NCBI RefSeq assembly: GCF_013179285.1
Contig: NZ_WVNW01000002.1
Coordinates: 186,001-250,000, forward strand
DNA: 64,000 nt
Direction of reading: 5' to 3'
Source of the DNA: Roseobacter sp. HKCCD6576-2
GTDB lineage: Bacteria; Pseudomonadota; Alphaproteobacteria; Rhodobacterales; Rhodobacteraceae
The notes beneath the pieces are model-generated. The model was not told the origin of the DNA and made no database searches. It saw only the letters and a program-made list of their open reading frames with translations. Of the stretch, positions 1 to 64,000 are shown one piece after another (the first letter of the stretch is position 1; the number at the start of each line of letters is the position of its first letter). The position numbers and the translations under genes are program-made.

Positions 1-1
1 G

Positions 2-217
2 TGCGCAGGTAAAGTGGTCCAGGTGTGGCTTTTCTGTCCCGTGCGAGGCGATCTGCCAGTCGAAACTGTTGTTGCTGGGTCGAAGGGTGGGGAGTCTTGG
101 GATTGGCGCAATTACCCCATACTCACAAAAGTCATCCGCTACCGCATCCGGCGTCCGCTAGTTCGCGAATACCTCGAAGAAATCACAGAGACCTTGCCTG
201 TTTTGGAGGACGCATGA
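2..217 (+). CDS. 3' end of an unidentified phage gene (cut by window edge)
   Basis: The frame is open from the first bases of the window to a TGA at 215-217, so the gene probably begins upstream; a GTG at 14 is the only internal start near the edge and has no clear ribosome binding site. The visible 70 or so residues end in an acidic helix-like tail (YLEEITETLP). I do not recognise the family. The stop overlaps the tandem ATG of the next gene, which suggests both belong to one rightward early operon. It could also be a short 67-residue protein starting at 14. Confidence 0.4.
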   Translation, partial: CAGKVVQVWLFCPVRGDLPVETVVAGSKGGESWDWRNYPILTKVIRYRIRRPLVREYLEEITETLPVLEDA

Positions 218-630
218 TGGAGCTTTCGTCCCACGATAAGAAGCTTGTCACCATGGCGGTAAAGGCCATGGATGCCGGTGGCTACATCATGGCTGACACG
301 ACAGAGTCCGGCCACGAGGTCTGGCGTATCAACGGCATGAAGCCGATGTCGTCGGCCCTGGTCTCGCGTATGATCGAAGCGGGCATATTCCAAGCAAACA
401 ACGACAGCCTCTTCCTTGACGGCCAGACCCTGCGCCGTGGCGACGGTCCACCGCCGATGGAGGCTTACTTGCGCGAGCGCCTAGGGCGGGGATACATCAT
501 CGCGCGCCAAGGTTCACGCGCCGCCCTAAAGGCTGCCGCCTGCAGTTGCCCTGTCGTCACGAAGGCAACCTACCAAAAGGCTAAAGACGAGTGGGGCTTT
601 CTCAATGGCCTAAGCCGGGAGGATGCATGA
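217..630 (+). CDS. hypothetical phage protein, 137 aa
   Basis: The start is chosen at the second of two tandem ATGs (214 and 217) because GGAGGA at 205-210 sits six bases before it. The frame is open further upstream to 25, but that part has no binding site and overlaps the previous gene. The protein is soluble and mixed alpha/beta, with a possible N-terminal helical DNA-binding-like segment (SSHDKKLVTMAVKAMDAGGY) and a basic middle. I do not recognise a family. It lies in a run of overlapping early genes just before a methyltransferase and a resolvase, so a role in phage DNA metabolism is possible but unproven. Confidence 0.6.
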   Translation: MELSSHDKKLVTMAVKAMDAGGYIMADTTESGHEVWRINGMKPMSSALVSRMIEAGIFQANNDSLFLDGQTLRRGDGPPPMEAYLRERLGRGYIIARQGSRAALKAAACSCPVVTKATYQKAKDEWGFLNGLSREDA

Positions 631-839
631 CCTTCCTCCGCCGCCTTCTCCGCGCCCTTAAGCAGTTTGCGGCACAATACTCGCAACAACGGGCCATCCT
701 CGCCCAACGGGCAAATGACGCGCAAGCGGCCTACGACGCTGCCTGCGCACGCGGAGACACTCGCGCCCAACACACCACCCTCAAAGCCCTACAGGGCGCC
801 ACACACGCCCTGATGCGCGCGGAGGTGGGGCATGGGTAA
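627..839 (+). CDS. small helical phage protein, 70 aa
   Basis: It starts at an ATG overlapping the previous stop by four bases (ATGA), with GGGAGGA just upstream. The protein is almost entirely predicted helix, rich in Ala, Gln and Arg (FLRRLLRALKQFAAQYSQQR), like a short coiled coil or Rz-like adaptor, but it has no membrane segment. It overlaps the downstream methyltransferase start by eight bases, so it is translated as part of the early operon. The function is unknown. Confidence 0.55.
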   Translation: MTFLRRLLRALKQFAAQYSQQRAILAQRANDAQAAYDAACARGDTRAQHTTLKALQGATHALMRAEVGHG

Positions 840-1353
840 GAGATCTGACTTCAAGCGCCGCCCACAGGATGCGTATGACACGCCATGCGAAGCAGTTGCG
901 CCCCTGTTGCGGTTCCTCCCTTCTCGGTCACTGTTTTGGGAGCCTTGCGCCGGCAAAGGCGATTTGCTGGATGCGCTTTTGGAGGCGGGCCACGAGGGCT
1001 ATGGCACCGATATTGAGCCTCGGGCCACCCACGTAGGCAAAATGGACGCGCTCCTGGTTACACGTCTATTTTCAGCCCAATACATCATCACCAACCCGCC
1101 TTGGACCCGCTCCATCCTCCACCCGATGATCGAGCATTTCAGCGCCATGCGTCCGACGTGGCTCTTGTTCGATGCAGATTGGGTCCACACCAAGCAGGCC
1201 GCGCCGTACCTGCCACATCTCCGCAAGATCGTATCTGTCGGTCGGGTGAAATGGATTCCCGACAGTCCATACACCGGAAAAGTCAATTGTGCGTGGCACC
1301 TCTTTGACCAGAACGCCGAGGGCGTGACCGAGTTTGTGGGGCGGGCGGCATGA
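832..1353 (+). CDS. phage SAM-dependent DNA methyltransferase-like protein
   Basis: A 173-residue protein with a class I methyltransferase core. The SAM-binding motif is seen at residues 36-43 (WEPCAGKG), an acidic second-strand residue follows near residue 60 (GTDIEP), and the catalytic NPPW is at 88-91, the signature of amino-methyltransferases acting on adenine or cytosine N4. No separate target-recognition domain is visible, and the protein is shorter than restriction-system enzymes, so it is probably an orphan phage methyltransferase that alters phage DNA. It overlaps both neighbours in the early operon. The alternative is a catalytically weak relative with another substrate. Confidence 0.8.
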   Translation: MGKRSDFKRRPQDAYDTPCEAVAPLLRFLPSRSLFWEPCAGKGDLLDALLEAGHEGYGTDIEPRATHVGKMDALLVTRLFSAQYIITNPPWTRSILHPMIEHFSAMRPTWLLFDADWVHTKQAAPYLPHLRKIVSVGRVKWIPDSPYTGKVNCAWHLFDQNAEGVTEFVGRAA

Positions 1354-1802
1354 CCGAATTCACAATCACCCTCCCTATGCCCCCGTCCGTGAACCAGCTT
1401 TACACTGGCATGGGCAAGAACCGCCGCAAGCATCCGAACTACTCGGCGTGGTGCAATGAAGCGGGTTGGCGGATGAATGAACAGAAGTCCGCCGGGGCGT
1501 TCGGCAGCCTCTTGCCGGATGTCTGGTACTGGACCGATGTCAGCTTGCCCGAGAATCACTTGGGCGACAGCGACAACCGGCTCAAGGCGCTCCACGATCT
1601 GTTGCACGAAATGGGGGCCACGCCCGACGACAAGTGGCTCCTCGGCGGCACATTCATGCGCTGTCCTGATGTCGTGTCGGGCACGTGCGTTGTGCACGCC
1701 GTCTCAGTCCCGGGCGGGGCAAAGGCCCAGATGGACCAACTCAGGTTTTTGGCAGAGCGGTTCGGGCGAGTTTCCGCAGGCCACCTGAGCGCGGAGGCTT
1801 GA
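1350..1802 (+). CDS. rusA: RusA-family Holliday junction resolvase
   Basis: A 150-residue protein matching the RusA fold. It has the N-terminal PMPPSVNQLY strand-loop and an acidic cluster GDSDN around residues 72-76 followed by a DD pair at 93-94. In E. coli RusA, Asp70, Asp72 and Asp91 bind the catalytic metal, and the spacing here fits. RusA enzymes are dimeric nucleases that cut four-way DNA junctions and are common in lambdoid phages. The start overlaps the methyltransferase stop, and the stop overlaps the next ATG (GGCTTGATGG), so translation is coupled. The C-terminal 40 residues are less conserved in appearance. Confidence 0.85.
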   Translation: MTEFTITLPMPPSVNQLYTGMGKNRRKHPNYSAWCNEAGWRMNEQKSAGAFGSLLPDVWYWTDVSLPENHLGDSDNRLKALHDLLHEMGATPDDKWLLGGTFMRCPDVVSGTCVVHAVSVPGGAKAQMDQLRFLAERFGRVSAGHLSAEA

Positions 1803-2659
1803 TGGCGAATCCATGGCTCAAATTCTACCCGACAGACTGGCGTTCAGATCCGAAACTTCGGATGTGTTCGGCGGCAGCAAGAGGACTCTGGATTGAAATG
1901 ATCTGCCTCATGCACGAATCCACCCCTTACGGCCATCTTCTTGTTGGCGGCCACTCCCCGACAGATGCGCAACTCAGCGCGTTGGTAGGGATACCATCGG
2001 ACCAACTCCCGAACCTTGTTCGCGAGCTTGAGGAAGCTGGTGTCTTCTCCCGCACGCGAGAGAACGTCATCTACTCGCGGAAGATGTCACGATCAGCCAA
2101 GAAGGCGGCAACGGCGCGCAATAATGGCCGTAAGGGTGGAAATCCAAATCTCTCAAAAGAAAGGATAAATTCGGCGTCGGTTAACCTAGAGGATAAGCCA
2201 CCGGATAAGCCCCAGAAGCCAGAGGCTAGAATCCAGAATACCCCCCAAAGCCCCCCAGGGGGCGGTACGTCATCTTTCTCAGATTTTTGGGAGAGGGTTC
2301 CAAAGGGGTGCAAGAACGACAAAGCGGGAGCTGTGGCGCAGTGGCGGCGCATGAATGCTGATGATCGTCAAGCTGCGTTCGACAGTGTTGTCGCTTGGTA
2401 CGCTTGGGAAATGAACGCCCACAAGGACCGAACCCCGCTCTATCCGACGCGTTATCTCAGCAAGCGCCGTTGGGAGGATGAGGGCTGGCAACCACCCAAG
2501 CCCGCCGATCCACAGGCTAAGTTGGAGCTTTGGGCTAAGAGTATCCGGGATGGAACGTTCGTTAGCCCATCTGTCTGCCCCCCGCAGATGTGCCGGGCCA
2601 TGATTGAGGCTGGTCTGGTGACGGCTGAGCAGGTCCAAGCCCGGGGGTTGGTAGCATGA
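1802..2659 (+). CDS. phage replication initiator-like protein
   Basis: A 285-residue protein. The N-terminal part (NPWLKFYPTDWRSDPKLR, then a helical domain to about residue 90) looks like the winged-helix N-terminal region of phage replisome-organiser proteins. The middle is a low-complexity linker rich in Lys, Pro and Gly (about 95-150), and the C-terminal half has a helical FWERVPKG..W..M domain typical of phage replication proteins followed by YPTRYLSKRRWEDE. The ATG at 1802 is used because GGAGG lies just upstream. Its position before the DnaA-like protein and SSB supports a role in starting phage DNA replication. The exact family assignment is an inference. Confidence 0.6.
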   Translation: MANPWLKFYPTDWRSDPKLRMCSAAARGLWIEMICLMHESTPYGHLLVGGHSPTDAQLSALVGIPSDQLPNLVRELEEAGVFSRTRENVIYSRKMSRSAKKAATARNNGRKGGNPNLSKERINSASVNLEDKPPDKPQKPEARIQNTPQSPPGGGTSSFSDFWERVPKGCKNDKAGAVAQWRRMNADDRQAAFDSVVAWYAWEMNAHKDRTPLYPTRYLSKRRWEDEGWQPPKPADPQAKLELWAKSIRDGTFVSPSVCPPQMCRAMIEAGLVTAEQVQARGLVA

Positions 2660-2898
2660 GGATGGAACGTGCTCTTTCTTCGGTCTCGTCGCTCTACGGC
2701 TACAAGCCATCGGAGATCACAGCCGCACACCAGAAGGGCGGACCGCACCGGCTAGCCCGCGCGCGGTGGCACTTCTGGGACATGCTGCATCGCAACGGCT
2801 GGCCCTATGCGGAGATCGCCCGTCGCCTGGGCCTTCATCACACCAGCGTCATCTACGGCGTTCGCAAGCACAACGAAGAGAAAGGACGTGAGTTATGA
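2656..2898 (+). CDS. DnaA domain IV-like DNA-binding protein
   Basis: Only 80 residues long, but the C-terminal half closely resembles the DnaA box-binding domain: a helix with the AR.hhh pattern ([12 protein letters not shown]) followed by the helix-turn-helix [21 protein letters not shown], where DnaA has the DHTTV-type recognition helix. It lacks any AAA+ domain, so it can bind but not load helicase. Such free-standing DnaA-C proteins occur in phage early regions. It overlaps the genes on both sides by four bases. It may mark a phage origin or compete with host DnaA; which of these is not shown by the sequence. Confidence 0.75.
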
Positions 2899-3329
2899 GC
2901 GGATCAGTCAACAAGTGCATAATTCTTGGCAATCTTGGAAGAGACCCTGAGGTCAGAACCTTCCAGTCCGGTGGAAAGGTCTGCAATCTGCGTATCGCCA
3001 CGTCTGAGACTTGGAAAGACAAGGACTCAGGTGAGCGCAAGGAGCGCACCGAATGGCACCAGGTATCGATCTACTCGGAGCCGCTTGTCCGGGTCGCGGA
3101 GCAATACCTGCGCAAGGGGTCAAAGGTCTACATCGAGGGCCAGTTGGAAACCCGCAAGTGGCAGGACCAGAGCGGGCAGGACCGATACTCGACCGAGATC
3201 ACACTACGTCCGTTCAGCAGCCAATTGGTGATGCTGGACGGCAAGCCAGACGGCCAGAACTCCAACACCCAACCCACCCCCCAAGGCGGGTACGGCGGGT
3301 CCGGTCCCGAAGAAGAAATCCCATGGTGA
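2895..3329 (+). CDS. ssb: single-stranded DNA-binding protein
   Basis: A 144-residue SSB. The N-terminal OB fold starts [17 protein letters not shown] and includes the conserved WHQV and YIEGQL strands. A Gly/Gln/Pro-rich linker follows from about residue 118, and the tail ends PEEEIPW, an acidic tip of the kind that recruits repair and replication partners (host version ends DIPF). It coats phage ssDNA during replication and recombination with the RusA-like nuclease upstream. The start is an ATG overlapping the preceding stop. Confidence 0.95.
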
Positions 3330-3333
3330 TGAG

Positions 3334-3699
3334 ATGGCCCATCAAACCCCACTGCTAATCATTCCACGCATGGATCAAGCGGCGCTGCGTAAAGAATGGC
3401 TCCGACTTCGCAAGCACGAAGATGCGCATGGTGGTCCTCCTTTGCCGCGCTCGAACCTTGGTGAGCGGAGTCCAGACACAGAAGCCCGCATGGATAAGAC
3501 CGTGTCTGTTTTGAAACGCATGAGCTGTTGGGCCACAGCATCGCAGATCGGGCGCAGGATCGGCATGAGCGGGAGAGGTGCGGGGACGCACCTGACGGCC
3601 ATTCACCGGGAGCGCAGATGCCAGCGCCGGCGCGTTAAGGATCGCTATGGCAACGACCGGTTTGAGTATCGAGCGAAGGAGGCTGAACAGCAAAAATGA
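3334..3699 (+). CDS. hypothetical phage protein, possible winged helix
   Basis: A basic 121-residue protein. The C-terminal half (MDKTVSVLKRMSCWATASQIGRRIGMSGRGAGTHL in outline) looks like a winged-helix DNA-binding fold with a short basic wing. The ATG at 3334 follows the ssb stop by four bases and has no strong binding site, consistent with coupled translation. No family was recognised. By position it may help phage replication or early regulation. Confidence 0.5.
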   Translation: MAHQTPLLIIPRMDQAALRKEWLRLRKHEDAHGGPPLPRSNLGERSPDTEARMDKTVSVLKRMSCWATASQIGRRIGMSGRGAGTHLTAIHRERRCQRRRVKDRYGNDRFEYRAKEAEQQK

Positions 3700-3944
3700 G
3701 CACAGGTGTATCGAGCATATACAGCCACGGGCCATCTCCTGAACCAACCGGAGAGGTCGCTGAGCAGAGAAACCACGCCGCGCGTAAGGCGCTTTGGCAC
3801 AAGTGCGGGTGGGCCACACTGGTCCCTGACGACATCACAGACGATTGGGTGCGTCAGGCGGTCATCAACGAAGCAGTAGCAGCATTTGGCGAGAGGCAGG
3901 ATGGGCAAGGGAAAGAAAGCGGCCACCAGAGCGAGGAAGCGTAA
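3696..3944 (+). CDS. hypothetical phage protein, 82 aa
   Basis: It starts at an ATG that overlaps the previous TGA by four bases, and its last 44 bases overlap the next gene. Seen features are one helix (VAEQRNHAARKALWHKCGW) and an acidic, Gln-rich tail. I do not recognise it. The long overlap with the following gene and the lack of any clear domain make its annotation less certain than its neighbours. Confidence 0.4.
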   Translation: MSTGVSSIYSHGPSPEPTGEVAEQRNHAARKALWHKCGWATLVPDDITDDWVRQAVINEAVAAFGERQDGQGKESGHQSEEA

Positions 3945-4413
3945 GTCTCCGACGCTGGCTTATACCGGCGATCACGGCACAGGGACGCCAGCAGCACTGT
4001 CTGGCACGATGCTTGAGCGGTTACACCATGAGGGTCGGCCTGATCCCAACCGCCGCGCCCGCCGCCGCCGCATCGAGGTCATAGATGAGTTGCAGTTTCT
4101 CTCTTTGCGGCAGTATCAGGCGGCGCGGGAGATCAGGGATGCCTATTGCGCCACCCAGAAGCTTTCTAGTGGGTCGCCAGCGAAAGAGCGCGTCGATACA
4201 TCCACGCGGCCAGATGCCTTTGCGGCTGTGCATTGCGATGTGACGTCCCGATTGAACCGAGCGATGTATGCGGTTCCGCGCCACTTCCGGTTTGTCGTTG
4301 AGGAAATCTGTTGGAACAACACGCCGATCCGAAAGCTCAAGCGGGGACATGATATCGTGAAGTCGGAATTGCAGGGCGCGATGACTTGCGTGGCTGATCA
4401 TCTTGGTTATTGA
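3901..4413 (+). CDS. DUF6456-like protein, possible phage late regulator
   Basis: A 170-residue protein with a very basic N-terminus. Two conserved-looking blocks, QYQAAREIRDAY (near residue 65) and VVEEICWNNTPIRKLKRG (near 135), have the layout of the alphaproteobacterial DUF6456 helix-turn-helix family, in which the C-terminal segment ends in a hydrophobic ALD.LA.H(Y/L)G-like helix, here CVADHLGY. The ATG at 3901 is preferred over an in-frame TTG at 3886 because of AGGCAGG just upstream. It is the last gene of the early operon and sits before the packaging genes, where late-transcription regulators usually lie. The family match and the role are inferences. Confidence 0.5.
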   Translation: MGKGKKAATRARKRKSPTLAYTGDHGTGTPAALSGTMLERLHHEGRPDPNRRARRRRIEVIDELQFLSLRQYQAAREIRDAYCATQKLSSGSPAKERVDTSTRPDAFAAVHCDVTSRLNRAMYAVPRHFRFVVEEICWNNTPIRKLKRGHDIVKSELQGAMTCVADHLGY

Positions 4414-4456
4414 CCAAAACGCTAAAGGGGGGTAAAACACGAACATCGAAGATGTG

Positions 4457-4483
4457 CGCCCGGTTGAAAGATTGGGCGTTTTT
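4457..4483 (+). terminator. putative terminator at the end of the early operon
   Basis: CGCCC at 4457-4461 pairs with GGGCG at 4474-4478 and is followed directly by five T residues. The stem is short and the loop is 12 bases, so this is a modest candidate. It lies 44 bases after the putative late regulator and before a gene on the other strand. Confidence 0.45.
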
Positions 4484-4542
4484 GATTCTGGCCTAATCAG
4501 TCGGTGTGCTTATGCGATAGCCGTCTCCGCTGCCTCATCCGC

Positions 4543-5640
4543 TCAGCCATCGTATAGCTCTAGCTCTGGATTTAGGCTTGGGTTGGTTGCCACTGATCCC
4601 TCATCAATCGGGCCAAAGAAAGGGTAAGCCGGATCGAATGGGGCGGGAGCATCCATTATCATGGCGTTTGGAATTGACCATGGAACCTCGTTAGAACCAT
4701 CACTGAAGTTAAGGCAAGACGGTTGCTCGGGAAGCGGAAGCGACAGGCAATAGTTTCGCATGATCGCATCAAGGTCTGATGGGTTGTAGCTACGGAGCGC
4801 GTTAGGATTTAGGAGCCTCCAAGTTGGGGTTGATTCCATTTGATCTGTAGTCGAAGCGTTTTCGCTACGAACACCCGGAGTGGCGACTACTTCGCGATTG
4901 GTTGTTGAGGCGGAACCACCATCCGTCGCAGGCGAGTAGTCATTTGGGAGATCGATTGGAAGAGGAGAGACAGTCGGCCTGCATGAACGAGTCAGCCCAA
5001 CATCAACAGGGCAAACGACGAATGCCGCATGTTCTCCTGTTCCGGAACGGCTTCCGACTTGCGAAACCAACTTGTATTCGAAGCCGATGGCAAACTCGGT
5101 TATTCCAGGAGCGGTTTCCGGTTCACATGGAAACGTGAAAGGAACCAGCCCCGCGAAGTAGAATGTATTGGTTTCGCCAGGCTCAAGGATGCGATCTCTA
5201 GATCCAATCAGAAAGTTCTCATCAGACACATCAAGGACTTCGGCGGGCCAAAGCGTGGACAATGCTGTTTGCTCCTGGTTTGCGGTAATCGGATTAGGTG
5301 TTCCGCCCACCCGTCGAGCGACCACTCGTTCAATAGAGATCGTTGTTGAGGCGGTCATCGAGTTCGTTGCTGAGTAGGAGATGCGAGTTTCGAGAGGCAA
5401 AGCATGTGTTTCGGCATCTGAAGAGCAGGTGGCAGCGCGATGAGCTTCGAAGTTCTCTCTGGTGAGGCCAAACACCTCTGATGTAACCAGGGCGTCTACA
5501 CGCGGACTTAAAGCGGCTTCAGACTCCGCGATAGTAGTGTCGCGATTGGGCGCATTGATGACAAACTCAAAAAAGGCCCAACAGCCTGCAAGCACAATCG
5601 CAATAGACTGAACCCAATTCTTTACGTCTTCGCTATTCAT
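4543..5640 (-). CDS. membrane-anchored cargo protein of unknown function
   Basis: A 365-residue protein on the opposite strand to the phage operon. Residues 9-29 (WVQSIAIVLAGCWAFFEFVI) form one N-terminal membrane helix. The rest is predicted to be exported, mostly beta-rich, with a Ser/Thr/Asn-rich stretch near residues 240-270 and a Pro-rich C-terminus. The start at 5640 is favoured over 5652 because GGAGA lies five bases upstream. An isolated reverse-strand gene between the late regulator and the terminase is a typical place for a gene expressed in the lysogen. Superinfection exclusion or envelope change would fit, but no domain was recognised. Confidence 0.6.
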   Translation of the reverse strand: MNSEDVKNWVQSIAIVLAGCWAFFEFVINAPNRDTTIAESEAALSPRVDALVTSEVFGLTRENFEAHRAATCSSDAETHALPLETRISYSATNSMTASTTISIERVVARRVGGTPNPITANQEQTALSTLWPAEVLDVSDENFLIGSRDRILEPGETNTFYFAGLVPFTFPCEPETAPGITEFAIGFEYKLVSQVGSRSGTGEHAAFVVCPVDVGLTRSCRPTVSPLPIDLPNDYSPATDGGSASTTNREVVATPGVRSENASTTDQMESTPTWRLLNPNALRSYNPSDLDAIMRNYCLSLPLPEQPSCLNFSDGSNEVPWSIPNAMIMDAPAPFDPAYPFFGPIDEGSVATNPSLNPELELYDG

Positions 5641-5726
5641 CTCGATCTCCAATTCAGAAATCTCAATTTGGAGACGGTATCAGATTCTGCCGGTTTTCCG
5701 AAATGCAAACCTAGGAAAAGTACACC

Positions 5727-6197
5727 ATGAGCGACCGAGATGAAGCGGGGCGCTTCGCTAAGGGCAACCGTTTCTGGGAGGCCCGCTCAAGCGCAGGCCC
5801 CAAACCCAAGTTCAAGAACCCCGAGGAGCTGTGGGAGAGGTGCCTAGAGTATTTCAACTGGGTTGAAGAGAACCCGCTAGTCGAGGCGAGACCCTTTGCA
5901 TACCAGGGCCAAGTCACAATGGCCGAGGTGCCGAAGATGCGCGCTATGACGATTAGCGGCCTGTGCAACTTCTTGGATATCGCGGTTTCCACGTGGGATG
6001 AATGGCGATCTTCGCGGCCCGATTTGTCGGAGGTCATTACGCGAACCGAAGAGATCATTCGTCAACAGAAGTTCGAGGGGGCGGCTGCTGAGTTCCTGAA
6101 TCCAAACATCATTGCCCGTGATTTGGGGCTGGCTGACAAAAAAGAGCATATCGGCGGCATCGCCCTGACGGTAGACCAAACCGACGCTGAGCTTTGA
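5727..6197 (+). CDS. terS: terminase small subunit
   Basis: A 156-residue DNA-packaging protein of the gp3-like type. It has the N-terminal [17 protein letters not shown] patch, the block [20 protein letters not shown], then [16 protein letters not shown] and the helix pair TWDEWR...[19 protein letters not shown], ending with [16 protein letters not shown]. This subunit recognises the phage packaging site and feeds DNA to the large subunit. The stop overlaps the TTG start of terL. It begins the late operon. Confidence 0.9.
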
Positions 6198-7525
6198 CAT
6201 CCAAGCTGACGCTCAAACAACAGGAGGCCAACAAGCTCTTAGCCGGACCCGCCCGCAACATTATGCTTCGCGGCGGATCGAGATCAGGCAAGACCTTCGT
6301 TCTTATCCGGGCGATCATCCAACGCGCAATCAATGCGCCGGGGTCGCGCCACGCCATATTCCGGTTTAGGTTCAATCACGCCAAGACATCGGTTTGGTCG
6401 GACACACTGCCGAAGGTTCTCAAGCTCTGCTTTCCGACGCTTTCGGTGCGCTTCGACAAGACTGACTTCTTTGTCGAGTTGCCGAATGGATCGCAAATCT
6501 GGATCGGGGGCTTGGACGATAAGGAGCGGGTCGAGAAGATCCTCGGCCAGGAATACGCCACGCTCTACTTCAACGAGAGCAGCCAGATTCCATGGGCGTC
6601 GGTTGAAACAGCGATGTCTCGCCTGGCCCAGAAGGTCGAGCTTGCTCCGGAGATCGCGACCGCTACGGGGCGGACGCATCTCTCGCTAAAGGCCTACTAC
6701 GACTGCAATCCGCCGTCCAAACTGCATTGGTCGTACCAACTGTTCCGCGCGAAGGTGAAGCCAGGCACCAAGGAAACGCTGCCGCAGCCGGAACAGTACG
6801 TGGAGATGCTGGTTAACCCGGCTGACAACTCGGAGAACCTGCCTGCCGAATACTTTGATGTGCTGGCCAGCATGTCTGCAGCCAAGCGGTTGCGGTTTGA
6901 GGCCGGTGAATGGGCGAGCGAGGTGCATGGCGCTCTCTGGGCGCTTGAAGACAGAAAAGCCCCTGACGGCAAAGTTATGCCGGGCATCGACGCTCTAAGA
7001 GTAGCAGAGGCCCCAGAGCCACGACGCATCGTTGTTGCTGTGGATCCATCCGGGACACGTGGTGACGGCGGTGGAGATGATATCGGGATCATTGTCGCAG
7101 GACTTGGCGTCGATGGGGACGCCTACATCCTTGAGGACGCGACTTGCCAGATGTCGCCCGAGGGATGGGGTAGGCGCGCGGTCGAGCGATATGATCACTA
7201 TGGCGCTGACCGGATTGTCGGGGAGCGAAACTACGGCGGCGACATGGTGAGGTTCACGGTCGCCACTGCGAACAAGAAGGCAGCCTTCAAGGAGGTTGTT
7301 GCCAGTCGAGGCAAGGCAGTTCGGGCGGAGCCAATCAGCGCGCTCTACGAGCAGGGCAGGGTGCATCACGTGGGCGACTTCCCGGACCTTGAGGACCAGA
7401 TGTGTAACTTCACGGCGGCTGGATATCTGGGTGACGGCTCTCCCGACCGTGCTGACGCGCTGGTGTGGGCGCTGACGGAGTTGATGCTTGAAGGCTCCAC
7501 ATATTCTTGGGCGGGCGCAATATGA
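6194..7525 (+). CDS. terL: terminase large subunit
   Basis: A 443-residue packaging motor. The ATPase domain has Walker A GGSRSGKT at residues 27-34 and Walker B YATLYFNE at about 121-128. The nuclease domain contains the acidic VAVDPSG strand (Asp284), a following GGGDD cluster and a C-terminal [10 protein letters not shown] helix. It translocates DNA into the prohead and cuts the concatemer. The start is a TTG overlapping the terS stop (TTGA); the first in-frame ATG would fall inside the conserved RNIMLRGG strand, so the TTG is needed. The GNAT-free, single-chain form is the usual length. Confidence 0.95.
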
Positions 7526-8802
7526 CGACTATTTTCGACGGCCTGCGCAACCTCGTGTCAGGTCTTGGCTCTCCCCGCGATAAAGCGGCGTCGGCATCGT
7601 ATTATCTGGAAATCCCTGATGATCAGCAATTACAGGCAGCCTACCGCACATCGGGGCTGGCTCGTAAGATCGTAGATATACCGGCGCAGGATGCGTGCCG
7701 AGAGTGGCGAGAGTGGCAAGCGGGCGCTAAAGAGATCACCGCTATCGAGGCCGAAGAGTCCCGGCTTCATGTTCAGGGGCTTGTGAGACAAGCCAAAATC
7801 CTTGCCCGCCTCTACGGCGGAGCAGCGATCTACATTGGCACCGGGGAGACTGACCCGGCCAAGCCCATGAACCCGGAGACGATCAGACGTGGCGGTCTGC
7901 AATATCTGACAGTGCTTCCCAAGTCGCGGGTGTCGGCAGCGGGTATTGAGACTGATCCGCGCCTTGAAGGGTACGGCAAGCCATCCTTCTACCAGCTTGA
8001 TGCGGGCGTAAGAGTCCACCCAAGTCGATTGGTTGTCTTCCATGGCAGGGAGTTGCCGGAAATAGACATGGCCTCGGCAGCTTCTGGTTGGGGCGATAGC
8101 GTCCTGACATCGACGCTAGAGGCTGTGAAGGCAGTCGACAGCGTTGCCGCCAACATCTTGGCGCTGACCTATGAGGCGTCTGTTGATGTGATTTCGGTTC
8201 CGGGCTTCACAGACAACCTGCGAAACGGTGGGCCGGAGTACGAGGCAAACATTATCCAGCGCTTCCAATTGGCCTTGCTGGCGAAGAGCAATACCAAGGC
8301 GCTCCTTCTGGACGCTGAGGAAGAGTACACCCAAAAGTCAGCAGATTTCGGATCGCTTGATAAGCTGTGGGATCGCTTCATGCAAACTGTGTCGGCGGTG
8401 TCCGACATACCGATGACGCGGCTATTCGGTCAGTCACCGGCCGGTTTGAACGCCACGGGTGAGGGCGACCAGAAGAACTATCACGACACCGTCAAGGTCA
8501 TCCAAACACTTGAAATGCAGCCAGCGATGGCCCTGCTGGACGAATGCCTGATCCGCTCGGCACTCGGCTCAAGGCCCGATGAGATTTTCTACAACTGGCG
8601 ACCACTGGGACAGCCAAGTGCCAAGGAACGCGCCGAAGTTGGCGACAAGATCACGTCAGCCTTTGAACGGGTCTATCGGATGGATGGCCTGGTTCCAGAA
8701 GAGCCGCTGTCTAAGGCGCTGATCAACGCCCTTACCGAATCTGGCATCGCTCCGGGTCTTGAGGCCGACGCAGACAGTTACTTCCAGGGCGAAGAGGTCT
8801 GA
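7522..8802 (+). CDS. portal protein (DUF1073 family)
   Basis: A 426-residue portal of the DUF1073 type. The N-terminus has YYLEIPDDQQLQAAYRTSGLARKIVDIPA, the middle LARLYGGAAIYIG and VLPKSRV...VHPSRLVVFHG, and the core FGQSPAGLNATGEGDQKNYHD is typical. The portal forms the ring at the head vertex through which DNA is pumped. The ATG at 7522 overlaps the terL stop; an upstream in-frame TTG is rejected. Relatives of this family are often labelled anti-CBASS Acb1 family in databases; the position right after terL and the length argue for a portal here. Confidence 0.9.
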   Translation: MTTIFDGLRNLVSGLGSPRDKAASASYYLEIPDDQQLQAAYRTSGLARKIVDIPAQDACREWREWQAGAKEITAIEAEESRLHVQGLVRQAKILARLYGGAAIYIGTGETDPAKPMNPETIRRGGLQYLTVLPKSRVSAAGIETDPRLEGYGKPSFYQLDAGVRVHPSRLVVFHGRELPEIDMASAASGWGDSVLTSTLEAVKAVDSVAANILALTYEASVDVISVPGFTDNLRNGGPEYEANIIQRFQLALLAKSNTKALLLDAEEEYTQKSADFGSLDKLWDRFMQTVSAVSDIPMTRLFGQSPAGLNATGEGDQKNYHDTVKVIQTLEMQPAMALLDECLIRSALGSRPDEIFYNWRPLGQPSAKERAEVGDKITSAFERVYRMDGLVPEEPLSKALINALTESGIAPGLEADADSYFQGEEV

Positions 8803-8806
8803 CACT

Positions 8807-9901
8807 ATGAAATTCACCGACACCGCCGATATGGCGGGAACCCGCGTTACGCGGGATGGATACCTTGCGGCTGAAATCGCATGCGCTCGCACAGGATGCC
8901 AAACCTATCTCGGTACGGAGTTGGGCCTGACAGATGAGCGCCCCATCGTCGTCTATCGACCGGAAGAGGTGGTGTTTCACAAGGACAGCCTCGCAACTTT
9001 TGCCGGGAAGCCGATCACGCTCGGGCACCCCGACGAAGACGTGTCGGCGGAAAACTGGAAGGCACACGCTGTCGGCGACGTTGGCGACGATATCGCGCGA
9101 GATGGCGAGGTCGTCCGGGTTGGGATCATGGTTCGTGATGCTGCCGCGATCCGCGCTATCGGCGACGGGACGCGCGAAATCAGCATGGGGTACTCGACTC
9201 CGATCAAAATGCAGGACGGCACAGCGCCGGACGGCACCGCCTATGAGGCGATCCAGACCGGACCCATCACAATCAACCACTTGGCGCTCGTAGATCGCGC
9301 TCGAGGCGGTTCTGAACTCCGCATTGGTGACAATGCGGGCAAATGGGGCGTGGCCCCGCTACCCACAGCAGACATGAAAGGACGCCAAATGGCCGACAAT
9401 CTGCAAACTGTGGTGCTGGGCGATCAGGCCGCGCAAGTCGCGGTTGCCGATGCACCGAAGATCGAAGCTTTCAAGGCGGACCAGGCGAAGGCCATGGCCG
9501 ATGCGAAGGCAAAGCACGACGCTGAGATCGCGGCAAAGGACGCTGAAATCGCAAAGAAAGACGCCAAGATCGAAGATCTGGAGAAGGCGGCTATTTCCGA
9601 CGCAGATCTTGATGCCAAGGTCCAGGCTCGCGCCGATCTCGTCGCGTCCGCGAAGGCAATTGTCAAAGACTTCGACGCCAAGGGCATGTCCGACGCGGAC
9701 ATTCGTAAGGCTGTTGTTTCGCAAAAGTTGGGCGATGCAGCCGTGGCAGACAAGGCCGAGGCATACATCGACGCCCGGTTCGACATCCTCGCCGAGGACG
9801 CGGCCAAAGGCGATGTGGTTGCAGACGCAATCACCAATGGCACGCCAACTAAAACAACTGACGGGTGGGACTCTGTTGTCCCCATGCGCAAGGAGGCTTG
9901 A
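8807..9901 (+). CDS. prohead protease with fused scaffold (DUF2213)
   Basis: A 364-residue protein. The N-terminal ~185 residues carry the DUF2213 maturation-protease domain, seen in the GKPITLGHPDEDV and INHLALVDRARGG blocks; a conserved His and Ser in such blocks act in catalysis in prohead proteases. From about residue 195 the protein is an Ala/Lys/Asp-rich helical segment with repeated AKDAEIAKKDAKI heptads, as expected for a capsid scaffold. The ATG at 8807 follows the portal stop. An internal, in-frame start with its own binding site lies at 9389 and would make the scaffold alone (separate entry). Confidence 0.85.
   Translation: MKFTDTADMAGTRVTRDGYLAAEIACARTGCQTYLGTELGLTDERPIVVYRPEEVVFHKDSLATFAGKPITLGHPDEDVSAENWKAHAVGDVGDDIARDGEVVRVGIMVRDAAAIRAIGDGTREISMGYSTPIKMQDGTAPDGTAYEAIQTGPITINHLALVDRARGGSELRIGDNAGKWGVAPLPTADMKGRQMADNLQTVVLGDQAAQVAVADAPKIEAFKADQAKAMADAKAKHDAEIAAKDAEIAKKDAKIEDLEKAAISDADLDAKVQARADLVASAKAIVKDFDAKGMSDADIRKAVVSQKLGDAAVADKAEAYIDARFDILAEDAAKGDVVADAITNGTPTKTTDGWDSVVPMRKEA
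9389..9901 (+). CDS. nested in-frame scaffold protein (alternative start)
   Basis: Inside the protease gene, AAAGGA at 9377-9382 is placed six bases before an in-frame ATG at 9389, exactly at the junction of the protease and coiled-coil parts. Starting here gives a 170-residue scaffold (MADNLQTVVLG onward). Lambda uses the same layout, with Nu3 nested in C. The binding site and domain boundary are seen in the sequence; that the start is used is an inference. Confidence 0.6.
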   Translation: MADNLQTVVLGDQAAQVAVADAPKIEAFKADQAKAMADAKAKHDAEIAAKDAEIAKKDAKIEDLEKAAISDADLDAKVQARADLVASAKAIVKDFDAKGMSDADIRKAVVSQKLGDAAVADKAEAYIDARFDILAEDAAKGDVVADAITNGTPTKTTDGWDSVVPMRKEA

Positions 9902-9904
9902 TCC

Positions 9905-10285
9905 ATGACAATTCTTACGGAAGGCGCACGCAAGGCCGAGTTCATGATCTCGGAGGCGAATGATTGGCGTTCGCGTGATGAGGTCACTGTGACGGTTCCA
10001 GCGAACACCACGCTCGAAGCAGGCACAGTGCTTGGCGAGATTACGTCATCTGGCAAGTTCGTTCGCCACGCTGCCGGCGCATCTGACGGTTCTGAGAGCG
10101 AGGCGGGCATCCTGTTTGCCAGTCTTGTGAACGGTACCGGCTCTGCCGTGGATTTCGAGGCAACCAACCTCGCCCGCGATGCCGAAGTGCGTGGCTCCGA
10201 TCTCACCTATGAGGACGGCGCAGACGCCGCTCAAATCACCACGTCGAATGCCGCCTTGGCCGCACTCGGCATCATCGTTCGCTGA
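9905..10285 (+). CDS. head decoration protein (lambda gpD-like)
   Basis: A 126-residue protein of the head-decoration family. It starts with the flexible N-terminus that reaches across capsomers, followed by the beta-rich core VTVPANTTLEAGTVLGEI and ending AALAALGIIVR. Trimers of such proteins clamp the capsid lattice at three-fold sites after expansion. It stands directly between the protease/scaffold and the major capsid gene, the lambda order C-Nu3-D-E. Confidence 0.88.
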   Translation: MTILTEGARKAEFMISEANDWRSRDEVTVTVPANTTLEAGTVLGEITSSGKFVRHAAGASDGSESEAGILFASLVNGTGSAVDFEATNLARDAEVRGSDLTYEDGADAAQITTSNAALAALGIIVR

Positions 10286-10299
10286 AAGGAGGCCTGATC

Positions 10300-11319
10300 A
10301 TGGCTACCATGGACATTTTCAATAACTCAGCCTTCAGCGCGACGTCTTTGTCGGGCATGGTTGAGAAGATGGACTACGTTCCTCAACTTTTGGGGTCGCT
10401 GAACCTCTTTGAGCCGGAACCTGTCCGGACCCGAAACGTGTTTGTTGATCGGATTGAGGGCGGTCTAACGCTTATTCCCACCTCGGCCGATGGCGCACCA
10501 CCTGACGTGCTGGGCGGTGAGGATCGTGACGCGGTTTCATTGCGCACGACACGCCTCGCAAAACGTTTTACGCTCTATGCCCACGAACTTGACGGCATTC
10601 GGGCCACTGGCTCTGAAACCGAACTTATGGGCGTGCAGCGCGAGTTCGGGCGCCGTCTCGGTCGCATCCGCAACGATATGGAAGTTACCCATGAGCATCA
10701 CCGCCTTGGCGCGTTGCAGGGTGTTCTTCTGGATGCTGACGGATCGACTGTCATCTATGACTACTCAGCCGAGTTTAACGAGGCCATCCCGGCTGCCGTA
10801 AGCTTTGAGTTGGACGTTGATACCACTGACGTTCACAAGAAGTGCAAGGACATCGCCCGCAGCATGGCGCGCTCTGGCAAGGGGTCGCTTGCGTCGGCGT
10901 CGATCCATGCGCTGGCTGGCGATGACTTCTATGACGCTCTGATCTCGCATCCGAATGTGGAGAAGTTCTATCTGCAGCAGCAGGCAGCCAACCCGTTGCG
11001 TGAAGCTCAAGGGCAGGTCTTCGAAAGCTTCCGCATTGGCGGTATCACCTTCCACAACTACCGCGGCACGGACGACAACGCGACGGTGGCAATCCCGACT
11101 GATGAAGCAAAGTTCTTCCCCGTCGGCGCGCGTGATGTCTTCAAGGTTGCGTATTCACCCTTGGAAGCCCTTCAGTTCGTCAACACCCCCGGCCAGTCGG
11201 TCTATGCAATTAACGTGCCGGATCGTCAGCGCAACATGTGGACCAAGGGTGAACTGTATTCCTACCCGCTCTACATGTGCCAGCAGCCGCGCGTGCTACG
11301 CCGCGCAACGCGGACCTAG
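10300..11319 (+). CDS. major capsid protein (lambda gpE-like, HK97 fold)
   Basis: A 339-residue member of the phage major capsid protein E family. Recognised blocks are the N-terminal MDIFNNSAFSATSLSG, PEPVRTRNVFVDR, the helix GVQREFGRRLGRIRNDMEVTHEHHRLGALQG with the expected DADGSTVIYDY turn, and the C-terminal PDRQRNMWTKGELYSYPL. It builds the icosahedral shell. A strong AAAGGAGG lies before the ATG at 10300, fitting high expression. Confidence 0.95.
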   Translation: MATMDIFNNSAFSATSLSGMVEKMDYVPQLLGSLNLFEPEPVRTRNVFVDRIEGGLTLIPTSADGAPPDVLGGEDRDAVSLRTTRLAKRFTLYAHELDGIRATGSETELMGVQREFGRRLGRIRNDMEVTHEHHRLGALQGVLLDADGSTVIYDYSAEFNEAIPAAVSFELDVDTTDVHKKCKDIARSMARSGKGSLASASIHALAGDDFYDALISHPNVEKFYLQQQAANPLREAQGQVFESFRIGGITFHNYRGTDDNATVAIPTDEAKFFPVGARDVFKVAYSPLEALQFVNTPGQSVYAINVPDRQRNMWTKGELYSYPLYMCQQPRVLRRATRT

Positions 11320-11327
11320 GGGGCGCC

Positions 11328-11609
11328 ATGACCAAGGTGATTATCAAAAACCCCACATTCAAAACAAAGGCTGTCCGCGAAACGGGCGGCTTCACCGTCA
11401 TCAAGCCAGGCAAGTCCGCCAAGGTCGATGCGATTTGGTCTGACCTTGAGGTCGAGCGGTACAAGGCTGCTGGCTTGGAGTTTGGTAAGGCAAAAGCCGA
11501 CCCTCTTTCAGATCTCAAGGCCCAAGCCGATAGTCTTGGCGTCGAGTACGATGGGCGCGCGACAGCCAAGTCGCTGCAGGAAGCGATCGATGGCAAGCTG
11601 GCTGAGTAA
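11328..11609 (+). CDS. small head-associated protein, 93 aa
   Basis: The ATG at 11328 follows GGGGGCGCC. The N-terminal part (VIIKNPTFKTKAVRETGGFTVIKPGKSAKV) looks like a short beta domain, and the last 40 residues form a HeH/LEM-like helical pair (LKAQADSLGVEYDGRATAKSLQEAIDGKL), a fold common in short phage proteins. In lambda this slot is held by FI, which helps packaging, but the similarity is positional only. Confidence 0.6.
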   Translation: MTKVIIKNPTFKTKAVRETGGFTVIKPGKSAKVDAIWSDLEVERYKAAGLEFGKAKADPLSDLKAQADSLGVEYDGRATAKSLQEAIDGKLAE

Positions 11610-11622
11610 GTGAGGGCGCGGA

Positions 11623-12048
11623 ATGGCTGATCTAGCGGGATTCCGCGCCTATCACAACGCCCGAGGTAACAGCGCGCCGACAGACGCGAATGACACGATT
11701 GCACAGGCAGCGCTGACGCGAGGTGGCGACTACGTCACAGATGAATATGTTTGGCGCTTTCAGAAGCAGTATAAAGATCCTCTGCCAGATGCGGTTGATG
11801 AGGCCATCTATGAAGCGGCGTTACTTGAGCTGAGCATCGCCAATGACGGTGCAGTCGCTCTCGTGAAGGGCGGGTTTTGGGGAAAGACCTACACTCCCTC
11901 CGACGCCAAGGTCCTCACCGCAGTATCCACTATCAAATGGGAGTTCACCGGCAAGAAGGGCGGGGCGCAGTACCCAGTCTCGACTAAGATCGAAGGCCGC
12001 TTGAGGCCGTACATACTACCGGACGTTCCCGCGGTGTTGGCAGTATGA
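11623..12048 (+). CDS. head-tail adaptor-like protein (DnaT-like family)
   Basis: A 141-residue protein resembling the phage DnaT-like ssDNA-binding family name used in databases: FRAYHNARGN near the start, then RGGDYVTDEYVWRF and EAIYEAALLELSIANDG. Its place between the capsid and neck genes suggests it is a head-tail adaptor ring protein, not a replication factor. The family name is established; the adaptor role is inferred from gene order. Confidence 0.7.
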   Translation: MADLAGFRAYHNARGNSAPTDANDTIAQAALTRGGDYVTDEYVWRFQKQYKDPLPDAVDEAIYEAALLELSIANDGAVALVKGGFWGKTYTPSDAKVLTAVSTIKWEFTGKKGGAQYPVSTKIEGRLRPYILPDVPAVLAV

Positions 12049-12443
12049 GCGGCGCGGATATCGCGGCAGAGGTCGCCGCAGCAATCGCAGAAGCCGGTGC
12101 AGAGATTGGCGACGGCACTCCCAACGTGGTCAGCCTCATCCGCCCCGGCACCCAAACCGGGCCAGACTATGCGCCAACCTTCGGTCCGCCAACGGCTCAC
12201 GCTCTTACGGTGATCGAGGATATCGAGCGCGTTCGTGACCGTGACGGGACACTGATCGGTCAGAGCATCCGTACTCTGCTTGTTTCAACAGATGCAGAAT
12301 TTGCGCCGACGAAGGCCGATGCGATATGGTTCGGTATGCCTAGCGATTGGACAGACGATCAGGTTAAGCACCAGATCATAGAGGTTCGGCCCCTTGCGCC
12401 GGGTGGTACAGTGTTGTTGTGGGAGATTGATCTTGCCACGTGA
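12045..12443 (+). CDS. putative head-closure (stopper) protein
   Basis: A 132-residue protein starting at an ATG that overlaps the previous stop. After a helical N-terminus it is beta-rich with Pro/Gly turns (PGTQTGPDYAPTFGPPTAH) and ends in a strand LLWEIDLAT, similar in style to neck stopper proteins. Its position between the adaptor and the SPP1 gp7-like protein supports a neck role. Sequence similarity alone would not identify it. Confidence 0.55.
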   Translation: MSGADIAAEVAAAIAEAGAEIGDGTPNVVSLIRPGTQTGPDYAPTFGPPTAHALTVIEDIERVRDRDGTLIGQSIRTLLVSTDAEFAPTKADAIWFGMPSDWTDDQVKHQIIEVRPLAPGGTVLLWEIDLAT

Positions 12444-13464
12444 AAGCCGCCAGCGCTTCAATGCAGAAGTCGCGCGGATGCGCCCTGAGTTGCGGGCGGC
12501 ATTCTTGCAGGCGATTGATGATGTGCGTTCTACCGCACAACTCACTGCTATCGAGGCCGCCATTGACCGCGGTGACGTCCAGGCTGTCTTAGCTGCACTT
12601 CGTATTGGTCCTGAGTTCTTCGCGCCATTGGACAAGGCCATTGCTGATGCCTTCATTGCCGGAGGGGCTTACACGCTGAACTCGCTCCCAAAGCGCCATC
12701 CCGCCACGGGCGGGCAACTGATCGTAAGGTTCCAGGGACGCCACCAGAGAGCGGAGACGTGGGTAGCCGAGAGAGCGGGAACTCTGATCCGGGAGATCAC
12801 AGAGGATCAGGTCGCGTTGGTCCGGCAGGCGGTTCTCCGTGGGCTACAAGAGGGCCGGAATCCGAGATCGACGGCGCTTGATATTATCGGGCGCCGCGCC
12901 GCAGGCGGGACGCGCCAGACAGGCGGTCTGATCGGCCTGACCAGCCAGGAAGCCGAGTACGTCCAGAACATGCGAACCGCGCTCGCTGATCCCGCGACGG
13001 CAAGCGACTATTTCGACCGGCGGGCGCGTGATCGGCGCTTTGACCCGCTTGTTCGTCGGTCCATCCGAGAAGGCAGGCCGCTCGGCCAAGCAGACATTGA
13101 CCGGATCGCGGGGCGATACTCAGACGGCCTGTTGCGGCGGCGCGGCGAGCGAATTGCACGAACAGAGACAATCCAAGCCCTGAATGCCGGACGCCAGGAG
13201 GGCCTGAACCAGATTGTCGAGAGTGGAGAGGTTCCCGCCCAAGCCGTCACAAAGAAATGGAGCGACACCGGCGATGCGCGAACGCGCGACAACCACAAGG
13301 GCATGGATGGGCAAGAGGTTCCACACGACCAGCCGTTCATTAGCCCATCGGGCGCACGGATGATGTTTCCTGGCGATACGAGCCTGGGCGCGCCCGCTTC
13401 AGAGGTGATCCATTGCCGGTGCTACATGCAAACGAAGGTGAACTGGCTAAGCATGGCTGCCTGA
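12433..13464 (+). CDS. phage head morphogenesis protein (Mu F / SPP1 gp7-like)
   Basis: A 343-residue minor head protein. The C-terminal half contains the family signature: RIARTETIQALNAGRQEG, KKWSDTGDARTRDNHKGMDGQ and the terminal Cys-rich HCRCYM block. These proteins bind the portal and may stay in the head. The start is taken as TTG at 12433, overlapping the previous stop, because GGGAG at 12421-12425 is well spaced and no ATG fits. Confidence 0.85.
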   Translation: MPRESRQRFNAEVARMRPELRAAFLQAIDDVRSTAQLTAIEAAIDRGDVQAVLAALRIGPEFFAPLDKAIADAFIAGGAYTLNSLPKRHPATGGQLIVRFQGRHQRAETWVAERAGTLIREITEDQVALVRQAVLRGLQEGRNPRSTALDIIGRRAAGGTRQTGGLIGLTSQEAEYVQNMRTALADPATASDYFDRRARDRRFDPLVRRSIREGRPLGQADIDRIAGRYSDGLLRRRGERIARTETIQALNAGRQEGLNQIVESGEVPAQAVTKKWSDTGDARTRDNHKGMDGQEVPHDQPFISPSGARMMFPGDTSLGAPASEVIHCRCYMQTKVNWLSMAA

Positions 13465-13465
13465 C

Positions 13466-13897
13466 ATGAGTGGGCAGTTTACGGCCACGCTTGAACGGTG
13501 GTCGGACAAGGCGATCAGAAATTTCGTCCTGGTTAGAAATCAATCTGCACAGGACGTAATTGAGATCATGCAGCGCCCGGTCGCGCAAGGCGGTCGGATG
13601 CGGGTCAAGACCGGCTTTCTCCGAAATAGCCTAGTTGTCTCGACTGATGAAATGGCGACCATCAACCCGAACGCAAAGCCCGGTTCTGGGCAAGAATACA
13701 GCTTCTCGATTGGCGAGGCTTCCTCAACGATCCTTGGCGCATCGATGAACGACACGATCTACGCCGGATACACAGCCGCTTACGCCGCTGCGCGGGAGTA
13801 TGGGGCCAGAGGGCAGGGGCCAGACTTCTATGTCCGCGGGGCCGCGCAGGAGTGGCCTGATGTCGTCGCCAGAAACGCCCGCAGACTGAGAGACTGA
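13466..13897 (+). CDS. HK97 gp10-like neck/tail-completion protein
   Basis: A 143-residue protein. The pattern RWSDKAIRNFVLVRNQSAQDVIEIMQ, then a tract of the type GGRMRVKTGFLRNSL with a C-terminal AREYGARGQGPDFYVRGAAQEW, is that of the HK97 gp10 family, which sits at the head-tail joint. It begins two bases after the minor head gene. Confidence 0.75.
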   Translation: MSGQFTATLERWSDKAIRNFVLVRNQSAQDVIEIMQRPVAQGGRMRVKTGFLRNSLVVSTDEMATINPNAKPGSGQEYSFSIGEASSTILGASMNDTIYAGYTAAYAAAREYGARGQGPDFYVRGAAQEWPDVVARNARRLRD

Positions 13898-13898
13898 C

Positions 13899-14294
13899 AT
13901 GACATCGATAACCGCCGTTCAGGCTGCCGCCCATGAGAGGCTGGCGGGTCTGCCTGACTTGCCCAACACTGCATGGCCGAACGTCAAGGCGGACGGGGTG
14001 ACACCCCGCTATGAGGTCTATGACGGGCCTGTTTTGTCGAGGGCGGTTTCTCTTCGAGGCAGCACGTCCAGTACATTGCTTTTGCAAGTGGACGTGGTGG
14101 TTGAGGCTGGCCTTGGCCCCAACAAAATGCGCGATCTGGTTCAACCGGTCCTCGATCTGTTTCCGCTGAACCAAGACTTGGGTGACGCAAGGGTTTCCGG
14201 CCCGGCATCCATCGGCGGTTATCGCCAAGAAGACACCGAGTATCGGTGCAGCATCACAATTCCATATCGGCTTCTGAAAGGATCACCTCCATGA
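13899..14294 (+). CDS. tail terminator-like protein (DUF4128 type)
   Basis: A 131-residue protein. The layout, with an N-terminal helix (AVQAAAHERLAGL), a PNVKADGVTPRYEVYDGPV strand pair, then a hydrophobic strand TLLLQVDVVVEAGLG and a C-terminal strand YRCSITIPYRLL, fits the tail-terminator ring fold (lambda gpU). It caps the tail tube before head joining. The stop overlaps the next start. Confidence 0.68.
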   Translation: MTSITAVQAAAHERLAGLPDLPNTAWPNVKADGVTPRYEVYDGPVLSRAVSLRGSTSSTLLLQVDVVVEAGLGPNKMRDLVQPVLDLFPLNQDLGDARVSGPASIGGYRQEDTEYRCSITIPYRLLKGSPP

Positions 14295-14539
14295 CCAAAG
14301 AAAGCGCGCCCGAACCGGCAACGGGCTCCAAAGCGATTGAGAATGCGCGGCTCATCCGCATGCCGCGCGGCGACAAGCTGTTTCCAGCGGCTGTTTTCAA
14401 AGGCAAGGCTCCAGCGAAGGGCGACGATCTGCTCCTTCGTTTTGGCGACGTTGTGTACACAGGCGTCGTCATGGATTCGACAACCGCTGACGGCGAAACG
14501 CTGGTTGAGTTCAGCAACGGGCTAACGCCGGTCAAGTAA
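14291..14539 (+). CDS. hypothetical tail-region protein, 82 aa
   Basis: The ATG at 14291 follows GGATCACCTCC and overlaps the tail terminator stop. The protein has a polar N-terminus and a beta-rich body (LLLRFGDVVYTGVVMDSTTADG). It occupies the small-gene slot before the tail tube. No family was recognised. Confidence 0.55.
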   Translation: MTKESAPEPATGSKAIENARLIRMPRGDKLFPAAVFKGKAPAKGDDLLLRFGDVVYTGVVMDSTTADGETLVEFSNGLTPVK

Positions 14540-14604
14540 TCCGGGCAACCGGACAACACGCGCCCTCAGAGGCGTCTTCCCAAAACTCCTGAAAGGAAAA
14601 GGCC

Positions 14605-15054
14605 ATGGCCTATCAAACGGCTGCGGGCGCGTCCCTGTCCATTTCTGCGACGCCGCCCGCTACATTCGATGCAGTTGGATACGGGGCACTAACCCCAACC
14701 ATCGTCGGAGAAATCACCAATATCGGCGACTTCTTCGGGCGTGAGTACGCGCTCGTGACACACAATCCTCTTGCCGGCCGCGCCACCAAGAAGGGCAAGG
14801 GCAGCTACAACAATGGGACGATCAATCCTCAGCTGGCCCTCGACCCAGATGATGCAGGCCAGACAGCCATGATCACGGCGCGTGACAGTGACGATGCGGT
14901 TGCAGTTGGGGTCACGCTGCAGGACGGCACTGAGTATTGGTGCATGGGCCTTGTCATGTCGTTCATGGCCAATGTCGGTGGCGTCGATGACGTTGTGACC
15001 GCGACCTCAACTATCGAAGTCGATCACAGAGATTGGGTGCAGATCGCAGCCTAA
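14605..15054 (+). CDS. major tail tube protein
   Basis: A 149-residue protein in the tail-tube position. It is beta-rich, starts AYQTAAGASLSISATPPATFDAVGY, contains NNGTINPQLALDPDDAGQ in the middle and ends in strands ATSTIEVDHRDWV. GAAAGGAAAAG before the ATG is a strong binding site, in keeping with a protein needed in many copies. Rings of this protein stack into the tail tube. The identification rests on gene order and fold style. Confidence 0.75.
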   Translation: MAYQTAAGASLSISATPPATFDAVGYGALTPTIVGEITNIGDFFGREYALVTHNPLAGRATKKGKGSYNNGTINPQLALDPDDAGQTAMITARDSDDAVAVGVTLQDGTEYWCMGLVMSFMANVGGVDDVVTATSTIEVDHRDWVQIAA

Positions 15055-15069
15055 CTCCCGCGCGGGACT

Positions 15070-15103
15070 GGGCCGGGGTGGCATGGTCACACCATCTCGG
15101 CCC
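15070..15103 (+). other. two-part RNA hairpin downstream of tail tube gene
   Basis: GGGCCG at 15070-15075 pairs with CGGCCC at 15098-15103, and inside it ATGGT at 15083-15087 pairs with ACCAT at 15091-15095 around a three-base loop. There is no T-tract, so it is not an obvious intrinsic terminator. It lies between the highly expressed tube gene and the tail chaperone and could protect the upstream mRNA end or lower downstream expression. Confidence 0.5.
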
Positions 15104-15132
15104 GCACGTGACCAGTGACCAAGGAAATGAAC

Positions 15133-15618
15133 ATGGATCTGAACGCAATCGGCTCGGCCCTAAAATCCAGCCAAGCACAAGAGATGCACCTATTGGCGCC
15201 GGACGGCTCCCCGCTCTACGCATATGAGCATCCAGAAAAGGGCTGGCAGGTCACAACAGACCGAGACCTAGAGGGGCATGAGCTGTTTCCGTGTTTGTTC
15301 AAGATGATCGGGATCGACAGCAAGGCGTTCCGTGAGCGCAAGGCTGCGAATTTCAATCGCGCTCAAAAGCAGCGCGGCAAAGTCAAGTTCTCGGAAGCGG
15401 AAATGGAGGCGTTTGAGACCGTCGCAAGCGGCGTCACCGGGTGGTCTCACATTGTTTGGAATGATGCCCCAAGCGACCCAGAGTCTAAGGGGTTCTTGAT
15501 TGAGCATGATTTCGACAACGTGATGAAGGTGATAATGGGCTACCCGCCGTGCTTTGATCAGGCAGACAGGTTCATCTCCGACCGCGCCAATTTTTTCGAC
15601 AGCGCCTCGACCAGCTAG
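15133..15618 (+). CDS. tail assembly chaperone (gpG-like)
   Basis: A 161-residue protein between the tail tube and tape measure genes, the place of lambda G. The ATG at 15133 is preferred over the ATG at 15127 and GTG at 15115 because AAGGAA at 15121-15126 is six bases away. Its final codons cross a T TTT TTC heptamer (15591-15597); a slip there joins it to the downstream frame. Chaperones of this type coat the tape measure during tail assembly. The assignment is from position, size and the slippery site. Confidence 0.75.
   Translation: MDLNAIGSALKSSQAQEMHLLAPDGSPLYAYEHPEKGWQVTTDRDLEGHELFPCLFKMIGIDSKAFRERKAANFNRAQKQRGKVKFSEAEMEAFETVASGVTGWSHIVWNDAPSDPESKGFLIEHDFDNVMKVIMGYPPCFDQADRFISDRANFFDSASTS
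15591..15597 (+). promoter_or_regulatory. -1 frameshift slippery site T TTT TTC
   Basis: In the gpG-like frame the codons read AAT TTT TTC, giving an exact X XXY YYZ heptamer seven codons before the zero-frame stop. Slipping back one base enters a frame that is open from here to 16040. Programmed -1 shifts at the end of the G gene are the rule in long-tailed phages. Confidence 0.75.
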
Positions 15619-16040
15619 TTCTGTGGGCGAGGCAACATGCATGGCTAACAACCACCGAGGAAAAGGATGGACTGCCTCGCTGGCGGAAGCTGGTAAACGC
15701 GGGGAAGGTGGTGGATTACCCGGAGATTGAAAGTCTGGAACACCTTCCAGAGGTTCTTCTGTCCTGTGGGCCGACCAAGGGTGGTGGTTTTGGGCCAGTC
15801 GCGCTGGATTGGGTGGATATTGAAGCGTTCGAACGGTTGAGTGGGGTCAGCATTGGCCCGTGGGGCGCAGAGGCCGTTATCGCGGCCAGCAGGGCTTACG
15901 TCGCCGCACTGGGCGAGTTCGATCAGAAGCACACGCCATCACCATTGACGGAGGCTGTGGTGGACCGAAAGGGCGTTAACGACGCGCTGAAAGCCGGTTT
16001 TGCACAGATGATGAAGAGACCGCGAGATTACAACCATTGA
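15591..16040 (+). CDS. frameshift extension of the tail chaperone (gpGT-like)
   Basis: After a -1 slip at 15597 translation would continue RQRLDQLVLWARQHAW and on through LPRWRKLVNAGKVVDYPEIES to the stop at 16040, with no interruption. The fused product spans 15133-16040 and has 302 residues, 155 from the first frame and 147 from the second. A GTG at 15708 could be taken as a separate start but has no good binding site and would discard an open, protein-like 37-codon stretch. The T-domain of such fusions binds the tail tube protein. Confidence 0.72.
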   Translation, partial: FFRQRLDQLVLWARQHAWLTTTEEKDGLPRWRKLVNAGKVVDYPEIESLEHLPEVLLSCGPTKGGGFGPVALDWVDIEAFERLSGVSIGPWGAEAVIAASRAYVAALGEFDQKHTPSPLTEAVVDRKGVNDALKAGFAQMMKRPRDYNH

Positions 16041-16076
16041 CGCCAAGTCTCAGAATTCGACTCCCCTCTCAGAGCC

Positions 16077-17033
16077 TTACTCGTTGATGACCATCTCCTC
16101 CGGAAAAGGGAAACTCCCTGGTATGGTCCGAATGCTCTCGACTGGGGCGGAATAGTTTTCTAGTGCTTCAAGGTATTTCGAGAGCACCGCGTGGGCAAAC
16201 TCAATCGTCACCAGAACACTAACCAATCTGGCCAGACCAGACTGGATCTCAGCAAGCCGGGCAGACTTTTCACTGGCAGCGGTGTTCCACACAGTGTCCG
16301 GCTCCTCTACATCGATGTAGTAACCTGGCGGTGGGCCATTGAAGCCCATTCCTCCAACTTCGATCCAGCGTCTAGACCTGACCGACCTGTCCGGTGCTCT
16401 TGTCCATGTAATCCAAGGTGCTGCGTCGAGGAGCGAACCGGACGAGATATACTCTGTCCCAATGATACCTTCGGCTTCGAGTAGGGCCTCCTCAAGCCGT
16501 TTTTTGGCTTCCAACGAACTCGCCGCGATGGTGGAAACTTTAACGATTAGGCTGGATCTAACCAAATCCAACGCCGCACCTTTGGTCATTGCGAGCAAGA
16601 ACTGTGCGAAAGCCGGTAGCTTAATCAACTCCTCCATTCGGTCTTCGAGATCAAGGACCGTGCGCCAAGCCTCATAAGCACGATAAATGTAATCTAAAGA
16701 AACGCCTCCGTGCCATTCGTTCAGACTCAGCAAGACATCCCTGCCGCTCTTTAGTGAACGCCAAGCTTCGTCGCGAAATCTTTCGTCTATGATGCGTGCC
16801 ATTACGCCCGGCAACAACGACACGAGAACGTTCGTTGCGCGAGTTGTGGCCAATAACTGGTCTAATTTCTGGTCCATCAACTTGAGTTTTTCTTGTATGC
16901 GCTCCAAGTCATCGGCTTCATCGTCACCGAATACAAGGTTTGCAATCTCTTCTCCCGCCCTGCTACCAAACTCTTCTGCGGCAGATTGAGCAACGGAACC
17001 TGCGAGAACAAGTGCTGTTGTTGGTTCTGGCAT
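16077..17033 (-). CDS. helical cargo protein of unknown function
   Basis: A 318-residue protein read against the tail operon. The N-terminus (LVLAGSVAQSAAEEFG) is a small-residue-rich hydrophobic helix, followed by an acidic coiled coil (ADDLERIQEKLKLMDQKLDQLL) and a long helical body; residues about 190-250 are Trp/Pro/Gly-rich. GGGGGG lies just before the ATG. The local base composition is visibly richer in A and T than the phage genes around it, which suggests separate origin. No family was recognised. A lysogen-expressed defence or exclusion protein is a possibility only. Confidence 0.6.
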   Translation of the reverse strand: MPEPTTALVLAGSVAQSAAEEFGSRAGEEIANLVFGDDEADDLERIQEKLKLMDQKLDQLLATTRATNVLVSLLPGVMARIIDERFRDEAWRSLKSGRDVLLSLNEWHGGVSLDYIYRAYEAWRTVLDLEDRMEELIKLPAFAQFLLAMTKGAALDLVRSSLIVKVSTIAASSLEAKKRLEEALLEAEGIIGTEYISSGSLLDAAPWITWTRAPDRSVRSRRWIEVGGMGFNGPPPGYYIDVEEPDTVWNTAASEKSARLAEIQSGLARLVSVLVTIEFAHAVLSKYLEALENYSAPVESIRTIPGSFPFPEEMVINE

Positions 17034-17159
17034 TTTACCCCCCGTTTAGAACGATCATTCTAATAAACAAGTGTATTCAAGAATCAGTATCCATTTAACA
17101 CGAAACTGTGAGTTCTTCTCTATCCGATCTCTCAAATCTGTCTGGTGACGCTTTTGTCT

Positions 17160-17360
17160 TCAGTTGAACGCCTTGATAATAGCGAAGGCGATCACAAAAC
17201 AGAAATACATGAAGACCGCCCCAAGAGCGCAAAAGACAAAGATCGCAACGCTCGTGTCGAACCGCTCCCCCACGAAGGCCATGACCTTTGAGACGCCGAT
17301 CATGTATCCAAACAAAAGGACGGACGACACAAAGGGGTGGTTAGAAACCCATCTCGTCAT
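17160..17360 (-). CDS. small two-helix membrane protein
   Basis: A 66-residue protein with two hydrophobic segments, FVSSVLLFGYMIGVSKVMAFV (about residues 10-30) and the stretch from SVAIFVFCALGAVF to FVIAFAII near the C-terminus. AGGA is placed before the ATG. It lies between two other reverse-strand cargo genes and may be co-expressed with them. A holin role is unlikely, since the lysis cassette is elsewhere. Confidence 0.6.
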   Translation of the reverse strand: MTRWVSNHPFVSSVLLFGYMIGVSKVMAFVGERFDTSVAIFVFCALGAVFMYFCFVIAFAIIKAFN

Positions 17361-17454
17361 GTGCTGATCCTTGCGTGGTTATTGGGGTGCAAGAGCCATC
17401 ATGGGAGCGGGGTCCTGGCTTTGCGATGGTCTTAGGCGCGTCGGTAAGACTCAC

Positions 17455-18246
17455 TTAATAGACGATGATTGAACGAACGTTGTTATCACCATATGCTCCA
17501 GCCCTCATGTCATCTCGGTGCCAGTAGCGGTATTTATAGTCTCCGGGAACCCCGCCGAAATTCAGATCGGGAAACAACGTAACTCCAGTGGTCGGAGATT
17601 GCTTGAATGAGCTCAACTTCCTATCGAAGTTGAGTTTTCTCAGGTCATCGTATCTTCCTTTCCCAAGTATTAGATTCTGCCCTTTGAAGCCCATGTCTGC
17701 AAACAACGAAACCCACTTTCCGTTACCATTTCCGCTGCTAATCAAACTACATAAGAACTCGTCCCGCCCCCTCTGAATTTCGCAATCTCTCAAACTCCGA
17801 CCGGACGATACACAGAGCCCGAAGTTGGAGCGTGCATGAGCAAGGCAACGGTTTCTAGCGGAGTTCCTTGAGCTGAATTTCGGAGCTTCGTTGGTGTAAT
17901 CAGATCGAGCTATCCCTAGGTAGATGTCCCTGATTGAGTTTAACTCTTGTAGGTAACCCTTTAGTTCTTCTTTCCTTTCCGCGTTCAGTTCCGAGAATGG
18001 TCTGTCACGGTCGTTGTAGAACTGGTTCATGCCTTGGTTGAAGAAAAGCCAGTGAGGATCTTCCTCAGTCACCTCGCTAAACAGTTCTTTCGCTTGATCC
18101 ACCGCTTCCGCGACAGTCATACCATCAACTTCGGAGTAATCGTCAGCAAAGCTCATTGCCCAACTTCTCGTCTTCGCAGTCAGTCGATCTGGGAATTGTA
18201 GCTCAATTCTCTCTAAATCGAAAGCAATACCATCTCGTCTGATCAT
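17455..18246 (-). CDS. protein with C-terminal beta/gamma-crystallin-like domain
   Basis: A 263-residue protein. The N-terminal ~140 residues are helical and charged with no recognised fold. From about residue 175, GKWVSLFADMGFKGQNLILG and VTLFPDLNFGGVPGDY form the repeated V.LF.D..F.G pattern of beta/gamma-crystallin motifs, and the domain ends NNVRSIIVY. Such domains often bind calcium and occur in secreted or toxin-linked proteins; the usual N/D-N/D-x-x-S/T-S calcium signature is only partly present. There is no signal peptide. It is the first-transcribed gene of a three-gene reverse-strand cargo cluster. Confidence 0.6.
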   Translation of the reverse strand: MIRRDGIAFDLERIELQFPDRLTAKTRSWAMSFADDYSEVDGMTVAEAVDQAKELFSEVTEEDPHWLFFNQGMNQFYNDRDRPFSELNAERKEELKGYLQELNSIRDIYLGIARSDYTNEAPKFSSRNSARNRCLAHARSNFGLCVSSGRSLRDCEIQRGRDEFLCSLISSGNGNGKWVSLFADMGFKGQNLILGKGRYDDLRKLNFDRKLSSFKQSPTTGVTLFPDLNFGGVPGDYKYRYWHRDDMRAGAYGDNNVRSIIVY

Positions 18247-18332
18247 CCAGCCTCAGCTTTTTGGGGCACGATGAATTCTTTGCCTGTTTTTCGCGGTTGG
18301 TCTATACCCAGTGCGGCTGTGTGGAGATTGTT

Positions 18333-19001
18333 TTGGCAAAGTGTAGGTATTGCGAAAGGAGAGGACTGTTCCTCCAGACCGACAACAACGGCTTGTGTCG
18401 TCGATGTTCGGATGAACACGTTCCGCAGATAGCCAACCTCTGTCGGATTGTGGTCGAGAGCGGAAAGATCGTTGACCGCTCTAAGAACGAAAAAACAATC
18501 GTTTCGCGATGTGATGTCGCGTTGGGCGCTCTGGATCGTTTGGAGCCTTATTACCGCGCTTCGGTTCCGACGCTTGATGTGCCCATTCCCGAAATCAAGA
18601 CGGAGTTCCTTAGCATTCGGAGCGGAGCAATAGGGAGGCTGGTAAACAGTCAGGTCTTCGCGGCCCGTGCTAAGAGGGAAAGCGCAGCTACGCCAGCGGC
18701 ACGCCTAGGTGGCTATGCTAAGGCGATAGACAACCTCAACAAGTTCTTGATCGAATTCGAGGACGTGACAGCTGTTGAACCGGCCATCGCAGAACTGGTT
18801 CGTGAAAGAGATCAGGTTCGGGTCGAAAATGCGATGCTCAAATCAGAGAAGTTGCTTGCAAAGGGCAAAGCAAAGTTGGCCAAAGAAGCTTTGATTGACG
18901 CACTGGTGGACATTCGGCACGACACCACGCCGGACGCCGATCAAGCAAAGGAGATTGCTGCTTTGGAGGCCAAGATCGCTGAGATCGACGGCGCAACCTA
19001 G
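18333..19001 (+). CDS. zinc-ribbon protein with helical C-terminus
   Basis: The frame is open from 18261, but GGAGA at 18323-18327 supports a TTG start at 18333, giving 222 residues that begin directly with a four-cysteine zinc ribbon: CRYC at residues 4-7 and CRRC at about 22-25 around RRGLFLQTDNNG. The rest is helical, with repeated Ala/Lys/Glu stretches (VRVENAMLKSEKLLAKGKAKLAKEALIDAL) that look like a helical repeat or coiled coil. The function is unknown. It separates the reverse-strand cargo from the Arc-like repressor pair. Confidence 0.55.
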   Translation: MAKCRYCERRGLFLQTDNNGLCRRCSDEHVPQIANLCRIVVESGKIVDRSKNEKTIVSRCDVALGALDRLEPYYRASVPTLDVPIPEIKTEFLSIRSGAIGRLVNSQVFAARAKRESAATPAARLGGYAKAIDNLNKFLIEFEDVTAVEPAIAELVRERDQVRVENAMLKSEKLLAKGKAKLAKEALIDALVDIRHDTTPDADQAKEIAALEAKIAEIDGAT

Positions 19002-19041
19002 TCCCTAGGCTCACGAAAGCGCAGACGCGCTCCTGTGCGGG

Positions 19042-19356
19042 TTACTCTTTGTCGTGGTCAGAGGAGGGTGTGCTGGTCGTTTGCTTCATCCGGTACTCGA
19101 CGATGAGCGTGTTTAACCGGTATTCATCCTCGTCGGTAAAATTCACTTGGTCGTTTAGATACCGAGAAAGAAGCTGATGCATCTCCGCGAGATGCGGATC
19201 AGACACCGGAGGATATGTTTCCTCAAGGGTAGCCACTATCTCGGCGTTCATTGAGCGCTGGTTTATTGACGCAGCGATTTTAATGCGGTCCCGCATCCCG
19301 TCAGGGAGGCGGACTACAAACTGTTCAGAACCTCTGCCTGTACGACTCTCTGCCAT
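19042..19356 (-). CDS. Arc-family ribbon-helix-helix repressor
   Basis: A 104-residue DNA-binding protein. Residues 9-45 match the Arc fold: a strand EQFVVRLPDGMRDRI that lies in the operator groove, then helices IKIAASINQRSMNAEIVATLEE with the RSMNAEI signature of the family. The ATG at 19356 has GGAGG seven bases upstream; a TTG at 19401 would extend into the operator and is rejected. It is divergent from a second Arc-like gene, and the 84 bases between them hold an inverted repeat, so mutual or self-repression is likely. Confidence 0.85.
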   Translation of the reverse strand: MAESRTGRGSEQFVVRLPDGMRDRIKIAASINQRSMNAEIVATLEETYPPVSDPHLAEMHQLLSRYLNDQVNFTDEDEYRLNTLIVEYRMKQTTSTPSSDHDKE

Positions 19357-19394
19357 GCCGCGCCTCCTTTTTGATAGCACTGCGCGATCATCAG

Positions 19395-19422
19395 TTGACA
19401 AGCAATACTATCACCGTAATAC
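19395..19422 (+). promoter_or_regulatory. sigma70-like promoter of rightward Arc-like gene
   Basis: A perfect TTGACA at 19395-19400 is followed after 16 bases by TAATAC at 19417-19422. Transcription would begin about 19429-19431, only about ten bases before the ATG at 19441, so the message would be nearly leaderless; no Shine-Dalgarno is seen there. Confidence 0.6.
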
Positions 19423-19439
19423 TAATCGCACGGTAATAG
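19408..19439. promoter_or_regulatory. inverted-repeat operator between divergent Arc-like genes
   Basis: CTATCACCGT at 19408-19417 and ACGGTAATAG at 19430-19439 form an inverted repeat with nine of ten bases matching and a 12-base spacer. It spans the -10 region and the start site of the rightward promoter, so a bound protein would block transcription. Ribbon-helix-helix dimers bind half-sites of this kind. Confidence 0.65.
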
Positions 19440-19440
19440 C

Positions 19441-19653
19441 ATGGCGGAGGCCAAGTTGAGTTCAGCAATACAACCAAGGGCAGGTGAGGGGGTGACTCAG
19501 GTCACCCTTCGTTTGCCAGAGGTATTGAGAGACAAACTGAAGCTGACGGCCGGATCGGTTGGCCAGAGCATGAACACCTTCGTAGTGCTTGCACTGGAAG
19601 AGAAGGTCCAAATGAAGAGCCCGTCAGAGAAAGCAGAAAAAAATGCAAAGTAG
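19441..19653 (+). CDS. second Arc-like ribbon-helix-helix protein
   Basis: A 70-residue protein. The strand TQVTLRLPEVLRDKLKL and the helix SVGQSMNTFVVLALEEKV give the ribbon-helix-helix core, followed by a Lys-rich tail. It lacks a visible Shine-Dalgarno and may be read from a leaderless transcript. It faces away from the other Arc-like gene, a layout that recalls the mnt/arc region of P22, though no antirepressor gene is seen here. It probably controls the following small genes and its partner. Confidence 0.8.
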   Translation: MAEAKLSSAIQPRAGEGVTQVTLRLPEVLRDKLKLTAGSVGQSMNTFVVLALEEKVQMKSPSEKAEKNAK

Positions 19654-19662
19654 AAATGAAGC

Positions 19663-19693
19663 GGGCCGGAAGCGTTGCAGCGCTAACCGGCCC
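19663..19693 (+). other. strong intercistronic hairpin
   Basis: GGGCCGG at 19663-19669 pairs perfectly with CCGGCCC at 19687-19693, and inside it AGCG at 19671-19674 pairs with CGCT at 19681-19684. No T-run follows. It lies between the Arc-like gene and the next small gene and may serve as a processing or attenuation element. Confidence 0.5.
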
Positions 19694-19722
19694 AGATGAA
19701 ATCCCCAGAAAAGGATAACGTC

Positions 19723-19887
19723 ATGAAAATACGTAATCACCAACGAGAAATCAAGCTTTCCGATCTGGCACGTAGCCCAAAGGTCAAAGCATTCTTTGAC
19801 CGTGGCCTAGAAGGCCCACAAGCGGTTCTGCCTAAGCCGACCCCGCGCAATCCCGCCCCTGCGGCTCTAGAGCGGGAGTTGGCATAA
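19723..19887 (+). CDS. small basic hypothetical protein, 54 aa
   Basis: AAAGGA lies seven bases before the ATG at 19723; an in-frame ATG at 19696 has no such site. The protein starts MKIRNHQREIKLSDLARSP, with a helix-like basic N-terminus and a Pro-rich tail. Its stop overlaps the next start by one base (TAATG). The function is unknown. Confidence 0.55.
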   Translation: MKIRNHQREIKLSDLARSPKVKAFFDRGLEGPQAVLPKPTPRNPAPAALERELA

Positions 19888-20159
19888 TGGACCGCCGGAC
19901 ATTCATTCATGGGCTCGCCGCGGCACTCCCTGCTGGCGCTGCAGCTACACAGATCAAAGCCGAAACCGACCCAATTCGGGCTGCATGTCTCACGCTAAAG
20001 GAGGCGATCTCCGTCGATGCCCCCGAGGGGATGGAGGTCTTTCACTCGATCATTATCCACAAAGAAGAGATCACGGCCATCGCGTTCCCGCCGAACTATG
20101 ACGGCGCAGGGCCAAAGGCTCACTACCAATCAAGCCGTGGGTGGGAGGTCGAGGCATGA
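19887..20159 (+). CDS. small protein with Tat-like signal, 90 aa
   Basis: The first 25 residues (MDRRTFIHGLAAALPAGAAA) carry a twin-arginine RRTF motif, a moderately hydrophobic Ala-rich core and an Ala-x-Ala-like cut region, the form of a Tat export signal. The mature part is about 65 residues of mixed alpha/beta with no recognised domain. Coupled to the gene before (TAATG) and after (ATGA overlap). Export by Tat is an inference from the signal alone. Confidence 0.6.
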   Translation: MDRRTFIHGLAAALPAGAAATQIKAETDPIRAACLTLKEAISVDAPEGMEVFHSIIIHKEEITAIAFPPNYDGAGPKAHYQSSRGWEVEA

Positions 20160-20494
20160 CTTCCTTAAGCGCAAAGACCAACCGCCGCGCCGTCCTGGCC
20201 GGGATTCCGGCAACTCTGGCGACAGGGGTAGCCTCGGCAACAACAGCCTCAGCGCTCGTTAAGGCATTCGACCGCTGGCTAACTCTGCAAGAGCGTTTCA
20301 ACGCAACCGATGGCGACGATCTCTATGCAGAGATCACCGAGCTAGAAGATCAGATCATAAGCACTACGCCAGCCAGCGTGCACGAGTACGCGCTCAAGGT
20401 CGTGCTGGCAGGCTCAAATGGTGGCATGGAGATGAGCGTCCTCGAAAGAGCTTTAGCGGCAGAGGCCCGGGAAATGACTGGCATCAACATCTGA
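20156..20494 (+). CDS. second small protein with Tat-like signal, 112 aa
   Basis: Residues 9-32 (NRRAVLAGIPATLATGVASA) repeat the twin-arginine plus Ala-rich core seen in the preceding gene. The mature part is helical (FDRWLTLQERFNATDGDDLYAEITELEDQI). GGGAGGTCGAGGC lies before the ATG at 20156, which overlaps the previous stop. The two genes form a tandem pair of candidate exported proteins and probably arose for a shared role, which cannot be read from sequence. Confidence 0.6.
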   Translation: MTSLSAKTNRRAVLAGIPATLATGVASATTASALVKAFDRWLTLQERFNATDGDDLYAEITELEDQIISTTPASVHEYALKVVLAGSNGGMEMSVLERALAAEAREMTGINI

Positions 20495-20524
20495 AAGCGA
20501 AGCCTTCCGTAAAGGAGGTGGTGT

Positions 20525-20722
20525 TTGATTAAGGTATTGGAAAGTAAGCGATTTATCAATCAGCTTTCACCAAAATCGGAGACGGTTGGGTGCTGTGCAT
20601 TGGAGATTCTAAGAACCGCAATGAAGATGGTTTTCGCGAGACGCCTTTCCTCGCGGAACGGCGGGGGATTACCGATCTGGACGGCCATCCAGATTGCCCC
20701 CGCCGTGTGGATACCCCACTAG
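20525..20722 (+). CDS. doubtful small reading frame; competing frame overlaps
   Basis: AAAGGAGG at 20511-20518 is a strong binding site with a TTG at 20525, giving 65 residues (MIKVLESKRFINQLSP onward) that do not look like a typical protein after residue 20. The overlapping frame from 20548 to 20769 reads KIGDGWVLCIGDSKNRNEDG and on to a polar, protein-like stretch but has no ATG, TTG or GTG start near the binding site. One of the two may be real, or the gene may carry a frameshift between them. Confidence 0.3.
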   Translation: MIKVLESKRFINQLSPKSETVGCCALEILRTAMKMVFARRLSSRNGGGLPIWTAIQIAPAVWIPH

Positions 20723-20752
20723 CAAAGAAAGGCCCACGAAAGGGCAATAGCC

Positions 20753-21199
20753 ATGAACACACTTGTTGAGCAAGAAAAGAAGTCACCGCTTGAGCGCCGG
20801 AACAACTACTGGATTGCGGTGCGGGAGGCAGGGAAGGAAGCGAGGCTCAGCCTGACCGACGCCATATCTCTCTTCAATCAATACGAAGATGAAACGGGTG
20901 GATCGACAGCACCAGAGCGCGCCTTCTCGAACTTCACGCGGTCGATCTATGCACCATTCGGCCTGAACAAGCGCGAAGTCGAGGATAAACACAACAGCCG
21001 CGACGCGCTGGACGTCATCGTCCTCGATGCTCTCCGTCTAATCGAAGGGTCGGCGGCTGAACTGATAATGCGAGGTATGGAGCAGGAGCGCCCAAGGAAG
21101 GAGATCAAGCTTGCTGTCAAGCAGCTTGCGAAAGAGATCGCGGGTACGATTAGTCGAGTTGAGCAGGACTTCTTTATCGGCGGAGGTGCTGTTCAATGA
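20753..21199 (+). CDS. hypothetical helical phage protein, 148 aa
   Basis: AAAGGG lies before the ATG. The protein is mostly helical and charged (EQEKKSPLERRNNYWIAVREAGKEARLSL), with a conserved-looking LNKREVEDKHNSRDALDVIVLDALRLIEG middle. The stop overlaps the start of the DUF3102 gene by four bases, so the two are translated together. No family was recognised. Confidence 0.6.
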   Translation: MNTLVEQEKKSPLERRNNYWIAVREAGKEARLSLTDAISLFNQYEDETGGSTAPERAFSNFTRSIYAPFGLNKREVEDKHNSRDALDVIVLDALRLIEGSAAELIMRGMEQERPRKEIKLAVKQLAKEIAGTISRVEQDFFIGGGAVQ

Positions 21200-22287
21200 C
21201 AGAGATTGCGAATTATGATTACGCTGGCCTCGCACAGGGCGAAATCAATGAGGTTCGGGCCGCCGCAGAGCGCATCCGCGTCCGCATGAAGCGGACCACT
21301 GAGGATATCGTGGCCATCGGCCTCGACCTGATTGCGGTGAAGGAGCGCCTTCCACATGGCGCATTCCTCCCATGGATAGAGGCCGAGTTTGGGATGAGCC
21401 GACCCACGGCAACCCGCTTCATGCAGGTTGCGGAAGTCTATCGGGACAAAGTGTTCACACTGAACAATTTGGATCCAACGGTGCTTTATGAACTTGCAGC
21501 CCCGTCAACGCCATCCGAGGTTCGAGACGCTGTTGAGGCGAGGACAGAAGCGGGCGAAGCCGTCACCGCAGCGGAGATCAAACGCATGAAGCGTGAGATT
21601 GCAGAGGAACGCGCCCGCGCGGATCATGCGGAAACACAGGCCGACGACCTCAAGGACCAAAACCGAAGCCTCTTGGAAGGGCAGTCGGCCTTGATCGAGA
21701 GGGCGAAGGCAGACGCCTTAGCGGAGGTCGCTGCCGATCTCTCAGCAGCCCAAGAGCGCGAGGAAGAGGCGGAACAGCGGTTGCAAGAGGAGACTGCGCG
21801 ACTAGTTGAACTTGCCGAAAATGCCGAGGTCAAGGCGCTTGAAGCGGCTCAGGCGCAAGCTGACGGATTGGCAAACGAAGCCTACTCAAAGCTGGAAGCG
21901 CAGGCGAGTAAGGCAAAGAACGAAGAAGCCGCGGCGCGCAAATCTATTGAGCGACTGAAGCAGAATGCAGAACGCCTGCGTGCGCGGGTCGAGGAGCATC
22001 AAGCTTATTTGGACGATCTGAAGAACGCCGATATCGAAGCAAGGGGACTCGTCGAGGATATTGCCGCCCTCGAGGAGAAGATACCGGACGTCGAAGCCGC
22101 GCTCCGGGTCATCTGGTCTAGCTTGCAGGATATCGACTGCGATCACGAGCCGAGCTTGATCAAGCGTGCAAACGCCTTCGCCGAGCACCTTCGGCAAGTG
22201 GCAGTACAAATGCAGCAAGTTGCGACCGATCTGGAAACGAACATCAAGCCCGAAGGCCCGAAGATGCAGGTCGTCTCGGGTGAATGA
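21196..22287 (+). CDS. DUF3102-family protein with long coiled coil
   Basis: A 363-residue protein. Residues about 15-85 match DUF3102, a domain found in plasmid and phage proteins: the pattern ERIRVRMKRTTEDIVAIGLDLI, then KERLPHGAFLPWIEAEFGMSRPTATRFMQVAE. From about 110 to 300 it is one long, Ala/Glu/Arg-rich coiled coil. DUF3102 proteins are thought to bind DNA or work with replication; here it stands far from the replication block, inside the island between the tail chaperone and the tape measure gene. Confidence 0.75.
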   Translation: MTEIANYDYAGLAQGEINEVRAAAERIRVRMKRTTEDIVAIGLDLIAVKERLPHGAFLPWIEAEFGMSRPTATRFMQVAEVYRDKVFTLNNLDPTVLYELAAPSTPSEVRDAVEARTEAGEAVTAAEIKRMKREIAEERARADHAETQADDLKDQNRSLLEGQSALIERAKADALAEVAADLSAAQEREEEAEQRLQEETARLVELAENAEVKALEAAQAQADGLANEAYSKLEAQASKAKNEEAAARKSIERLKQNAERLRARVEEHQAYLDDLKNADIEARGLVEDIAALEEKIPDVEAALRVIWSSLQDIDCDHEPSLIKRANAFAEHLRQVAVQMQQVATDLETNIKPEGPKMQVVSGE

Positions 22288-22374
22288 TGCTGTCTCTAAG
22301 AAGAGGGCGAGGCAGTCTAGCTGCCCTTGCTTTGTCGCAGTCTGTATGAGAACAAAGCGCCTGCCAGCGCAAGA

Positions 22375-22716
22375 TTATTCAGAGCCTAAGGCCCCTGTAA
22401 AACACGCTAGTTCAATCTCGTTTTGAAAGTTGGCTACCGCGCGTTGCTGCATCTCTTCTGTGTGAAAATACGGAGTTTCGTAGGCCTCTAGTATCATGGC
22501 TCGAGTCATTTCGTGCCAAGGCGGCGCGTTGTCTTCGCTGGGGCTGCTGCCTTCCAACGCCTGAATCAAGGTCGAAATCGGTGTTTGGTTCTGTCGTTGC
22601 GTCATAATCGTGGCCGCAAGGCTACCCAATCCAGCGCAAAGCGCATCGCGACCAGTTTCAGCAGCAGCCGGTGAGCAAAGGCAGAAGGCCGCTGCCAAAG
22701 AAGCCAACACCTTCAT
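22375..22716 (-). CDS. small exported cargo protein
   Basis: A 113-residue protein on the reverse strand. The N-terminus (MKVLASLAAAFCLCSPAAAE) is a clear Sec signal peptide with an Ala-x-Ala cut site near residue 19. The mature part is helical with a Pro/Trp turn (NAPPWHEMTRAMILEAYETPYF). It has no lipobox. GGAGG lies upstream of the ATG. Its reverse orientation next to the tape measure gene marks it as separately expressed cargo; a periplasmic role in blocking superinfection is possible. Confidence 0.6.
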   Translation of the reverse strand: MKVLASLAAAFCLCSPAAAETGRDALCAGLGSLAATIMTQRQNQTPISTLIQALEGSSPSEDNAPPWHEMTRAMILEAYETPYFHTEEMQQRAVANFQNEIELACFTGALGSE

Positions 22717-22790
22717 CGTGAAACCTCCAAAAAAACTCCCTCAGCTAGAAACGCTAGGGGCTTTTCTTGCTTCTGACAAGGAATTTGCCG

Positions 22791-25700
22791 ATGACAACAA
22801 TCGCACATCTCGGCATCGCTATTGATGGCAGCGCTATTCGCGGCACCAAGCGAGACCTTGACCACTTCACCCGCTCCGGTGCTAACGCAGAACGCGCCTC
22901 CACTCGGCTAAGTCGGACATTCGGCAGAGCAGCGAGAGGCGCATCGGCGATGGCTGGTTCTTTCGTTGGCGCGGCTGCGGCCATGGTCTCGCTTGGCGCT
23001 GCGGTTCGAACGATCTCAGAGTTCGACCGATCGATGTCGCAAGTACAAGCGATCACGCGTGCAACCACCGATGAACTGGAGAGGCTGCGGGATACGGCGT
23101 CGGGGCTTGGCTCAACCACGGAGTTCACCGCATCGCAAGCGGCCGGCGGCTTACGCTTCTTGGGCATGGCAGGCTTCACAGCAACCGAGAGCATTTCCGC
23201 GATTCCAGCCGTTTTGGACCTCGCCACCTCTGCGTCCATGGACTTGGCACAAGCTGCCGACACCGCGTCAAACATCATGAGCGCCTTTGGCATCGCTGCT
23301 GAAGACGCCGCCGATGTCTCGGACGTGTTGGCCGCTGCATCCTCGCGAGCGAACACGGATGTCTCGCAGTTAGGCAGCGCAATGAGCTTCGTCGGCCCTG
23401 TCGCAGCCGCGATGGGTGTCGATTTGGGCGAAGCGGCAGCAGCGGTTGGCGTGTTGTCGGACGCCGGGATTCAAGGTTCGGCGGCGGGCACCGGGTTGCG
23501 CCGTGTCTTATCTTCGCTGGCCAATCCAACCAGCCAGGCTGCTGCCGCGCTTCACAGCTTGGGCGTGACGCTCGAAGAGGTGGACCCGGCCACTACAAGC
23601 GTCGTGGATATTGTGGATCGCCTAGCGGCTTCGGGTATCAGCGCAGCAGACGCCCTTACGATTTTCGGAGATCGCGGTGGTCCTGCCATTTTGGCGCTCA
23701 CAAGCCAGGCAGGTCGCCTCAGCGAGTTGACGGAGGAGCTTTCGAACGTCGAGGGCGAGGCCAGCCGGATGGCCGGGACGATCCGTGACAATCTTTCCGG
23801 CGATCTGGATAGCCTCTGGTCATCGGTGCAGGGACTCGTCATCGCCTTGGGCGACGCCGGGCTGACAGCGGTGCTGCGTGCGACAGTGCGAGGCATCACC
23901 GGCGTGGTCCGGGCAACGTCTGAACTGGTCGATTTATTCGGGTCGTTGATTTCGTTCGTCGGGCGAGCAGGCCCGCGAGTGTTTGGATTTTCTCGCAGCA
24001 CGGTCGCACTCTCGGAGGCATCTTACGCCGCCGCTGCCGGGATAAATCAGGAAATCGCAAAGATTGATGCACTGACCGGAACGCTCACCCAGGGGCGCAC
24101 CATGTCCATCGACGTTGCGGGTGTGAAACTGGCGCAAGCGCGGGCGCACCTCGCTTCGGCTGATGCACAGCGGCAAGAACTCGAATCTTCAATCCGAGCG
24201 TCAGATCAGTTTCAGCGCCTCGCGAATGAACAGGTCGCAGCGTTCTCAGAGGTTCAGCGCATGCAGGCCAGGATCAACGAGGCCGGTGACAGGGCTAGCC
24301 AACGCCAGATCAACGATTACCGCGCCATGATTGAACGGCTACGAGGTAATGTTGAGATGCAGAACCGTCTGCTCGCGGTTGCGGGGGAAACGGACGACGA
24401 GTACCGCGCCGCCCTTCGAACAATAGAGTTGATTGAGACAGCTCTTGAAACCGCGACTGGTGCGGCAATTACGTTGGGCGAGCCCGTCGAAGAGGCGACC
24501 GAGACCGCATCTAGGCTCAGCAGTGAGATTCTCGGGGTCGATTTCGGGCCAGCAATTTCGGGCGCACGCGACCTCGCCAACGAACTTGGGATTTCGCTCC
24601 ATCGCGCGATGCAAATGATGGGGTTGATTGGACGCGCGGCTCAGGCGTCTCAGACCCCCATCTACGATCCGAGAGACCCTCGTTTTGACCGTGAGGCGGC
24701 AGAGCAGGGCGCACGCATGGAGCGTCTGACAGAGATAATGGCGGACCTTCGTCAAGAAACGGAGGAGGCGACCTCGGCAACAGACGACCTTGCCAGTTCT
24801 TCGGGTCGGGCATCCTCCGCCCTCTCCGAGACATCCAAACAACTCTCCAAGTCCGAACAAGCAGCCGCCGATTTCGCAGAAGAAATGCGCGGCAACATGA
24901 GCCGATCCGTAGACCGCGTGTCCGATGCGTTCAGCGATTGGATGCGGCGCGGCTTCCGTGATGTCCGATCGTTCACTCAAGCGGTTCTAGGGGAGTTCCG
25001 CGACATGTTCATCAGCATCACCATGCTCGCGCTGAGAAATAGGATCGTCATGCCTGCGGTCGGCTTTGCGGGTGGTGGTGCGACAGGCGCGGTCGCTCAA
25101 GTCGTTGACGGCAAGGGTGGGGGGCTAGGCAACCTCGCGTCCGGTCAGGGCCTCCTGGGCGGCTTCCTCGGCTCCTTCGGCAACACCGGATCTATTCTCG
25201 GCTTCGGTGGTCTAGGCGGCGGTACGGGGCTTCTCGGTGGTCTCGGCAATGCGCTGTCCGGCGGTCTCGGTAATGTCTTCAACATCGGAGCCAACGCTGC
25301 GGGTCTGGGCTTTGCAGGCACGATAGGTGCAGCCATCCCCGTCCTGGGCGCAGTCGCGGCTGCGTTCAGCTTCTTCCGCAAGCGCACCAAGGAGTTGGAC
25401 GCCGGTCTTAGTGTGACAATCGACAACATGGATACGTTTGTTCAGGAGTTCAGAGTTGTTCAGACCAAGCGGTTCTGGGGCCTGTCGAAGAAGGTGCGCA
25501 CGCATCTGACAGACGCGGATGAAGAAACGACAACCGCGATCACCGGCATGGTGGATACCTTGCGGGATGGGGTCTACAGCGCGGCGGATGCGCTTGGCTT
25601 TGCATCCAGCACGTTCGACGGCTTTGCGCACACGATGCGGATCAGCACACGCGGCCTCAGCGAGGAAGATGCTGAGTCTGCCGTCACGAAAGCGCTGACC

Positions 25701-26393
25701 GGCGCGGCAGATGCGATGGCGGATATGATCCCGGGCCTGACAGGGTTCGCCCGGGTCGGGGAGACGGCTTCCGAAACCTTGGAGCGGCTGGCCAACAGCC
25801 TGACCACGACGAACCACTGGATGAGCAATCTACAGCTCAAGCTCTACGACATCAGCCTTGCCGGTGGAGCCGCGGCGTCCGCCTTTGTAGATCTCTTCGG
25901 CACATTGGATGAGTTCACGACAGCAACCGGCAGCTATTACCAGAACTTCTTCTCAGATGCGGAGCGGACGGCGCGCGCAACGCAGCTTCTGAATGCGGAG
26001 CTATCTGCGCTTGGTATCGACACGCTACCAGCGTCGCGGGCGGCATTCCGATCCCTGGTGGATGAAGCGGACCAGCTTGGTGACAGCGAGCTTGTCGCAT
26101 CGCTGATCAAGCTTTCTCCGGCCTTTGCCCAGATCACCCAGGAAGTGAATGCTCTGAACGACGCAATGACGGGGCAGGGGCTCTATCGGACGCTGGCTGA
26201 TGCGACCTATGCAGCGACTGCGGGTGGCTATCGGCAGTCAATGGAGCAGGTGGTAGCCGCCAACAATGCTGAGATGGCTGATCTTCTTCGTGAAGTCGTG
26301 ACCGCAATTCGAGAAGGCGATCTGAACAACGCCCGCATCAACAGCAGTATCCTTGCCATTCAGCAACGTACCGATCTGGAGCCGACTACATGA
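22791..26393 (+). CDS. tail tape measure protein
   Basis: A 1200-residue protein of the TP901-type tape measure family. Residues about 70-350 hold the family domain: ISEFDRSMSQVQAITRATTDEL, LGSTTEFTASQAAGGLRFLGMAGF and the following ALDLATSASMDLAQAADTASNIMSAFG block. A central coiled coil, a Gly-rich hydrophobic region (about 765-860) and a helical C-terminus follow. The chain length sets tail length and it passes into the host with the DNA. The ATG at 22791 is preferred over an upstream TTG, with AAGGAA eight bases away. Confidence 0.92.
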   Translation: MTTIAHLGIAIDGSAIRGTKRDLDHFTRSGANAERASTRLSRTFGRAARGASAMAGSFVGAAAAMVSLGAAVRTISEFDRSMSQVQAITRATTDELERLRDTASGLGSTTEFTASQAAGGLRFLGMAGFTATESISAIPAVLDLATSASMDLAQAADTASNIMSAFGIAAEDAADVSDVLAAASSRANTDVSQLGSAMSFVGPVAAAMGVDLGEAAAAVGVLSDAGIQGSAAGTGLRRVLSSLANPTSQAAAALHSLGVTLEEVDPATTSVVDIVDRLAASGISAADALTIFGDRGGPAILALTSQAGRLSELTEELSNVEGEASRMAGTIRDNLSGDLDSLWSSVQGLVIALGDAGLTAVLRATVRGITGVVRATSELVDLFGSLISFVGRAGPRVFGFSRSTVALSEASYAAAAGINQEIAKIDALTGTLTQGRTMSIDVAGVKLAQARAHLASADAQRQELESSIRASDQFQRLANEQVAAFSEVQRMQARINEAGDRASQRQINDYRAMIERLRGNVEMQNRLLAVAGETDDEYRAALRTIELIETALETATGAAITLGEPVEEATETASRLSSEILGVDFGPAISGARDLANELGISLHRAMQMMGLIGRAAQASQTPIYDPRDPRFDREAAEQGARMERLTEIMADLRQETEEATSATDDLASSSGRASSALSETSKQLSKSEQAAADFAEEMRGNMSRSVDRVSDAFSDWMRRGFRDVRSFTQAVLGEFRDMFISITMLALRNRIVMPAVGFAGGGATGAVAQVVDGKGGGLGNLASGQGLLGGFLGSFGNTGSILGFGGLGGGTGLLGGLGNALSGGLGNVFNIGANAAGLGFAGTIGAAIPVLGAVAAAFSFFRKRTKELDAGLSVTIDNMDTFVQEFRVVQTKRFWGLSKKVRTHLTDADEETTTAITGMVDTLRDGVYSAADALGFASSTFDGFAHTMRISTRGLSEEDAESAVTKALTGAADAMADMIPGLTGFARVGETASETLERLANSLTTTNHWMSNLQLKLYDISLAGGAAASAFVDLFGTLDEFTTATGSYYQNFFSDAERTARATQLLNAELSALGIDTLPASRAAFRSLVDEADQLGDSELVASLIKLSPAFAQITQEVNALNDAMTGQGLYRTLADATYAATAGGYRQSMEQVVAANNAEMADLLREVVTAIREGDLNNARINSSILAIQQRTDLEPTT

Positions 26394-27337
26394 AGATCAT
26401 CACGCCGATCACGGTGACGGATGAGAAACTCCTCAGCAGCAATATCCCCGAAAACGACCATGCGGAGTGGGACAACGGCACGGCCTACGCGCGAGGTGAT
26501 TTCGTTATCTCTACGTCTACCCACACAGTCTATCGCAGCCTCACATCCTCAAACCAAGGAAACGATCCTGATCTAGAGATGACGGCGCTGGCGGACCCGC
26601 TGATCGACGATCCTGATCCCGTTAATTGGCAGATCATTTCAGCAACCAACCGCTGGAAGATGTTCGACCAAAAGCCAAGCGTCCAAGCAACAATGACAGA
26701 TGAGATTGCTCTTGAGGTTGCCCCAGGCGAGTTTGTTGGTGGGATCGCCGGTTTCGGAGTAATGGGAACCGCCGTTTCGGTGGAAGTGTACATCCCGGGA
26801 TCACCGGACGAGGTTGTGTTTCAACGGACGATTGATCTCTACGCCGCCGCAAGCGTCGCCAATTGGTACGACTACTATTTTGCCGATCTTGCGCCGCTGA
26901 CCGAGTTCATCATCACCGACTTGCCGCCATACGCCAATGGCGTCGTTAAGGTGACTGTCACTAACACGGGCGGCATCGCAGCGATTGGCCAGCTTGCAGT
27001 TGGACCTGTTAGTGAGATTGGCGAGGTGGTCACACCCGGCACTGGCTTGTCAGGCCTCGATTTTAGCTTCGTTCAAAATGACGAGTTTGGAAATCTGACG
27101 CGGACGGTCCGCGAGGCAACACGCCTAGCCGATCTTGAAGTGGTCGTACCAACAGCCTCTGTTCTCGTAACCTTCGAGAAGCTTCGCGCCCTTCGTGGCG
27201 GTGCTCCGGCGGTCTGGGTTGGCGATGATCGCGCCGCCTTGGCGGCGAATGTCTACGGCTTCGCTCGAGACTACCGGCTCGTCTATCAGGCAGGCCCCAA
27301 CTCGATCCTCTCAATCCAAGTTCAAGGAATGGTTTAA
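26390..27337 (+). CDS. tail tip protein, unidentified (315 aa)
   Basis: It overlaps the tape measure stop by four bases. The protein is beta-rich and acidic, with WDNGTAYARGDFVISTSTHTVYRSL near the start, a pattern of short carbohydrate-binding or tail-tip domains, and ends in strands AGPNSILSIQVQGMV. It occupies the distal-tail slot after the tape measure gene. No usual minor tail (L, K, I, J) genes are seen, so the tail tip is simpler than in lambda. Confidence 0.65.
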   Translation: MKIITPITVTDEKLLSSNIPENDHAEWDNGTAYARGDFVISTSTHTVYRSLTSSNQGNDPDLEMTALADPLIDDPDPVNWQIISATNRWKMFDQKPSVQATMTDEIALEVAPGEFVGGIAGFGVMGTAVSVEVYIPGSPDEVVFQRTIDLYAAASVANWYDYYFADLAPLTEFIITDLPPYANGVVKVTVTNTGGIAAIGQLAVGPVSEIGEVVTPGTGLSGLDFSFVQNDEFGNLTRTVREATRLADLEVVVPTASVLVTFEKLRALRGGAPAVWVGDDRAALAANVYGFARDYRLVYQAGPNSILSIQVQGMV

Positions 27338-27338
27338 G

Positions 27339-28334
27339 ATGACAAAACCAGTTGCGCCAACAGTCCCACCCCCCGCTCTGCGCAGTCAGCCGGATACGTT
27401 CAGCGACCGAGCCGAAGTAAACGTATCGTTCTGGCCGACGCTGACGGCTTACATGTCGGAGGTTGTGGACTACAATGAAGAGCAGGCCAACGCGCTTCTT
27501 ACCGGTAATCTTCCTAATTTGAGTGGTCGCGCTGGCAGCGTCCTACAGGTCAACGGCAGTGAGGATGGCGTATCGCTGTTTGATGCGACGCCAGCGGGCT
27601 ACAACCTTTTGGGAGCCGCTGACCTTGATGCTCAGCTTGCGCACCTGGGCCTAGATGTATCCATCGATGTTGACGATTGGCATACGATCAATCGAACAGG
27701 AATCGTGAGTGGCCACAACAAACCCAACGCGCCAATCGCAAACCGTCGTTTCCACGGCTGGTCGTCGTACGTTTCAGAAACCAATCAGTTTCTGGTGATC
27801 AAGGAGCGCGACAGTGGCGAAGAGTTTTGGGCGGCGAAGGTCGGATCGAGCTGGGGCGCTTGGCAGCAATTTGGTGGGGGTAGAGAGTCTTTCGTGCTCG
27901 AACTTCGCGAGCCATCAGGAACCGCTGGCGCAAACTTCGCTGCGGCAAACACGTGGCAGACGGTGAACCTGAACACCGAAGTCTCGGATACAGCCGGTCT
28001 TGTCACTCCAAGCGGCCCTGAATTCACGGTCAATGCGAACTGCTTCTTGCGATTTGGTGTGGTCCTGGGGACCGACCGAGCATTCGCGCGCGCTCGGCTG
28101 GCGGACGCGGTTACTGGCGACGCGGTTGGTCTCGGAAATACGGTGATCAACTATGCGCAGCAATCCTTACCAAACAACTCCCTGGGTCGGGCATATGTCA
28201 GTGCGGGGCAGACGCTGCGCTTGGAAGCGATCTCCACGTCGACCGCCGGCGCCCAACGCATCGGTGTCGGTCGTACTTACGGAACGGAGACGCCACACGA
28301 GGTCTTTGCCTTTGTAGAGGGAGAGCGCATATGA
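27339..28334 (+). CDS. putative tail fibre / receptor-binding protein
   Basis: A 331-residue protein. The N-terminus (about 1-60) is short and Pro-rich, followed by QVNGSEDGVSLFDATPAGYNLLGAADLDAQL, which resembles fibre shaft turns, and a middle WHTINRTGIVSGHNKPNAP with SYVSETNQFLVIKERDSGEEFWAAKVGSSWGAW as in pyocin-knob style fibre domains. The C-terminal part is beta-rich. The ATG at 27339 follows the previous stop. It probably binds the host surface. Confidence 0.7.
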   Translation: MTKPVAPTVPPPALRSQPDTFSDRAEVNVSFWPTLTAYMSEVVDYNEEQANALLTGNLPNLSGRAGSVLQVNGSEDGVSLFDATPAGYNLLGAADLDAQLAHLGLDVSIDVDDWHTINRTGIVSGHNKPNAPIANRRFHGWSSYVSETNQFLVIKERDSGEEFWAAKVGSSWGAWQQFGGGRESFVLELREPSGTAGANFAAANTWQTVNLNTEVSDTAGLVTPSGPEFTVNANCFLRFGVVLGTDRAFARARLADAVTGDAVGLGNTVINYAQQSLPNNSLGRAYVSAGQTLRLEAISTSTAGAQRIGVGRTYGTETPHEVFAFVEGERI

Positions 28335-28801
28335 AAACCGCGCTTATCGTCGATAACATCGTTACTGTGGTGTCCTTTGTCGAACCGCCATCTGACGAAT
28401 GGATCGAGGTGCCCGACCACGTTTTGCCTGGATACCGGCGTCTGCCGGACGATATCTTTGAAGCACCGCCGGTGGAGCCGCCGACGATCGCCGATGTGCG
28501 CGGTGAGGCTGGCCGGCGTGCTGAGGCCCTGGTCGCAGAATACCTCGTGTGCGAACGCGAGACTTGGCCTGTGCAGATTCAGGAGGCTGAAGCGTACTTA
28601 GTTGATCAAACTGCGGCGACACCCTTTCTAACTCCGCGTGCGGCAGGGCGCGGCGTCACCGTCGCGGAGTTGGCCACGACAGTGATTGCGAAGCGCGATG
28701 CGCTGGCGGCGGCCACGGGCGCGATCTATGGCGCAATGGATGTTCTTTTGGCCATGGACCCGATCCCGGCTGATTTCGCCGACGACAGCCACTGGCCGTA
28801 G
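28331..28801 (+). CDS. DUF4376-like tail fibre-associated protein
   Basis: A 156-residue protein. After a variable N-terminus, residues 60-150 show the DUF4376-like pattern EAGRRAEALVAEYLVCERETWPVQIQEAEAY, TPFLTPRAAGRGVTVAELATTVIAK, ending with IYGAMDVLLAM. Such proteins follow fibre genes and help fibre folding or attach to them. It overlaps the fibre stop. Confidence 0.7.
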   Translation: MKTALIVDNIVTVVSFVEPPSDEWIEVPDHVLPGYRRLPDDIFEAPPVEPPTIADVRGEAGRRAEALVAEYLVCERETWPVQIQEAEAYLVDQTAATPFLTPRAAGRGVTVAELATTVIAKRDALAAATGAIYGAMDVLLAMDPIPADFADDSHWP

Positions 28802-28848
28802 GGCCACAACCACACCAACCAACGGAAAATCGAGCAAGAGAAGGGGGC

Positions 28849-29271
28849 ATGGATATGCCACTCAGACGTGCGGCCATGGAGGCCGGTCACGCTTCGACGA
28901 ATGTGTTGCGTGACTATCTGGCGCTGGCCCTTGCGGGGCTCGGCGTGTCGATCCCAAGCCACGAATATATTGCGGGCGTGTTGCTGGCAGCGGCTGGCGC
29001 AAGCGTCATGGCCCGCCACCGGCGCGATGGCCGCAAGGTCTGGGCGATCCTAGGTGTGGCCGTTTTCTTCGCAACGCTGACCGCCATCGCCTGGTCGGCG
29101 TTCGAGATCACGTTTCCGGTGCAGATCGGCATGGCCGCGACGGGTGTGGCCTCGGGCTGGATCGCCAATTTCATCGCACAGTTCTTGAACCGCGTTTCCA
29201 GCCGCGCCGACGACATTGCCGACCGCGTTGTTGATCAGGTTGTGCCCGAAAAACGGAGTGACGACGAATGA
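28849..29271 (+). CDS. putative holin (membrane protein of lysis cassette)
   Basis: A 140-residue protein with two or three hydrophobic segments: YLALALAGLGVS to VLLAAAGASVM (about 24-55), WAILGVAVFFATLTAIAW (about 65-85) and VQIGMAATGVASGWIANFIA (about 90-112), then a charged tail. Its stop overlaps the endolysin start. The position and topology fit a holin that makes the membrane hole for the amidase. Two possible ATGs (28849, 28855) lie behind GAAGGGGGC and could give a dual start. Confidence 0.65.
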   Translation: MDMPLRRAAMEAGHASTNVLRDYLALALAGLGVSIPSHEYIAGVLLAAAGASVMARHRRDGRKVWAILGVAVFFATLTAIAWSAFEITFPVQIGMAATGVASGWIANFIAQFLNRVSSRADDIADRVVDQVVPEKRSDDE

Positions 29272-29969
29272 CCACAAATCGCGAAATGCAGATCCAGCTT
29301 GACCGGAATGGCTTCGATATCGGGCCGCATGGGGCCGATGGCATCATCGGTGACGATACGCGCGGCGCGATCCGTGCTTTTCAGGCTGCGAATGGTCTGC
29401 CGGTGGATGGGGTGCCAGACGCGGCATTTATGGCCGCGCTCTTCGGCAACGCCGGGGCGACTGAGCTTGAGCATGATCGGATGATCTATCAGGGCCGGGC
29501 ACGGTATCCGGTGAATGAAGTGATGGTGCACACCACCGCGACGGCGGCGGATTGGTGGCGTGGCAAGACCGCCGCGCAGATGATGGCCTGGGTGCGCGCG
29601 TTGCATACTGCGCCGGGTTGGCAAGGATCTCCGAATGGGTGGCGCGCGGAAGGCTATCATGGCCTGATCGCGCCGGATGGCACGCGCGCGTCGGGTCGCC
29701 CGTATGAGATGATCGGCGCGGGCTGCCGTGAGCGCAATCGCGGCGTGTTGCATTGGGCGTTGGTGCCGGTTGTGCGGGTGACGCGGATGGGGCGGTTCGT
29801 CGACTTCTACACCGAAGCTCAGCGGATCAGCCTGCATGAGGTGATCACCGAGATCGCGAGCCGCACGCGGCTTCAGCGCGTGTCCGGCCACAATGACTAT
29901 GCGCCGAAGCTTTGCCCCGGTTTTAAGGTGATCAGCTCCGGCTGGATGGAAAGCGCACGGGTGGCATGA
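29268..29969 (+). CDS. endolysin: peptidoglycan-binding domain plus amidase
   Basis: A 233-residue endolysin. Residues about 5-60 are a peptidoglycan-binding domain (DIGPHGADGIIGDDTRGAIRAFQ). Residues 80-225 are an N-acetylmuramoyl-L-alanine amidase: zinc-site candidates His88 (EVMVHTT), His208 and Cys216 (SGHNDYAPKLCPGF) with Lys214, matching the spacing of His122, Lys128 and Cys130 in T7 lysozyme. It cuts the sugar-peptide bond in the wall. There is no signal peptide, so release depends on the holin. Confidence 0.92.
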   Translation: MTTNREMQIQLDRNGFDIGPHGADGIIGDDTRGAIRAFQAANGLPVDGVPDAAFMAALFGNAGATELEHDRMIYQGRARYPVNEVMVHTTATAADWWRGKTAAQMMAWVRALHTAPGWQGSPNGWRAEGYHGLIAPDGTRASGRPYEMIGAGCRERNRGVLHWALVPVVRVTRMGRFVDFYTEAQRISLHEVITEIASRTRLQRVSGHNDYAPKLCPGFKVISSGWMESARVA

Positions 29970-30283
29970 CTGTAGGATGGCTCAGAGCCGCCAGTTTAGC
30001 GGCGATGGCGGCCGGTGTGGTTTGGTGGGGTGAGTTTAGGGCAGGACAATCCCGCGATGCCTGTCAGGCGGCACAGATGGTGGCCGAGCTTGCGGCTCGG
30101 GCCGATAATGCTGCGGTCAATGCAAAGTATCGCGACGTGGCCGAGGATCTTGCTGCCGCCCGCACACGTTTGGACACTCTCACACAGGGGCTGATCAATG
30201 ACGCGATCTCTGATGGTGATGCTTCTTGCGGTTTTGCTCCTGAGCAATTGCGCGCGCTCGATCGAGCGGCCGGTTTCGATTAA
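29966..30283 (+). CDS. Rz-like inner-membrane spanin
   Basis: A 105-residue protein with one N-terminal membrane helix (ASLAAMAAGVVWWGEF) and an Ala-rich coiled coil (ELAARADNAAVNAKYRDVAEDLAAARTRLDTL), the standard i-spanin form. It overlaps the amidase stop by four bases. With the Rz1-like protein it fuses inner and outer membranes in the final step of lysis. Confidence 0.8.
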   Translation: MTVGWLRAASLAAMAAGVVWWGEFRAGQSRDACQAAQMVAELAARADNAAVNAKYRDVAEDLAAARTRLDTLTQGLINDAISDGDASCGFAPEQLRALDRAAGFD

Positions 30284-30464
30284 GCCCGACCCGCCGGATA
30301 CCGAACTGACACAAGCCTGCGATGGTCCAACTGAACTGGACGGGCGGGCTTACACGATCAGTATCGCGATTGGGGATCGTGCCGATCATCGGACCTGCGC
30401 GGATCGGCACGCGCTTCTTGTCCGGTGGGCGATCGATGTGAGCAAGCCGGTCGGGGAGAGGTGA
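30198..30464 (+). CDS. Rz1-like outer-membrane spanin lipoprotein
   Basis: An 88-residue protein in another frame, beginning 86 bases before the Rz stop. It has a hydrophobic N-terminus and a lipobox-like LLSNC with Cys18 as the acylation site, then a Pro-rich stretch (IKPDPPDTELTQAC). Overlapping Rz/Rz1 genes are typical of phage lysis cassettes. The residue before Cys is Asn, which is unusual for a lipobox, so processing is likely but not certain. Confidence 0.75.
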   Translation: MTRSLMVMLLAVLLLSNCARSIERPVSIKPDPPDTELTQACDGPTELDGRAYTISIAIGDRADHRTCADRHALLVRWAIDVSKPVGER

Positions 30465-30933
30465 AGCTCACGCTATCGGCCGCAGACTTCCTGGCGGCCC
30501 TTGCGGACATATCGCGACTGATTTGATCAGCAGTGACCCTCTTCCACTCTGCGAACTGCGGTTTGAATGTGCCAGACATGCACCCTACGAAGATCGCCAA
30601 GACAAATGTGACTGTATGGCAAAGTGGAGGGCGGAAATGGGAAGTTCGCTGCAATAGCAAAAGAGTCAGCGTGTCGAGCAAGAGGGAGCCGTTCGTCGCT
30701 GGTCGAACAAACGACTGCCCGGTGAACGAAATCGCCATGGTTCCTTGATGGGGCGCCGCGGAATTCGAGCCGGACTGCTTGATAGGATACCAACTAGAAA
30801 CCCGTTTTCGGGCAAGCCGCTGGTCACCGGTACTCGGGCTGGCGACGTCAATGCCTTACCGAACCATTCCACTATGCAGAAAACATGGCTACAAGAGCCT
30901 CCACTATAAGGGGCGATCGTTAGGAGTTTGCAA
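30465..30933. other. 469-base gap between lysis and glycan genes
   Basis: No convincing gene is seen. A 21-codon frame starting GTG at 30462 (MKLTLSAADFLAALADISRL) overlaps the Rz1 stop and ends at a TGA; it could be a remnant. Two frames of 71 and 73 codons at 30533 and 30779 have no binding sites and are not protein-like. This may be a junction left where the glycan cassette was inserted. Confidence 0.5.
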
Positions 30934-31899
30934 TTGCGCAGGCGGCAGAGGCTGGTTTTTGTTTTCCGCTGGTCACGGCGGAACATGGGCAGTTCCGTGA
31001 TGCGTGTTTCGCAGATGGCCAGCCATATGCAGCGTTTTTACGGCGATAAGTTCGATGTGGTCACTCGTCCGGTTTCCAACGCACAGAAAGCCTGGACCAA
31101 AGCGTGGGTTGCGCTGGAACCAAAGAACAGCGTCTATATTTTCTCAAAGAACGCGGTGCTTGGTTGGAAATCCGAAGATCTGGACCGCCTTCGAAGAAAA
31201 GCGTCGGCAATTCTGGTGGACTATGTCGATCTGAAGATCAGCGAAGGACCCACCTGGGGTGTCGATTGCCACATTGCAACGTCTTTTGTGGGCGCTGATG
31301 CCTTAAGAGCCCGGCTCGCCCGCCTGAACAAAAAGGGCCGACGTACCAGCGGTACAGTCGCGACTGTACTGCACAACTACGACTCAGCTCTGGATTATGT
31401 CGAGCGACGGCATCTGGATCAGCTTAGGATCGGGTTTCTTGGGTCGTCACATAACTCGCCAACGACACCTGAATTTGAGAGTAAGATCACGTTTCTCGAT
31501 GCTTCATCGCGCTCCGCTTTTTTGAGCAGCGTCGACCAGTTGGGTCAATTTAACTGCCATTACTGCGTGAGACCGCCGAAAGCAGATGCGTTGGCTGGCG
31601 ACCCCGACCGATCGTACCGGCCCTTCACCAAGGGAGTCTCAGCCGCTGCATTGGGTGCCGTAGTGTTCTCGAACCGGGCGGTGGATGACGTCATTCCCCT
31701 GTTGGGGGACGATTACCCGTATCTCGCTGATGACCTGTCGGCTGATGCTTTGAATGAGGGTATACGGCATCTCTTCGACAGTTTTGGCGGACCGGAATGG
31801 GCGACGGCCTTGGATCGAATGGAGCACCTTCGCTCACGTACCACCCATCATGCGATAGCCACGCAGCTCTCTGAAGCCATTGCCCACGTCACGGCATGA
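30934..31899 (+). CDS. glycosyltransferase-like protein (GT-B type)
   Basis: A 321-residue protein. AGGAG at 30922-30926 supports a TTG start at 30934. The N-terminus has RWSRRNMGSSVMRVSQMASHM, and the C-terminal part reads RPFTKGVSAAALGAVVFSNRAVDDVIPLLGDDYPYLADD, the nucleotide-sugar side of GT-B enzymes where a K/E pair and a Gly-Ala run are usual. The sugar and acceptor cannot be told. It opens the glycan cassette that ends at 35.5 kb. Confidence 0.65.
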   Translation: MRRRQRLVFVFRWSRRNMGSSVMRVSQMASHMQRFYGDKFDVVTRPVSNAQKAWTKAWVALEPKNSVYIFSKNAVLGWKSEDLDRLRRKASAILVDYVDLKISEGPTWGVDCHIATSFVGADALRARLARLNKKGRRTSGTVATVLHNYDSALDYVERRHLDQLRIGFLGSSHNSPTTPEFESKITFLDASSRSAFLSSVDQLGQFNCHYCVRPPKADALAGDPDRSYRPFTKGVSAAALGAVVFSNRAVDDVIPLLGDDYPYLADDLSADALNEGIRHLFDSFGGPEWATALDRMEHLRSRTTHHAIATQLSEAIAHVTA

Positions 31900-32081
31900 T
31901 TCTAATGGATGAGCCCCAAAGGTTTTTTGTGTCGACAGCGGCAATCGGTGCCGTCGGCTTGACAGTGGCCGTGCAACTAGGGTTTGGGGTGCACCTGCGC
32001 ACGCATACCGTCAGCGAAGCACTGCAACATGTGGTAGTCATCACTCGTCAGCGGTATTTAAAGGTCAGCCAGTCAGTATGA
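31896..32081 (+). CDS. doubtful 61-aa reading frame
   Basis: An ATG overlaps the preceding stop (ATGA). The frame holds one hydrophobic stretch (VSTAAIGAVGLTVAVQLGFGV), but no binding site or family is seen, and it ends in mid-gap before the sulfotransferase. It may be a chance frame. Confidence 0.25.
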   Translation: MILMDEPQRFFVSTAAIGAVGLTVAVQLGFGVHLRTHTVSEALQHVVVITRQRYLKVSQSV

Positions 32082-32116
32082 GAACCTGACCAAAGGCGGA
32101 TGGAAGGGATACCCTG

Positions 32117-32839
32117 TTGCCATATTCAAACCTCGATGGGATGCTTCTATACTTTTGCCACATACCGAAAACCGGTGGACGCAACATTGAACGTTGGATG
32201 AATGACGCGTTTGGAAACATCGGTTTCATTGACGCGGACTGGACCGACAGATGGAAACGCGGGGGCTGGATCTCAGACCGGCTGGGAACATCTCGGCAAC
32301 ATATGGATTGGGCGACAGCATGCGGCCAACTCGACCGCACGCCTGATCAGGTATTCGCTGTTGTCCGTGATCCTGTGACACGGCTGCAAAGTGAATATCG
32401 TTTCCAGAGTCGGCACCGGCGGAAACGCCGGGCCCTCGCGCGGATCGGGTTCACGCGCTGGTGCCGCGTCATGTTTGTGGCGAGCCGCATTTATCCGTCC
32501 GTGTTCGACAATCATTTTCGCTGCCAGAGCGATTTTGTCCCGCCGGAGGCAAAGGTCTTCTACTTTGAGGACGGCCTCGACGCAGTGACGGTATGGCTGG
32601 CCTCTCTCGCCCCCAAAGACCTGCCAGCGGTTGTTCTACAGGGTCCGGAGACGTATGCCCATGTCGGGGACTTCGACACCTCGGAGGAGGATCTGGCTCT
32701 TATTCGGAGTTGGTTTGCACGCGACTACGAAAGTTTCGGCTACAAGCGCGAACCGGGCTCTGGCGTTGCCCGGATACCGCTTCGAGACCGCATGCTAGGA
32801 CTTATTGTTGCCTTGGCCTTCAGGATGGGCCGGATCTGA
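32117..32839 (+). CDS. sulfotransferase family protein
   Basis: A 240-residue protein with the two PAPS-binding signatures of Golgi-type sulfotransferases: HIPKTGGRNIE at residues 15-25 for the 5'-phosphosulfate and VVRDPVTRLQSEYRF at 82-96 for the 3'-phosphate. The TTG at 32117 has AGGGA seven bases upstream; the ATG at 32141 falls just before the first motif. It probably adds sulfate to a sugar chain made by the surrounding glycosyltransferases. A PAPS-related enzyme is also encoded at 39.4-40.2 kb of the prophage. Confidence 0.82.
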   Translation: MPYSNLDGMLLYFCHIPKTGGRNIERWMNDAFGNIGFIDADWTDRWKRGGWISDRLGTSRQHMDWATACGQLDRTPDQVFAVVRDPVTRLQSEYRFQSRHRRKRRALARIGFTRWCRVMFVASRIYPSVFDNHFRCQSDFVPPEAKVFYFEDGLDAVTVWLASLAPKDLPAVVLQGPETYAHVGDFDTSEEDLALIRSWFARDYESFGYKREPGSGVARIPLRDRMLGLIVALAFRMGRI

Positions 32840-32900
32840 GACCTCCGACCTAGGTCAGCTATCACCTTGCCTTGTACCACTTGCGGGGCCGCCCCGTCCT

Positions 32901-33587
32901 TCAACTCGCTTTGGCAAGATCGTGCTCAGCGAGCCATTCGGGGCCGAAGTCGACGTCCTGCCACTCTTTGAACCAGGGGCCGCCGCGCGTGAAATGCACA
33001 GCGCGGGGTGGGCCATCGGTGGCAACATCGTTCCAGCCTTCGAGCCAGTTGTAGGCGGTCGGAAGGCTGCCGATCTCTTTATCGTCCACCCAAGCCATCC
33101 GGTGCAGGAAAGCACCACTTTCACGATTCACAACGTCCGGTGTGAGCTGCTGGACGGAAGCGTGTCCGGCGTTAAAAAACAAGAAGGACGACCAGTTCTT
33201 ACGTGGATACGTGGTTTGAACCTGCCCATCCATCTTGTGGGTTTCTTTGGGCGTGTAATCGTGCTGGACGCAAAACACGGCTTTGCTGTCGTCCCGGTAG
33301 TCCAGGAGCGGAGCGACATCGTCAATCCAAAGAAAATCACAGTCAAAGAAAAGCGCCCAACCATCAAACCCGGCCAGGTAAGGCGTAAAAAACCTTGAAT
33401 ACGTGAATTCTGTTGAAGCCAGCGGGTCAACATCTCGCGTGTAAAGACCTTGATCGATAAGATCTGGAAGCTTAATTGGCGTGATTTCGACGTCGATGCT
33501 CGCATGGCGCAGCAGTGAATGGCGAGCGACATCGTACGCCTCGGACTCCCGAGAATCCCAGCCAATGAATACCCTTAAATCCGACAT
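32901..33587 (-). CDS. glycosyltransferase, GT8-like
   Basis: A 228-residue GT-A type enzyme. It begins LRVFIGWDSRESEAYDVARHSL, followed by SRFFTPYLAGFDGWALFFDCDFLW with the metal-binding Asp82-x-Asp84 (DCD), and RAVHFTRGGPWF as the C-terminal HFTG-like motif. This is typical for small glycosyltransferases of marine alphaproteobacteria. It is on the reverse strand between two forward cassette genes, so the cassette has more than one transcript. Confidence 0.82.
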   Translation of the reverse strand: MSDLRVFIGWDSRESEAYDVARHSLLRHASIDVEITPIKLPDLIDQGLYTRDVDPLASTEFTYSRFFTPYLAGFDGWALFFDCDFLWIDDVAPLLDYRDDSKAVFCVQHDYTPKETHKMDGQVQTTYPRKNWSSFLFFNAGHASVQQLTPDVVNRESGAFLHRMAWVDDKEIGSLPTAYNWLEGWNDVATDGPPRAVHFTRGGPWFKEWQDVDFGPEWLAEHDLAKAS

Positions 33588-33712
33588 GCAGTTTCCTGCT
33601 CTTGTTACCTCAGTTTTCGGTGAGGCCCTATTTGCAATTCCCTTAACCTGGAGTCAATGTGGGATCGGAACCAAACTCGACCGTCCCACCTTGACATAGG
33701 TTTTTCAAGCAG

Positions 33713-34897
33713 ATGCCAAGCTTTTATCATGGCTCTTACCGCCGCTACGTTGCTGATCTTTCGCACCGGTTGGCGAAAGATGCGCGCAATGGATGGAAGA
33801 AATTGACAGGACAAAGCGCCCGCAAACCGAATGCAAAAAAAACAGTCGAGCAGACGATCGGTGCCGCCGTCGCAAATGGCGGACAATCGGCTGGGCTCAG
33901 ATCGTTGGATCAAGCGCTGACTGAAGCGCAAACCGCACCCGATGCACAAACACTTCACTACCTGGCGACGGCGTTGGAGCGATTGGGCGAGTTTCCTAGG
34001 GCATACAAGCTACGCGCTCAAGGGCATGAATTGCTTTCGGTTGCGCCTGGGCAACCTTGGGAAGGCCAGCCGCTCCCTGACGGCAATCTCGTCATCACGC
34101 CGATGCGCTACGATCGCCAGAGCATTCACTATGCCATTCAATATGCATCCATGATCGGCCTCGCAGCGGAGCGGGCGCCGGGTTGCAAGGTTTATCTTGA
34201 ACCTCGTCTGATCCCTATGTTTTCGCGAAGCTTCCCCACAGCGACGTTCCTGAACGAAGACGATATGCCCGAAGATGTTTGCGCACCAGATGAGTATCAC
34301 GCCGGTCTGGAACGGTTGCCCGCACTGTTCGCAACTTCGGAACAAAGAATTGCCGCGGCACATCGCCCAATTCTAGCCGATTTGGACCTCTCAGAGAGCC
34401 TCAGAGCACGCTATGCGCCAGATGGCAAACCGCTCATTGGCATCGCTTGGGGCAGTTTGAACTCACGCAAGGATGTACCGAGTTTTGACGCCTGGGCCAG
34501 GCTTCTAAATGGCATGGATGCGCATTTCATCTCGCTTCAGTATGGGGACGTGGCCAAAGCGAAAGCCCGCGTAGAACGTGCCGGCTCATGCGACGTTTTA
34601 GTAGACCCGCAGATCGATCAGTTTGTGGATATGGACGGGTTTGCCGCACAGTTGTCAGCGGTTGACCTGATCGTCACAATCAGCAATTCAGGCGCCCATC
34701 TTGCCGGCGCCATGGGTCGGCCTATGATAGTTCTTCTTGATGACCGCTTCCACCTGAGTTGGCCCTACTTCCAGGATCACACGCCGTGGTATCCAGATGC
34801 CACCTTGGTCCGTCGCAATGGCCGGGACTGGGAGGATGTCATGCAGTCGGTACGCGCTACGGTGTCAGACTGGCTATCCCTGACGACTAGCCGCTGA
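33713..34897 (+). CDS. glycosyltransferase-like protein with TPR-like N-terminus
   Basis: A 394-residue protein. Residues 60-110 are helical and TPR-like (LRSLDQALTEAQTAPDAQTLHYLATALERLGEFPRAYKL). The C-terminal domain resembles the GT9 or O-GlcNAc-transferase type: IGIAWGSLNSRKDVPSF, HFISLQYGD and VTISNSGAHLAGAMGRPMIVLL, where the SN.GAHLAGA.G.P block binds the nucleotide sugar. It overlaps the methyltransferase gene on the other strand by 11 bases at their 3' ends. Confidence 0.75.
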   Translation: MPSFYHGSYRRYVADLSHRLAKDARNGWKKLTGQSARKPNAKKTVEQTIGAAVANGGQSAGLRSLDQALTEAQTAPDAQTLHYLATALERLGEFPRAYKLRAQGHELLSVAPGQPWEGQPLPDGNLVITPMRYDRQSIHYAIQYASMIGLAAERAPGCKVYLEPRLIPMFSRSFPTATFLNEDDMPEDVCAPDEYHAGLERLPALFATSEQRIAAAHRPILADLDLSESLRARYAPDGKPLIGIAWGSLNSRKDVPSFDAWARLLNGMDAHFISLQYGDVAKAKARVERAGSCDVLVDPQIDQFVDMDGFAAQLSAVDLIVTISNSGAHLAGAMGRPMIVLLDDRFHLSWPYFQDHTPWYPDATLVRRNGRDWEDVMQSVRATVSDWLSLTTSR

Positions 34898-35546
34898 CCG
34901 TTCGCACCCGCCGCCGCCTTCGGAAGAGCGTAGCAAGGGATTTCTCGAACTGAACGATCTCGAACTGATATCTGACCTCTGGATACTTGGCAGAGACGCC
35001 CTTCAGAAGCTCATCCCACCAATCTGACATACGTTGTGTCGCGTGGGCGTTTTCACCATTTGGCAGTGTCTTCTTTGCCGGGTAGCTTGCCACATTCGCG
35101 AAGACCGCGCAACGCGCGTAGCTGAATATCTCATCCATGATCCAAGGTATGTCGCTCTCAGGGCAATGCTCGAGTGCGTCGGTCGACACCACGATGTCGA
35201 ACGTCCCTTGCGGCGGCTCTCGGTGTTCGGGTACGGCCGGATCGTAGCAATGTACATCGTCGAGACCCAGATACTCCTTGATGCTTGGGATTGTGGTTCC
35301 ATCCGGCATTTTGATGTCTTTCGCTGTATAGTAGCGCCCTTTGCCGGAGCCATAGTCGAGCAGCGACTTGGCACCCACCTCTCTTGCCAGGAGCTTAACC
35401 TTCGGCAGGTGCTGCAGCAGGCTCGCGCCAAAGTACACGTCATCCCCCGCAAGCTGCTGATCCGGCAGACCATCGCGATGGATGTCCGTATATTGGGTCA
35501 CGAGCTCGATATAGCGCGCGCTCGGGTTCTTTCGAGAGTAGGTCAT
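34887..35546 (-). CDS. class I SAM methyltransferase of glycan cassette
   Basis: A 219-residue protein. The motif SLLDYGSGKGRYY (near residue 66) is the SAM-binding loop, EYLGLDDVHCYDPA the second strand and FDIVVSTDALEHCPE the fourth. This layout is common in methyltransferases that act on sugars or lipids. The ATG at 35546 is used; the frame stays open to 35747 but that part has no start with a binding site. It closes the cassette. Confidence 0.78.
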   Translation of the reverse strand: MTYSRKNPSARYIELVTQYTDIHRDGLPDQQLAGDDVYFGASLLQHLPKVKLLAREVGAKSLLDYGSGKGRYYTAKDIKMPDGTTIPSIKEYLGLDDVHCYDPAVPEHREPPQGTFDIVVSTDALEHCPESDIPWIMDEIFSYARCAVFANVASYPAKKTLPNGENAHATQRMSDWWDELLKGVSAKYPEVRYQFEIVQFEKSLATLFRRRRRVRTVSG

Positions 35547-35816
35547 TGCGTGCGTTCTCTGTCTTATGGTGGGACGATCTAAGCTTATACCGTCCGTATT
35601 TGTTAATCGACCAACAGGCAAGATCGCCGATCCGTTTTCGGGCAAATCAGACGGCGACGGGTTTGCGTCACGGGCTGCACCTTGGCAACGCTTCGTTTTT
35701 GTGAACCGCTGTTTCGGTCGAGCATCATATAGCCCGTGAGCGCCCAACCAGAGCAGCTGCAGGTCTTCGAGATCAGGCCATTGACCTGAGCCGCCAGCGC
35801 CGCTTTCATCGCATCC

Positions 35817-36467
35817 ATGTGTGGACGTTTTGTTTTAGGCGAGTCCTCTTGGGCGGAATATCACGACGCGATGTCGATTATTCGGCCTGAGCCGGCGCGG
35901 GTCAGCTTCAATATCAAGCCAACCCAGTTTGTGCCGGTTGTCACCGGGCGGCCGGGCGCGTTGGCCTCTAGCGATGCGCGGTGGTGGTTTGTGCCTCATT
36001 GGCACAAGGGCGGCGTAAAAGACTGGAAGGCCACCACCTTCAACGCGCGGATCGAGAGCGCGGCGTCGAGCCCTACCTTTCGCGTCGCCTGGCGCTCGAA
36101 CCGCTGCCTGGTGCCCGCAACCGGCTACTACGAATGGACAGGCCAAAAGGGCAAGAAACAGCCACATCTGATCTATCTTGAGCGCAATGATCCGGTGTTC
36201 TTCTTTGCGGGGCTGCATTCGACGCTGTCCGATGGCACCGAGACCTGCACCATCGTGACGCGCGAGGCTGAGCCAGAGATTGCGCATATCCACAGCCGCA
36301 TGCCGGTTATCCTATCGGATGATGAACTGATGCCCTGGCTCACTTTTGAAGATTGCGATTGGGGCACAAGCTGGACCGGTCGCTTTCTGGTGCGGGATGT
36401 GCGGCCCTTTGGGCGTGACGATGATGGGCCTGAGTTGATCGAAGAGATCGACCCTGAATTGTTCTAG
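35817..36467 (+). CDS. SRAP (HMCES/YedK) DNA-damage protein
   Basis: A 216-residue SRAP protein. Cys2 follows the initiator Met (MCGRF), with Asn76 (FNARIE), Glu106 (YYEW) and His159 (HIHSRMPVIL), the four active-site residues. It forms a covalent link with abasic sites in single-stranded DNA and shields them. Its 3' end overlaps by four bases the end of a reverse-strand gene behind a LexA box. SRAP genes are common in phages and SOS-linked clusters. No clear binding site precedes the ATG. Confidence 0.92.
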   Translation: MCGRFVLGESSWAEYHDAMSIIRPEPARVSFNIKPTQFVPVVTGRPGALASSDARWWFVPHWHKGGVKDWKATTFNARIESAASSPTFRVAWRSNRCLVPATGYYEWTGQKGKKQPHLIYLERNDPVFFFAGLHSTLSDGTETCTIVTREAEPEIAHIHSRMPVILSDDELMPWLTFEDCDWGTSWTGRFLVRDVRPFGRDDDGPELIEEIDPELF

Positions 36468-36781
36468 CGTCCGAAACGCTTCTGCGGCGGGCGCCGTTTG
36501 TCGAGCGTCAACCCGCCATCCTTTTCGATCAGCACCGTGACGGACCCTTTCACCATGGCGAGCGCGGCTTCATTGGTCGGTGCATCACCCTGGCTGGCCG
36601 GATAGGCCCAGGTCATCCATTGCCAGCGACCGCTGTAATCTGACACGCGCTGATGTACCCGCCCGACATTGTGACCGTTACACCGCACAACCCGGTCGCC
36701 AGGCTCGGTTTTTCCGCCGATGAAGCAGGGCGCATGGGTGAATCGTAGAGGCGGTTTGATCGGTTGGAATCTGTCTAGCAT
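36464..36781 (-). CDS. LexA-box-controlled hypothetical protein
   Basis: A 105-residue basic protein with a Cys/Gly-rich middle (RVVRCNGHNVGRVHQ) and a beta-rich end. A perfect LexA box lies six bases before the ATG, and no Shine-Dalgarno is present, so the message may be leaderless from an SOS promoter. Its 3' end overlaps SRAP, a DNA-damage protein. A DNA-damage role is an inference from this context; the family is not recognised. Confidence 0.6.
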   Translation of the reverse strand: MLDRFQPIKPPLRFTHAPCFIGGKTEPGDRVVRCNGHNVGRVHQRVSDYSGRWQWMTWAYPASQGDAPTNEAALAMVKGSVTVLIEKDGGLTLDKRRPPQKRFGR

Positions 36782-36786
36782 GCCGT

Positions 36787-36801
36787 GAACAATGTGAGAA
36801 C
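36787..36801 (-). promoter_or_regulatory. LexA (SOS) box GTTC-N7-GTTC
   Basis: On the plus strand GAAC at 36787-36790 and GAAC at 36798-36801 are separated by exactly seven bases, the alphaproteobacterial LexA consensus read on the minus strand. It faces the 105-residue gene ending at 36781. Confidence 0.75.
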
Positions 36802-37031
36802 ATCGGATCTAGATCAAGACAGATCCATCGCAAATAAGATGTATTGCCGCGTCTGTGGGCGGCGACCATCAGAGATCAGGCGAGTCTATGATAATGGCCT
36901 CAGCGTGAAGAATGGAGCCGACAACCGCGCGCCCGACACGCCAGATGATTAGCGGATCGTTGCTTTACAATATCGAACAATGGGGCGAACTGTCGCCGAG
37001 AGATGCACTATCGCCATGCAAACAAGGGCGA

Positions 37032-37046
37032 TTAAGGTTTTCTTAA
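37032..37046 (+). promoter_or_regulatory. CtrA box TTAA-N7-TTAA (first)
   Basis: TTAA at 37032-37035 and TTAA at 37043-37046 are separated by seven bases (GGTTTTC), the exact consensus for the CtrA response regulator. It lies 64 bases before the ATG of the 62-residue gene. Confidence 0.75.
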
Positions 37047-37109
37047 CCTCAGGTTTCGATTGTCTCAACAATTGAAGCGGAAAAATCGAATCAACTTGAG
37101 GACGAGAGA

Positions 37110-37298
37110 ATGGAACTTACGAAAGGCGCGAAGCAGCCGTGGATTCCCGGCATAACTGCACTGAGAGACGAACAGATTGTTATCGAGGACTCCCTTGAGA
37201 AGGGCCTCGCGGCTGCCCGCATTGGGGGTCATGAGAATACTGCGATTGCATTTGAACGAGTTCTGAAGGAGCGACTTCTGCTTAGCCGTAGGACGTGA
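37110..37298 (+). CDS. small protein behind a CtrA box, 62 aa
   Basis: It starts MELTKGAKQPWIPGITALRD and is helical and charged after that (VIEDSLEKGLAAARIGGHENTAIAFERVL). GAGGACGAGAG lies before the ATG. No domain is recognised. Its upstream region carries an exact CtrA consensus, so it may be expressed with the host cell cycle. Confidence 0.55.
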   Translation: MELTKGAKQPWIPGITALRDEQIVIEDSLEKGLAAARIGGHENTAIAFERVLKERLLLSRRT

Positions 37299-37333
37299 CG
37301 TAATAGACCGACAACCAGCAATAAGAACCATTG

Positions 37334-37348
37334 TTAATAGGCTGTTAA
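37334..37348 (+). promoter_or_regulatory. CtrA box TTAA-N7-TTAA (second)
   Basis: TTAA at 37334-37337 and TTAA at 37345-37348 are seven bases apart (TAGGCTG), again exact. The box is 41 bases before the next ATG. As in the first box and the one before ctrA, the second half reads TTAACC. Confidence 0.75.
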
Positions 37349-37388
37349 CCAAATCATTGAAGTCTCACCCCCAGAATGACAGGGGCCG

Positions 37389-37724
37389 ATGATGACAGAA
37401 ATGATGACACCAGACGAGATCATAATAGACACTCTTTCCGACTTGGCGGACATTGAAGGCAGGGAGGGAGATTACAAAGCCGTTTGGGGGTTGGAAGCGG
37501 TTATCATGGCCTATTGCATGGACACCGGAATGGACGCAGACGATGTCCGCCAAAAGATACTTGAAAGACGGCGAAACCGAGTAGCAAAAGAACATGAAGC
37601 TCGTCTCTCAATAGATCAGAATAGCGAAGCCGAAAATTGCTGGAATGCGCCACGCGCCCTACTTGTAGTAGATAACGGAATCGCAACATCCAGAACTCCC
37701 AATGCCAATAGCTGCGACCACTAG
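37389..37724 (+). CDS. small acidic protein behind a CtrA box, 111 aa
   Basis: Tandem ATGs at 37389 and 37392 follow AGGGG. The N-terminal 60 residues are acidic and helical (TPDEIIIDTLSDLADIEGREGDYKAVWGLE), the C-terminal part is basic then polar. It is unrecognised. An exact CtrA box lies directly upstream. The 3' end is overlapped by a possible short reverse-strand frame (37659-37775). Confidence 0.55.
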   Translation: MMTEMMTPDEIIIDTLSDLADIEGREGDYKAVWGLEAVIMAYCMDTGMDADDVRQKILERRRNRVAKEHEARLSIDQNSEAENCWNAPRALLVVDNGIATSRTPNANSCDH

Positions 37725-37775
37725 ATTCAGAGGGTTGAGAGAGCGCTCAACCGCTTCTTTTAGCGTGTAAGTCAT
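37659..37775 (-). CDS. possible 38-aa membrane peptide at end of leftward operon
   Basis: Starting from an ATG at 37775 the frame gives MTYTLKEAVERSLNPLNLVV and a short hydrophobic end (AAIGIGSSGCC). It follows the 107-residue gene of the leftward operon by seven bases, but it overlaps the 3' end of a forward gene, so it is weakly supported. Confidence 0.3.
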   Translation of the reverse strand: MTYTLKEAVERSLNPLNLVVAAIGIGSSGCCDSVIYYK

Positions 37776-37782
37776 TGACAGT

Positions 37783-38106
37783 TTAGTCCTCATAAAGACT
37801 CTCCAAATCGTCAAAGATAGCGGCCTCAAATTCTTCACCCAAGCGCTCCTGTCGTTCACGTAATGAAGCGTGGATTGTGGTAAGACCGCCTTTTAACCGC
37901 GCAATCTCCGCGTCTTTGGCGGCGTTGTCAGCGGCGAGGGCTAAGCAATTCGCGCAGGGCGCGATCGGCTCGCACGGATCAACAAGATCGGGGAGTTGCC
38001 AGCACGGCGGATCGCCAAACTCTGCACATGCTGCGGCGCAAATGGCGAGCAGCCTATCGTCGAAACCGATTGGGTTGGGTGCCGCCCCTCCGTCTCTACT
38101 GGTCAT
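37783..38106 (-). CDS. hypothetical protein of leftward operon, 107 aa
   Basis: The ATG at 38106 overlaps the end of the methyltransferase gene by 11 bases. The N-terminal half is Cys/Pro-rich (FGDPPCWQLPDLVDPCEPIAPCANCLALAADNA) with possible metal-binding cysteines, and the C-terminal half is a coiled coil (KDAEIARLKGGLTTIHASLRERQERLGEEFEAAI). No family was recognised. Confidence 0.5.
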   Translation of the reverse strand: MTSRDGGAAPNPIGFDDRLLAICAAACAEFGDPPCWQLPDLVDPCEPIAPCANCLALAADNAAKDAEIARLKGGLTTIHASLRERQERLGEEFEAAIFDDLESLYED

Positions 38107-38839
38107 TGGGGGTTTCCGGGGTTGTAAGGGCAGAGGCAATGCACATTCCGATCACTTCGGCCATTTCTGGCGGATTGCTGTCGCCAAGCGCTTCAAGCCT
38201 GCTGCGTCTCAAAGCTGATTTGGATCGCTCCATTTCTCCGGCAGATCGAGCATCCACTCGTAAAGACCTGAGCTTACCCGGGTCCCAAGCACCTCGGGCA
38301 TTTGCTGCCCGCGCGACTGCTTCAATCGCTCGTGGTCCCTCGCGCCAGGCGACCTCCAATCGCGACAAGCTGGTGCAGGCCACCAAGTAGACTCTCCGGC
38401 GAATGTAAGGTGCGCCAAGATCGCAAGCGCCGAACTCAAGTCGGGCGACGTGGAAACCAGCTTTGGAAAGATCGTTACACACTTCGGCTTCCCACGCCGA
38501 ATGTCCCGGCGGCTGCTCCACGACAATCCATTCAGCTCCGGCGTTGATCCCAATTCGGAGCATTTCCGGCCAGAGACTGAAGCCTGTACGTTTGTTATGT
38601 ATTGCTGCGGCAACGCTCGTCTCCTTGCAGGGTGGACCTCCGAAAACAATATCGGCTGGTGGCGGAGAGAATTCTTCGACCGTGCTATGCAGGGCGATGT
38701 TCGGCAATCGCCGCGCCAGAACAGAGCGGCGGAACTCATCTTTCTCGACCATAGCGACGGTCGACGACAAACCGGCCCGGTGAAAGCCAAGCGCATGACA
38801 TCCGATGCACGAAAAAAGATCGATAACCCTTTCTTTCAT
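38096..38839 (-). CDS. C5 cytosine DNA methyltransferase, short variant
   Basis: A 247-residue enzyme. Motif I is VIDLFSCIGCHALGFHRAG (residues 5-23), motif IV is GGPPC with catalytic Cys71, motif VI is VVEQP with Glu108 where most enzymes have ENV, and motif VIII is GAPYIRRRVYLVA. The space for a target-recognition domain is very small, well below the usual 320 or more residues. No partner nuclease lies nearby, so it is an orphan phage methyltransferase that probably guards phage DNA or alters host expression. GAAAG lies before the ATG. Confidence 0.85.
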   Translation of the reverse strand: MKERVIDLFSCIGCHALGFHRAGLSSTVAMVEKDEFRRSVLARRLPNIALHSTVEEFSPPPADIVFGGPPCKETSVAAAIHNKRTGFSLWPEMLRIGINAGAEWIVVEQPPGHSAWEAEVCNDLSKAGFHVARLEFGACDLGAPYIRRRVYLVACTSLSRLEVAWREGPRAIEAVARAANARGAWDPGKLRSLRVDARSAGEMERSKSALRRSRLEALGDSNPPEMAEVIGMCIASALTTPETPNDQ

Positions 38840-38866
38840 CGTCCTATCCTTCCATGTCTCTACTGG

Positions 38867-39379
38867 TCATGAGGGGGCTCCCGAAAGGCTGACAAGCGGC
38901 GTATCGTAGCTGAGCATCAGCGGGTGCTTGGGGTCGCCACTCGCCGTCAGTCCCCAGCAAAAGAGAGGTTTGCCCGTTTCGCGCAAAATCGACATGAGAG
39001 TGTAGAGTTGGCTATGCAGTTCTCGTGGCAGCTTCCCGCTTGCTCCCCAGCATGGAACCAAAAAGTCAGCCTCCTCGACTATTCGGTCGATGTGGTCACG
39101 CCATTCAGGCCCCATCGGGAAAGGCTCTGATGCCAGCGCGCGAACGTCCGTAGCGCGAAATGCAAATGCGTTGCCAACGATAAATCGACGCGCTGCGAGG
39201 CGCTGACTAAACCCCCGCCATTTCCGCACCGTCGCATCGTCAAGCGAAGCGTCGGCGGTGGATGGGTTTACGCCGAAAAAAGCGAAGACCTTTTCGCCGC
39301 AGCCGATATGGCGGTCCAAGCGATAGCGGTATTGCCCGCACTCCGAGATCACCGCGCCATTTCCTGCAAGATCAAGCAT
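38867..39379 (-). CDS. DUF1643 family protein
   Basis: A 170-residue protein with the DUF1643 signature: SECGQYRYRLDRHIG, FGVNPSTADASLDDATVRKW, and the later VPCWGASGKLPRE and FCWGLTASGDPKHPL blocks. AAGGATAGAGCG precedes the ATG at 39379. The biochemical role of the family is not known, but it is frequent in phages and mobile elements and looks enzymatic (conserved Asn, Asp, Thr and Gly turns). Confidence 0.85.
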   Translation of the reverse strand: MLDLAGNGAVISECGQYRYRLDRHIGCGEKVFAFFGVNPSTADASLDDATVRKWRGFSQRLAARRFIVGNAFAFRATDVRALASEPFPMGPEWRDHIDRIVEEADFLVPCWGASGKLPRELHSQLYTLMSILRETGKPLFCWGLTASGDPKHPLMLSYDTPLVSLSGAPS

Positions 39380-39383
39380 CGCT

Positions 39384-40238
39384 CTATCCTTCCATGTCGA
39401 TATTGGTGGGGTGGACTGTGACGCTGCATCCCGAGCACATCGGCATAAACAGATCGGGCTGTTTGGGGGTGCCTCGCGGCTTGCTCTCGCCCCATCCAAA
39501 TCCATGCGCCGCGCGGGCTTCGGCTTCGAGATCGTCAAGCCATGCGCCCCAGGTCGGATCGAATGCCGCAGCCTCTATGCGCTGCGCCGCCGTCTGCATC
39601 GTCCCACACATACACTCGCCAGACCGGCAGAGCGCTTTGGAAACTGGATTGATAGGGATGTTGCGGCTCGCGAGGTACTTGTCGCGGAGTTCTGGGGTCC
39701 AATCGTGGATCAGGTTGAACCACATGTTCATGGGGGCGGCGGGGTCCATGCTGACGCGCTTGAGTGTCTTGGATCGGTTTGGGCTTTCTGCTCTGAATGC
39801 GCCGTTGAGCAAGAGCACGCGCGTGTTGCGCTTGCCCTGCCGCAGTTCCTTGGAAACAGTCTTGCGGAAGGGGCCAGCCTTGAGCACGTGATAGGCCATT
39901 TTGTGGGCGTCGGTGCCTTTGCCGAAGAAGCCCTTGCGCATCACATATTCTTCATACGCCCGGCCAGCGTCAGCGATGACCAAAGGTGCATCGTGCCCAT
40001 AATTGGCCTCGACATGGGCCTCAGTTGCTTGAAGGCCGCAGCCCGTTCGTCCGTGGATCGACATTGCGACGGGCAGCCCGAGTTCGACGGCTAGCGCATG
40101 TGTCGCCGCGCTGTCGTTGCCGCCAGACACCATCGTGACGATGTGCGTTGGATCGAACCACTCGATTGCAAGCCGCACATAGGCAGCGGATTGGTCAATT
40201 GCCTGTTCTAGTGTCGCGGGTTCCTGCGTCATGATCAT
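39384..40238 (-). CDS. PAPS-reductase-like PP-loop enzyme
   Basis: A 284-residue member of the adenine nucleotide alpha hydrolase superfamily. The PP-loop SGGNDS is at residues 38-43. Near the C-terminus lie Cys motifs CRSGECMCG and CSGCSVTVHP, which could bind a metal or an iron-sulfur centre. Phage members resemble PAPS reductases, but many act on other substrates, including thio-modification of DNA or RNA. GAGGTG lies before the ATG at 40238, which overlaps the previous gene by four bases. Confidence 0.8.
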   Translation of the reverse strand: MIMTQEPATLEQAIDQSAAYVRLAIEWFDPTHIVTMVSGGNDSAATHALAVELGLPVAMSIHGRTGCGLQATEAHVEANYGHDAPLVIADAGRAYEEYVMRKGFFGKGTDAHKMAYHVLKAGPFRKTVSKELRQGKRNTRVLLLNGAFRAESPNRSKTLKRVSMDPAAPMNMWFNLIHDWTPELRDKYLASRNIPINPVSKALCRSGECMCGTMQTAAQRIEAAAFDPTWGAWLDDLEAEARAAHGFGWGESKPRGTPKQPDLFMPMCSGCSVTVHPTNIDMEG

Positions 40239-41029
40239 GCGGACACCTCGCCACCTTCTTGGACTGTGACGCTGTAGAAGGCGCACCATGGATTGCGGTC
40301 CCAGGCGTCTTGGTGCTGGCGCTTGAACCCTTCACGGTAGTCAAGCCAACCGTCACTCGGATTGCCGTAAGGCCCGCCGGGGGCCATGTGAACCGGGTCA
40401 ACGCCGGTGGAACGCGCTTCCTTCGGGCTGATCTCCTGAACCCGCTTCACGTCCACATCGCTGACGGTCAGGGTCAGGCGGGAGGCCCAACGGGGCATGG
40501 TGATGGAGGGACGCCAGCGCGTTGGGCTATGGCCAGGGGGCCATGTGTATTCGTAATATGTTAGATCACTCAGCCGAACGTTAGCCTTTCGGGCATCTTC
40601 ACGAGACTCATCAATCAGGCGATGAAGTTGGTCGATGTCATCAACGTCCAGCCACTCTTTGCGCGGGCCGTCCACGTAATCCAGCGCGACTGTTGCATTG
40701 TTGTAGTGCCAAGCGCCTATGCGCCACGTCTCGCGGCACCAGAGCCGATCCCCAGGGGCGAACTGAACTTCGAACTGAGGCCAACACATTCGGTCATCTA
40801 CCTGCCACCAGTTCCAAAAACGAGACATGCCGCGTGGGTTTGTGTCTGTCCGGTGCTGTGAGCAATAGGCGTCGAGATAAGGTGCCTCGTGTTTTTGAAC
40901 GTGCTTTGGGTGACAGTCTGGCTCTGGCGCTGGCGGCACGTTTTCCAACGGCCTCACGATCAGCGACAAGCGGCCATCCAGCGCGGCGCGCACCTCATGG
41001 GGGCGGAGGTCTAGGGGGTGGTCAGTCAT
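40235..41029 (-). CDS. phage ASCH-like / morphogenetic-type protein
   Basis: A 264-residue protein. The pattern starts LRPHEVRAALDGRLSLIVRP, then FAPGDRLWCRETWRIG, WRPSITMPRWASRLTLTVSDVDVKRVQEIS and a C-terminal WDRNPWCAFYSVTV. This is a widespread phage family with an ASCH-like beta barrel that probably binds RNA or modified nucleotides; databases often call it a morphogenetic protein without evidence. The ATG at 41029 is preferred to an upstream start at 41068. Confidence 0.78.
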   Translation of the reverse strand: MTDHPLDLRPHEVRAALDGRLSLIVRPLENVPPAPEPDCHPKHVQKHEAPYLDAYCSQHRTDTNPRGMSRFWNWWQVDDRMCWPQFEVQFAPGDRLWCRETWRIGAWHYNNATVALDYVDGPRKEWLDVDDIDQLHRLIDESREDARKANVRLSDLTYYEYTWPPGHSPTRWRPSITMPRWASRLTLTVSDVDVKRVQEISPKEARSTGVDPVHMAPGGPYGNPSDGWLDYREGFKRQHQDAWDRNPWCAFYSVTVQEGGEVSA

Positions 41030-41465
41030 TGGCCGCCTGTCCAAGCTCGACCACGTTGTTGAGTTCATGGTCTGGGTGCTGAGAGGCCATATGCCTCGCG
41101 AGGTTTTGGAACGTCCGGTTGCAGCACGGGCAGACGCCAGCCTTGGCGCGGTTCTTCATCCGCGTTGCGGCTCCTTTGTAGGCGGCTGCGGATCGCTTTT
41201 GGGCTTCCGCATCTGCCTCCGCAGCGCGCCTTCTATCAACCTCATAGGCGTTGTTCTGTTTAAGCCGGTCGCGCTCACGGCGGAGTTTTTCAATCTCAGT
41301 TTCACCTGTGACGTAGTGCTGCGAGTGACCATGCGGGCAGTGAAAGGAGCCATGCTCCCTTTGCTGCAGCGCGACCCGATAGACCTCATCTGAGATTCCG
41401 AAACGTGTTTTGCACTTACAGCATGTTTCGATCCACAGTTGAGCGCTGAAATCCCATTTAGCCAT
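41022..41465 (-). CDS. zinc-finger phage protein with coiled coil
   Basis: A 147-residue protein. CCKCKTRFGI near residue 15 and a following CPHGH give a possible first zinc site; a coiled coil (TEIEKLRRERDRLKQNNAYEVDRRRAAEADAEAQK) fills the middle; the end CPCCNRTFQNLARHMASQHP is a C2H2-type finger. GGAGG lies five bases before the ATG at 41465. It overlaps its downstream neighbour by eight bases. It may bind nucleic acid in early phage development. Confidence 0.7.
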   Translation of the reverse strand: MAKWDFSAQLWIETCCKCKTRFGISDEVYRVALQQREHGSFHCPHGHSQHYVTGETEIEKLRRERDRLKQNNAYEVDRRRAAEADAEAQKRSAAAYKGAATRMKNRAKAGVCPCCNRTFQNLARHMASQHPDHELNNVVELGQAAND

Positions 41466-41655
41466 CACGGCCTCCTTTCTGTGTGGGGGGGCTATTGAGG
41501 TAGAGTCCGAAGCGCAAAAGCGATATAGAGCAGGTTTTGGGCGGGCCAGAGCCGAACACTTTGCGGATGTCTCCGCAGGAAAGACACGTCCACTTCGTGT
41601 GAGTTCGTGAAAGCGACTTCCGAGGAACCCAAAAACACCTTTGATCAGCCGACAT
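41458..41655 (-). CDS. small Cys-containing protein, 65 aa
   Basis: It starts at 41655 with TGATG overlap to the stop of the small membrane peptide upstream. It has one CxxC (TCLSCGD) and a later Cys, so a metal site is possible. The end overlaps the zinc-finger gene. There is no recognised family. Confidence 0.5.
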   Translation of the reverse strand: MSADQRCFWVPRKSLSRTHTKWTCLSCGDIRKVFGSGPPKTCSISLLRFGLYLNSPPTQKGGRDG

Positions 41656-41759
41656 CAGAATGGCCCCCAAAAGATCACGTAGGCAACGACCCAGAAGATG
41701 ATCGTGGCAATCGAGACAATGATTATCCCGCCGCCCGGTGGTAGACGACGCCCGCTCAT
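41655..41759 (-). CDS. 34-aa single-helix membrane peptide
   Basis: The frame reads MSGRRLPPGGG followed by a clear membrane helix (IIIVSIATIIFWVVAYVIFW), 34 residues in all. Its stop shares a base with the next start (TGATG), which argues for real, coupled translation. The function is unknown; the Arg-rich N-terminus should stay in the cytoplasm. Confidence 0.6.
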   Translation of the reverse strand: MSGRRLPPGGGIIIVSIATIIFWVVAYVIFWGPF

Positions 41760-41842
41760 GATGTGCACCACGTCACTTGACCGTCAGACATCGCGACGAC
41801 CTGTTCTGCGGTCAGCGATAGCGAGACCACAAAGGCGATCAC
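41756..41842 (-). CDS. possible 28-aa leader peptide of leftward operon
   Basis: A GTG-started frame (MIAFVVSLSLTAEQVVAMSD and on) ends in a TGA that overlaps the ATG of the next peptide by four bases. No binding site is clear. It may be the first gene of the operon or chance. Confidence 0.3.
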   Translation of the reverse strand: MIAFVVSLSLTAEQVVAMSDGQVTWCTS

Positions 41843-41867
41843 ATTGACAAAACACGAAGTGCGCCAA

Positions 41868-41890
41868 GGTTCACTGAACCTGGCTGAACC
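41868..41890. promoter_or_regulatory. palindromic operator-like site near attR
   Basis: GGTTCA-C-TGAACC at 41868-41880 is a perfect 13-base palindrome, and a further TGAACC half-site follows at 41885-41890. It lies upstream of the leftward operon and close to the phage end, a natural place for repressor control. Confidence 0.5.
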
Positions 41891-41976
41891 TGTGGAAATG
41901 GGCCAAACCAAGAACGGGCGCTGAATACGAAGCGGTCTCTTGGCTATCTTTGAATGGCTTGGGGAGGGACCGAGTT

Positions 41977-42022
41977 GTTTACACCGAAGATGTCGGGAGT
42001 TCGAGCCTCTCATCACCCACCA
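41977..42022 (+). other. attR: 3' fragment of tRNA-Val(UAC)
   Basis: The sequence holds the anticodon loop TTTACAC (41978-41984, anticodon TAC), the 3' anticodon stem CGAAG, variable loop ATGTC, a full T-arm (GGGAG-TTCGAGC-CTCTC, 41995-42011) and the acceptor 3' strand ATCACCC plus A and CCA (to 42022). The 5' half is missing: upstream bases AGTTG do not pair with CGAAG. A tRNA 3' half at the end of a prophage is the usual mark left by an integrase that recombines within tRNA genes. Confidence 0.82.
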
Positions 42023-42206
42023 ATCAATCCAGATTTGAGCAATGCGCAGCGCGGGGCTATCGAGCCTATCCAATACGCGCAGAAGCCTTCTCAACGCCCG
42101 CGCAGCGTGCGTTTGCGCACAGCGCCTGTTGGTCGATCCCCCTGCCCAAACCGCCCAACACGTCCTACCTTTACCGCAATCAAGTTTGCCGAAGGAGGCC
42201 CTGCCG

Positions 42207-43145
42207 ATGAGCTGGAACCCTGCACTGGACCCCGACTGCCCCACCGAAGACGCGGTTGACGCGATTGAAACCGTGATTGTGCCCCGCGCCCGCGACCTCG
42301 GCGATTTCGAGGTGCGCCGAGCCTTGCCCGCGCCGAAACGCCAAATGGTTGGTCCGTTTATCTTCTTCGATCAGATGGGCCCGGCAGAGTTCGTCACCGG
42401 CAAAGGTGTGGATATCCGGCCGCATCCGCATATCGGCCTGGCGACCGTGACCTATCTCTACAAGGGCAAATTCCACCATCGCGACAGCCTCGGCACCGAT
42501 CAATGGATCGAGCCAGGGGCGGTGAACCTGATGACGGCGGCCCATGGCATCACCCATTCGGAGCGGATCGATGGCGAGATGTTGAAGGCGCCCTACAATC
42601 TCTTCGGCATCCAGACCTGGATCGCGCTCCCGAAAGGGGCCGAAGACGGTCAGGCCGCGTTTGTTCATGCGGGCAAATCCGAACTGCCGCTTTTGGAAGG
42701 CGAGGGCAAAGAAATGCGCCTGATCCTCGGCAACGCTTATGGCGAACGGGCCCCGGTCGAAACCGCGTCCGAGATGTTCTATGCCGATGCGCTGCTGCAA
42801 CCCGGCGCGCGGCTGCCAATGCCGGACGATCATGAGGATCGCGGGGCGTATGTGGTCTCGGGTCGCGTCGAGATCGCGGGGCAACGCTATGAGGCGGGGC
42901 AGATGATGGTCTTCCGCCCTGGCGATCGGGTGTCGATGACCGCCGGCGAAGAGGGCGCGCGGGTGATGATCCTGGGCGGTGAGACGCTCGAAGGCCCGCG
43001 CTATATCTGGTGGAACTTCGTCGCCTCCTCAAAGGAACGGATCGAGGAGGCGAAAGAGGCCTGGCGCGCGGGTGATTGGGAACATGGCCGGTTTCAACTG
43101 CCACCCACGGACAAGGAGGAGTTCATCCCGCTGCCGGAGCGGTAG
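42207..43145 (+). CDS. pirin family protein
   Basis: A 312-residue bicupin. The N-terminal cupin has the metal site PHPHIGLATVTYLYKGKFHHRDS, and QWIEPGAVNLMTAAHGITHSE is typical of pirins. GAAGGAGG lies before the ATG at 42207. Bacterial pirins act as quercetin-type dioxygenases or bind metabolic enzymes; the substrate cannot be read here. It is the first chromosomal gene after the prophage. Confidence 0.92.
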   Translation: MSWNPALDPDCPTEDAVDAIETVIVPRARDLGDFEVRRALPAPKRQMVGPFIFFDQMGPAEFVTGKGVDIRPHPHIGLATVTYLYKGKFHHRDSLGTDQWIEPGAVNLMTAAHGITHSERIDGEMLKAPYNLFGIQTWIALPKGAEDGQAAFVHAGKSELPLLEGEGKEMRLILGNAYGERAPVETASEMFYADALLQPGARLPMPDDHEDRGAYVVSGRVEIAGQRYEAGQMMVFRPGDRVSMTAGEEGARVMILGGETLEGPRYIWWNFVASSKERIEEAKEAWRAGDWEHGRFQLPPTDKEEFIPLPER

Positions 43146-43175
43146 GCTTGCTGTTTTCCGCACGTGCTCTTTCTA

Positions 43176-43205
43176 AACGCCCGCTTCGCCGCCGAAGCGG
43201 GCGTT
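43176..43205. terminator. bidirectional terminator hairpin
   Basis: AACGCCCGCTTCG (43176-43188) pairs perfectly with CGAAGCGGGCGTT (43193-43205) around a four-base loop. It lies between the 3' ends of the pirin and GNAT genes and can serve both. Confidence 0.75.
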
Positions 43206-43207
43206 GC

Positions 43208-43666
43208 TTAAATGGGCTTCTCAAAAAAGACGCGATTGAAGCCGTCTTCTCGTCTCCGCTCAATTTCCTGATAGCCGAGATGTGGATAGATCGACAGATT
43301 CTCTGTCATTTTCTCGTTCGTGTAGAGTTTGACCGACGTCGCTTTGGACAGTTTCGCCTCCGCCTCACAAAACTCGATGAGACGCTTGCCGATACCTCGA
43401 CCTGTCGTGTCCGAGCGAACGGCGACGTTTTCCAGAAGGATGTGATCACCCTCCTGATAAAAGATGATGAACCCAACGACATCGGCCCCTGCGTCGACGG
43501 CGACATAGGCATGACCTGACGCAATCAGAGAGCTGAAGTCCGCGACCATTGGGGCGGGCTTTTTCCCAATCGCTGCAACATATTGATCATAAGCGTTTTC
43601 TGCACAGGATCGGATAGCGGGCTCATCACGTTTGTGCGCTTGCCTGATCTCAAAGCGTTCGCTCAT
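43208..43666 (-). CDS. GNAT family N-acetyltransferase
   Basis: A 152-residue acetyltransferase. Motif A (ENVAVRSDTTGRGIGKRLIEF) with the R-x-x-G-x-G/A acetyl-CoA loop is near residues 80-100, and motif B (LYTNEKMTENLSIYPHLGYQE) follows. GGAGAGG precedes the ATG at 43666. The substrate is not known. Confidence 0.88.
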   Translation of the reverse strand: MSERFEIRQAHKRDEPAIRSCAENAYDQYVAAIGKKPAPMVADFSSLIASGHAYVAVDAGADVVGFIIFYQEGDHILLENVAVRSDTTGRGIGKRLIEFCEAEAKLSKATSVKLYTNEKMTENLSIYPHLGYQEIERRREDGFNRVFFEKPI

Positions 43667-43766
43667 AGGCCTCTCCAACCCACAGATGAAGAAACCCTAT
43701 TCCTCCGGGCTGCCAGTGTGCAAGAACGGCGCGGACCGGGGTTTCCTTGCCTTTGAAACCAGCCGT

Positions 43767-44258
43767 TTACTGCAGCTCGGCCAAGATTTCCGCTAGGATC
43801 TCCATACCGGCGGCCCAGCCTTTGTCCATACCTGCGAGGGCAGCGGCAAAACAGGCAACCTCGGCCTCGGTCGCCTCATGCGGTTCCCAGGTTAGCCGCA
43901 GTTTGGTTTTGCCTCCGACCTCGCCAAAGGTGACGGTGGTCAGAAGGACGCGGGGCCAATCCGGCATCATCGGGTTGGCGATCACGTTCCAATCCGCATC
44001 GGCCATGGAATGGAGCCAGACGAGGCGTTCCGGCGCGACCACTTCGGTATATTCAACCCGCTGATAGTTGGCGTTTCCGTTCCATCTCATCTCTCCCAGC
44101 CAGAGACCGCCGGGCGCGACGTCGAACTGATGGATGATGGTCTCAACACCCGGCCCATACCAGCGGGAGAGCAACTCCGGCTCGGTCCAGGCGCGCCAGA
44201 CGAGCGCAGCGGGCCCGTCAAATTCACGCTCCAGCACAAAGATCGGAGTCTCGGTCAT
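43767..44258 (-). CDS. AHSA1/SRPBCC domain protein
   Basis: A 163-residue protein of the SRPBCC superfamily, AHSA1 subgroup: LEREFDGPAALVWRAWTEPELLSRWYGP at the start, GEMRWNG and LVWLHSMAD in the middle, TKLRLTWEPHEATEAEV and the closing helix MDKGWAAGMEILAEIL. Such proteins bind hydrophobic ligands. It overlaps the ArsR-type regulator gene upstream by four bases, and the pair is a common operon. Confidence 0.9.
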   Translation of the reverse strand: MTETPIFVLEREFDGPAALVWRAWTEPELLSRWYGPGVETIIHQFDVAPGGLWLGEMRWNGNANYQRVEYTEVVAPERLVWLHSMADADWNVIANPMMPDWPRVLLTTVTFGEVGGKTKLRLTWEPHEATEAEVACFAAALAGMDKGWAAGMEILAEILAELQ

Positions 44259-44617
44259 CGGTCTGTCCTCTCTACCGTCTTTAAATCTTCAAGTAATGTG
44301 TCGAGTTGGTCGAAACTGCCGGACCAGAACTGTTCGAATTGCTTGAGCCACGCGACGGCGGCGGCCATATGCGCCGCGTTCAGCCGGGCAGGGCGGCGTT
44401 GCTTGTCGATGGCCCGTTCGACGAGGCCGGCGCGTTCCAGCACTTTAAGATGTTTCGAAATCGCGGGCTGGCTCATCTGAAACGGCGCGGCGATGTCGTG
44501 GACGGGCGCGTCGCCTTGGGCAAGCCGGGATAAAATGGCCCGGCGCGTTGGATCGGCCAGGGCGGCGAAAACCGCGTCCAGGTTGGGGTGCCCCTCTTTA
44601 TAACCAAATTGTTCCAT
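44255..44617 (-). CDS. ArsR-family transcriptional regulator
   Basis: A 120-residue winged-helix regulator. Its core is VFAALADPTRRAILSRLAQG followed by the recognition helix MSQPAISKHLKVLERAGLVERAID. No metal-binding Cys motif is seen in helix alpha3, as is usual in ArsR proteins paired with AHSA1 genes. The ATG at 44617 lies in an A/T-rich stretch (AACTAGATGGTTA nearby) that may include its own operator. Confidence 0.9.
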   Translation of the reverse strand: MEQFGYKEGHPNLDAVFAALADPTRRAILSRLAQGDAPVHDIAAPFQMSQPAISKHLKVLERAGLVERAIDKQRRPARLNAAHMAAAVAWLKQFEQFWSGSFDQLDTLLEDLKTVERTDR

Positions 44618-44720
44618 AACTAGATGGTTATTTCGTTTGGCCCCATCCGTCAAGCGGACCGATCGGCTGGCTCTGGCGCGCACCGGTTTTTTCGCGTAGC
44701 GGGCAGGGAGGAGGGGTGAC

Positions 44721-45683
44721 ATGGCTGAGTCTGTCGAGATCAAATCGGGCAGCGATGGTAAGGCCGCCATTGGGTTGATCCTGATGGCCATGTTCTTCAT
44801 CTCGATCAACGACATGATGATCAAGGCGCTGTCGGACGGCTATCCGTTGCATCAGATGGTTTTTATCCGCTCGGCCATTGGCATCTGCATTGCGCTGATG
44901 ATTTTGCGGATGGAGGGCGGTTTCCATCTGCTCAAGACCACGCAACCTGGCTTGCATTTGATCCGCGCGCTGTTGATCGTCTTCGCGAATATGACATTCT
45001 TCGCCGCTTTGGCGGTGATGCCGCTTGCGACGGCGACGGCGATCTTTTTCGTCGCGCCGCTCTTCATCACGCTGCTCTCGATCCCGATTCTGGGGGAGAA
45101 GGTGGGTCCACGGCGTTTCGGTGCGGTGATTGTGGGGTTCTTGGGGGTCGTGGTGATGACGCAACCCTGGAGTGACGCCGATGCCGGCGCGGCGGGAGGG
45201 TGGACATTGGCTTTGCCGATTTTGGCCGCCCTTGGCTATGCGGGGATGAATGTGTTGACCCGGAAGCTTGGGGTGAAATCGAGCGCTGCTGCGATGGCGA
45301 TCTATATTCAGGGTGCGTTTCTCTGTGTCGGCGGGATTTTCTTTTTGGTTGCCGGCGATGGGCGATTTGCCGAACGGGTCGAGCATGACAGTCTGATCTT
45401 CTTGCTGCGCGCCTGGACCTGGCCCGCGACCGAAGACGTTTGGATGTTCGTACTGATTGGGGTTTTGGGTGGCGGCATTGGCTATGCGATCAGCCAGGCT
45501 TATCGGACCGGCGCGCCCGCCACCGTGGCCCCCTTCGAATACGCGGCTTTGCCAATGGCGATTTTCTGGGGCTGGGTGGTGTTTGGCGAGGTCCCGTCAG
45601 CGGCGGTTTGGGTCGGGATTGTGCTGATTGCGTCGGCGGGGCTTTATGTGTTTTGGCGCGAACGACAGGCGTCAGAGACATGA
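44721..45683 (+). CDS. EamA-type drug/metabolite transporter
   Basis: A 320-residue inner membrane protein with ten hydrophobic segments in two EamA repeats, the first starting IGLILMAMFFISINDMMIKAL and ending near VVVMTQPW, the second from LALPILAALGYAGMNVLTRKLG to VLIASAGLYVFW. The transported compound is not known. GAGGAGGGG lies before the ATG. The downstream GNAT gene overlaps its stop and is probably co-transcribed. Confidence 0.9.
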   Translation: MAESVEIKSGSDGKAAIGLILMAMFFISINDMMIKALSDGYPLHQMVFIRSAIGICIALMILRMEGGFHLLKTTQPGLHLIRALLIVFANMTFFAALAVMPLATATAIFFVAPLFITLLSIPILGEKVGPRRFGAVIVGFLGVVVMTQPWSDADAGAAGGWTLALPILAALGYAGMNVLTRKLGVKSSAAAMAIYIQGAFLCVGGIFFLVAGDGRFAERVEHDSLIFLLRAWTWPATEDVWMFVLIGVLGGGIGYAISQAYRTGAPATVAPFEYAALPMAIFWGWVVFGEVPSAAVWVGIVLIASAGLYVFWRERQASET

Positions 45684-46225
45684 GTTTGGTGATCCGCCCG
45701 GCCTGTGAGGATGACTTGCCTGGGCTTCGGGCCCTGCATATTGCCAATTGGCAAACCACCTATGCCCCCTGCTTCAAAGCTGGCGCTTTAGATGCGCCGT
45801 TGACGGCGATGATGTCGCAGAAATGGGTCCCCGATGTTTTGGACAAAGCTGAGGTTGCGGTGGCGGAGTGGGACGGCGCTTTGGCGGGTTTTGCGCTTTG
45901 GTATCCCCACCATGAGGAGGGGCCGTATCTGGACAACTTACATACTGGCGCCGGGATGCGCGGGAAGGGTGTTGGGCGGCACCTGATGCGGGCAATCTGC
46001 GCCGACTTGCGGCGGCGTGGCCTGTCATCTCTGTCGCTGGTTGTTTTGGAGGAGAACAAGGCGACCCGGACGGTGTATCGGCATTGGGGTGGTGTCGAGG
46101 GACCTGTGTTCGACGATCCGCTTTTGGGCGAAACCGTCCCGGCGCGGCGGATGTTCTGGCCAGATTTGGACGTCTTGGAGGCCTGTTTGGCTGGTGACGC
46201 CACGCGTTCGCGGGGCGGATCCTAA
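45680..46225 (+). CDS. GNAT family N-acetyltransferase
   Basis: A 181-residue protein beginning VIRPACEDDLPGLRALHIANWQTTY, with the acetyl-CoA loop GAGMRGKGVGRHLM near residue 95 and VLEENKATRTVYRHWGG later. The ATG at 45680 overlaps the transporter stop by four bases. The substrate is not known. Confidence 0.85.
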   Translation: MSLVIRPACEDDLPGLRALHIANWQTTYAPCFKAGALDAPLTAMMSQKWVPDVLDKAEVAVAEWDGALAGFALWYPHHEEGPYLDNLHTGAGMRGKGVGRHLMRAICADLRRRGLSSLSLVVLEENKATRTVYRHWGGVEGPVFDDPLLGETVPARRMFWPDLDVLEACLAGDATRSRGGS

Positions 46226-46333
46226 TCCTTAGTCAGATGGGTGGAGATTTTGAGTGCATGCCCGCTTGACGAGGCGCGGTGCGCAGCATAGACCACACGT
46301 CACGCCGAAGCGGATGCGTAAGGCGGATGGTGA

Positions 46334-46410
46334 GCGGTTGTAGCTCAGTTGGTTAGAGTACCGGCCTGTCACGCCGGGGGTCGCGGGTTCGAGCCCCGTC
46401 AACCGCGCCA
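46334..46410 (+). tRNA. tRNA-Asp (GTC), first copy
   Basis: A complete 77-base cloverleaf: acceptor GCGGTTG pairs with CAACCGC, D-arm AGCTCAGTTGGTTAGAGT, anticodon loop CTGTCAC with GTC at 46368-46370, T-arm GCGGG-TTCGAGC-CCCGT and encoded GCCA end. Confidence 0.97.
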
Positions 46411-46444
46411 CCACCATCGCTCTTGCATCCTGTTTCGCGTCTGC

Positions 46445-46521
46445 GCGGTTGTAGCTCAGTTGGTTAGAGTACCGGCCTGTCACGCCGGGGGTCGCGGGTT
46501 CGAGCCCCGTCAACCGCGCCA
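46445..46521 (+). tRNA. tRNA-Asp (GTC), second copy
   Basis: Identical in all 77 bases to the copy 34 bases upstream, with encoded CCA. Tandem tRNA-Asp copies fit a simple duplication that raises dosage; both are probably on one transcript. Confidence 0.97.
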
Positions 46522-46739
46522 CGTCTTCCCCTTTGGTTGGAATATGCCCTGATGGGCAGTGTCGGCGCGTCGGCTCGTGACCCCTGGGCGGAGTCCTCGC
46601 CAACGCGCGCTGTCGCGGGATTATGGGCAAGGTCGCGTGGCGCTTGACCAGTTTAGGTGCTGCTGCGACCTAGTGCGTTCCGACATCACATCTGTGGAGC
46701 CGCGCTGGCATCTGCCGGTTTGGCTGCTATCGTTTTGGC

Positions 46740-47459
46740 ATGAGATTGGGGCCATGCAGTTTGATTGCGGCAGGGGTGGCGGCTTGGGCCTCTTGGGCCG
46801 TTGCGCAAGAGCCAGATGTTTTGATGCCTGGCGCTGTCGAGGATTTGACGGGGCAGGCTCATTTTGGGGAGATGGCTTTTCTGTCGGAGTTGCAGGCGCA
46901 TGTTCCCGGCTTTCTGGCCCGGCCTGGGCCGCCGGATGTGTCGGCCGCAGAGGGCGATCCGTTTTATTGGGTCATTCAAGGCTCGTTTGGGGCACCCGGC
47001 GGGCGGATTCCGGCGGGGCTGGTGCATTGCGCCCGTTATGGTTTGGCGATTCGCGACCAGATGGCTGCGCGTCGCGTCTCTGACCCCGAGGTGTTTCCGC
47101 TGTTGACCGCAACGCGGGCGGAGCGAGATGATTTGGAGACCTGGCCCGAGGAGGCGGTGGCCCTTCTGCGGTGTAGCTTTGCTTGGGATGATGCGCGGCG
47201 GCTGCGCCCTTGGACGGAAGATGAGGCCCACGCGCTGCTCGCTCTCGGGTTTGCGGAGACGGTTCGCGTCGACGACACAGTGATCCGTGCGGAAGAGGGG
47301 GAGCATATTCGCGCTCAATATGGCGCCGAGGGGTATCGGCTGGTTGGGCGGGATGGGCCGCGTTCAAGCTATCAATGGGTGGAGCGGGTTCAGGTGGTTC
47401 GCCAGATCAGCCATCAGCGGGTGAGCTTTCGGGTGTTTTTGATGGGCGGGGGCGTCTGA
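46740..47459 (+). CDS. exported hypothetical protein, 239 aa
   Basis: The N-terminus (LIAAGVAAWASWAVAQE) is a Sec signal with a cut site near Ala22. The mature part is rich in acidic and aromatic residues with a Cys pair (VHCARYG and LRCSFAW) that may form a disulfide in the periplasm. No domain is recognised. It stands alone after the tRNA genes. Confidence 0.6.
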   Translation: MRLGPCSLIAAGVAAWASWAVAQEPDVLMPGAVEDLTGQAHFGEMAFLSELQAHVPGFLARPGPPDVSAAEGDPFYWVIQGSFGAPGGRIPAGLVHCARYGLAIRDQMAARRVSDPEVFPLLTATRAERDDLETWPEEAVALLRCSFAWDDARRLRPWTEDEAHALLALGFAETVRVDDTVIRAEEGEHIRAQYGAEGYRLVGRDGPRSSYQWVERVQVVRQISHQRVSFRVFLMGGGV

Positions 47460-47745
47460 TTGGGCGCGCGCGCAAGAGATTTGTGCCTCCGGCGGGGATA
47501 TTTTGCAGCAGAGAAGCGAGGACCGGGTCAGGTGGCGGCACAGATTACCGCCCGCGCGGCTCAGGATCTTGGCGTGTTTGATTTCACCAGATGAAGGGTC
47601 ATTTCGCACGCCATCGGTTGTGTTGCAGAAATGGCCGGTCGCTATCAGGTCTTGAGCAACGTGGCCCACGCGCTCATCCGGCGCAGGGCCTCTTTTGGGG
47701 CGCGGGGGCCGGCCATAGCGTGCCGCAGGCAGGCGGCCACCAAGA

Positions 47746-47766
47746 GGCGTCCGAAACTCGGACGCC
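47746..47766 (-). terminator. hairpin downstream of mnmA
   Basis: GGCGTCCG (47746-47753) pairs with CGGACGCC (47759-47766) around a five-base loop, ten bases after the mnmA stop on the minus strand. The T-tract is weak (CTCTTGG), so termination may be partial. Confidence 0.5.
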
Positions 47767-47776
47767 CTCCGATCAC

Positions 47777-48925
47777 CTATTGTCCGCGCCAGATCCAGCC
47801 ACCGCCAAAGATGCGGCTGCCTTCGGGGGCATAGAACACACAAGCCTGGCCCGGGCTTACCCCTTCTTCTGGGGTCAGCAATTCAACCTCGGCCTCCGTC
47901 TCGGAGATGGGGCGGATGATCGCGTCCCGCGGCGGGCGGGTGGAGCGGATTTTCACGCCCATATGCCATTCGTCCTGCGAGGTGAACGGCGCATCGCCCA
48001 GCCAGTTGATCTCACGGACCGGGACGACACGAGTGGAAAGCGCCTCTTTCGGGCCGACCACAACACGGCGGTTGTCGGGGTCGAGTTTCACCACATAGAG
48101 CGGATCGGTCAGCCCGCCGATGCCAAGCCCGCGCCGCTGGCCGATCGTGTAATGGATCACGCCCGTGTGCTGGCCCAGGACTTGGCCTTCCATATCGACG
48201 ATCTGGCCCGGCTCACCCGCGCCCGGACGCAGCTTTTCGATCACGGCGGCATAATTGCCATTGGGTACGAAGCAGATGTCTTGGCTGTCCGGTTTGTCAG
48301 CCACGCTCAGCCCGTATTTTCCGGCCAAGGCCCGGGTCTCCGCTTTCGAGGTCAGATGACCAAGCGGGAAGCGCAGATAAGACAGCTGTTCCGGCGTGGT
48401 GGAAAACAAAAAATAGGATTGGTCGCGGCTTGCATCAGCTGCGGAGTGCAATTCTGGCCCTTCTAGTCCCATTTTCCGCTGTATATAGTGCCCGGTGGCC
48501 ATGCAATCGGCGTCGAGATCTTTCGCGGTTTCCAAAAGATCTTTGAATTTCACCCGCTCGTTGCAGCGAATGCAGGGCACAGGTGTCGCGCCCGCCAAAT
48601 AACTATCGGCGAATTCGTCGATCACCGCCTCCCGAAAGGTATTTTCATAATCCAGCACATAATGCGGGAAACCCATTTCCTCGGCCACACGACGCGCATC
48701 ATGGATATCCCGCCCGGCGCAACAGGCGCCTTTCTTGGCCAGCGCCGCACCGTGATCGTAAAGCTGTAATGTCACGCCAACGACATCATAGCCTTCTTCC
48801 GCTAATTGCGCAGCGACAACGGAGCTGTCGACCCCCCCCGACATGGCGACGACGACGCGTGTGTCCGCCGGCGCTTTGGCAAAGCCAAGCGAGTTCAACG
48901 CGTCTGTCGGGCGGTCAAGGGCCAT
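47777..48925 (-). CDS. mnmA: tRNA-specific 2-thiouridylase
   Basis: A 382-residue MnmA. The PP-loop SGGVDSS is at residues 29-35, and the catalytic cysteines are Cys118 (PVPCIRC) and Cys218 (DSQDICF). It adds sulfur at U34 of tRNA-Lys, Glu and Gln. The ATG at 48925 has AGGAG seven bases upstream. In alphaproteobacteria the sulfur comes through the Isc/Suf relay. Confidence 0.96.
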
Positions 48926-49058
48926 CAGGCTGCTCCTGCGGGGGTGAGTTCCAGCGCAATATAGGAAAATGCGCCCTATCCTCAAGCCCCGCACTTACTC
49001 CTCTTTAAGCAGTTTCTTGCAAGTTTTTGGCCGAATACTGATATGAGAGAGGATCATC

Positions 49059-49334
49059 ATGTATATCCGGCGTATAAAAGGGCCGCATGTTGTCACATTG
49101 CCCGACGGCACGCAGATGACCCGGGCAGACTTGCCCAGCCCAACAACCCGCCGTTGGGTCGCCAGCCGCAAGGCCGCGGTGGTGCGGGCGGTTGAGTTTG
49201 GGTTGGTTTCCGCGACGGAAGCTATGGAGACTTGGAGTCTGTCCGAAGAGGAATTAACTGCGTGGAAAGAGGCGGTTGCGACCCATGGTGAAGCCGCCTT
49301 GCGGGCAACCGCCATACAACGTTACCGTCAATAA
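49059..49334 (+). CDS. sciP: SciP-like CtrA inhibitor (DUF1153)
   Basis: A 91-residue protein of the DUF1153 family: PHVVTLPDGTQMTRADLPSP, TRRWVASRKAAVVRAVEFGLVS and the helix-turn-helix SEEELTAWKEAVATHGEAALR. Caulobacter SciP binds CtrA and DNA and blocks CtrA-dependent transcription in G1 cells. The gene lies 118 bases before ctrA. Its upstream region was searched for a CtrA box by eye and only a half-site (TTAA near 49005) was seen. Confidence 0.88.
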   Translation: MYIRRIKGPHVVTLPDGTQMTRADLPSPTTRRWVASRKAAVVRAVEFGLVSATEAMETWSLSEEELTAWKEAVATHGEAALRATAIQRYRQ

Positions 49335-49386
49335 ATGGCATTTACGGGATTGAAACTTAGACCACCGTGCGGAACTATCTAAAAGG

Positions 49387-49401
49387 GTAACTTGTAATTA
49401 A
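49387..49401 (+). promoter_or_regulatory. probable CtrA autoregulatory site
   Basis: GTAA at 49387-49390 and TTAA at 49398-49401 are seven bases apart, one base off the CtrA consensus, and the second half extends to TTAACCAT. The site is 51 bases before the ctrA ATG; CtrA controls its own gene in other alphaproteobacteria. Confidence 0.6.
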
Positions 49402-49452
49402 CCATTTCACCTCAGGGTAGCGTCAACGCCGGATAAGAATCGGAGAGAATTG

Positions 49453-50166
49453 ATGCGCGTCCTGTTGGTCGAAGACGATCCCACCACTTCGAAAAGCATC
49501 GAGATGATGTTGAGCCATGCCGATCTGAACGTGTATTCGACACCTCTTGGCGAAGAAGGGATCGATCTCGCAAAGCTTTATGATTACGATTTAATTCTTC
49601 TTGATCTAAACTTGCCTGATATGACTGGCCATGAAGTCCTGCGGCAGTTGCGTCTCGCGCGGATCGAGACGCCGATACTGATCCTCTCGGGTGCAGACGA
49701 TACCGAAAACAAGCTGAAGGGGTTCGGGTTCGGTGCGGATGACTACCTGACCAAGCCGTTCCACCGTGAAGAGCTTGTCGCGCGAATCCACGCGATCATT
49801 CGCCGGTCGAAAGGCCATGCGCAGTCGGTGATCAAAACAGGATCAATCGCGGTGAATCTCGACGCGAAAACCGTTGATGTCGAAGGCCGCGCCGTTCATC
49901 TGACTGGCAAGGAATATCAGATGCTGGAGTTGTTGAGTCTCCGCAAAGGCACGACGCTGACCAAAGAGATGTTCTTGAACCATCTCTATGGCGGCATGGA
50001 TGAACCCGAGTTGAAAATCATCGATGTCTTCATCTGCAAGCTGCGCAAGAAGCTCAGTCAGGCGACAGGTGGCGACAATCATATCGAGACGGTTTGGGGC
50101 AGGGGATATGTCTTGCGCGATCCGCAGCCCGCGCTCAACACAGAGCACATCGCCGCGAGCGCCTGA
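49453..50166 (+). CDS. ctrA: cell cycle response regulator CtrA
   Basis: A 237-residue OmpR-type regulator. The receiver has Asp8-Asp9 (EDDP), phospho-acceptor Asp51 (LLDLNLPD) and Lys near 101 (TKPFH). The C-terminal winged helix contains [17 protein letters not shown] and [11 protein letters not shown]...WGRGYVLRD, as in CtrA. The protein ends AASA, a small-residue tail like that read by ClpXP in Caulobacter. CtrA controls division, motility and gene transfer agent genes in the group. The ATG at 49453 is used, not the TTG at 49450. Confidence 0.96.
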
Positions 50167-54595
<4,429 letters not shown>

Positions 54596-54623
54596 CACGT
54601 GAAATCGGCTTTTGTTCGCACAT

Positions 54624-54638
54624 GTTCTCAAAAAGTTC
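54624..54638 (+). promoter_or_regulatory. LexA (SOS) box GTTC-N7-GTTC
   Basis: GTTC at 54624-54627 and GTTC at 54635-54638 are separated by exactly seven bases (TCAAAAA). A third GTTC lies at 54614-54617 with a six-base gap. The box is 64 bases before the small membrane protein gene. Confidence 0.8.
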
Positions 54639-54701
54639 TTTACATGGTGGCGAGAAAATGAGAACAAAAGGTCAACAAAAGATTGAGACAGGACCGCCCC
54701 C

Positions 54702-54824
54702 ATGATTGCCCAAGCCGCCCGTATTCTCGCCCAATCCCGTGACACGCTGCTCTCTGATAGCGTCGGCGTGCTGCTTTTGGCTGGTCTGACGGTTGGCCTG
54801 TTTCATCTGCCCGGATTGATCTGA
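54702..54824 (+). CDS. 40-aa SOS-linked membrane protein
   Basis: A 40-residue frame, too short for most gene finders: MIAQAARILAQSRDTLLSD followed by one membrane helix (SVGVLLLAGLTVGLFHLPGL). It has AGGA eight bases before the ATG, a LexA box 64 bases upstream and a strong terminator 140 bases downstream, so it is a complete transcription unit. Size and control recall the SOS-induced division inhibitor SidA of Caulobacter, but no sequence kinship is claimed. Confidence 0.7.
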   Translation: MIAQAARILAQSRDTLLSDSVGVLLLAGLTVGLFHLPGLI

Positions 54825-54965
54825 CATCACGACACTGCCTGCGGTCTGTCAGGGGCCTTTATTCGGCGCGGCCCGTCCCCATTTGCCGCCCCGATCTCAC
54901 TGCCTGATGAATGTGGTTTCTGCCTGAGCCTGCATTCGGGGCCCTGACCTAGAGACACGCGACTG

Positions 54966-55003
54966 CCGCCGCCTCCATTGCCCCGGAGCGCGGCGGTTTT
55001 TTT
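54966..55003 (+). terminator. strong intrinsic terminator
   Basis: CCGCCGC (54966-54972) pairs with GCGGCGG (54990-54996), with an inner CTCC/GGAG pairing and a single bulge, followed by seven T residues. It ends the transcript of the 40-residue gene. Confidence 0.9.
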
Positions 55004-55027
55004 ATCAACGGGTATTGAGTTGGGCGC

Positions 55028-55480
55028 TCAGGCGCAGTCGGCTTGCTGCGCTTTCGCCATGGCTTGAGAGGTGGCTTCGAGCGCCAACATGATCGAGGCA
55101 TGGCGGTTCTTGTAATCCCGCGCGGGTTCGAGAACGTCATATCCCGCAAACGGCGCGCCCGGGGGCGGCCCACCGTCTTTCAGCATCGCTTTCAGCGCAT
55201 CGCGGGCGGCCTCGACCTCGGCCTGTGTCCGGCCCAGGATGTTTTGCCCCATCAACGCGGCGGAGGCCTGGCCCAGGGCGCAGGCTTTCACGTCTTGGCC
55301 AAAGCGGCTGATCCGCCCGTCTTCGACGTCCAAATCCACCGTCACGGTCGACCCACAGAGCGGCGCGCGCTTCTTCACGCTGGCCATGGGCGCCTCCAAG
55401 CGCTCGGACAAAGGCATATCCGCGGCCAGCGCCAAGATGCGCTGCGAATAAAGCTTGATCAGATCGGTCTCGGCGGTCAT
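55028..55480 (-). CDS. NifU/SufU-like iron-sulfur scaffold protein
   Basis: A 150-residue protein of the NifU N-terminal family: the conserved Cys sites are in APLCGSTVTVDLD (near residue 40) and VKACALGQASAALM (near 70). A third Cys is in the C-terminal tail. It may hold a nascent Fe-S cluster. The ATG at 55480 has GGAAGG seven bases upstream. It diverges from hisI with 72 bases between them. Confidence 0.85.
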   Translation of the reverse strand: MTAETDLIKLYSQRILALAADMPLSERLEAPMASVKKRAPLCGSTVTVDLDVEDGRISRFGQDVKACALGQASAALMGQNILGRTQAEVEAARDALKAMLKDGGPPPGAPFAGYDVLEPARDYKNRHASIMLALEATSQAMAKAQQADCA

Positions 55481-55552
55481 CGGTTTGCCTTCCATCGCGT
55501 CTCGCCTATAGGTAGCGGCGCTGACCCGCTTTGCAAAGAGGCCCCGCGCAAG

Positions 55553-55912
55553 ATGTCATTCGATCCTGAAACACTCCGTTACAATGCTGACGGGCTTTTG
55601 CCCGCGATTGCCCAAGAGGCCGAGACGGGCGAGGTTTTGATGCTGGCCTGGATGAATGCTGCCGCCGTGGCGCAGACCCTTGAGACGGGCCGCGTCACCT
55701 ATTGGTCGCGCTCGCGGCAGGCGTTCTGGGTGAAAGGCGAGACCAGCGGTCATTTGCAGCATTTGGTGGAGATGCGGGTCGATTGCGATCGCGACTGTCT
55801 GCTGGTTCTGGTCCGGCAAGACGGCCCCGCCTGCCACACCAATCGCCGGGTGTGTTTCTACACCGCGATTCGCGATGGCGAAGAGGTGGAGCTGATGGCC
55901 CCGGAAGAGTAA
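55553..55912 (+). CDS. hisI: phosphoribosyl-AMP cyclohydrolase
   Basis: A 119-residue HisI. It opens the purine ring of PR-AMP in histidine synthesis. The family blocks are VLMLAWMNAAAVAQTLETGRVTYWSRSRQAFWVKGETSGH, DCDRDCLLVLV with the metal ligands and ACHTNRRVCFY with the zinc-binding Cys. The ATG at 55553 follows a GCGCAAG; hisE is not fused. Confidence 0.96.
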   Translation: MSFDPETLRYNADGLLPAIAQEAETGEVLMLAWMNAAAVAQTLETGRVTYWSRSRQAFWVKGETSGHLQHLVEMRVDCDRDCLLVLVRQDGPACHTNRRVCFYTAIRDGEEVELMAPEE

Positions 55913-55921
55913 CACTGCGCG

Positions 55922-56794
55922 CTAAAGACCTATCATCGCTCGAATATCTTCTGGGCTGGCACCCTCCGCCCGATATTTTGCGATGGCCCGCGCATCATCG
56001 CGTTTGGCGAGGCGTTTGCCTGCGTCGTCCCGGATCAGGCGGTGGTGATGATAGATGGGTGTGGGTAGGCCCAGAAGCCGTTGGAGCAACACATGGATCG
56101 CGGTTGCCTCCGAGAGGTCGGCGCCGCGGATCACATGGGTGATGTTTTGTGCTGCGTCATCTAACACGACGGAGAGATGATACGACGTGCCCATGTCACG
56201 CCGGGCCAACACGATATCGCCGATGTGTTCCAGAAAATGCTCTGGAGACAGATGGACGGTGCCGGGGGTTACGCCATCTCCTTCGCCCATCTCAAGATAA
56301 CTGAGGGAGGGCGTTTTCATGTGCTCCACCGCGGCGCGCATGTTCAACCTCCAGACCCCCGCCGCGAAGAGCACGTTGCGCGCCTCAGCCGGTGAGATGC
56401 GACAGGTGCCGGGATACAGGAGGCCGTCCGGGCCGGTCGGTAACGCGGCCCCTTCTTGCGGGGCGTTGAGCGCGGCCAAGATGTCTTTGCGGTTGCAGTG
56501 GCAGGGATAGATCAGACCGAGCGTGTGGAGTTGGCGCAAAGCGGCGTCATAGCTGGCCATCTGCTCGGATTGGCGCAGTACCGGATCGGGCCAGGAGAGG
56601 CCGAGCCAGCTCAGATCATCGAAAATCTGTGCCTCCCATTCCGGTCGAGATCGGGATTTGTCGATATCCTCAATTCGGAGCAGAAATCGCCCGCGCGCAT
56701 CTTGTGCCATGTCATAGGCCAAGCAGGCCGAATACGCATGGCCCAGATGCAGCGGGCCGGTTGGAGATGGGGCAAAGCGTGTGGTGAATGTCAC
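55922..56794 (-). CDS. gluQ: tRNA glutamyl-Q(34) synthetase
   Basis: A 290-residue GluQ-RS. The HIGH-like motif is SPTGPLHLGHAYSA (residues 10-23), the KMSKS-like loop is KRLAKRDDA near the end, and a zinc site is formed by CHC and YPGTC. It charges glutamate onto queuosine at position 34 of tRNA-Asp; two tRNA-Asp genes are in this window. It lacks the anticodon-binding domain, as all members do. Confidence 0.93.
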   Translation of the reverse strand: MTFTTRFAPSPTGPLHLGHAYSACLAYDMAQDARGRFLLRIEDIDKSRSRPEWEAQIFDDLSWLGLSWPDPVLRQSEQMASYDAALRQLHTLGLIYPCHCNRKDILAALNAPQEGAALPTGPDGLLYPGTCRISPAEARNVLFAAGVWRLNMRAAVEHMKTPSLSYLEMGEGDGVTPGTVHLSPEHFLEHIGDIVLARRDMGTSYHLSVVLDDAAQNITHVIRGADLSEATAIHVLLQRLLGLPTPIYHHHRLIRDDAGKRLAKRDDARAIAKYRAEGASPEDIRAMIGL

Positions 56795-57390
56795 GTCTTT
56801 TCAAGAACATATACGGTGGATTTCACGTCGATCTCTGGCAGGTGGTCCCCGCGTTCTTCGAACAGCGTGCGGACCGTGCCACGTTCCCGCGCCGCAGCGA
56901 GCGTCGCGGGATACTCTGGGATTTCTAATGCATGATCGTTGTAGGAGAACACCAACCGCCCACCAGGCCGTAACAGATCAAGGCATGTGCCGAAGAGAGA
57001 GGCCGGCGCCGCGCCTGGGCCAATTACGCCGACGGCAGCCACCACATCATAGCTGTCTGGCGGCGTCTCGCCAGACAGAAACAGGTGCCGATAGAGGCCG
57101 CGCGCGCTGGCGTGATCCAACATGCCGGACGACAAATCGCAGCCATCGATCACCGAAAATCCCTCGGCCGTCAGCGCCACGCCGGACAGCCCGGTGCCGC
57201 AACCCATGTCGAGGATCGGTGCGTCGAGCGACAGGCCCGTGCTTCGAAGCGCTGCCGCACATCGCGCAGGTGTGGCATAGCCATTCGCGCCGACCTCGGC
57301 ATCATAGGTCTCGGCCCATTTGTCATAATACTCCTGCACAGCACGTTTGCCTTGGAGCCCATAGACTTTCTTCAGAAATCCATCCGTCAT
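56791..57390 (-). CDS. class I SAM-dependent methyltransferase
   Basis: A 199-residue protein. Motif I is ILDMGCGTGLSGVAL (near residue 60), then VIDGCDLSSGMLDHA and LDLLRPGGRLVFSYND. The N-terminal helix QEYYDKWAETYDAEVG is typical of the small-molecule type. The substrate is not known. It overlaps the gluQ start by four bases. Confidence 0.88.
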   Translation of the reverse strand: MTDGFLKKVYGLQGKRAVQEYYDKWAETYDAEVGANGYATPARCAAALRSTGLSLDAPILDMGCGTGLSGVALTAEGFSVIDGCDLSSGMLDHASARGLYRHLFLSGETPPDSYDVVAAVGVIGPGAAPASLFGTCLDLLRPGGRLVFSYNDHALEIPEYPATLAAARERGTVRTLFEERGDHLPEIDVKSTVYVLEKT

Positions 57391-57413
57391 GCGCCCGAGC
57401 CTAGCAGCGAGGT

Positions 57414-58769
57414 TTAGGCGGCGTCCAGCGTGGTCTGACCAAGCCATTCGGTCCAGGCGACTTTGGCGCGATCAGTGTAGGCTTTGTAGCGATCCTTGCG
57501 CCCCCGACGCCCCCCCTTCAGGCCCTCGACGGGCGGGAAGAGGCCGAAATTCACGTTCATCGGCTGGAAGGTCTTTGCCTCCGCGCCGCCTGTGATGTGA
57601 TGGATCAGCGCGCCCATCGCGGTGACGTGCGGCACAGGCGCTAAGGTTTCGCCCCGCAGTTCTGCAGCGGCCATGCGCCCGGCAAGAAGCCCCATGGCGG
57701 CGGATTCGACATAGCCTTCGACGCCGGTAATTTGCCCAGCAAAGCGGATATGCGGCTTTGAGCGAAGGCGCATTTGATCATCAAGCAAGGTGGGCGAGTT
57801 GATGAAGGTGTTCCTGTGGATGCCGCCAAGGCGGGCAAAGCTCGCGTTTTCCAACCCAGGGATCATTTTGAAAACAGTGCTTTGCGCGCCATATTTCATC
57901 TTCGTCTGGAAGCCGACGATATTGAACAAAGTGCCCAGCTTATTGTCACGCCGGAGCTGCACAACCGCATAAGCTTTCACATCCGGTTGATGCGGGTTGG
58001 TCAGACCTACGGGCTTCATCGGACCAAAGCGCAAGGTCTCCCGCCCGCGTTCCGCCATCACCTCAATCGGCAGGCAGCCATCGAAATAGCCAGCCGTCTC
58101 ACCCGGTTTGAACGCCGTCTTCTCCGCACTTAGAAGGGCGTCGATGAACGCTTCATATTGATCGCGGTCCATCGGGCAGTTGAGATAGGCCGTGCGTTCT
58201 TCCTCGGTCTCGCCCTTGTCATAGCGCGATTGCATCCAGGCTTTCGACATGTCGATGCTGTCGGCATAGACGATCGGGGCGATGGCGTCGAAAAAGGCCA
58301 GGCTGTCTTGGCCCGTCTCCGCCGCAATGGCCTCGGCCAGGGCACCTGAGGTGAGAGGGCCTGTCGCGATGATAACGGGGCCGGTCTCGGGTAGGGCGGT
58401 AATTTCATCGCCGGAGATTGTGACGAGCGGATGGGCCTGCAGCCGTGCCGTGACATCCGCCGCAAAGGGCTCCCGATCAACGGCCAGGGCTCCACCGGCG
58501 GGCAGGCGATGACGGTCCGCCATCTCCATGATCAATCCGCCCGCTTCGCGCATCTCCCAATGCAAAAGACCGACGGCGTTTTGCTCATTATCGTCGGAGC
58601 GGAAGGAATTGGAGCAGACCATTTCCGCAAGATCGCCCGTTTGATGGGCGAAGGTGCCGGTCTTGGGTCGCATTTCGTGGATCACCACGGGAACGCCCAT
58701 TTGAACGGCTTGCCACGCGGCCTCGGATCCGGCCATGCCGCCGCCGATGATATGAAGGGGGTGTGTCAT
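57414..58769 (-). CDS. trmFO: tRNA m5U54 methyltransferase, folate-dependent
   Basis: A 451-residue TrmFO. It has the FAD site [15 protein letters not shown] at the start, [29 protein letters not shown] with the Cys region, and the C-terminal [15 protein letters not shown] and [10 protein letters not shown] blocks. It methylates U54 using methylenetetrahydrofolate. The ATG at 58769 is preferred over 58814. It ends 24 bases from the methyltransferase start and may share its transcript. Confidence 0.95.
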
Positions 58770-58832
58770 AGCGGCGGATGTATCCGCCTGAGCCAGTCTT
58801 GAAAAGGGGCGCACCCGGCCCCGATTGTGTTT

Positions 58833-59435
58833 TTATGGGGCCGTCAGGGCGTGGCGCATCTGCGCGGTTATGCGCTCGTCATCTTCCAGTTCGGAGAAGT
58901 CGGGCATGACCTCCTCTTCCGCCATCGCAACAACGCGTGCGACACGGTTTGCCACCCCCTCTGGCATCTGCTCAGGATCCTCCGGGGCCACAAACTCGAC
59001 CGTGCGGCGGATTCGGCGGGGCGTCACATGGCGCCGAATAGCGCGGCGCCCGAGGCGGTTTTGCGGCGCATTCTCCGCATAGGTCAGGATCAATGCCGCG
59101 ATCAACGCCAGATCGCGCCAGAAACTTCCCAACTCCTGTTCCAAGCCCAATTCGAGCATCTTTAGGTAAGAAGCAAAGAACGTCATCAAGCCGAGCAGCA
59201 AAGCCGCGCCGCGCATCCAGACGCCAATCATGACCAGATATGCCAACCCAAAGACGACGACTGCCGCCAGGATGGACGCATAAGGTGCCGGTGCGATCTG
59301 AGATGTCAGCGGTGTCAGATCAGTCCCCGGGATCAATTGCAGCGCCGCCGCAATAAAATACGATGCGATCAGTATTCGAAGAACATTCTGGGCCGCTGTG
59401 CTAAGAACCACACTGTCGGATTTTCCGGTTTGCAT
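58833..59435 (-). CDS. DoxX-like membrane protein
   Basis: A 200-residue protein. Four hydrophobic helices fill residues about 15-130 (VLRILIASYFIAAALQL, YASILAAVVVFGLAYLVMIGVW, AALLLGLMTFFASYLKM, LALIAALILTYA), a DoxX-type layout; residues 140-200 form a basic then acidic cytoplasmic tail. The function is unknown. Confidence 0.6.
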   Translation of the reverse strand: MQTGKSDSVVLSTAAQNVLRILIASYFIAAALQLIPGTDLTPLTSQIAPAPYASILAAVVVFGLAYLVMIGVWMRGAALLLGLMTFFASYLKMLELGLEQELGSFWRDLALIAALILTYAENAPQNRLGRRAIRRHVTPRRIRRTVEFVAPEDPEQMPEGVANRVARVVAMAEEEVMPDFSELEDDERITAQMRHALTAP

Positions 59436-59759
59436 CTTGTTTTCCCAAAGCTCGTATCAGGCGCTGCGGTTATTCCAGCGCAAGACAATAACGTTCGAGA
59501 TAAATTATTGTTCTCAATTGAGGCGCGTTTGTGAGGGTATTGAGGTGATTTCGCGAGATTATATTAACGCACCGGCGGGACTGTTTCCCTAGGGTGGTCA
59601 ATGGCCGAAGCTGCCAGGCTCCACCCCGAGAATGTCAACGAAATGTGAAACAACCGCCTGAAAAAGCGATGTTTTCAGACGAAAATGCGGTGCCGATGCC
59701 CGGGCGCGTAAATGTGCAGCCCGCAAGACTCTCGGCGCGCCCAGGCTTAATTGTGGCGA
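59436..59759. other. 324-base gap between DoxX-like gene and gyrA
   Basis: No gene is seen. It holds the promoter side of the DoxX-like gene (A/T-rich near 59490-59520) and the 3' end region of gyrA, where GGGCGCG at about 59701 and a facing CGCGCC near 59736 could pair across a long loop. Neither is strong. Confidence 0.4.
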
Positions 59760-62498
59760 TTACTCGGCGGTTTCCTCATCCCCTTGATCCGCGATCCAGG
59801 CGACGCTGACGACCTCTTCCCCATTGGCCGTATTAAATACTTTCACACCTCCGGCACTGCGGGAGCGGAAGGAAATGCCCTCGACCGGCACGCGAATTGA
59901 TTGGCCCTTTGAGGTGGCCAGCATGATTTGGTCTTCCAGTTCCACCGGGAAGCTCGCCACCAGCGGGCCGCCTCGCATGGCTTTGTCGATCGCGGCGACA
60001 CCTTGGCCGCCACGCCCACGCACCGGATAGTCGTGCGAGGAGGAGAGCTTGCCCAAGCCGCCAGAGGTGATCGTCAGGATCAGGTCCTCCGCCGCAGACA
60101 TCTCCGCATAACGGTCTTGGCTGAGCGAAAGATCGCCCGTGGCCTCTTCATCCTCGTCCGGAAGATCGGCATCGTCCGTCAAACCAGCGACCGCCCGGCG
60201 CATCTTCAGATACGCGGCCCGTTCTTCCGCGCTCGCCTCGAAGTGACGGATCACCGCCATGGAGACAACCTTATGATCACCGGCAAGGCGGATGCCGCGC
60301 ACACCAGTCGACTCGCGACCCTTGAAGACCCGGACATCGGTGGTCCGGAACCGGATCGCACGCCCGGCATCGGTGACCAGCATCACGTCTTCGTCTTCGG
60401 TGCAGATCCGCGCGTTGACCAAGGTGACGGAGCCATCCTCCGGCAGACGCATGGCGATCTTGCCGTTGCGCATCACATTGGCGAAATCCGACAGCGCATT
60501 GCGACGGACGTCACCCGCCGAGGTGGCAAAGACGATTTGCAGATCGTTCCAGTCCGCCTCATCCCGGTCGACCGGCATAACGGCCGCAATGGAGGTGCCC
60601 ACTGGGATCGGCAGAATGTTCACCACGGCCTTGCCGCGCGCCGTTCGGCTGCCCATCGGCAAGCGCCAGGTCTTCAGCTTGTAGACCATGCCATCGGTGG
60701 TGAAGAAAAGAAGCGGCGTATGGGTGTTGGCCACGAACAGCGTGGTCACCACATCATCCTCTTTGGTCGCCATGCCTGAGAGGCCTTTGCCGCCGCGCCG
60801 TTGCGCCCGGAATTCGGCCAGAGGGGTGCGTTTGATATAGCCACCCGCGGTGATCGTCACGACCATATCTTCGCGCTCGATCAGGTCTTCGTCGTCCATA
60901 TCGCCCGACCAATCGATGATCTCGGTGCGGCGCGGCACGGCGAATTGTTCTTTTACATCGGCCAATTCGGAGGAGATGATCGCCATGATCCGCTCGCGGG
61001 AGGCGAGGATAGCGAGGTAGTCTTTGATCTTCTCGGCCAGCTCCTGCAGCTCATCGGTGACTTCTTTCACCCCAATCTGTGTCAGGCGCTGGAGGCGCAG
61101 TTCCAGAATGGCGCGGGCTTGGGTCTCCGACAGGTTGTAAGTTCCGTCCTCGTTCATCTTATGGGTCGGGTCGTCGATCAACCGGATGTAATCGGCAATC
61201 TCTCCGGCGGGCCAGCGGCGGGTCATCAGCGCTTGGCGCGCCTCGGCCGCATCGGCAGATTTCCGAATGGTTGCAACAACTTCGTCGACATTGCTCACCG
61301 CAACGGCCAGACCGCAGAGAATATGCGAACGCTCGCGCGCCTTCATCAATTCAAAGGCCGTGCGTCGCGCCACAACCTCTTCGCGGAAATCGAGGAACGC
61401 GGTCAGGAACCCACGTAGCGTCAGTTGCTCGGGCCGCCCGCCGTTCAACGCCAGCATATTGCAGCCGAAAGAGGTCTGCATCTGGGTGAAGCGGAACAGT
61501 TGGTTGAGGACCACCTCGGCAGTGGCGTCGCGCTTCAACTCAATCACTACACGCACGCCGATCCGGTCGGATTCGTCCTGGACCGCGCTGATCCCTTCGA
61601 TTTTCTTTTCCCGCACCAGGTCCGCGATCTTCTCGATCATGCTCGCTTTGTTAACTTGATAGGGAATCTCATCAAGAACAATGGCATAGCGATCTTTCCT
61701 AATCTCCTCGACGCGGGTTTTGGCGCGGATGATGACGCTGCCACGCCCTTCGAGATAGGCCTTCCGAGCACCGGTGCGGCCAAGAATGATCCCGCCGGTC
61801 GGGAAGTCTGGCGCAGGCACGTAGTCGATCAGTTCTTCACTTGTCAGATCTGGGTTCACGATCAAAGCCTGACAGGCGTCGATCACTTCGCCGAGATTGT
61901 GCGGCGGGATATTGGTTGCCATACCCACGGCGATGCCGCCCGCGCCATTGACCAACATATTCGGGAACCGGGCGGGCAGCACCGTCGGTTCTTGGTCCTT
62001 GCCGTCATAGTTGTCTTGGAAATCGACAGTATCTTTGTCGATATCGGTCAGCAAAAACGCGGCCGGCTTGTCCATCCGCACTTCTGTATAGCGCATGGCC
62101 GCCGGGTTATCGCCATCCATCGACCCAAAATTGCCTTGCCCGTCGAGAAGCGGCAAAGACATCGAGAAATCCTGTGCCATCCGGACCAATGCGTCATAAA
62201 TCGCCCCGTCACCATGCGGGTGATATTTGCCCATCACATCGCCGACCGGACGGGCGGATTTGCGGTAGGATTTGTCGTGCGAATTCCCGGTTTCGTGCAT
62301 CGCGTAGAGGATGCGGCGATGAACGGGTTTCAGCCCGTCACGCAGGTCTGGAATGGCGCGCGAAATGATCACCGACATCGCATAATCGATGAAGGAGGTT
62401 TTCATTTCGTCGGTGATGTCAATGGACGGGCCGGAATACTCGGGGCGTTCGGGCGCGGTTTCGTCCATGTTTTCAGGGGGTTCTGGCGTGTCAGTCAC
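59760..62498 (-). CDS. gyrA: DNA gyrase subunit A
   Basis: A 912-residue GyrA. The start is a GTG at 62498 ([11 protein letters not shown]), which gives the usual length; the frame stays open to 62573. The catalytic Tyr is in [10 protein letters not shown], and C-terminal beta-pinwheel repeats follow, with a GyrA box-like [10 protein letters not shown]. In the quinolone region [10 protein letters not shown] the residue equal to E. coli Ser83 is Gly, while Asp87 is kept. The acidic C-terminus DQGDEETAE is usual. Confidence 0.97.
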
Positions 62499-62693
62499 GC
62501 GTATGTGCTCGCTTTTGGCTGCGTCTATATTTTGTTGGGTCAGAGTATAACGGTAACTGCATATGGGGTGCAATGGGGGATGCGCGCTGCCGTTGGCAGC
62601 CGCTCGGCCACCTTGCTAACAGGCTGTTTTCTTTGAAAATTAACCACCCTGTGGCAGGCTGACACCAGGAAGGGACCAAACAAGAGGTGCCCA

Positions 62694-62963
62694 ATGGCAG
62701 AAACCGAGACTGAGCTGATGTTGAAGGGCTATGGGTTGACCACAGCCGAAATGTGCTACCGGATGCCGGATTTTCAGAGTGTTCTCAACACCTTCGTCTG
62801 GCAGGATTATGACTTGGCCCCGGATTACCCCCGGCTTTTCAAGTTTATCGAATTCTGGCAGGACGAAATCGAAGGCCCGCTGCACTCGGTGCGATTCACC
62901 CATCGGAAAATGATCGCGCCGGGCGAATGGCGAAATGTGGTGGGGGAGTTCCCGCTGCATTGA
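62694..62963 (+). CDS. usg: Usg family protein
   Basis: An 89-residue protein of the alphaproteobacterial Usg family: KGYGLTTAEMCYRMPDFQSVLNTFVWQDYDLAPDYPRLFKFIEFW and the C-terminal SVRFTHRKMIAPGEWRNV. The role is unknown. It diverges from gyrA with 195 bases between them. GAGGTG precedes the ATG. Confidence 0.88.
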   Translation: MAETETELMLKGYGLTTAEMCYRMPDFQSVLNTFVWQDYDLAPDYPRLFKFIEFWQDEIEGPLHSVRFTHRKMIAPGEWRNVVGEFPLH

Positions 62964-63002
62964 TAGGTTACAAGACTTCCAGAATTTGGTGGGTTTTGTA
63001 AC

Positions 63003-64000
63003 CTATTCCGGTCGTGCGTCGGCTGAAGTCGCGGGCTTCGCCCGCTGAACCATGCCGAAGAGATCGCGCGGATCGTCCGGGTCGGCCAGCATGTCGAGCT
63101 GCTGATAGAGGCCCGTGTCTTCCAATCGGTCGCGGATATAGCGCAGGGCCGAGAAATCCTCGATCGCGAAGCCGACGCTGTCAAAAAGCGTGATCTGCGC
63201 GGGCGAACTGCGCCCCGTCGCGGTCCCCTCGATGACTTGCCAAAGCTCGGTGACGGGATGGTCTTCGGGCAATTGCTGAATCTCACCTTCGATCCGGGTC
63301 TGTGGCGGGAACTCGACGAAGATGTCGGAGCGCAGGAGGATGTCGCGGTGCAGCTCCGTCTTCCCGGGGCAATCGCCGCCGATCGCATTAATGTGGACAC
63401 CGGAACCGATCATATTGTCGGTCAGAATCCTGGCCAGTTGCTTGTCGGCGGTGCAGGTCGTGATGATCTGCGCGCCTTCCATAGCCTCTTCGGGGGTTTT
63501 GCAGGTCTGAAGCGTCAGGCCTTGGCCCGCGAGATTCTGGATCGCTTTGGCCGTCGCAGCGGGATCGATATCGTAGAGGCGGACCGTGTCGATGCCGCAG
63601 ATGGCTTTGAAGGCGAGGCATTGAAACTCCGACTGCGCGCCATTGCCGATCATCGCCATGGTGGTCGCGTTTTTCGGCGCGAGATGTTTCGCGGCCATGG
63701 CGGACATCGCCGCCGTTCGCAGCGCCGTGAGGATCGTCATTTCACTCAGCAGCATCGGGTAACCGGTGGCAACATCAGCCAAAAGCCCAAATGCCGTAAC
63801 AGTTTGGAGGCCTTCCTTCATGTTCTTTGGGTGGCCGTTGACGTATTTGAATCCATAAAGCTCGCCGTCAGAGGTTGGCATCAGTTCGATCACGCCCTCG
63901 ACCGAATGCGATGCAACGCGCGGTGTCTTATCAAAGAGTGGCCAGCGGCGGAAATCGGCCTCGATATAGTCGGCCAGTTCGCGCAGCATCTGTTCCAAAC
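63003..64000 (-). CDS. ornithine cyclodeaminase (5' end cut by window)
   Basis: The visible 331 residues match the ornithine cyclodeaminase/mu-crystallin family: GELYGFKYVNGHPKNMKEGLQTV, the NAD site MAMIGNGAQSEFQ, INAIGGDCPGKTEL with the catalytic Asp and FVEF near the end. It converts ornithine to proline and ammonia. The reading frame is open through the right edge, and the family usually has about 15-25 more N-terminal residues, so the start lies outside. Confidence 0.92.
   Translation of the reverse strand, partial: LEQMLRELADYIEADFRRWPLFDKTPRVASHSVEGVIELMPTSDGELYGFKYVNGHPKNMKEGLQTVTAFGLLADVATGYPMLLSEMTILTALRTAAMSAMAAKHLAPKNATTMAMIGNGAQSEFQCLAFKAICGIDTVRLYDIDPAATAKAIQNLAGQGLTLQTCKTPEEAMEGAQIITTCTADKQLARILTDNMIGSGVHINAIGGDCPGKTELHRDILLRSDIFVEFPPQTRIEGEIQQLPEDHPVTELWQVIEGTATGRSSPAQITLFDSVGFAIEDFSALRYIRDRLEDTGLYQQLDMLADPDDPRDLFGMVQRAKPATSADARPE

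Follow-up and report, generated by a model that had tools for sequence, protein, structure and literature searches.

A mobile gene cassette with predicted CtrA boxes, carried as prophage cargo in a Rhodophyticola strain

The window analyzed in this study, which is the whole 64-kb stretch of DNA, contains two exact TTAA-N7-TTAA boxes, each of which precedes a small gene within a prophage. In our judgment, the boxes are likely to be CtrA-binding sites that drive or tune the two genes, A and B, of a mobile cassette that travels as prophage cargo in a Rhodophyticola strain (Rhodobacterales, Roseobacteraceae). Control by the host CtrA is the best reading because the boxes are conserved, occur well beyond chance expectation and share their motif with sites before cckA and other host genes. 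The boxes are real and selected, as the conservation described below shows, and probably CtrA-controlled.

The boxes and the copies of the cassette

Both boxes lie on the plus strand, box1 (TTAAGGTTTTCTTAA) at 37032-37046 and box2 (TTAATAGGCTGTTAA) at 37334-37348, and both present the TTAA-N7-TTAA dyad without mismatch. An earlier note on this DNA had placed two exact boxes here, and they proved to be the sole two in 64 kb; dinucleotide shuffles gave an expectation of 0.12, and two sites were reached in 1 of 100 shuffles of the window. The reading TTAACC at the right half of both boxes, which the note had also claimed, was borne out by the sequence. Box1 is separated by 63 bases from the start codon of gene A (37110-37298, plus strand, 62 aa), and box2 by 40 bases from that of gene B (37389-37724, plus strand, 111 aa).

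A DNA search of the host genome, G000, with positions 36950-37800 returned two more copies at 69-72% identity, located on contig C12 (C12:1064107-1064752, hereafter C12b) and on contig C6 (C6:1651-2418). Each of the three units has the order box1, gene A, box2 and gene B with both genes present and the boxes 302 or 303 bp apart. Because every unit has both boxes, 6 of the 26 exact sites in this 4.41-Mb genome lie inside the three units. The proteins of the C12b and C6 copies are 55-64% identical to A and B of the window, and the two small genes named by the earlier note, starting at 37110 and 37389, are real by this conservation at two other loci. Pairwise dN was 0.17-0.33 against a dS of 1.28-2.49 (Nei-Gojobori), which indicated that proteins A and B are under purifying selection; the resulting dN/dS of 0.10-0.21 is rough, with dS near saturation.

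Synonymous sites are thus near saturation between the copies (dS 1.3-2.5), yet both boxes are intact in all three. In the three-way alignment, only 14 of 62 third codon positions in A and 29 of 106 in B were invariant. By comparison, all 15 columns of box1 were invariant, and the longest invariant run of the 786 columns examined (37030-37047) spans this box, while box2 kept 8 of 8 TTAA positions and 3 of 7 spacer positions. Given that 55% of all columns were invariant, the naive chance that all 16 half-site positions were kept is 8e-5, a rough guide that treats columns as independent.

Moreover, a protein profile of gene B, built without box information, matched 2 of 101 genomes, the own genome included, both of them Rhodophyticola. 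The one relative outside the own genome lies in G004, the genome of Rhodophyticola porphyridii, which is listed in the same genus as G000. This locus encodes a diverged gene A (28% identity, with an uncertain start codon) and a diverged gene B (37%), and both genes are preceded by exact boxes, TTAACGCGCCGTTAA and TTAAGACTGAATTAA, at 1157 and 1442 of locus L030, whose spacers differ from those of the window. Given the 28 exact sites in the 3.8 Mb of G004, exact boxes would fall within 100 bp of both starts by chance with a probability of about 5e-7. The earlier note had named disappearance of the boxes from close relatives as a refuting outcome; instead, they persisted in all four divergent A-B copies found (three in G000, one in G004) and in one more copy, of 97.8% identity, in the conspecific genome G470. 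The boxes lie just upstream of genes and are kept there by selection, being conserved in three copies and in G004.

Host CtrA, its motif and the reading of the boxes

The host possesses CtrA, encoded at 49450-50166 of the window on the plus strand (NCBIfam equivalog NF045991, 423 bits, cut-off 350), and a one-mismatch CtrA-type site, GTAACTTGTAATTAA, lies upstream of this gene at 49387-49401 on the same strand. The motif also occurs at a known CtrA target, cckA. The cckA box, TTAAGACNNGTTTAA, was found once each in six of the seven genomes of the genus, and the distance from the box to the aligned cckA start was 43 bp (as a coordinate difference) in G000, G470, G004, G003 and G001. In G002, the box stands beside a partial cckA match (49% over 112 aa, close to the end of a contig), and the seventh genome, G005 (2.6 Mb with two exact sites in all), is without it. 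The name cckA is given on the basis of the best NCBIfam matches, which were CckA models at scores below their cut-off, with part of the ORF scanned. In Dinoroseobacter shibae, CtrA sites have been predicted in silico before ctrA and cckA (PMC6473078).

Outside the three units, 20 exact sites remain in the host genome, with one overlapping pair counted as two. Eleven of these precede an ORF start by 7-76 bp (coordinate difference), or 12 if a doubtful 79-aa ORF is accepted, and the genes behind them include cckA, a CHASE-PAS histidine kinase, an MshEN-domain glycosyltransferase, rpoH, SRAP and a LuxR-type regulator. By sequence, 13 of the 20 recur in G470, one with a changed spacer (read by eye). 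The other 8 or 9 sites do not lie close upstream of any ORF start and may be chance matches, so the motif alone is no proof of a CtrA site. Judged by its placement, TTAA-N7-TTAA behaves as the predicted CtrA box of this host.

Several of these chromosomal sites were observed in their own right. Two overlapping exact boxes with one common TTAA precede a Big_12-domain gene (L018, G000 C1:1333528-1333553), and both also occur in G470. An exact box lies 43 bp before a gene for an rpoH-type sigma factor (L065, G000 C62:69551), with the identical box sequence in G470. Another is located 31 bp upstream of a chromosomal SRAP gene (L060, G000 C23:307418), and SRAP-like genes are also neighbors of the cassette both in the window (35817) and in C12b; these elements may be connected with CtrA and SOS.

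The region before gene A contains a candidate promoter at 37043-37072 on the plus strand, in which TTAACC (37043-37048) is followed after 18 bp by AACAAT (37067-37072), and the promoter activity is a prediction from sequence. The earlier note had seen no clear -10 after either box. For box2, this still holds, and no -10 candidate was seen downstream of it in the window sequence; for box1, it does not, as AACAAT is invariant in the three copies and forms part of an invariant run of nine, AACAATTGA, at 37067-37075. A GAATC at 37088-37092 (plus strand) is also invariant in the three copies. It is an instance of GANTC, which we take to be the CcrM methylation motif. The window has far fewer GANTC sites than its base composition predicts (96 against 236), and the ctrA promoter contains a GAATC at 49437, 13 bp 5' of the ctrA start codon. 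The gene A promoter region therefore resembles that of ctrA, with box, GAATC and start codon similarly arranged in both. In the G004 copy, there was no GANTC near gene A in the stretch examined, and no clear -10 was seen. The second longest invariant run, at 36964-36973 (plus strand) upstream of box1, may be a second protein site. Together with a further block at 37086-37094, it suggests that a second protein binds around box1.

On the basis of these features, it is proposed that phosphorylated host CtrA would bind box1 over the -35 region and turn on gene A from the arrangement TTAACC, 18 bp, AACAAT. CtrA at box2, within the gap between A and B, would activate or tune gene B separately, and a third gene, C, which is present in fuller copies of the cassette, may respond through its own near-box. 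If CtrA acts at its boxes as proposed, the cassette would be expressed when the CckA-ChpT-CtrA relay is active, a condition that in roseobacters would go with quorum-sensing, motility and gene-transfer-agent states. CtrA binding, the sign of regulation and the promoter positions are the inferred parts of this explanation. Points against it include that the box of gene C has one mismatch, that gene C of the window is a remnant and that the ctrA site of the window is itself a one-mismatch site.

The sign of regulation could be the reverse, with CtrA repressing the cassette for as long as CtrA activity is high, as has been proposed for lytic deferment phages. In the work on other alphaproteobacterial phages, lytic deferment is described as a temporary repression mandated by CtrA (PMC9437464), and box2 has no visible -10 at activator spacing. 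However, the layout at box1, where AACAAT follows 18 bp downstream, is activator-like, and in the host ctrA promoter box, GAATC and start codon succeed one another in a similar way. Repression by CtrA is regarded as possible but not probable.

Another regulator, encoded by the phage or by the cassette itself (for example A, B or C), might use operators that resemble CtrA boxes. Consistent with this, the spacer of box1 is fully invariant in the three copies, box1 is a perfect dyad (TTAAG-N5-CTTAA), and invariant blocks flank it at 36964-36973, 37067-37075 and 37086-37094. The conservation of the box1 spacer goes beyond what the CtrA half-sites need and hints at a further constraint. In box2, however, the spacer varies, and in G004 it is wholly different, while the TTAA halves stay exact. 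Moreover, the identical motif precedes the host cckA, and the A, B and C proteins scanned matched no DNA-binding family. A separate regulator is an unlikely explanation. Functionless chance matches in AT-richer prophage DNA are very improbable: the GC content at 37-38 kb is 50%, AT-rich relative to the rest of the window, and a single shuffle in 100 yielded two sites, but a chance origin is rejected because the boxes are conserved in four divergent copies of two species.

Genes A, B and C and their distribution

Control by the host CtrA, which remains the preferred reading, concerns three gene families whose products matched little in the databases. None of the A, B and C proteins scanned matched anything at E 0.001 in Pfam, NCBIfam, PADLOC or PHROGs. 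Gene A gave no Pfam, PADLOC or NCBIfam match even at E 1, and its best PHROGs match was at E 0.22. The best weak family matches of gene B were Pfam DUF790 (E 0.095), a PHROGs family of unannotated function (E 0.0014) and PADLOC DpdE (E 0.008); the C6 copy of B matched an NCBIfam RNase III model weakly (E 0.036), and the best weak Pfam match of gene C was PF03981 (E 0.08). The predicted structure of B consists of three helices (8-26, 35-46 and 50-79) with a low-confidence tail (mean pLDDT 71). Foldseek found no match for this fold at E <= 0.001 in PDB or BFVD, and the best sequence match of B in PDB had an E of 1.7. The predicted fold of C was left unused (pLDDT 43).

Three assignments of the products were considered. 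A comparison of A with B gave no support for their being paralogues. As for a toxin-antitoxin pair, neither A nor B had a Pfam or NCBIfam match at E 0.001, which speaks against known families only. The middle of B resembles two RNase III helices (per-genome E 8e-4 to 0.05). An RNase III-like function for B was not supported: the RNase III signature (NERLEFLGD or similar) is missing, and the D of GDALEA is not kept; the likeness may therefore be chance or a relic. The likeliest role of A, B and C would be that of helical proteins with a regulatory or adaptor function, of use to the carrier element or to its host when the relay is active.

Gene C or its remains lie divergently upstream of A in C12b and C6, and the order C-A-B is collinear in G004. 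In the window, a 3' remnant was identified at 30520-30633 on the minus strand (tblastn against C12b gene C, E 1e-8, 55% over 38 aa; profile E 2e-6). A further copy of gene C was found by profile search on contig C5 of G000, where the search of the genome for A and B gave no match. One-mismatch boxes precede gene C in C12b (CTAAATTTCTGTTAA), C5 (CTAAATATCAGTTAA) and G004 (TTAACCAAAGCTTAG); the C6 copy of the gene is damaged, and its box is more degraded than these.

Within what was searched, the gene families A, B and C appear to be confined to this genus. Of 390 genomes of the order, the profile of C matched two, both of them Rhodophyticola and one of them the own genome, and over the contigs of 84,980 genomes its sole match was NZ_RCNT01000002.1 of Rhodophyticola porphyridii. 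A three-copy profile of B returned nothing over the same 84,980 genomes. Such contig scans miss relatives, since the R. porphyridii contig holds a diverged B that the B scan missed. Among viral contigs, A and B matched the record of the window itself, and C had no match. C was absent from phage and from plasmid records, B was absent from plasmids, and phage records gave no DNA match to window positions 35800-38300. A wider search with gene B at E 0.05 among 394 genomes of the family, a draw without G004, found the own genome and 30 others; the ORFs under 10 of these 30 matches were all RNase III-like by sequence and were counted as non-homologues.

Mobile contexts and comparison with known CtrA-linked elements

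The element in the window is a prophage, in which genes for terminase, portal and tail tape-measure proteins were identified. Upstream of the prophage there is an integrase gene (L071 3172-4314, minus strand), and an IMG/VR virus record of 48,104 bases contains both boxes. Within the prophage, the cassette is adjoined by an SRAP (SOS response-associated peptidase) gene, identified by family match, at 35817-36467 (plus strand). A cytosine-5 DNA methyltransferase gene at 38096-38839 (minus strand) also adjoins it, and two tandem tRNA-Asp (gtc) genes were noted elsewhere in the window at 46334-46521.

The other copies lie in different surroundings. C12b is part of a 5.56-kb stretch that recurs in G470 at 97.8% identity between other flanking sequences; when G470 was searched with 11 kb around C12b, the match was confined to this stretch. 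A tyrosine integrase gene lies near either end of the segment, which holds two neighboring ORFs, the downstream one matching SRAP and the upstream one matching no Pfam family at E 0.001, and no direct repeats of 12 bp were found near its ends in the stretches compared. Pieces of a transposase of the IS4/5 kind lie directly 3' of gene B in the C6 copy, and in G004 a transposase gene (L034 5435-6826) lies about 1.5 kb before box1. What the window copy has in common with the other copies by blastn is limited to about 0.7-0.8 kb. These contexts (a prophage, a segment bounded by integrase genes whose placement differs between two strains, and sites beside transposase genes) indicate that the unit is mobile cargo.

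A search with the portal gene yielded 22 virus loci, that of the window included. Exact boxes were absent from six related phage records, six of the 21 other portal relatives, which are partial or of uncertain completeness. The boxes were accordingly rejected as a trait of the phage lineage: among the seven virus records compared, exact sites occurred only in the record of the window. The earlier note had suggested that the prophage listens to the host cell cycle. This view was not upheld for the prophage itself, as the boxes are part of a small cassette that occurs outside this prophage too and the six related records are without them. Moreover, the phrase cell cycle is a Caulobacter reading, because the CtrA targets predicted in D. 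shibae are quorum-sensing, flagellar, competence, pilus and GTA genes, along with lexA and dgc2, in the available text of that study (PMC6473078). The cckA site predicted there recurs in the present host, but the D. shibae sites given in that text belong to host genes and not to a mobile cassette.

CtrA sites in phages have been described previously. Mascolo et al. (2022) reported them in Caulobacter phiCbK-like phages, in Brevundimonas phage Delta and in other 'LPEG' phages, and according to the abstract, CtrA binding and regulation were demonstrated; the work puts forward lytic deferment as a hypothesis (PMC9437464). That phages contain sites for a host regulator is therefore a known principle, since such sites in alphaproteobacterial phages have been published with binding data (PMC9437464, as its abstract states). 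As in those phages, exact TTAA-N7-TTAA sites stand here at promoter positions before uncharacterized genes, one of which encodes 68 aa in the published case (PMC9437464). In contrast, the available text of that paper describes dense site clusters, mostly in terminal repeats or gap regions, whereas the present sites are two exact, predicted ones tied to a cassette. The high local density typical of LPEG phages was not found: the 48,104-base record has two exact sites with 287 bases between them, one per cassette gene, in a count restricted to exact sites where PMC9437464 used score-based sites. In Rhodobacter capsulatus, the phage Jorvik has one putative CtrA site, and a ctrA deletion strain resisted infection (PMC10589892, available text). 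Jorvik and the present element share a Rhodobacterales host, presence as prophages and a putative CtrA site; in the same text, unlike the present element, Jorvik is a membrane-containing phage whose site lies between structural and packaging operons near a repressor gene and not before cargo genes.

In the literature searched (titles and the beginnings of abstracts, with few subscription journals), no description was found of a CtrA-boxed cassette common to a prophage and other mobile segments, and the traveling cassette and its gene families look new. It is conceivable, though rather doubtful as a whole, that a cassette with its own CtrA promoters and three undescribed gene families moves between prophages and integrase-bounded segments and plugs into the CckA-ChpT-CtrA relay, so that its expression would be timed to a DNA-exchange state, that is, to the making of GTA and the uptake of DNA. 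In mobile contexts of different kinds, the sites accompany small cargo genes, and they have survived divergence close to saturation at the synonymous sites of these genes. With three diverged natural copies in a single genome and a distant fourth in a sister species, the cassette may offer a clean test case of how mobile DNA stays wired to a master regulator of its host.
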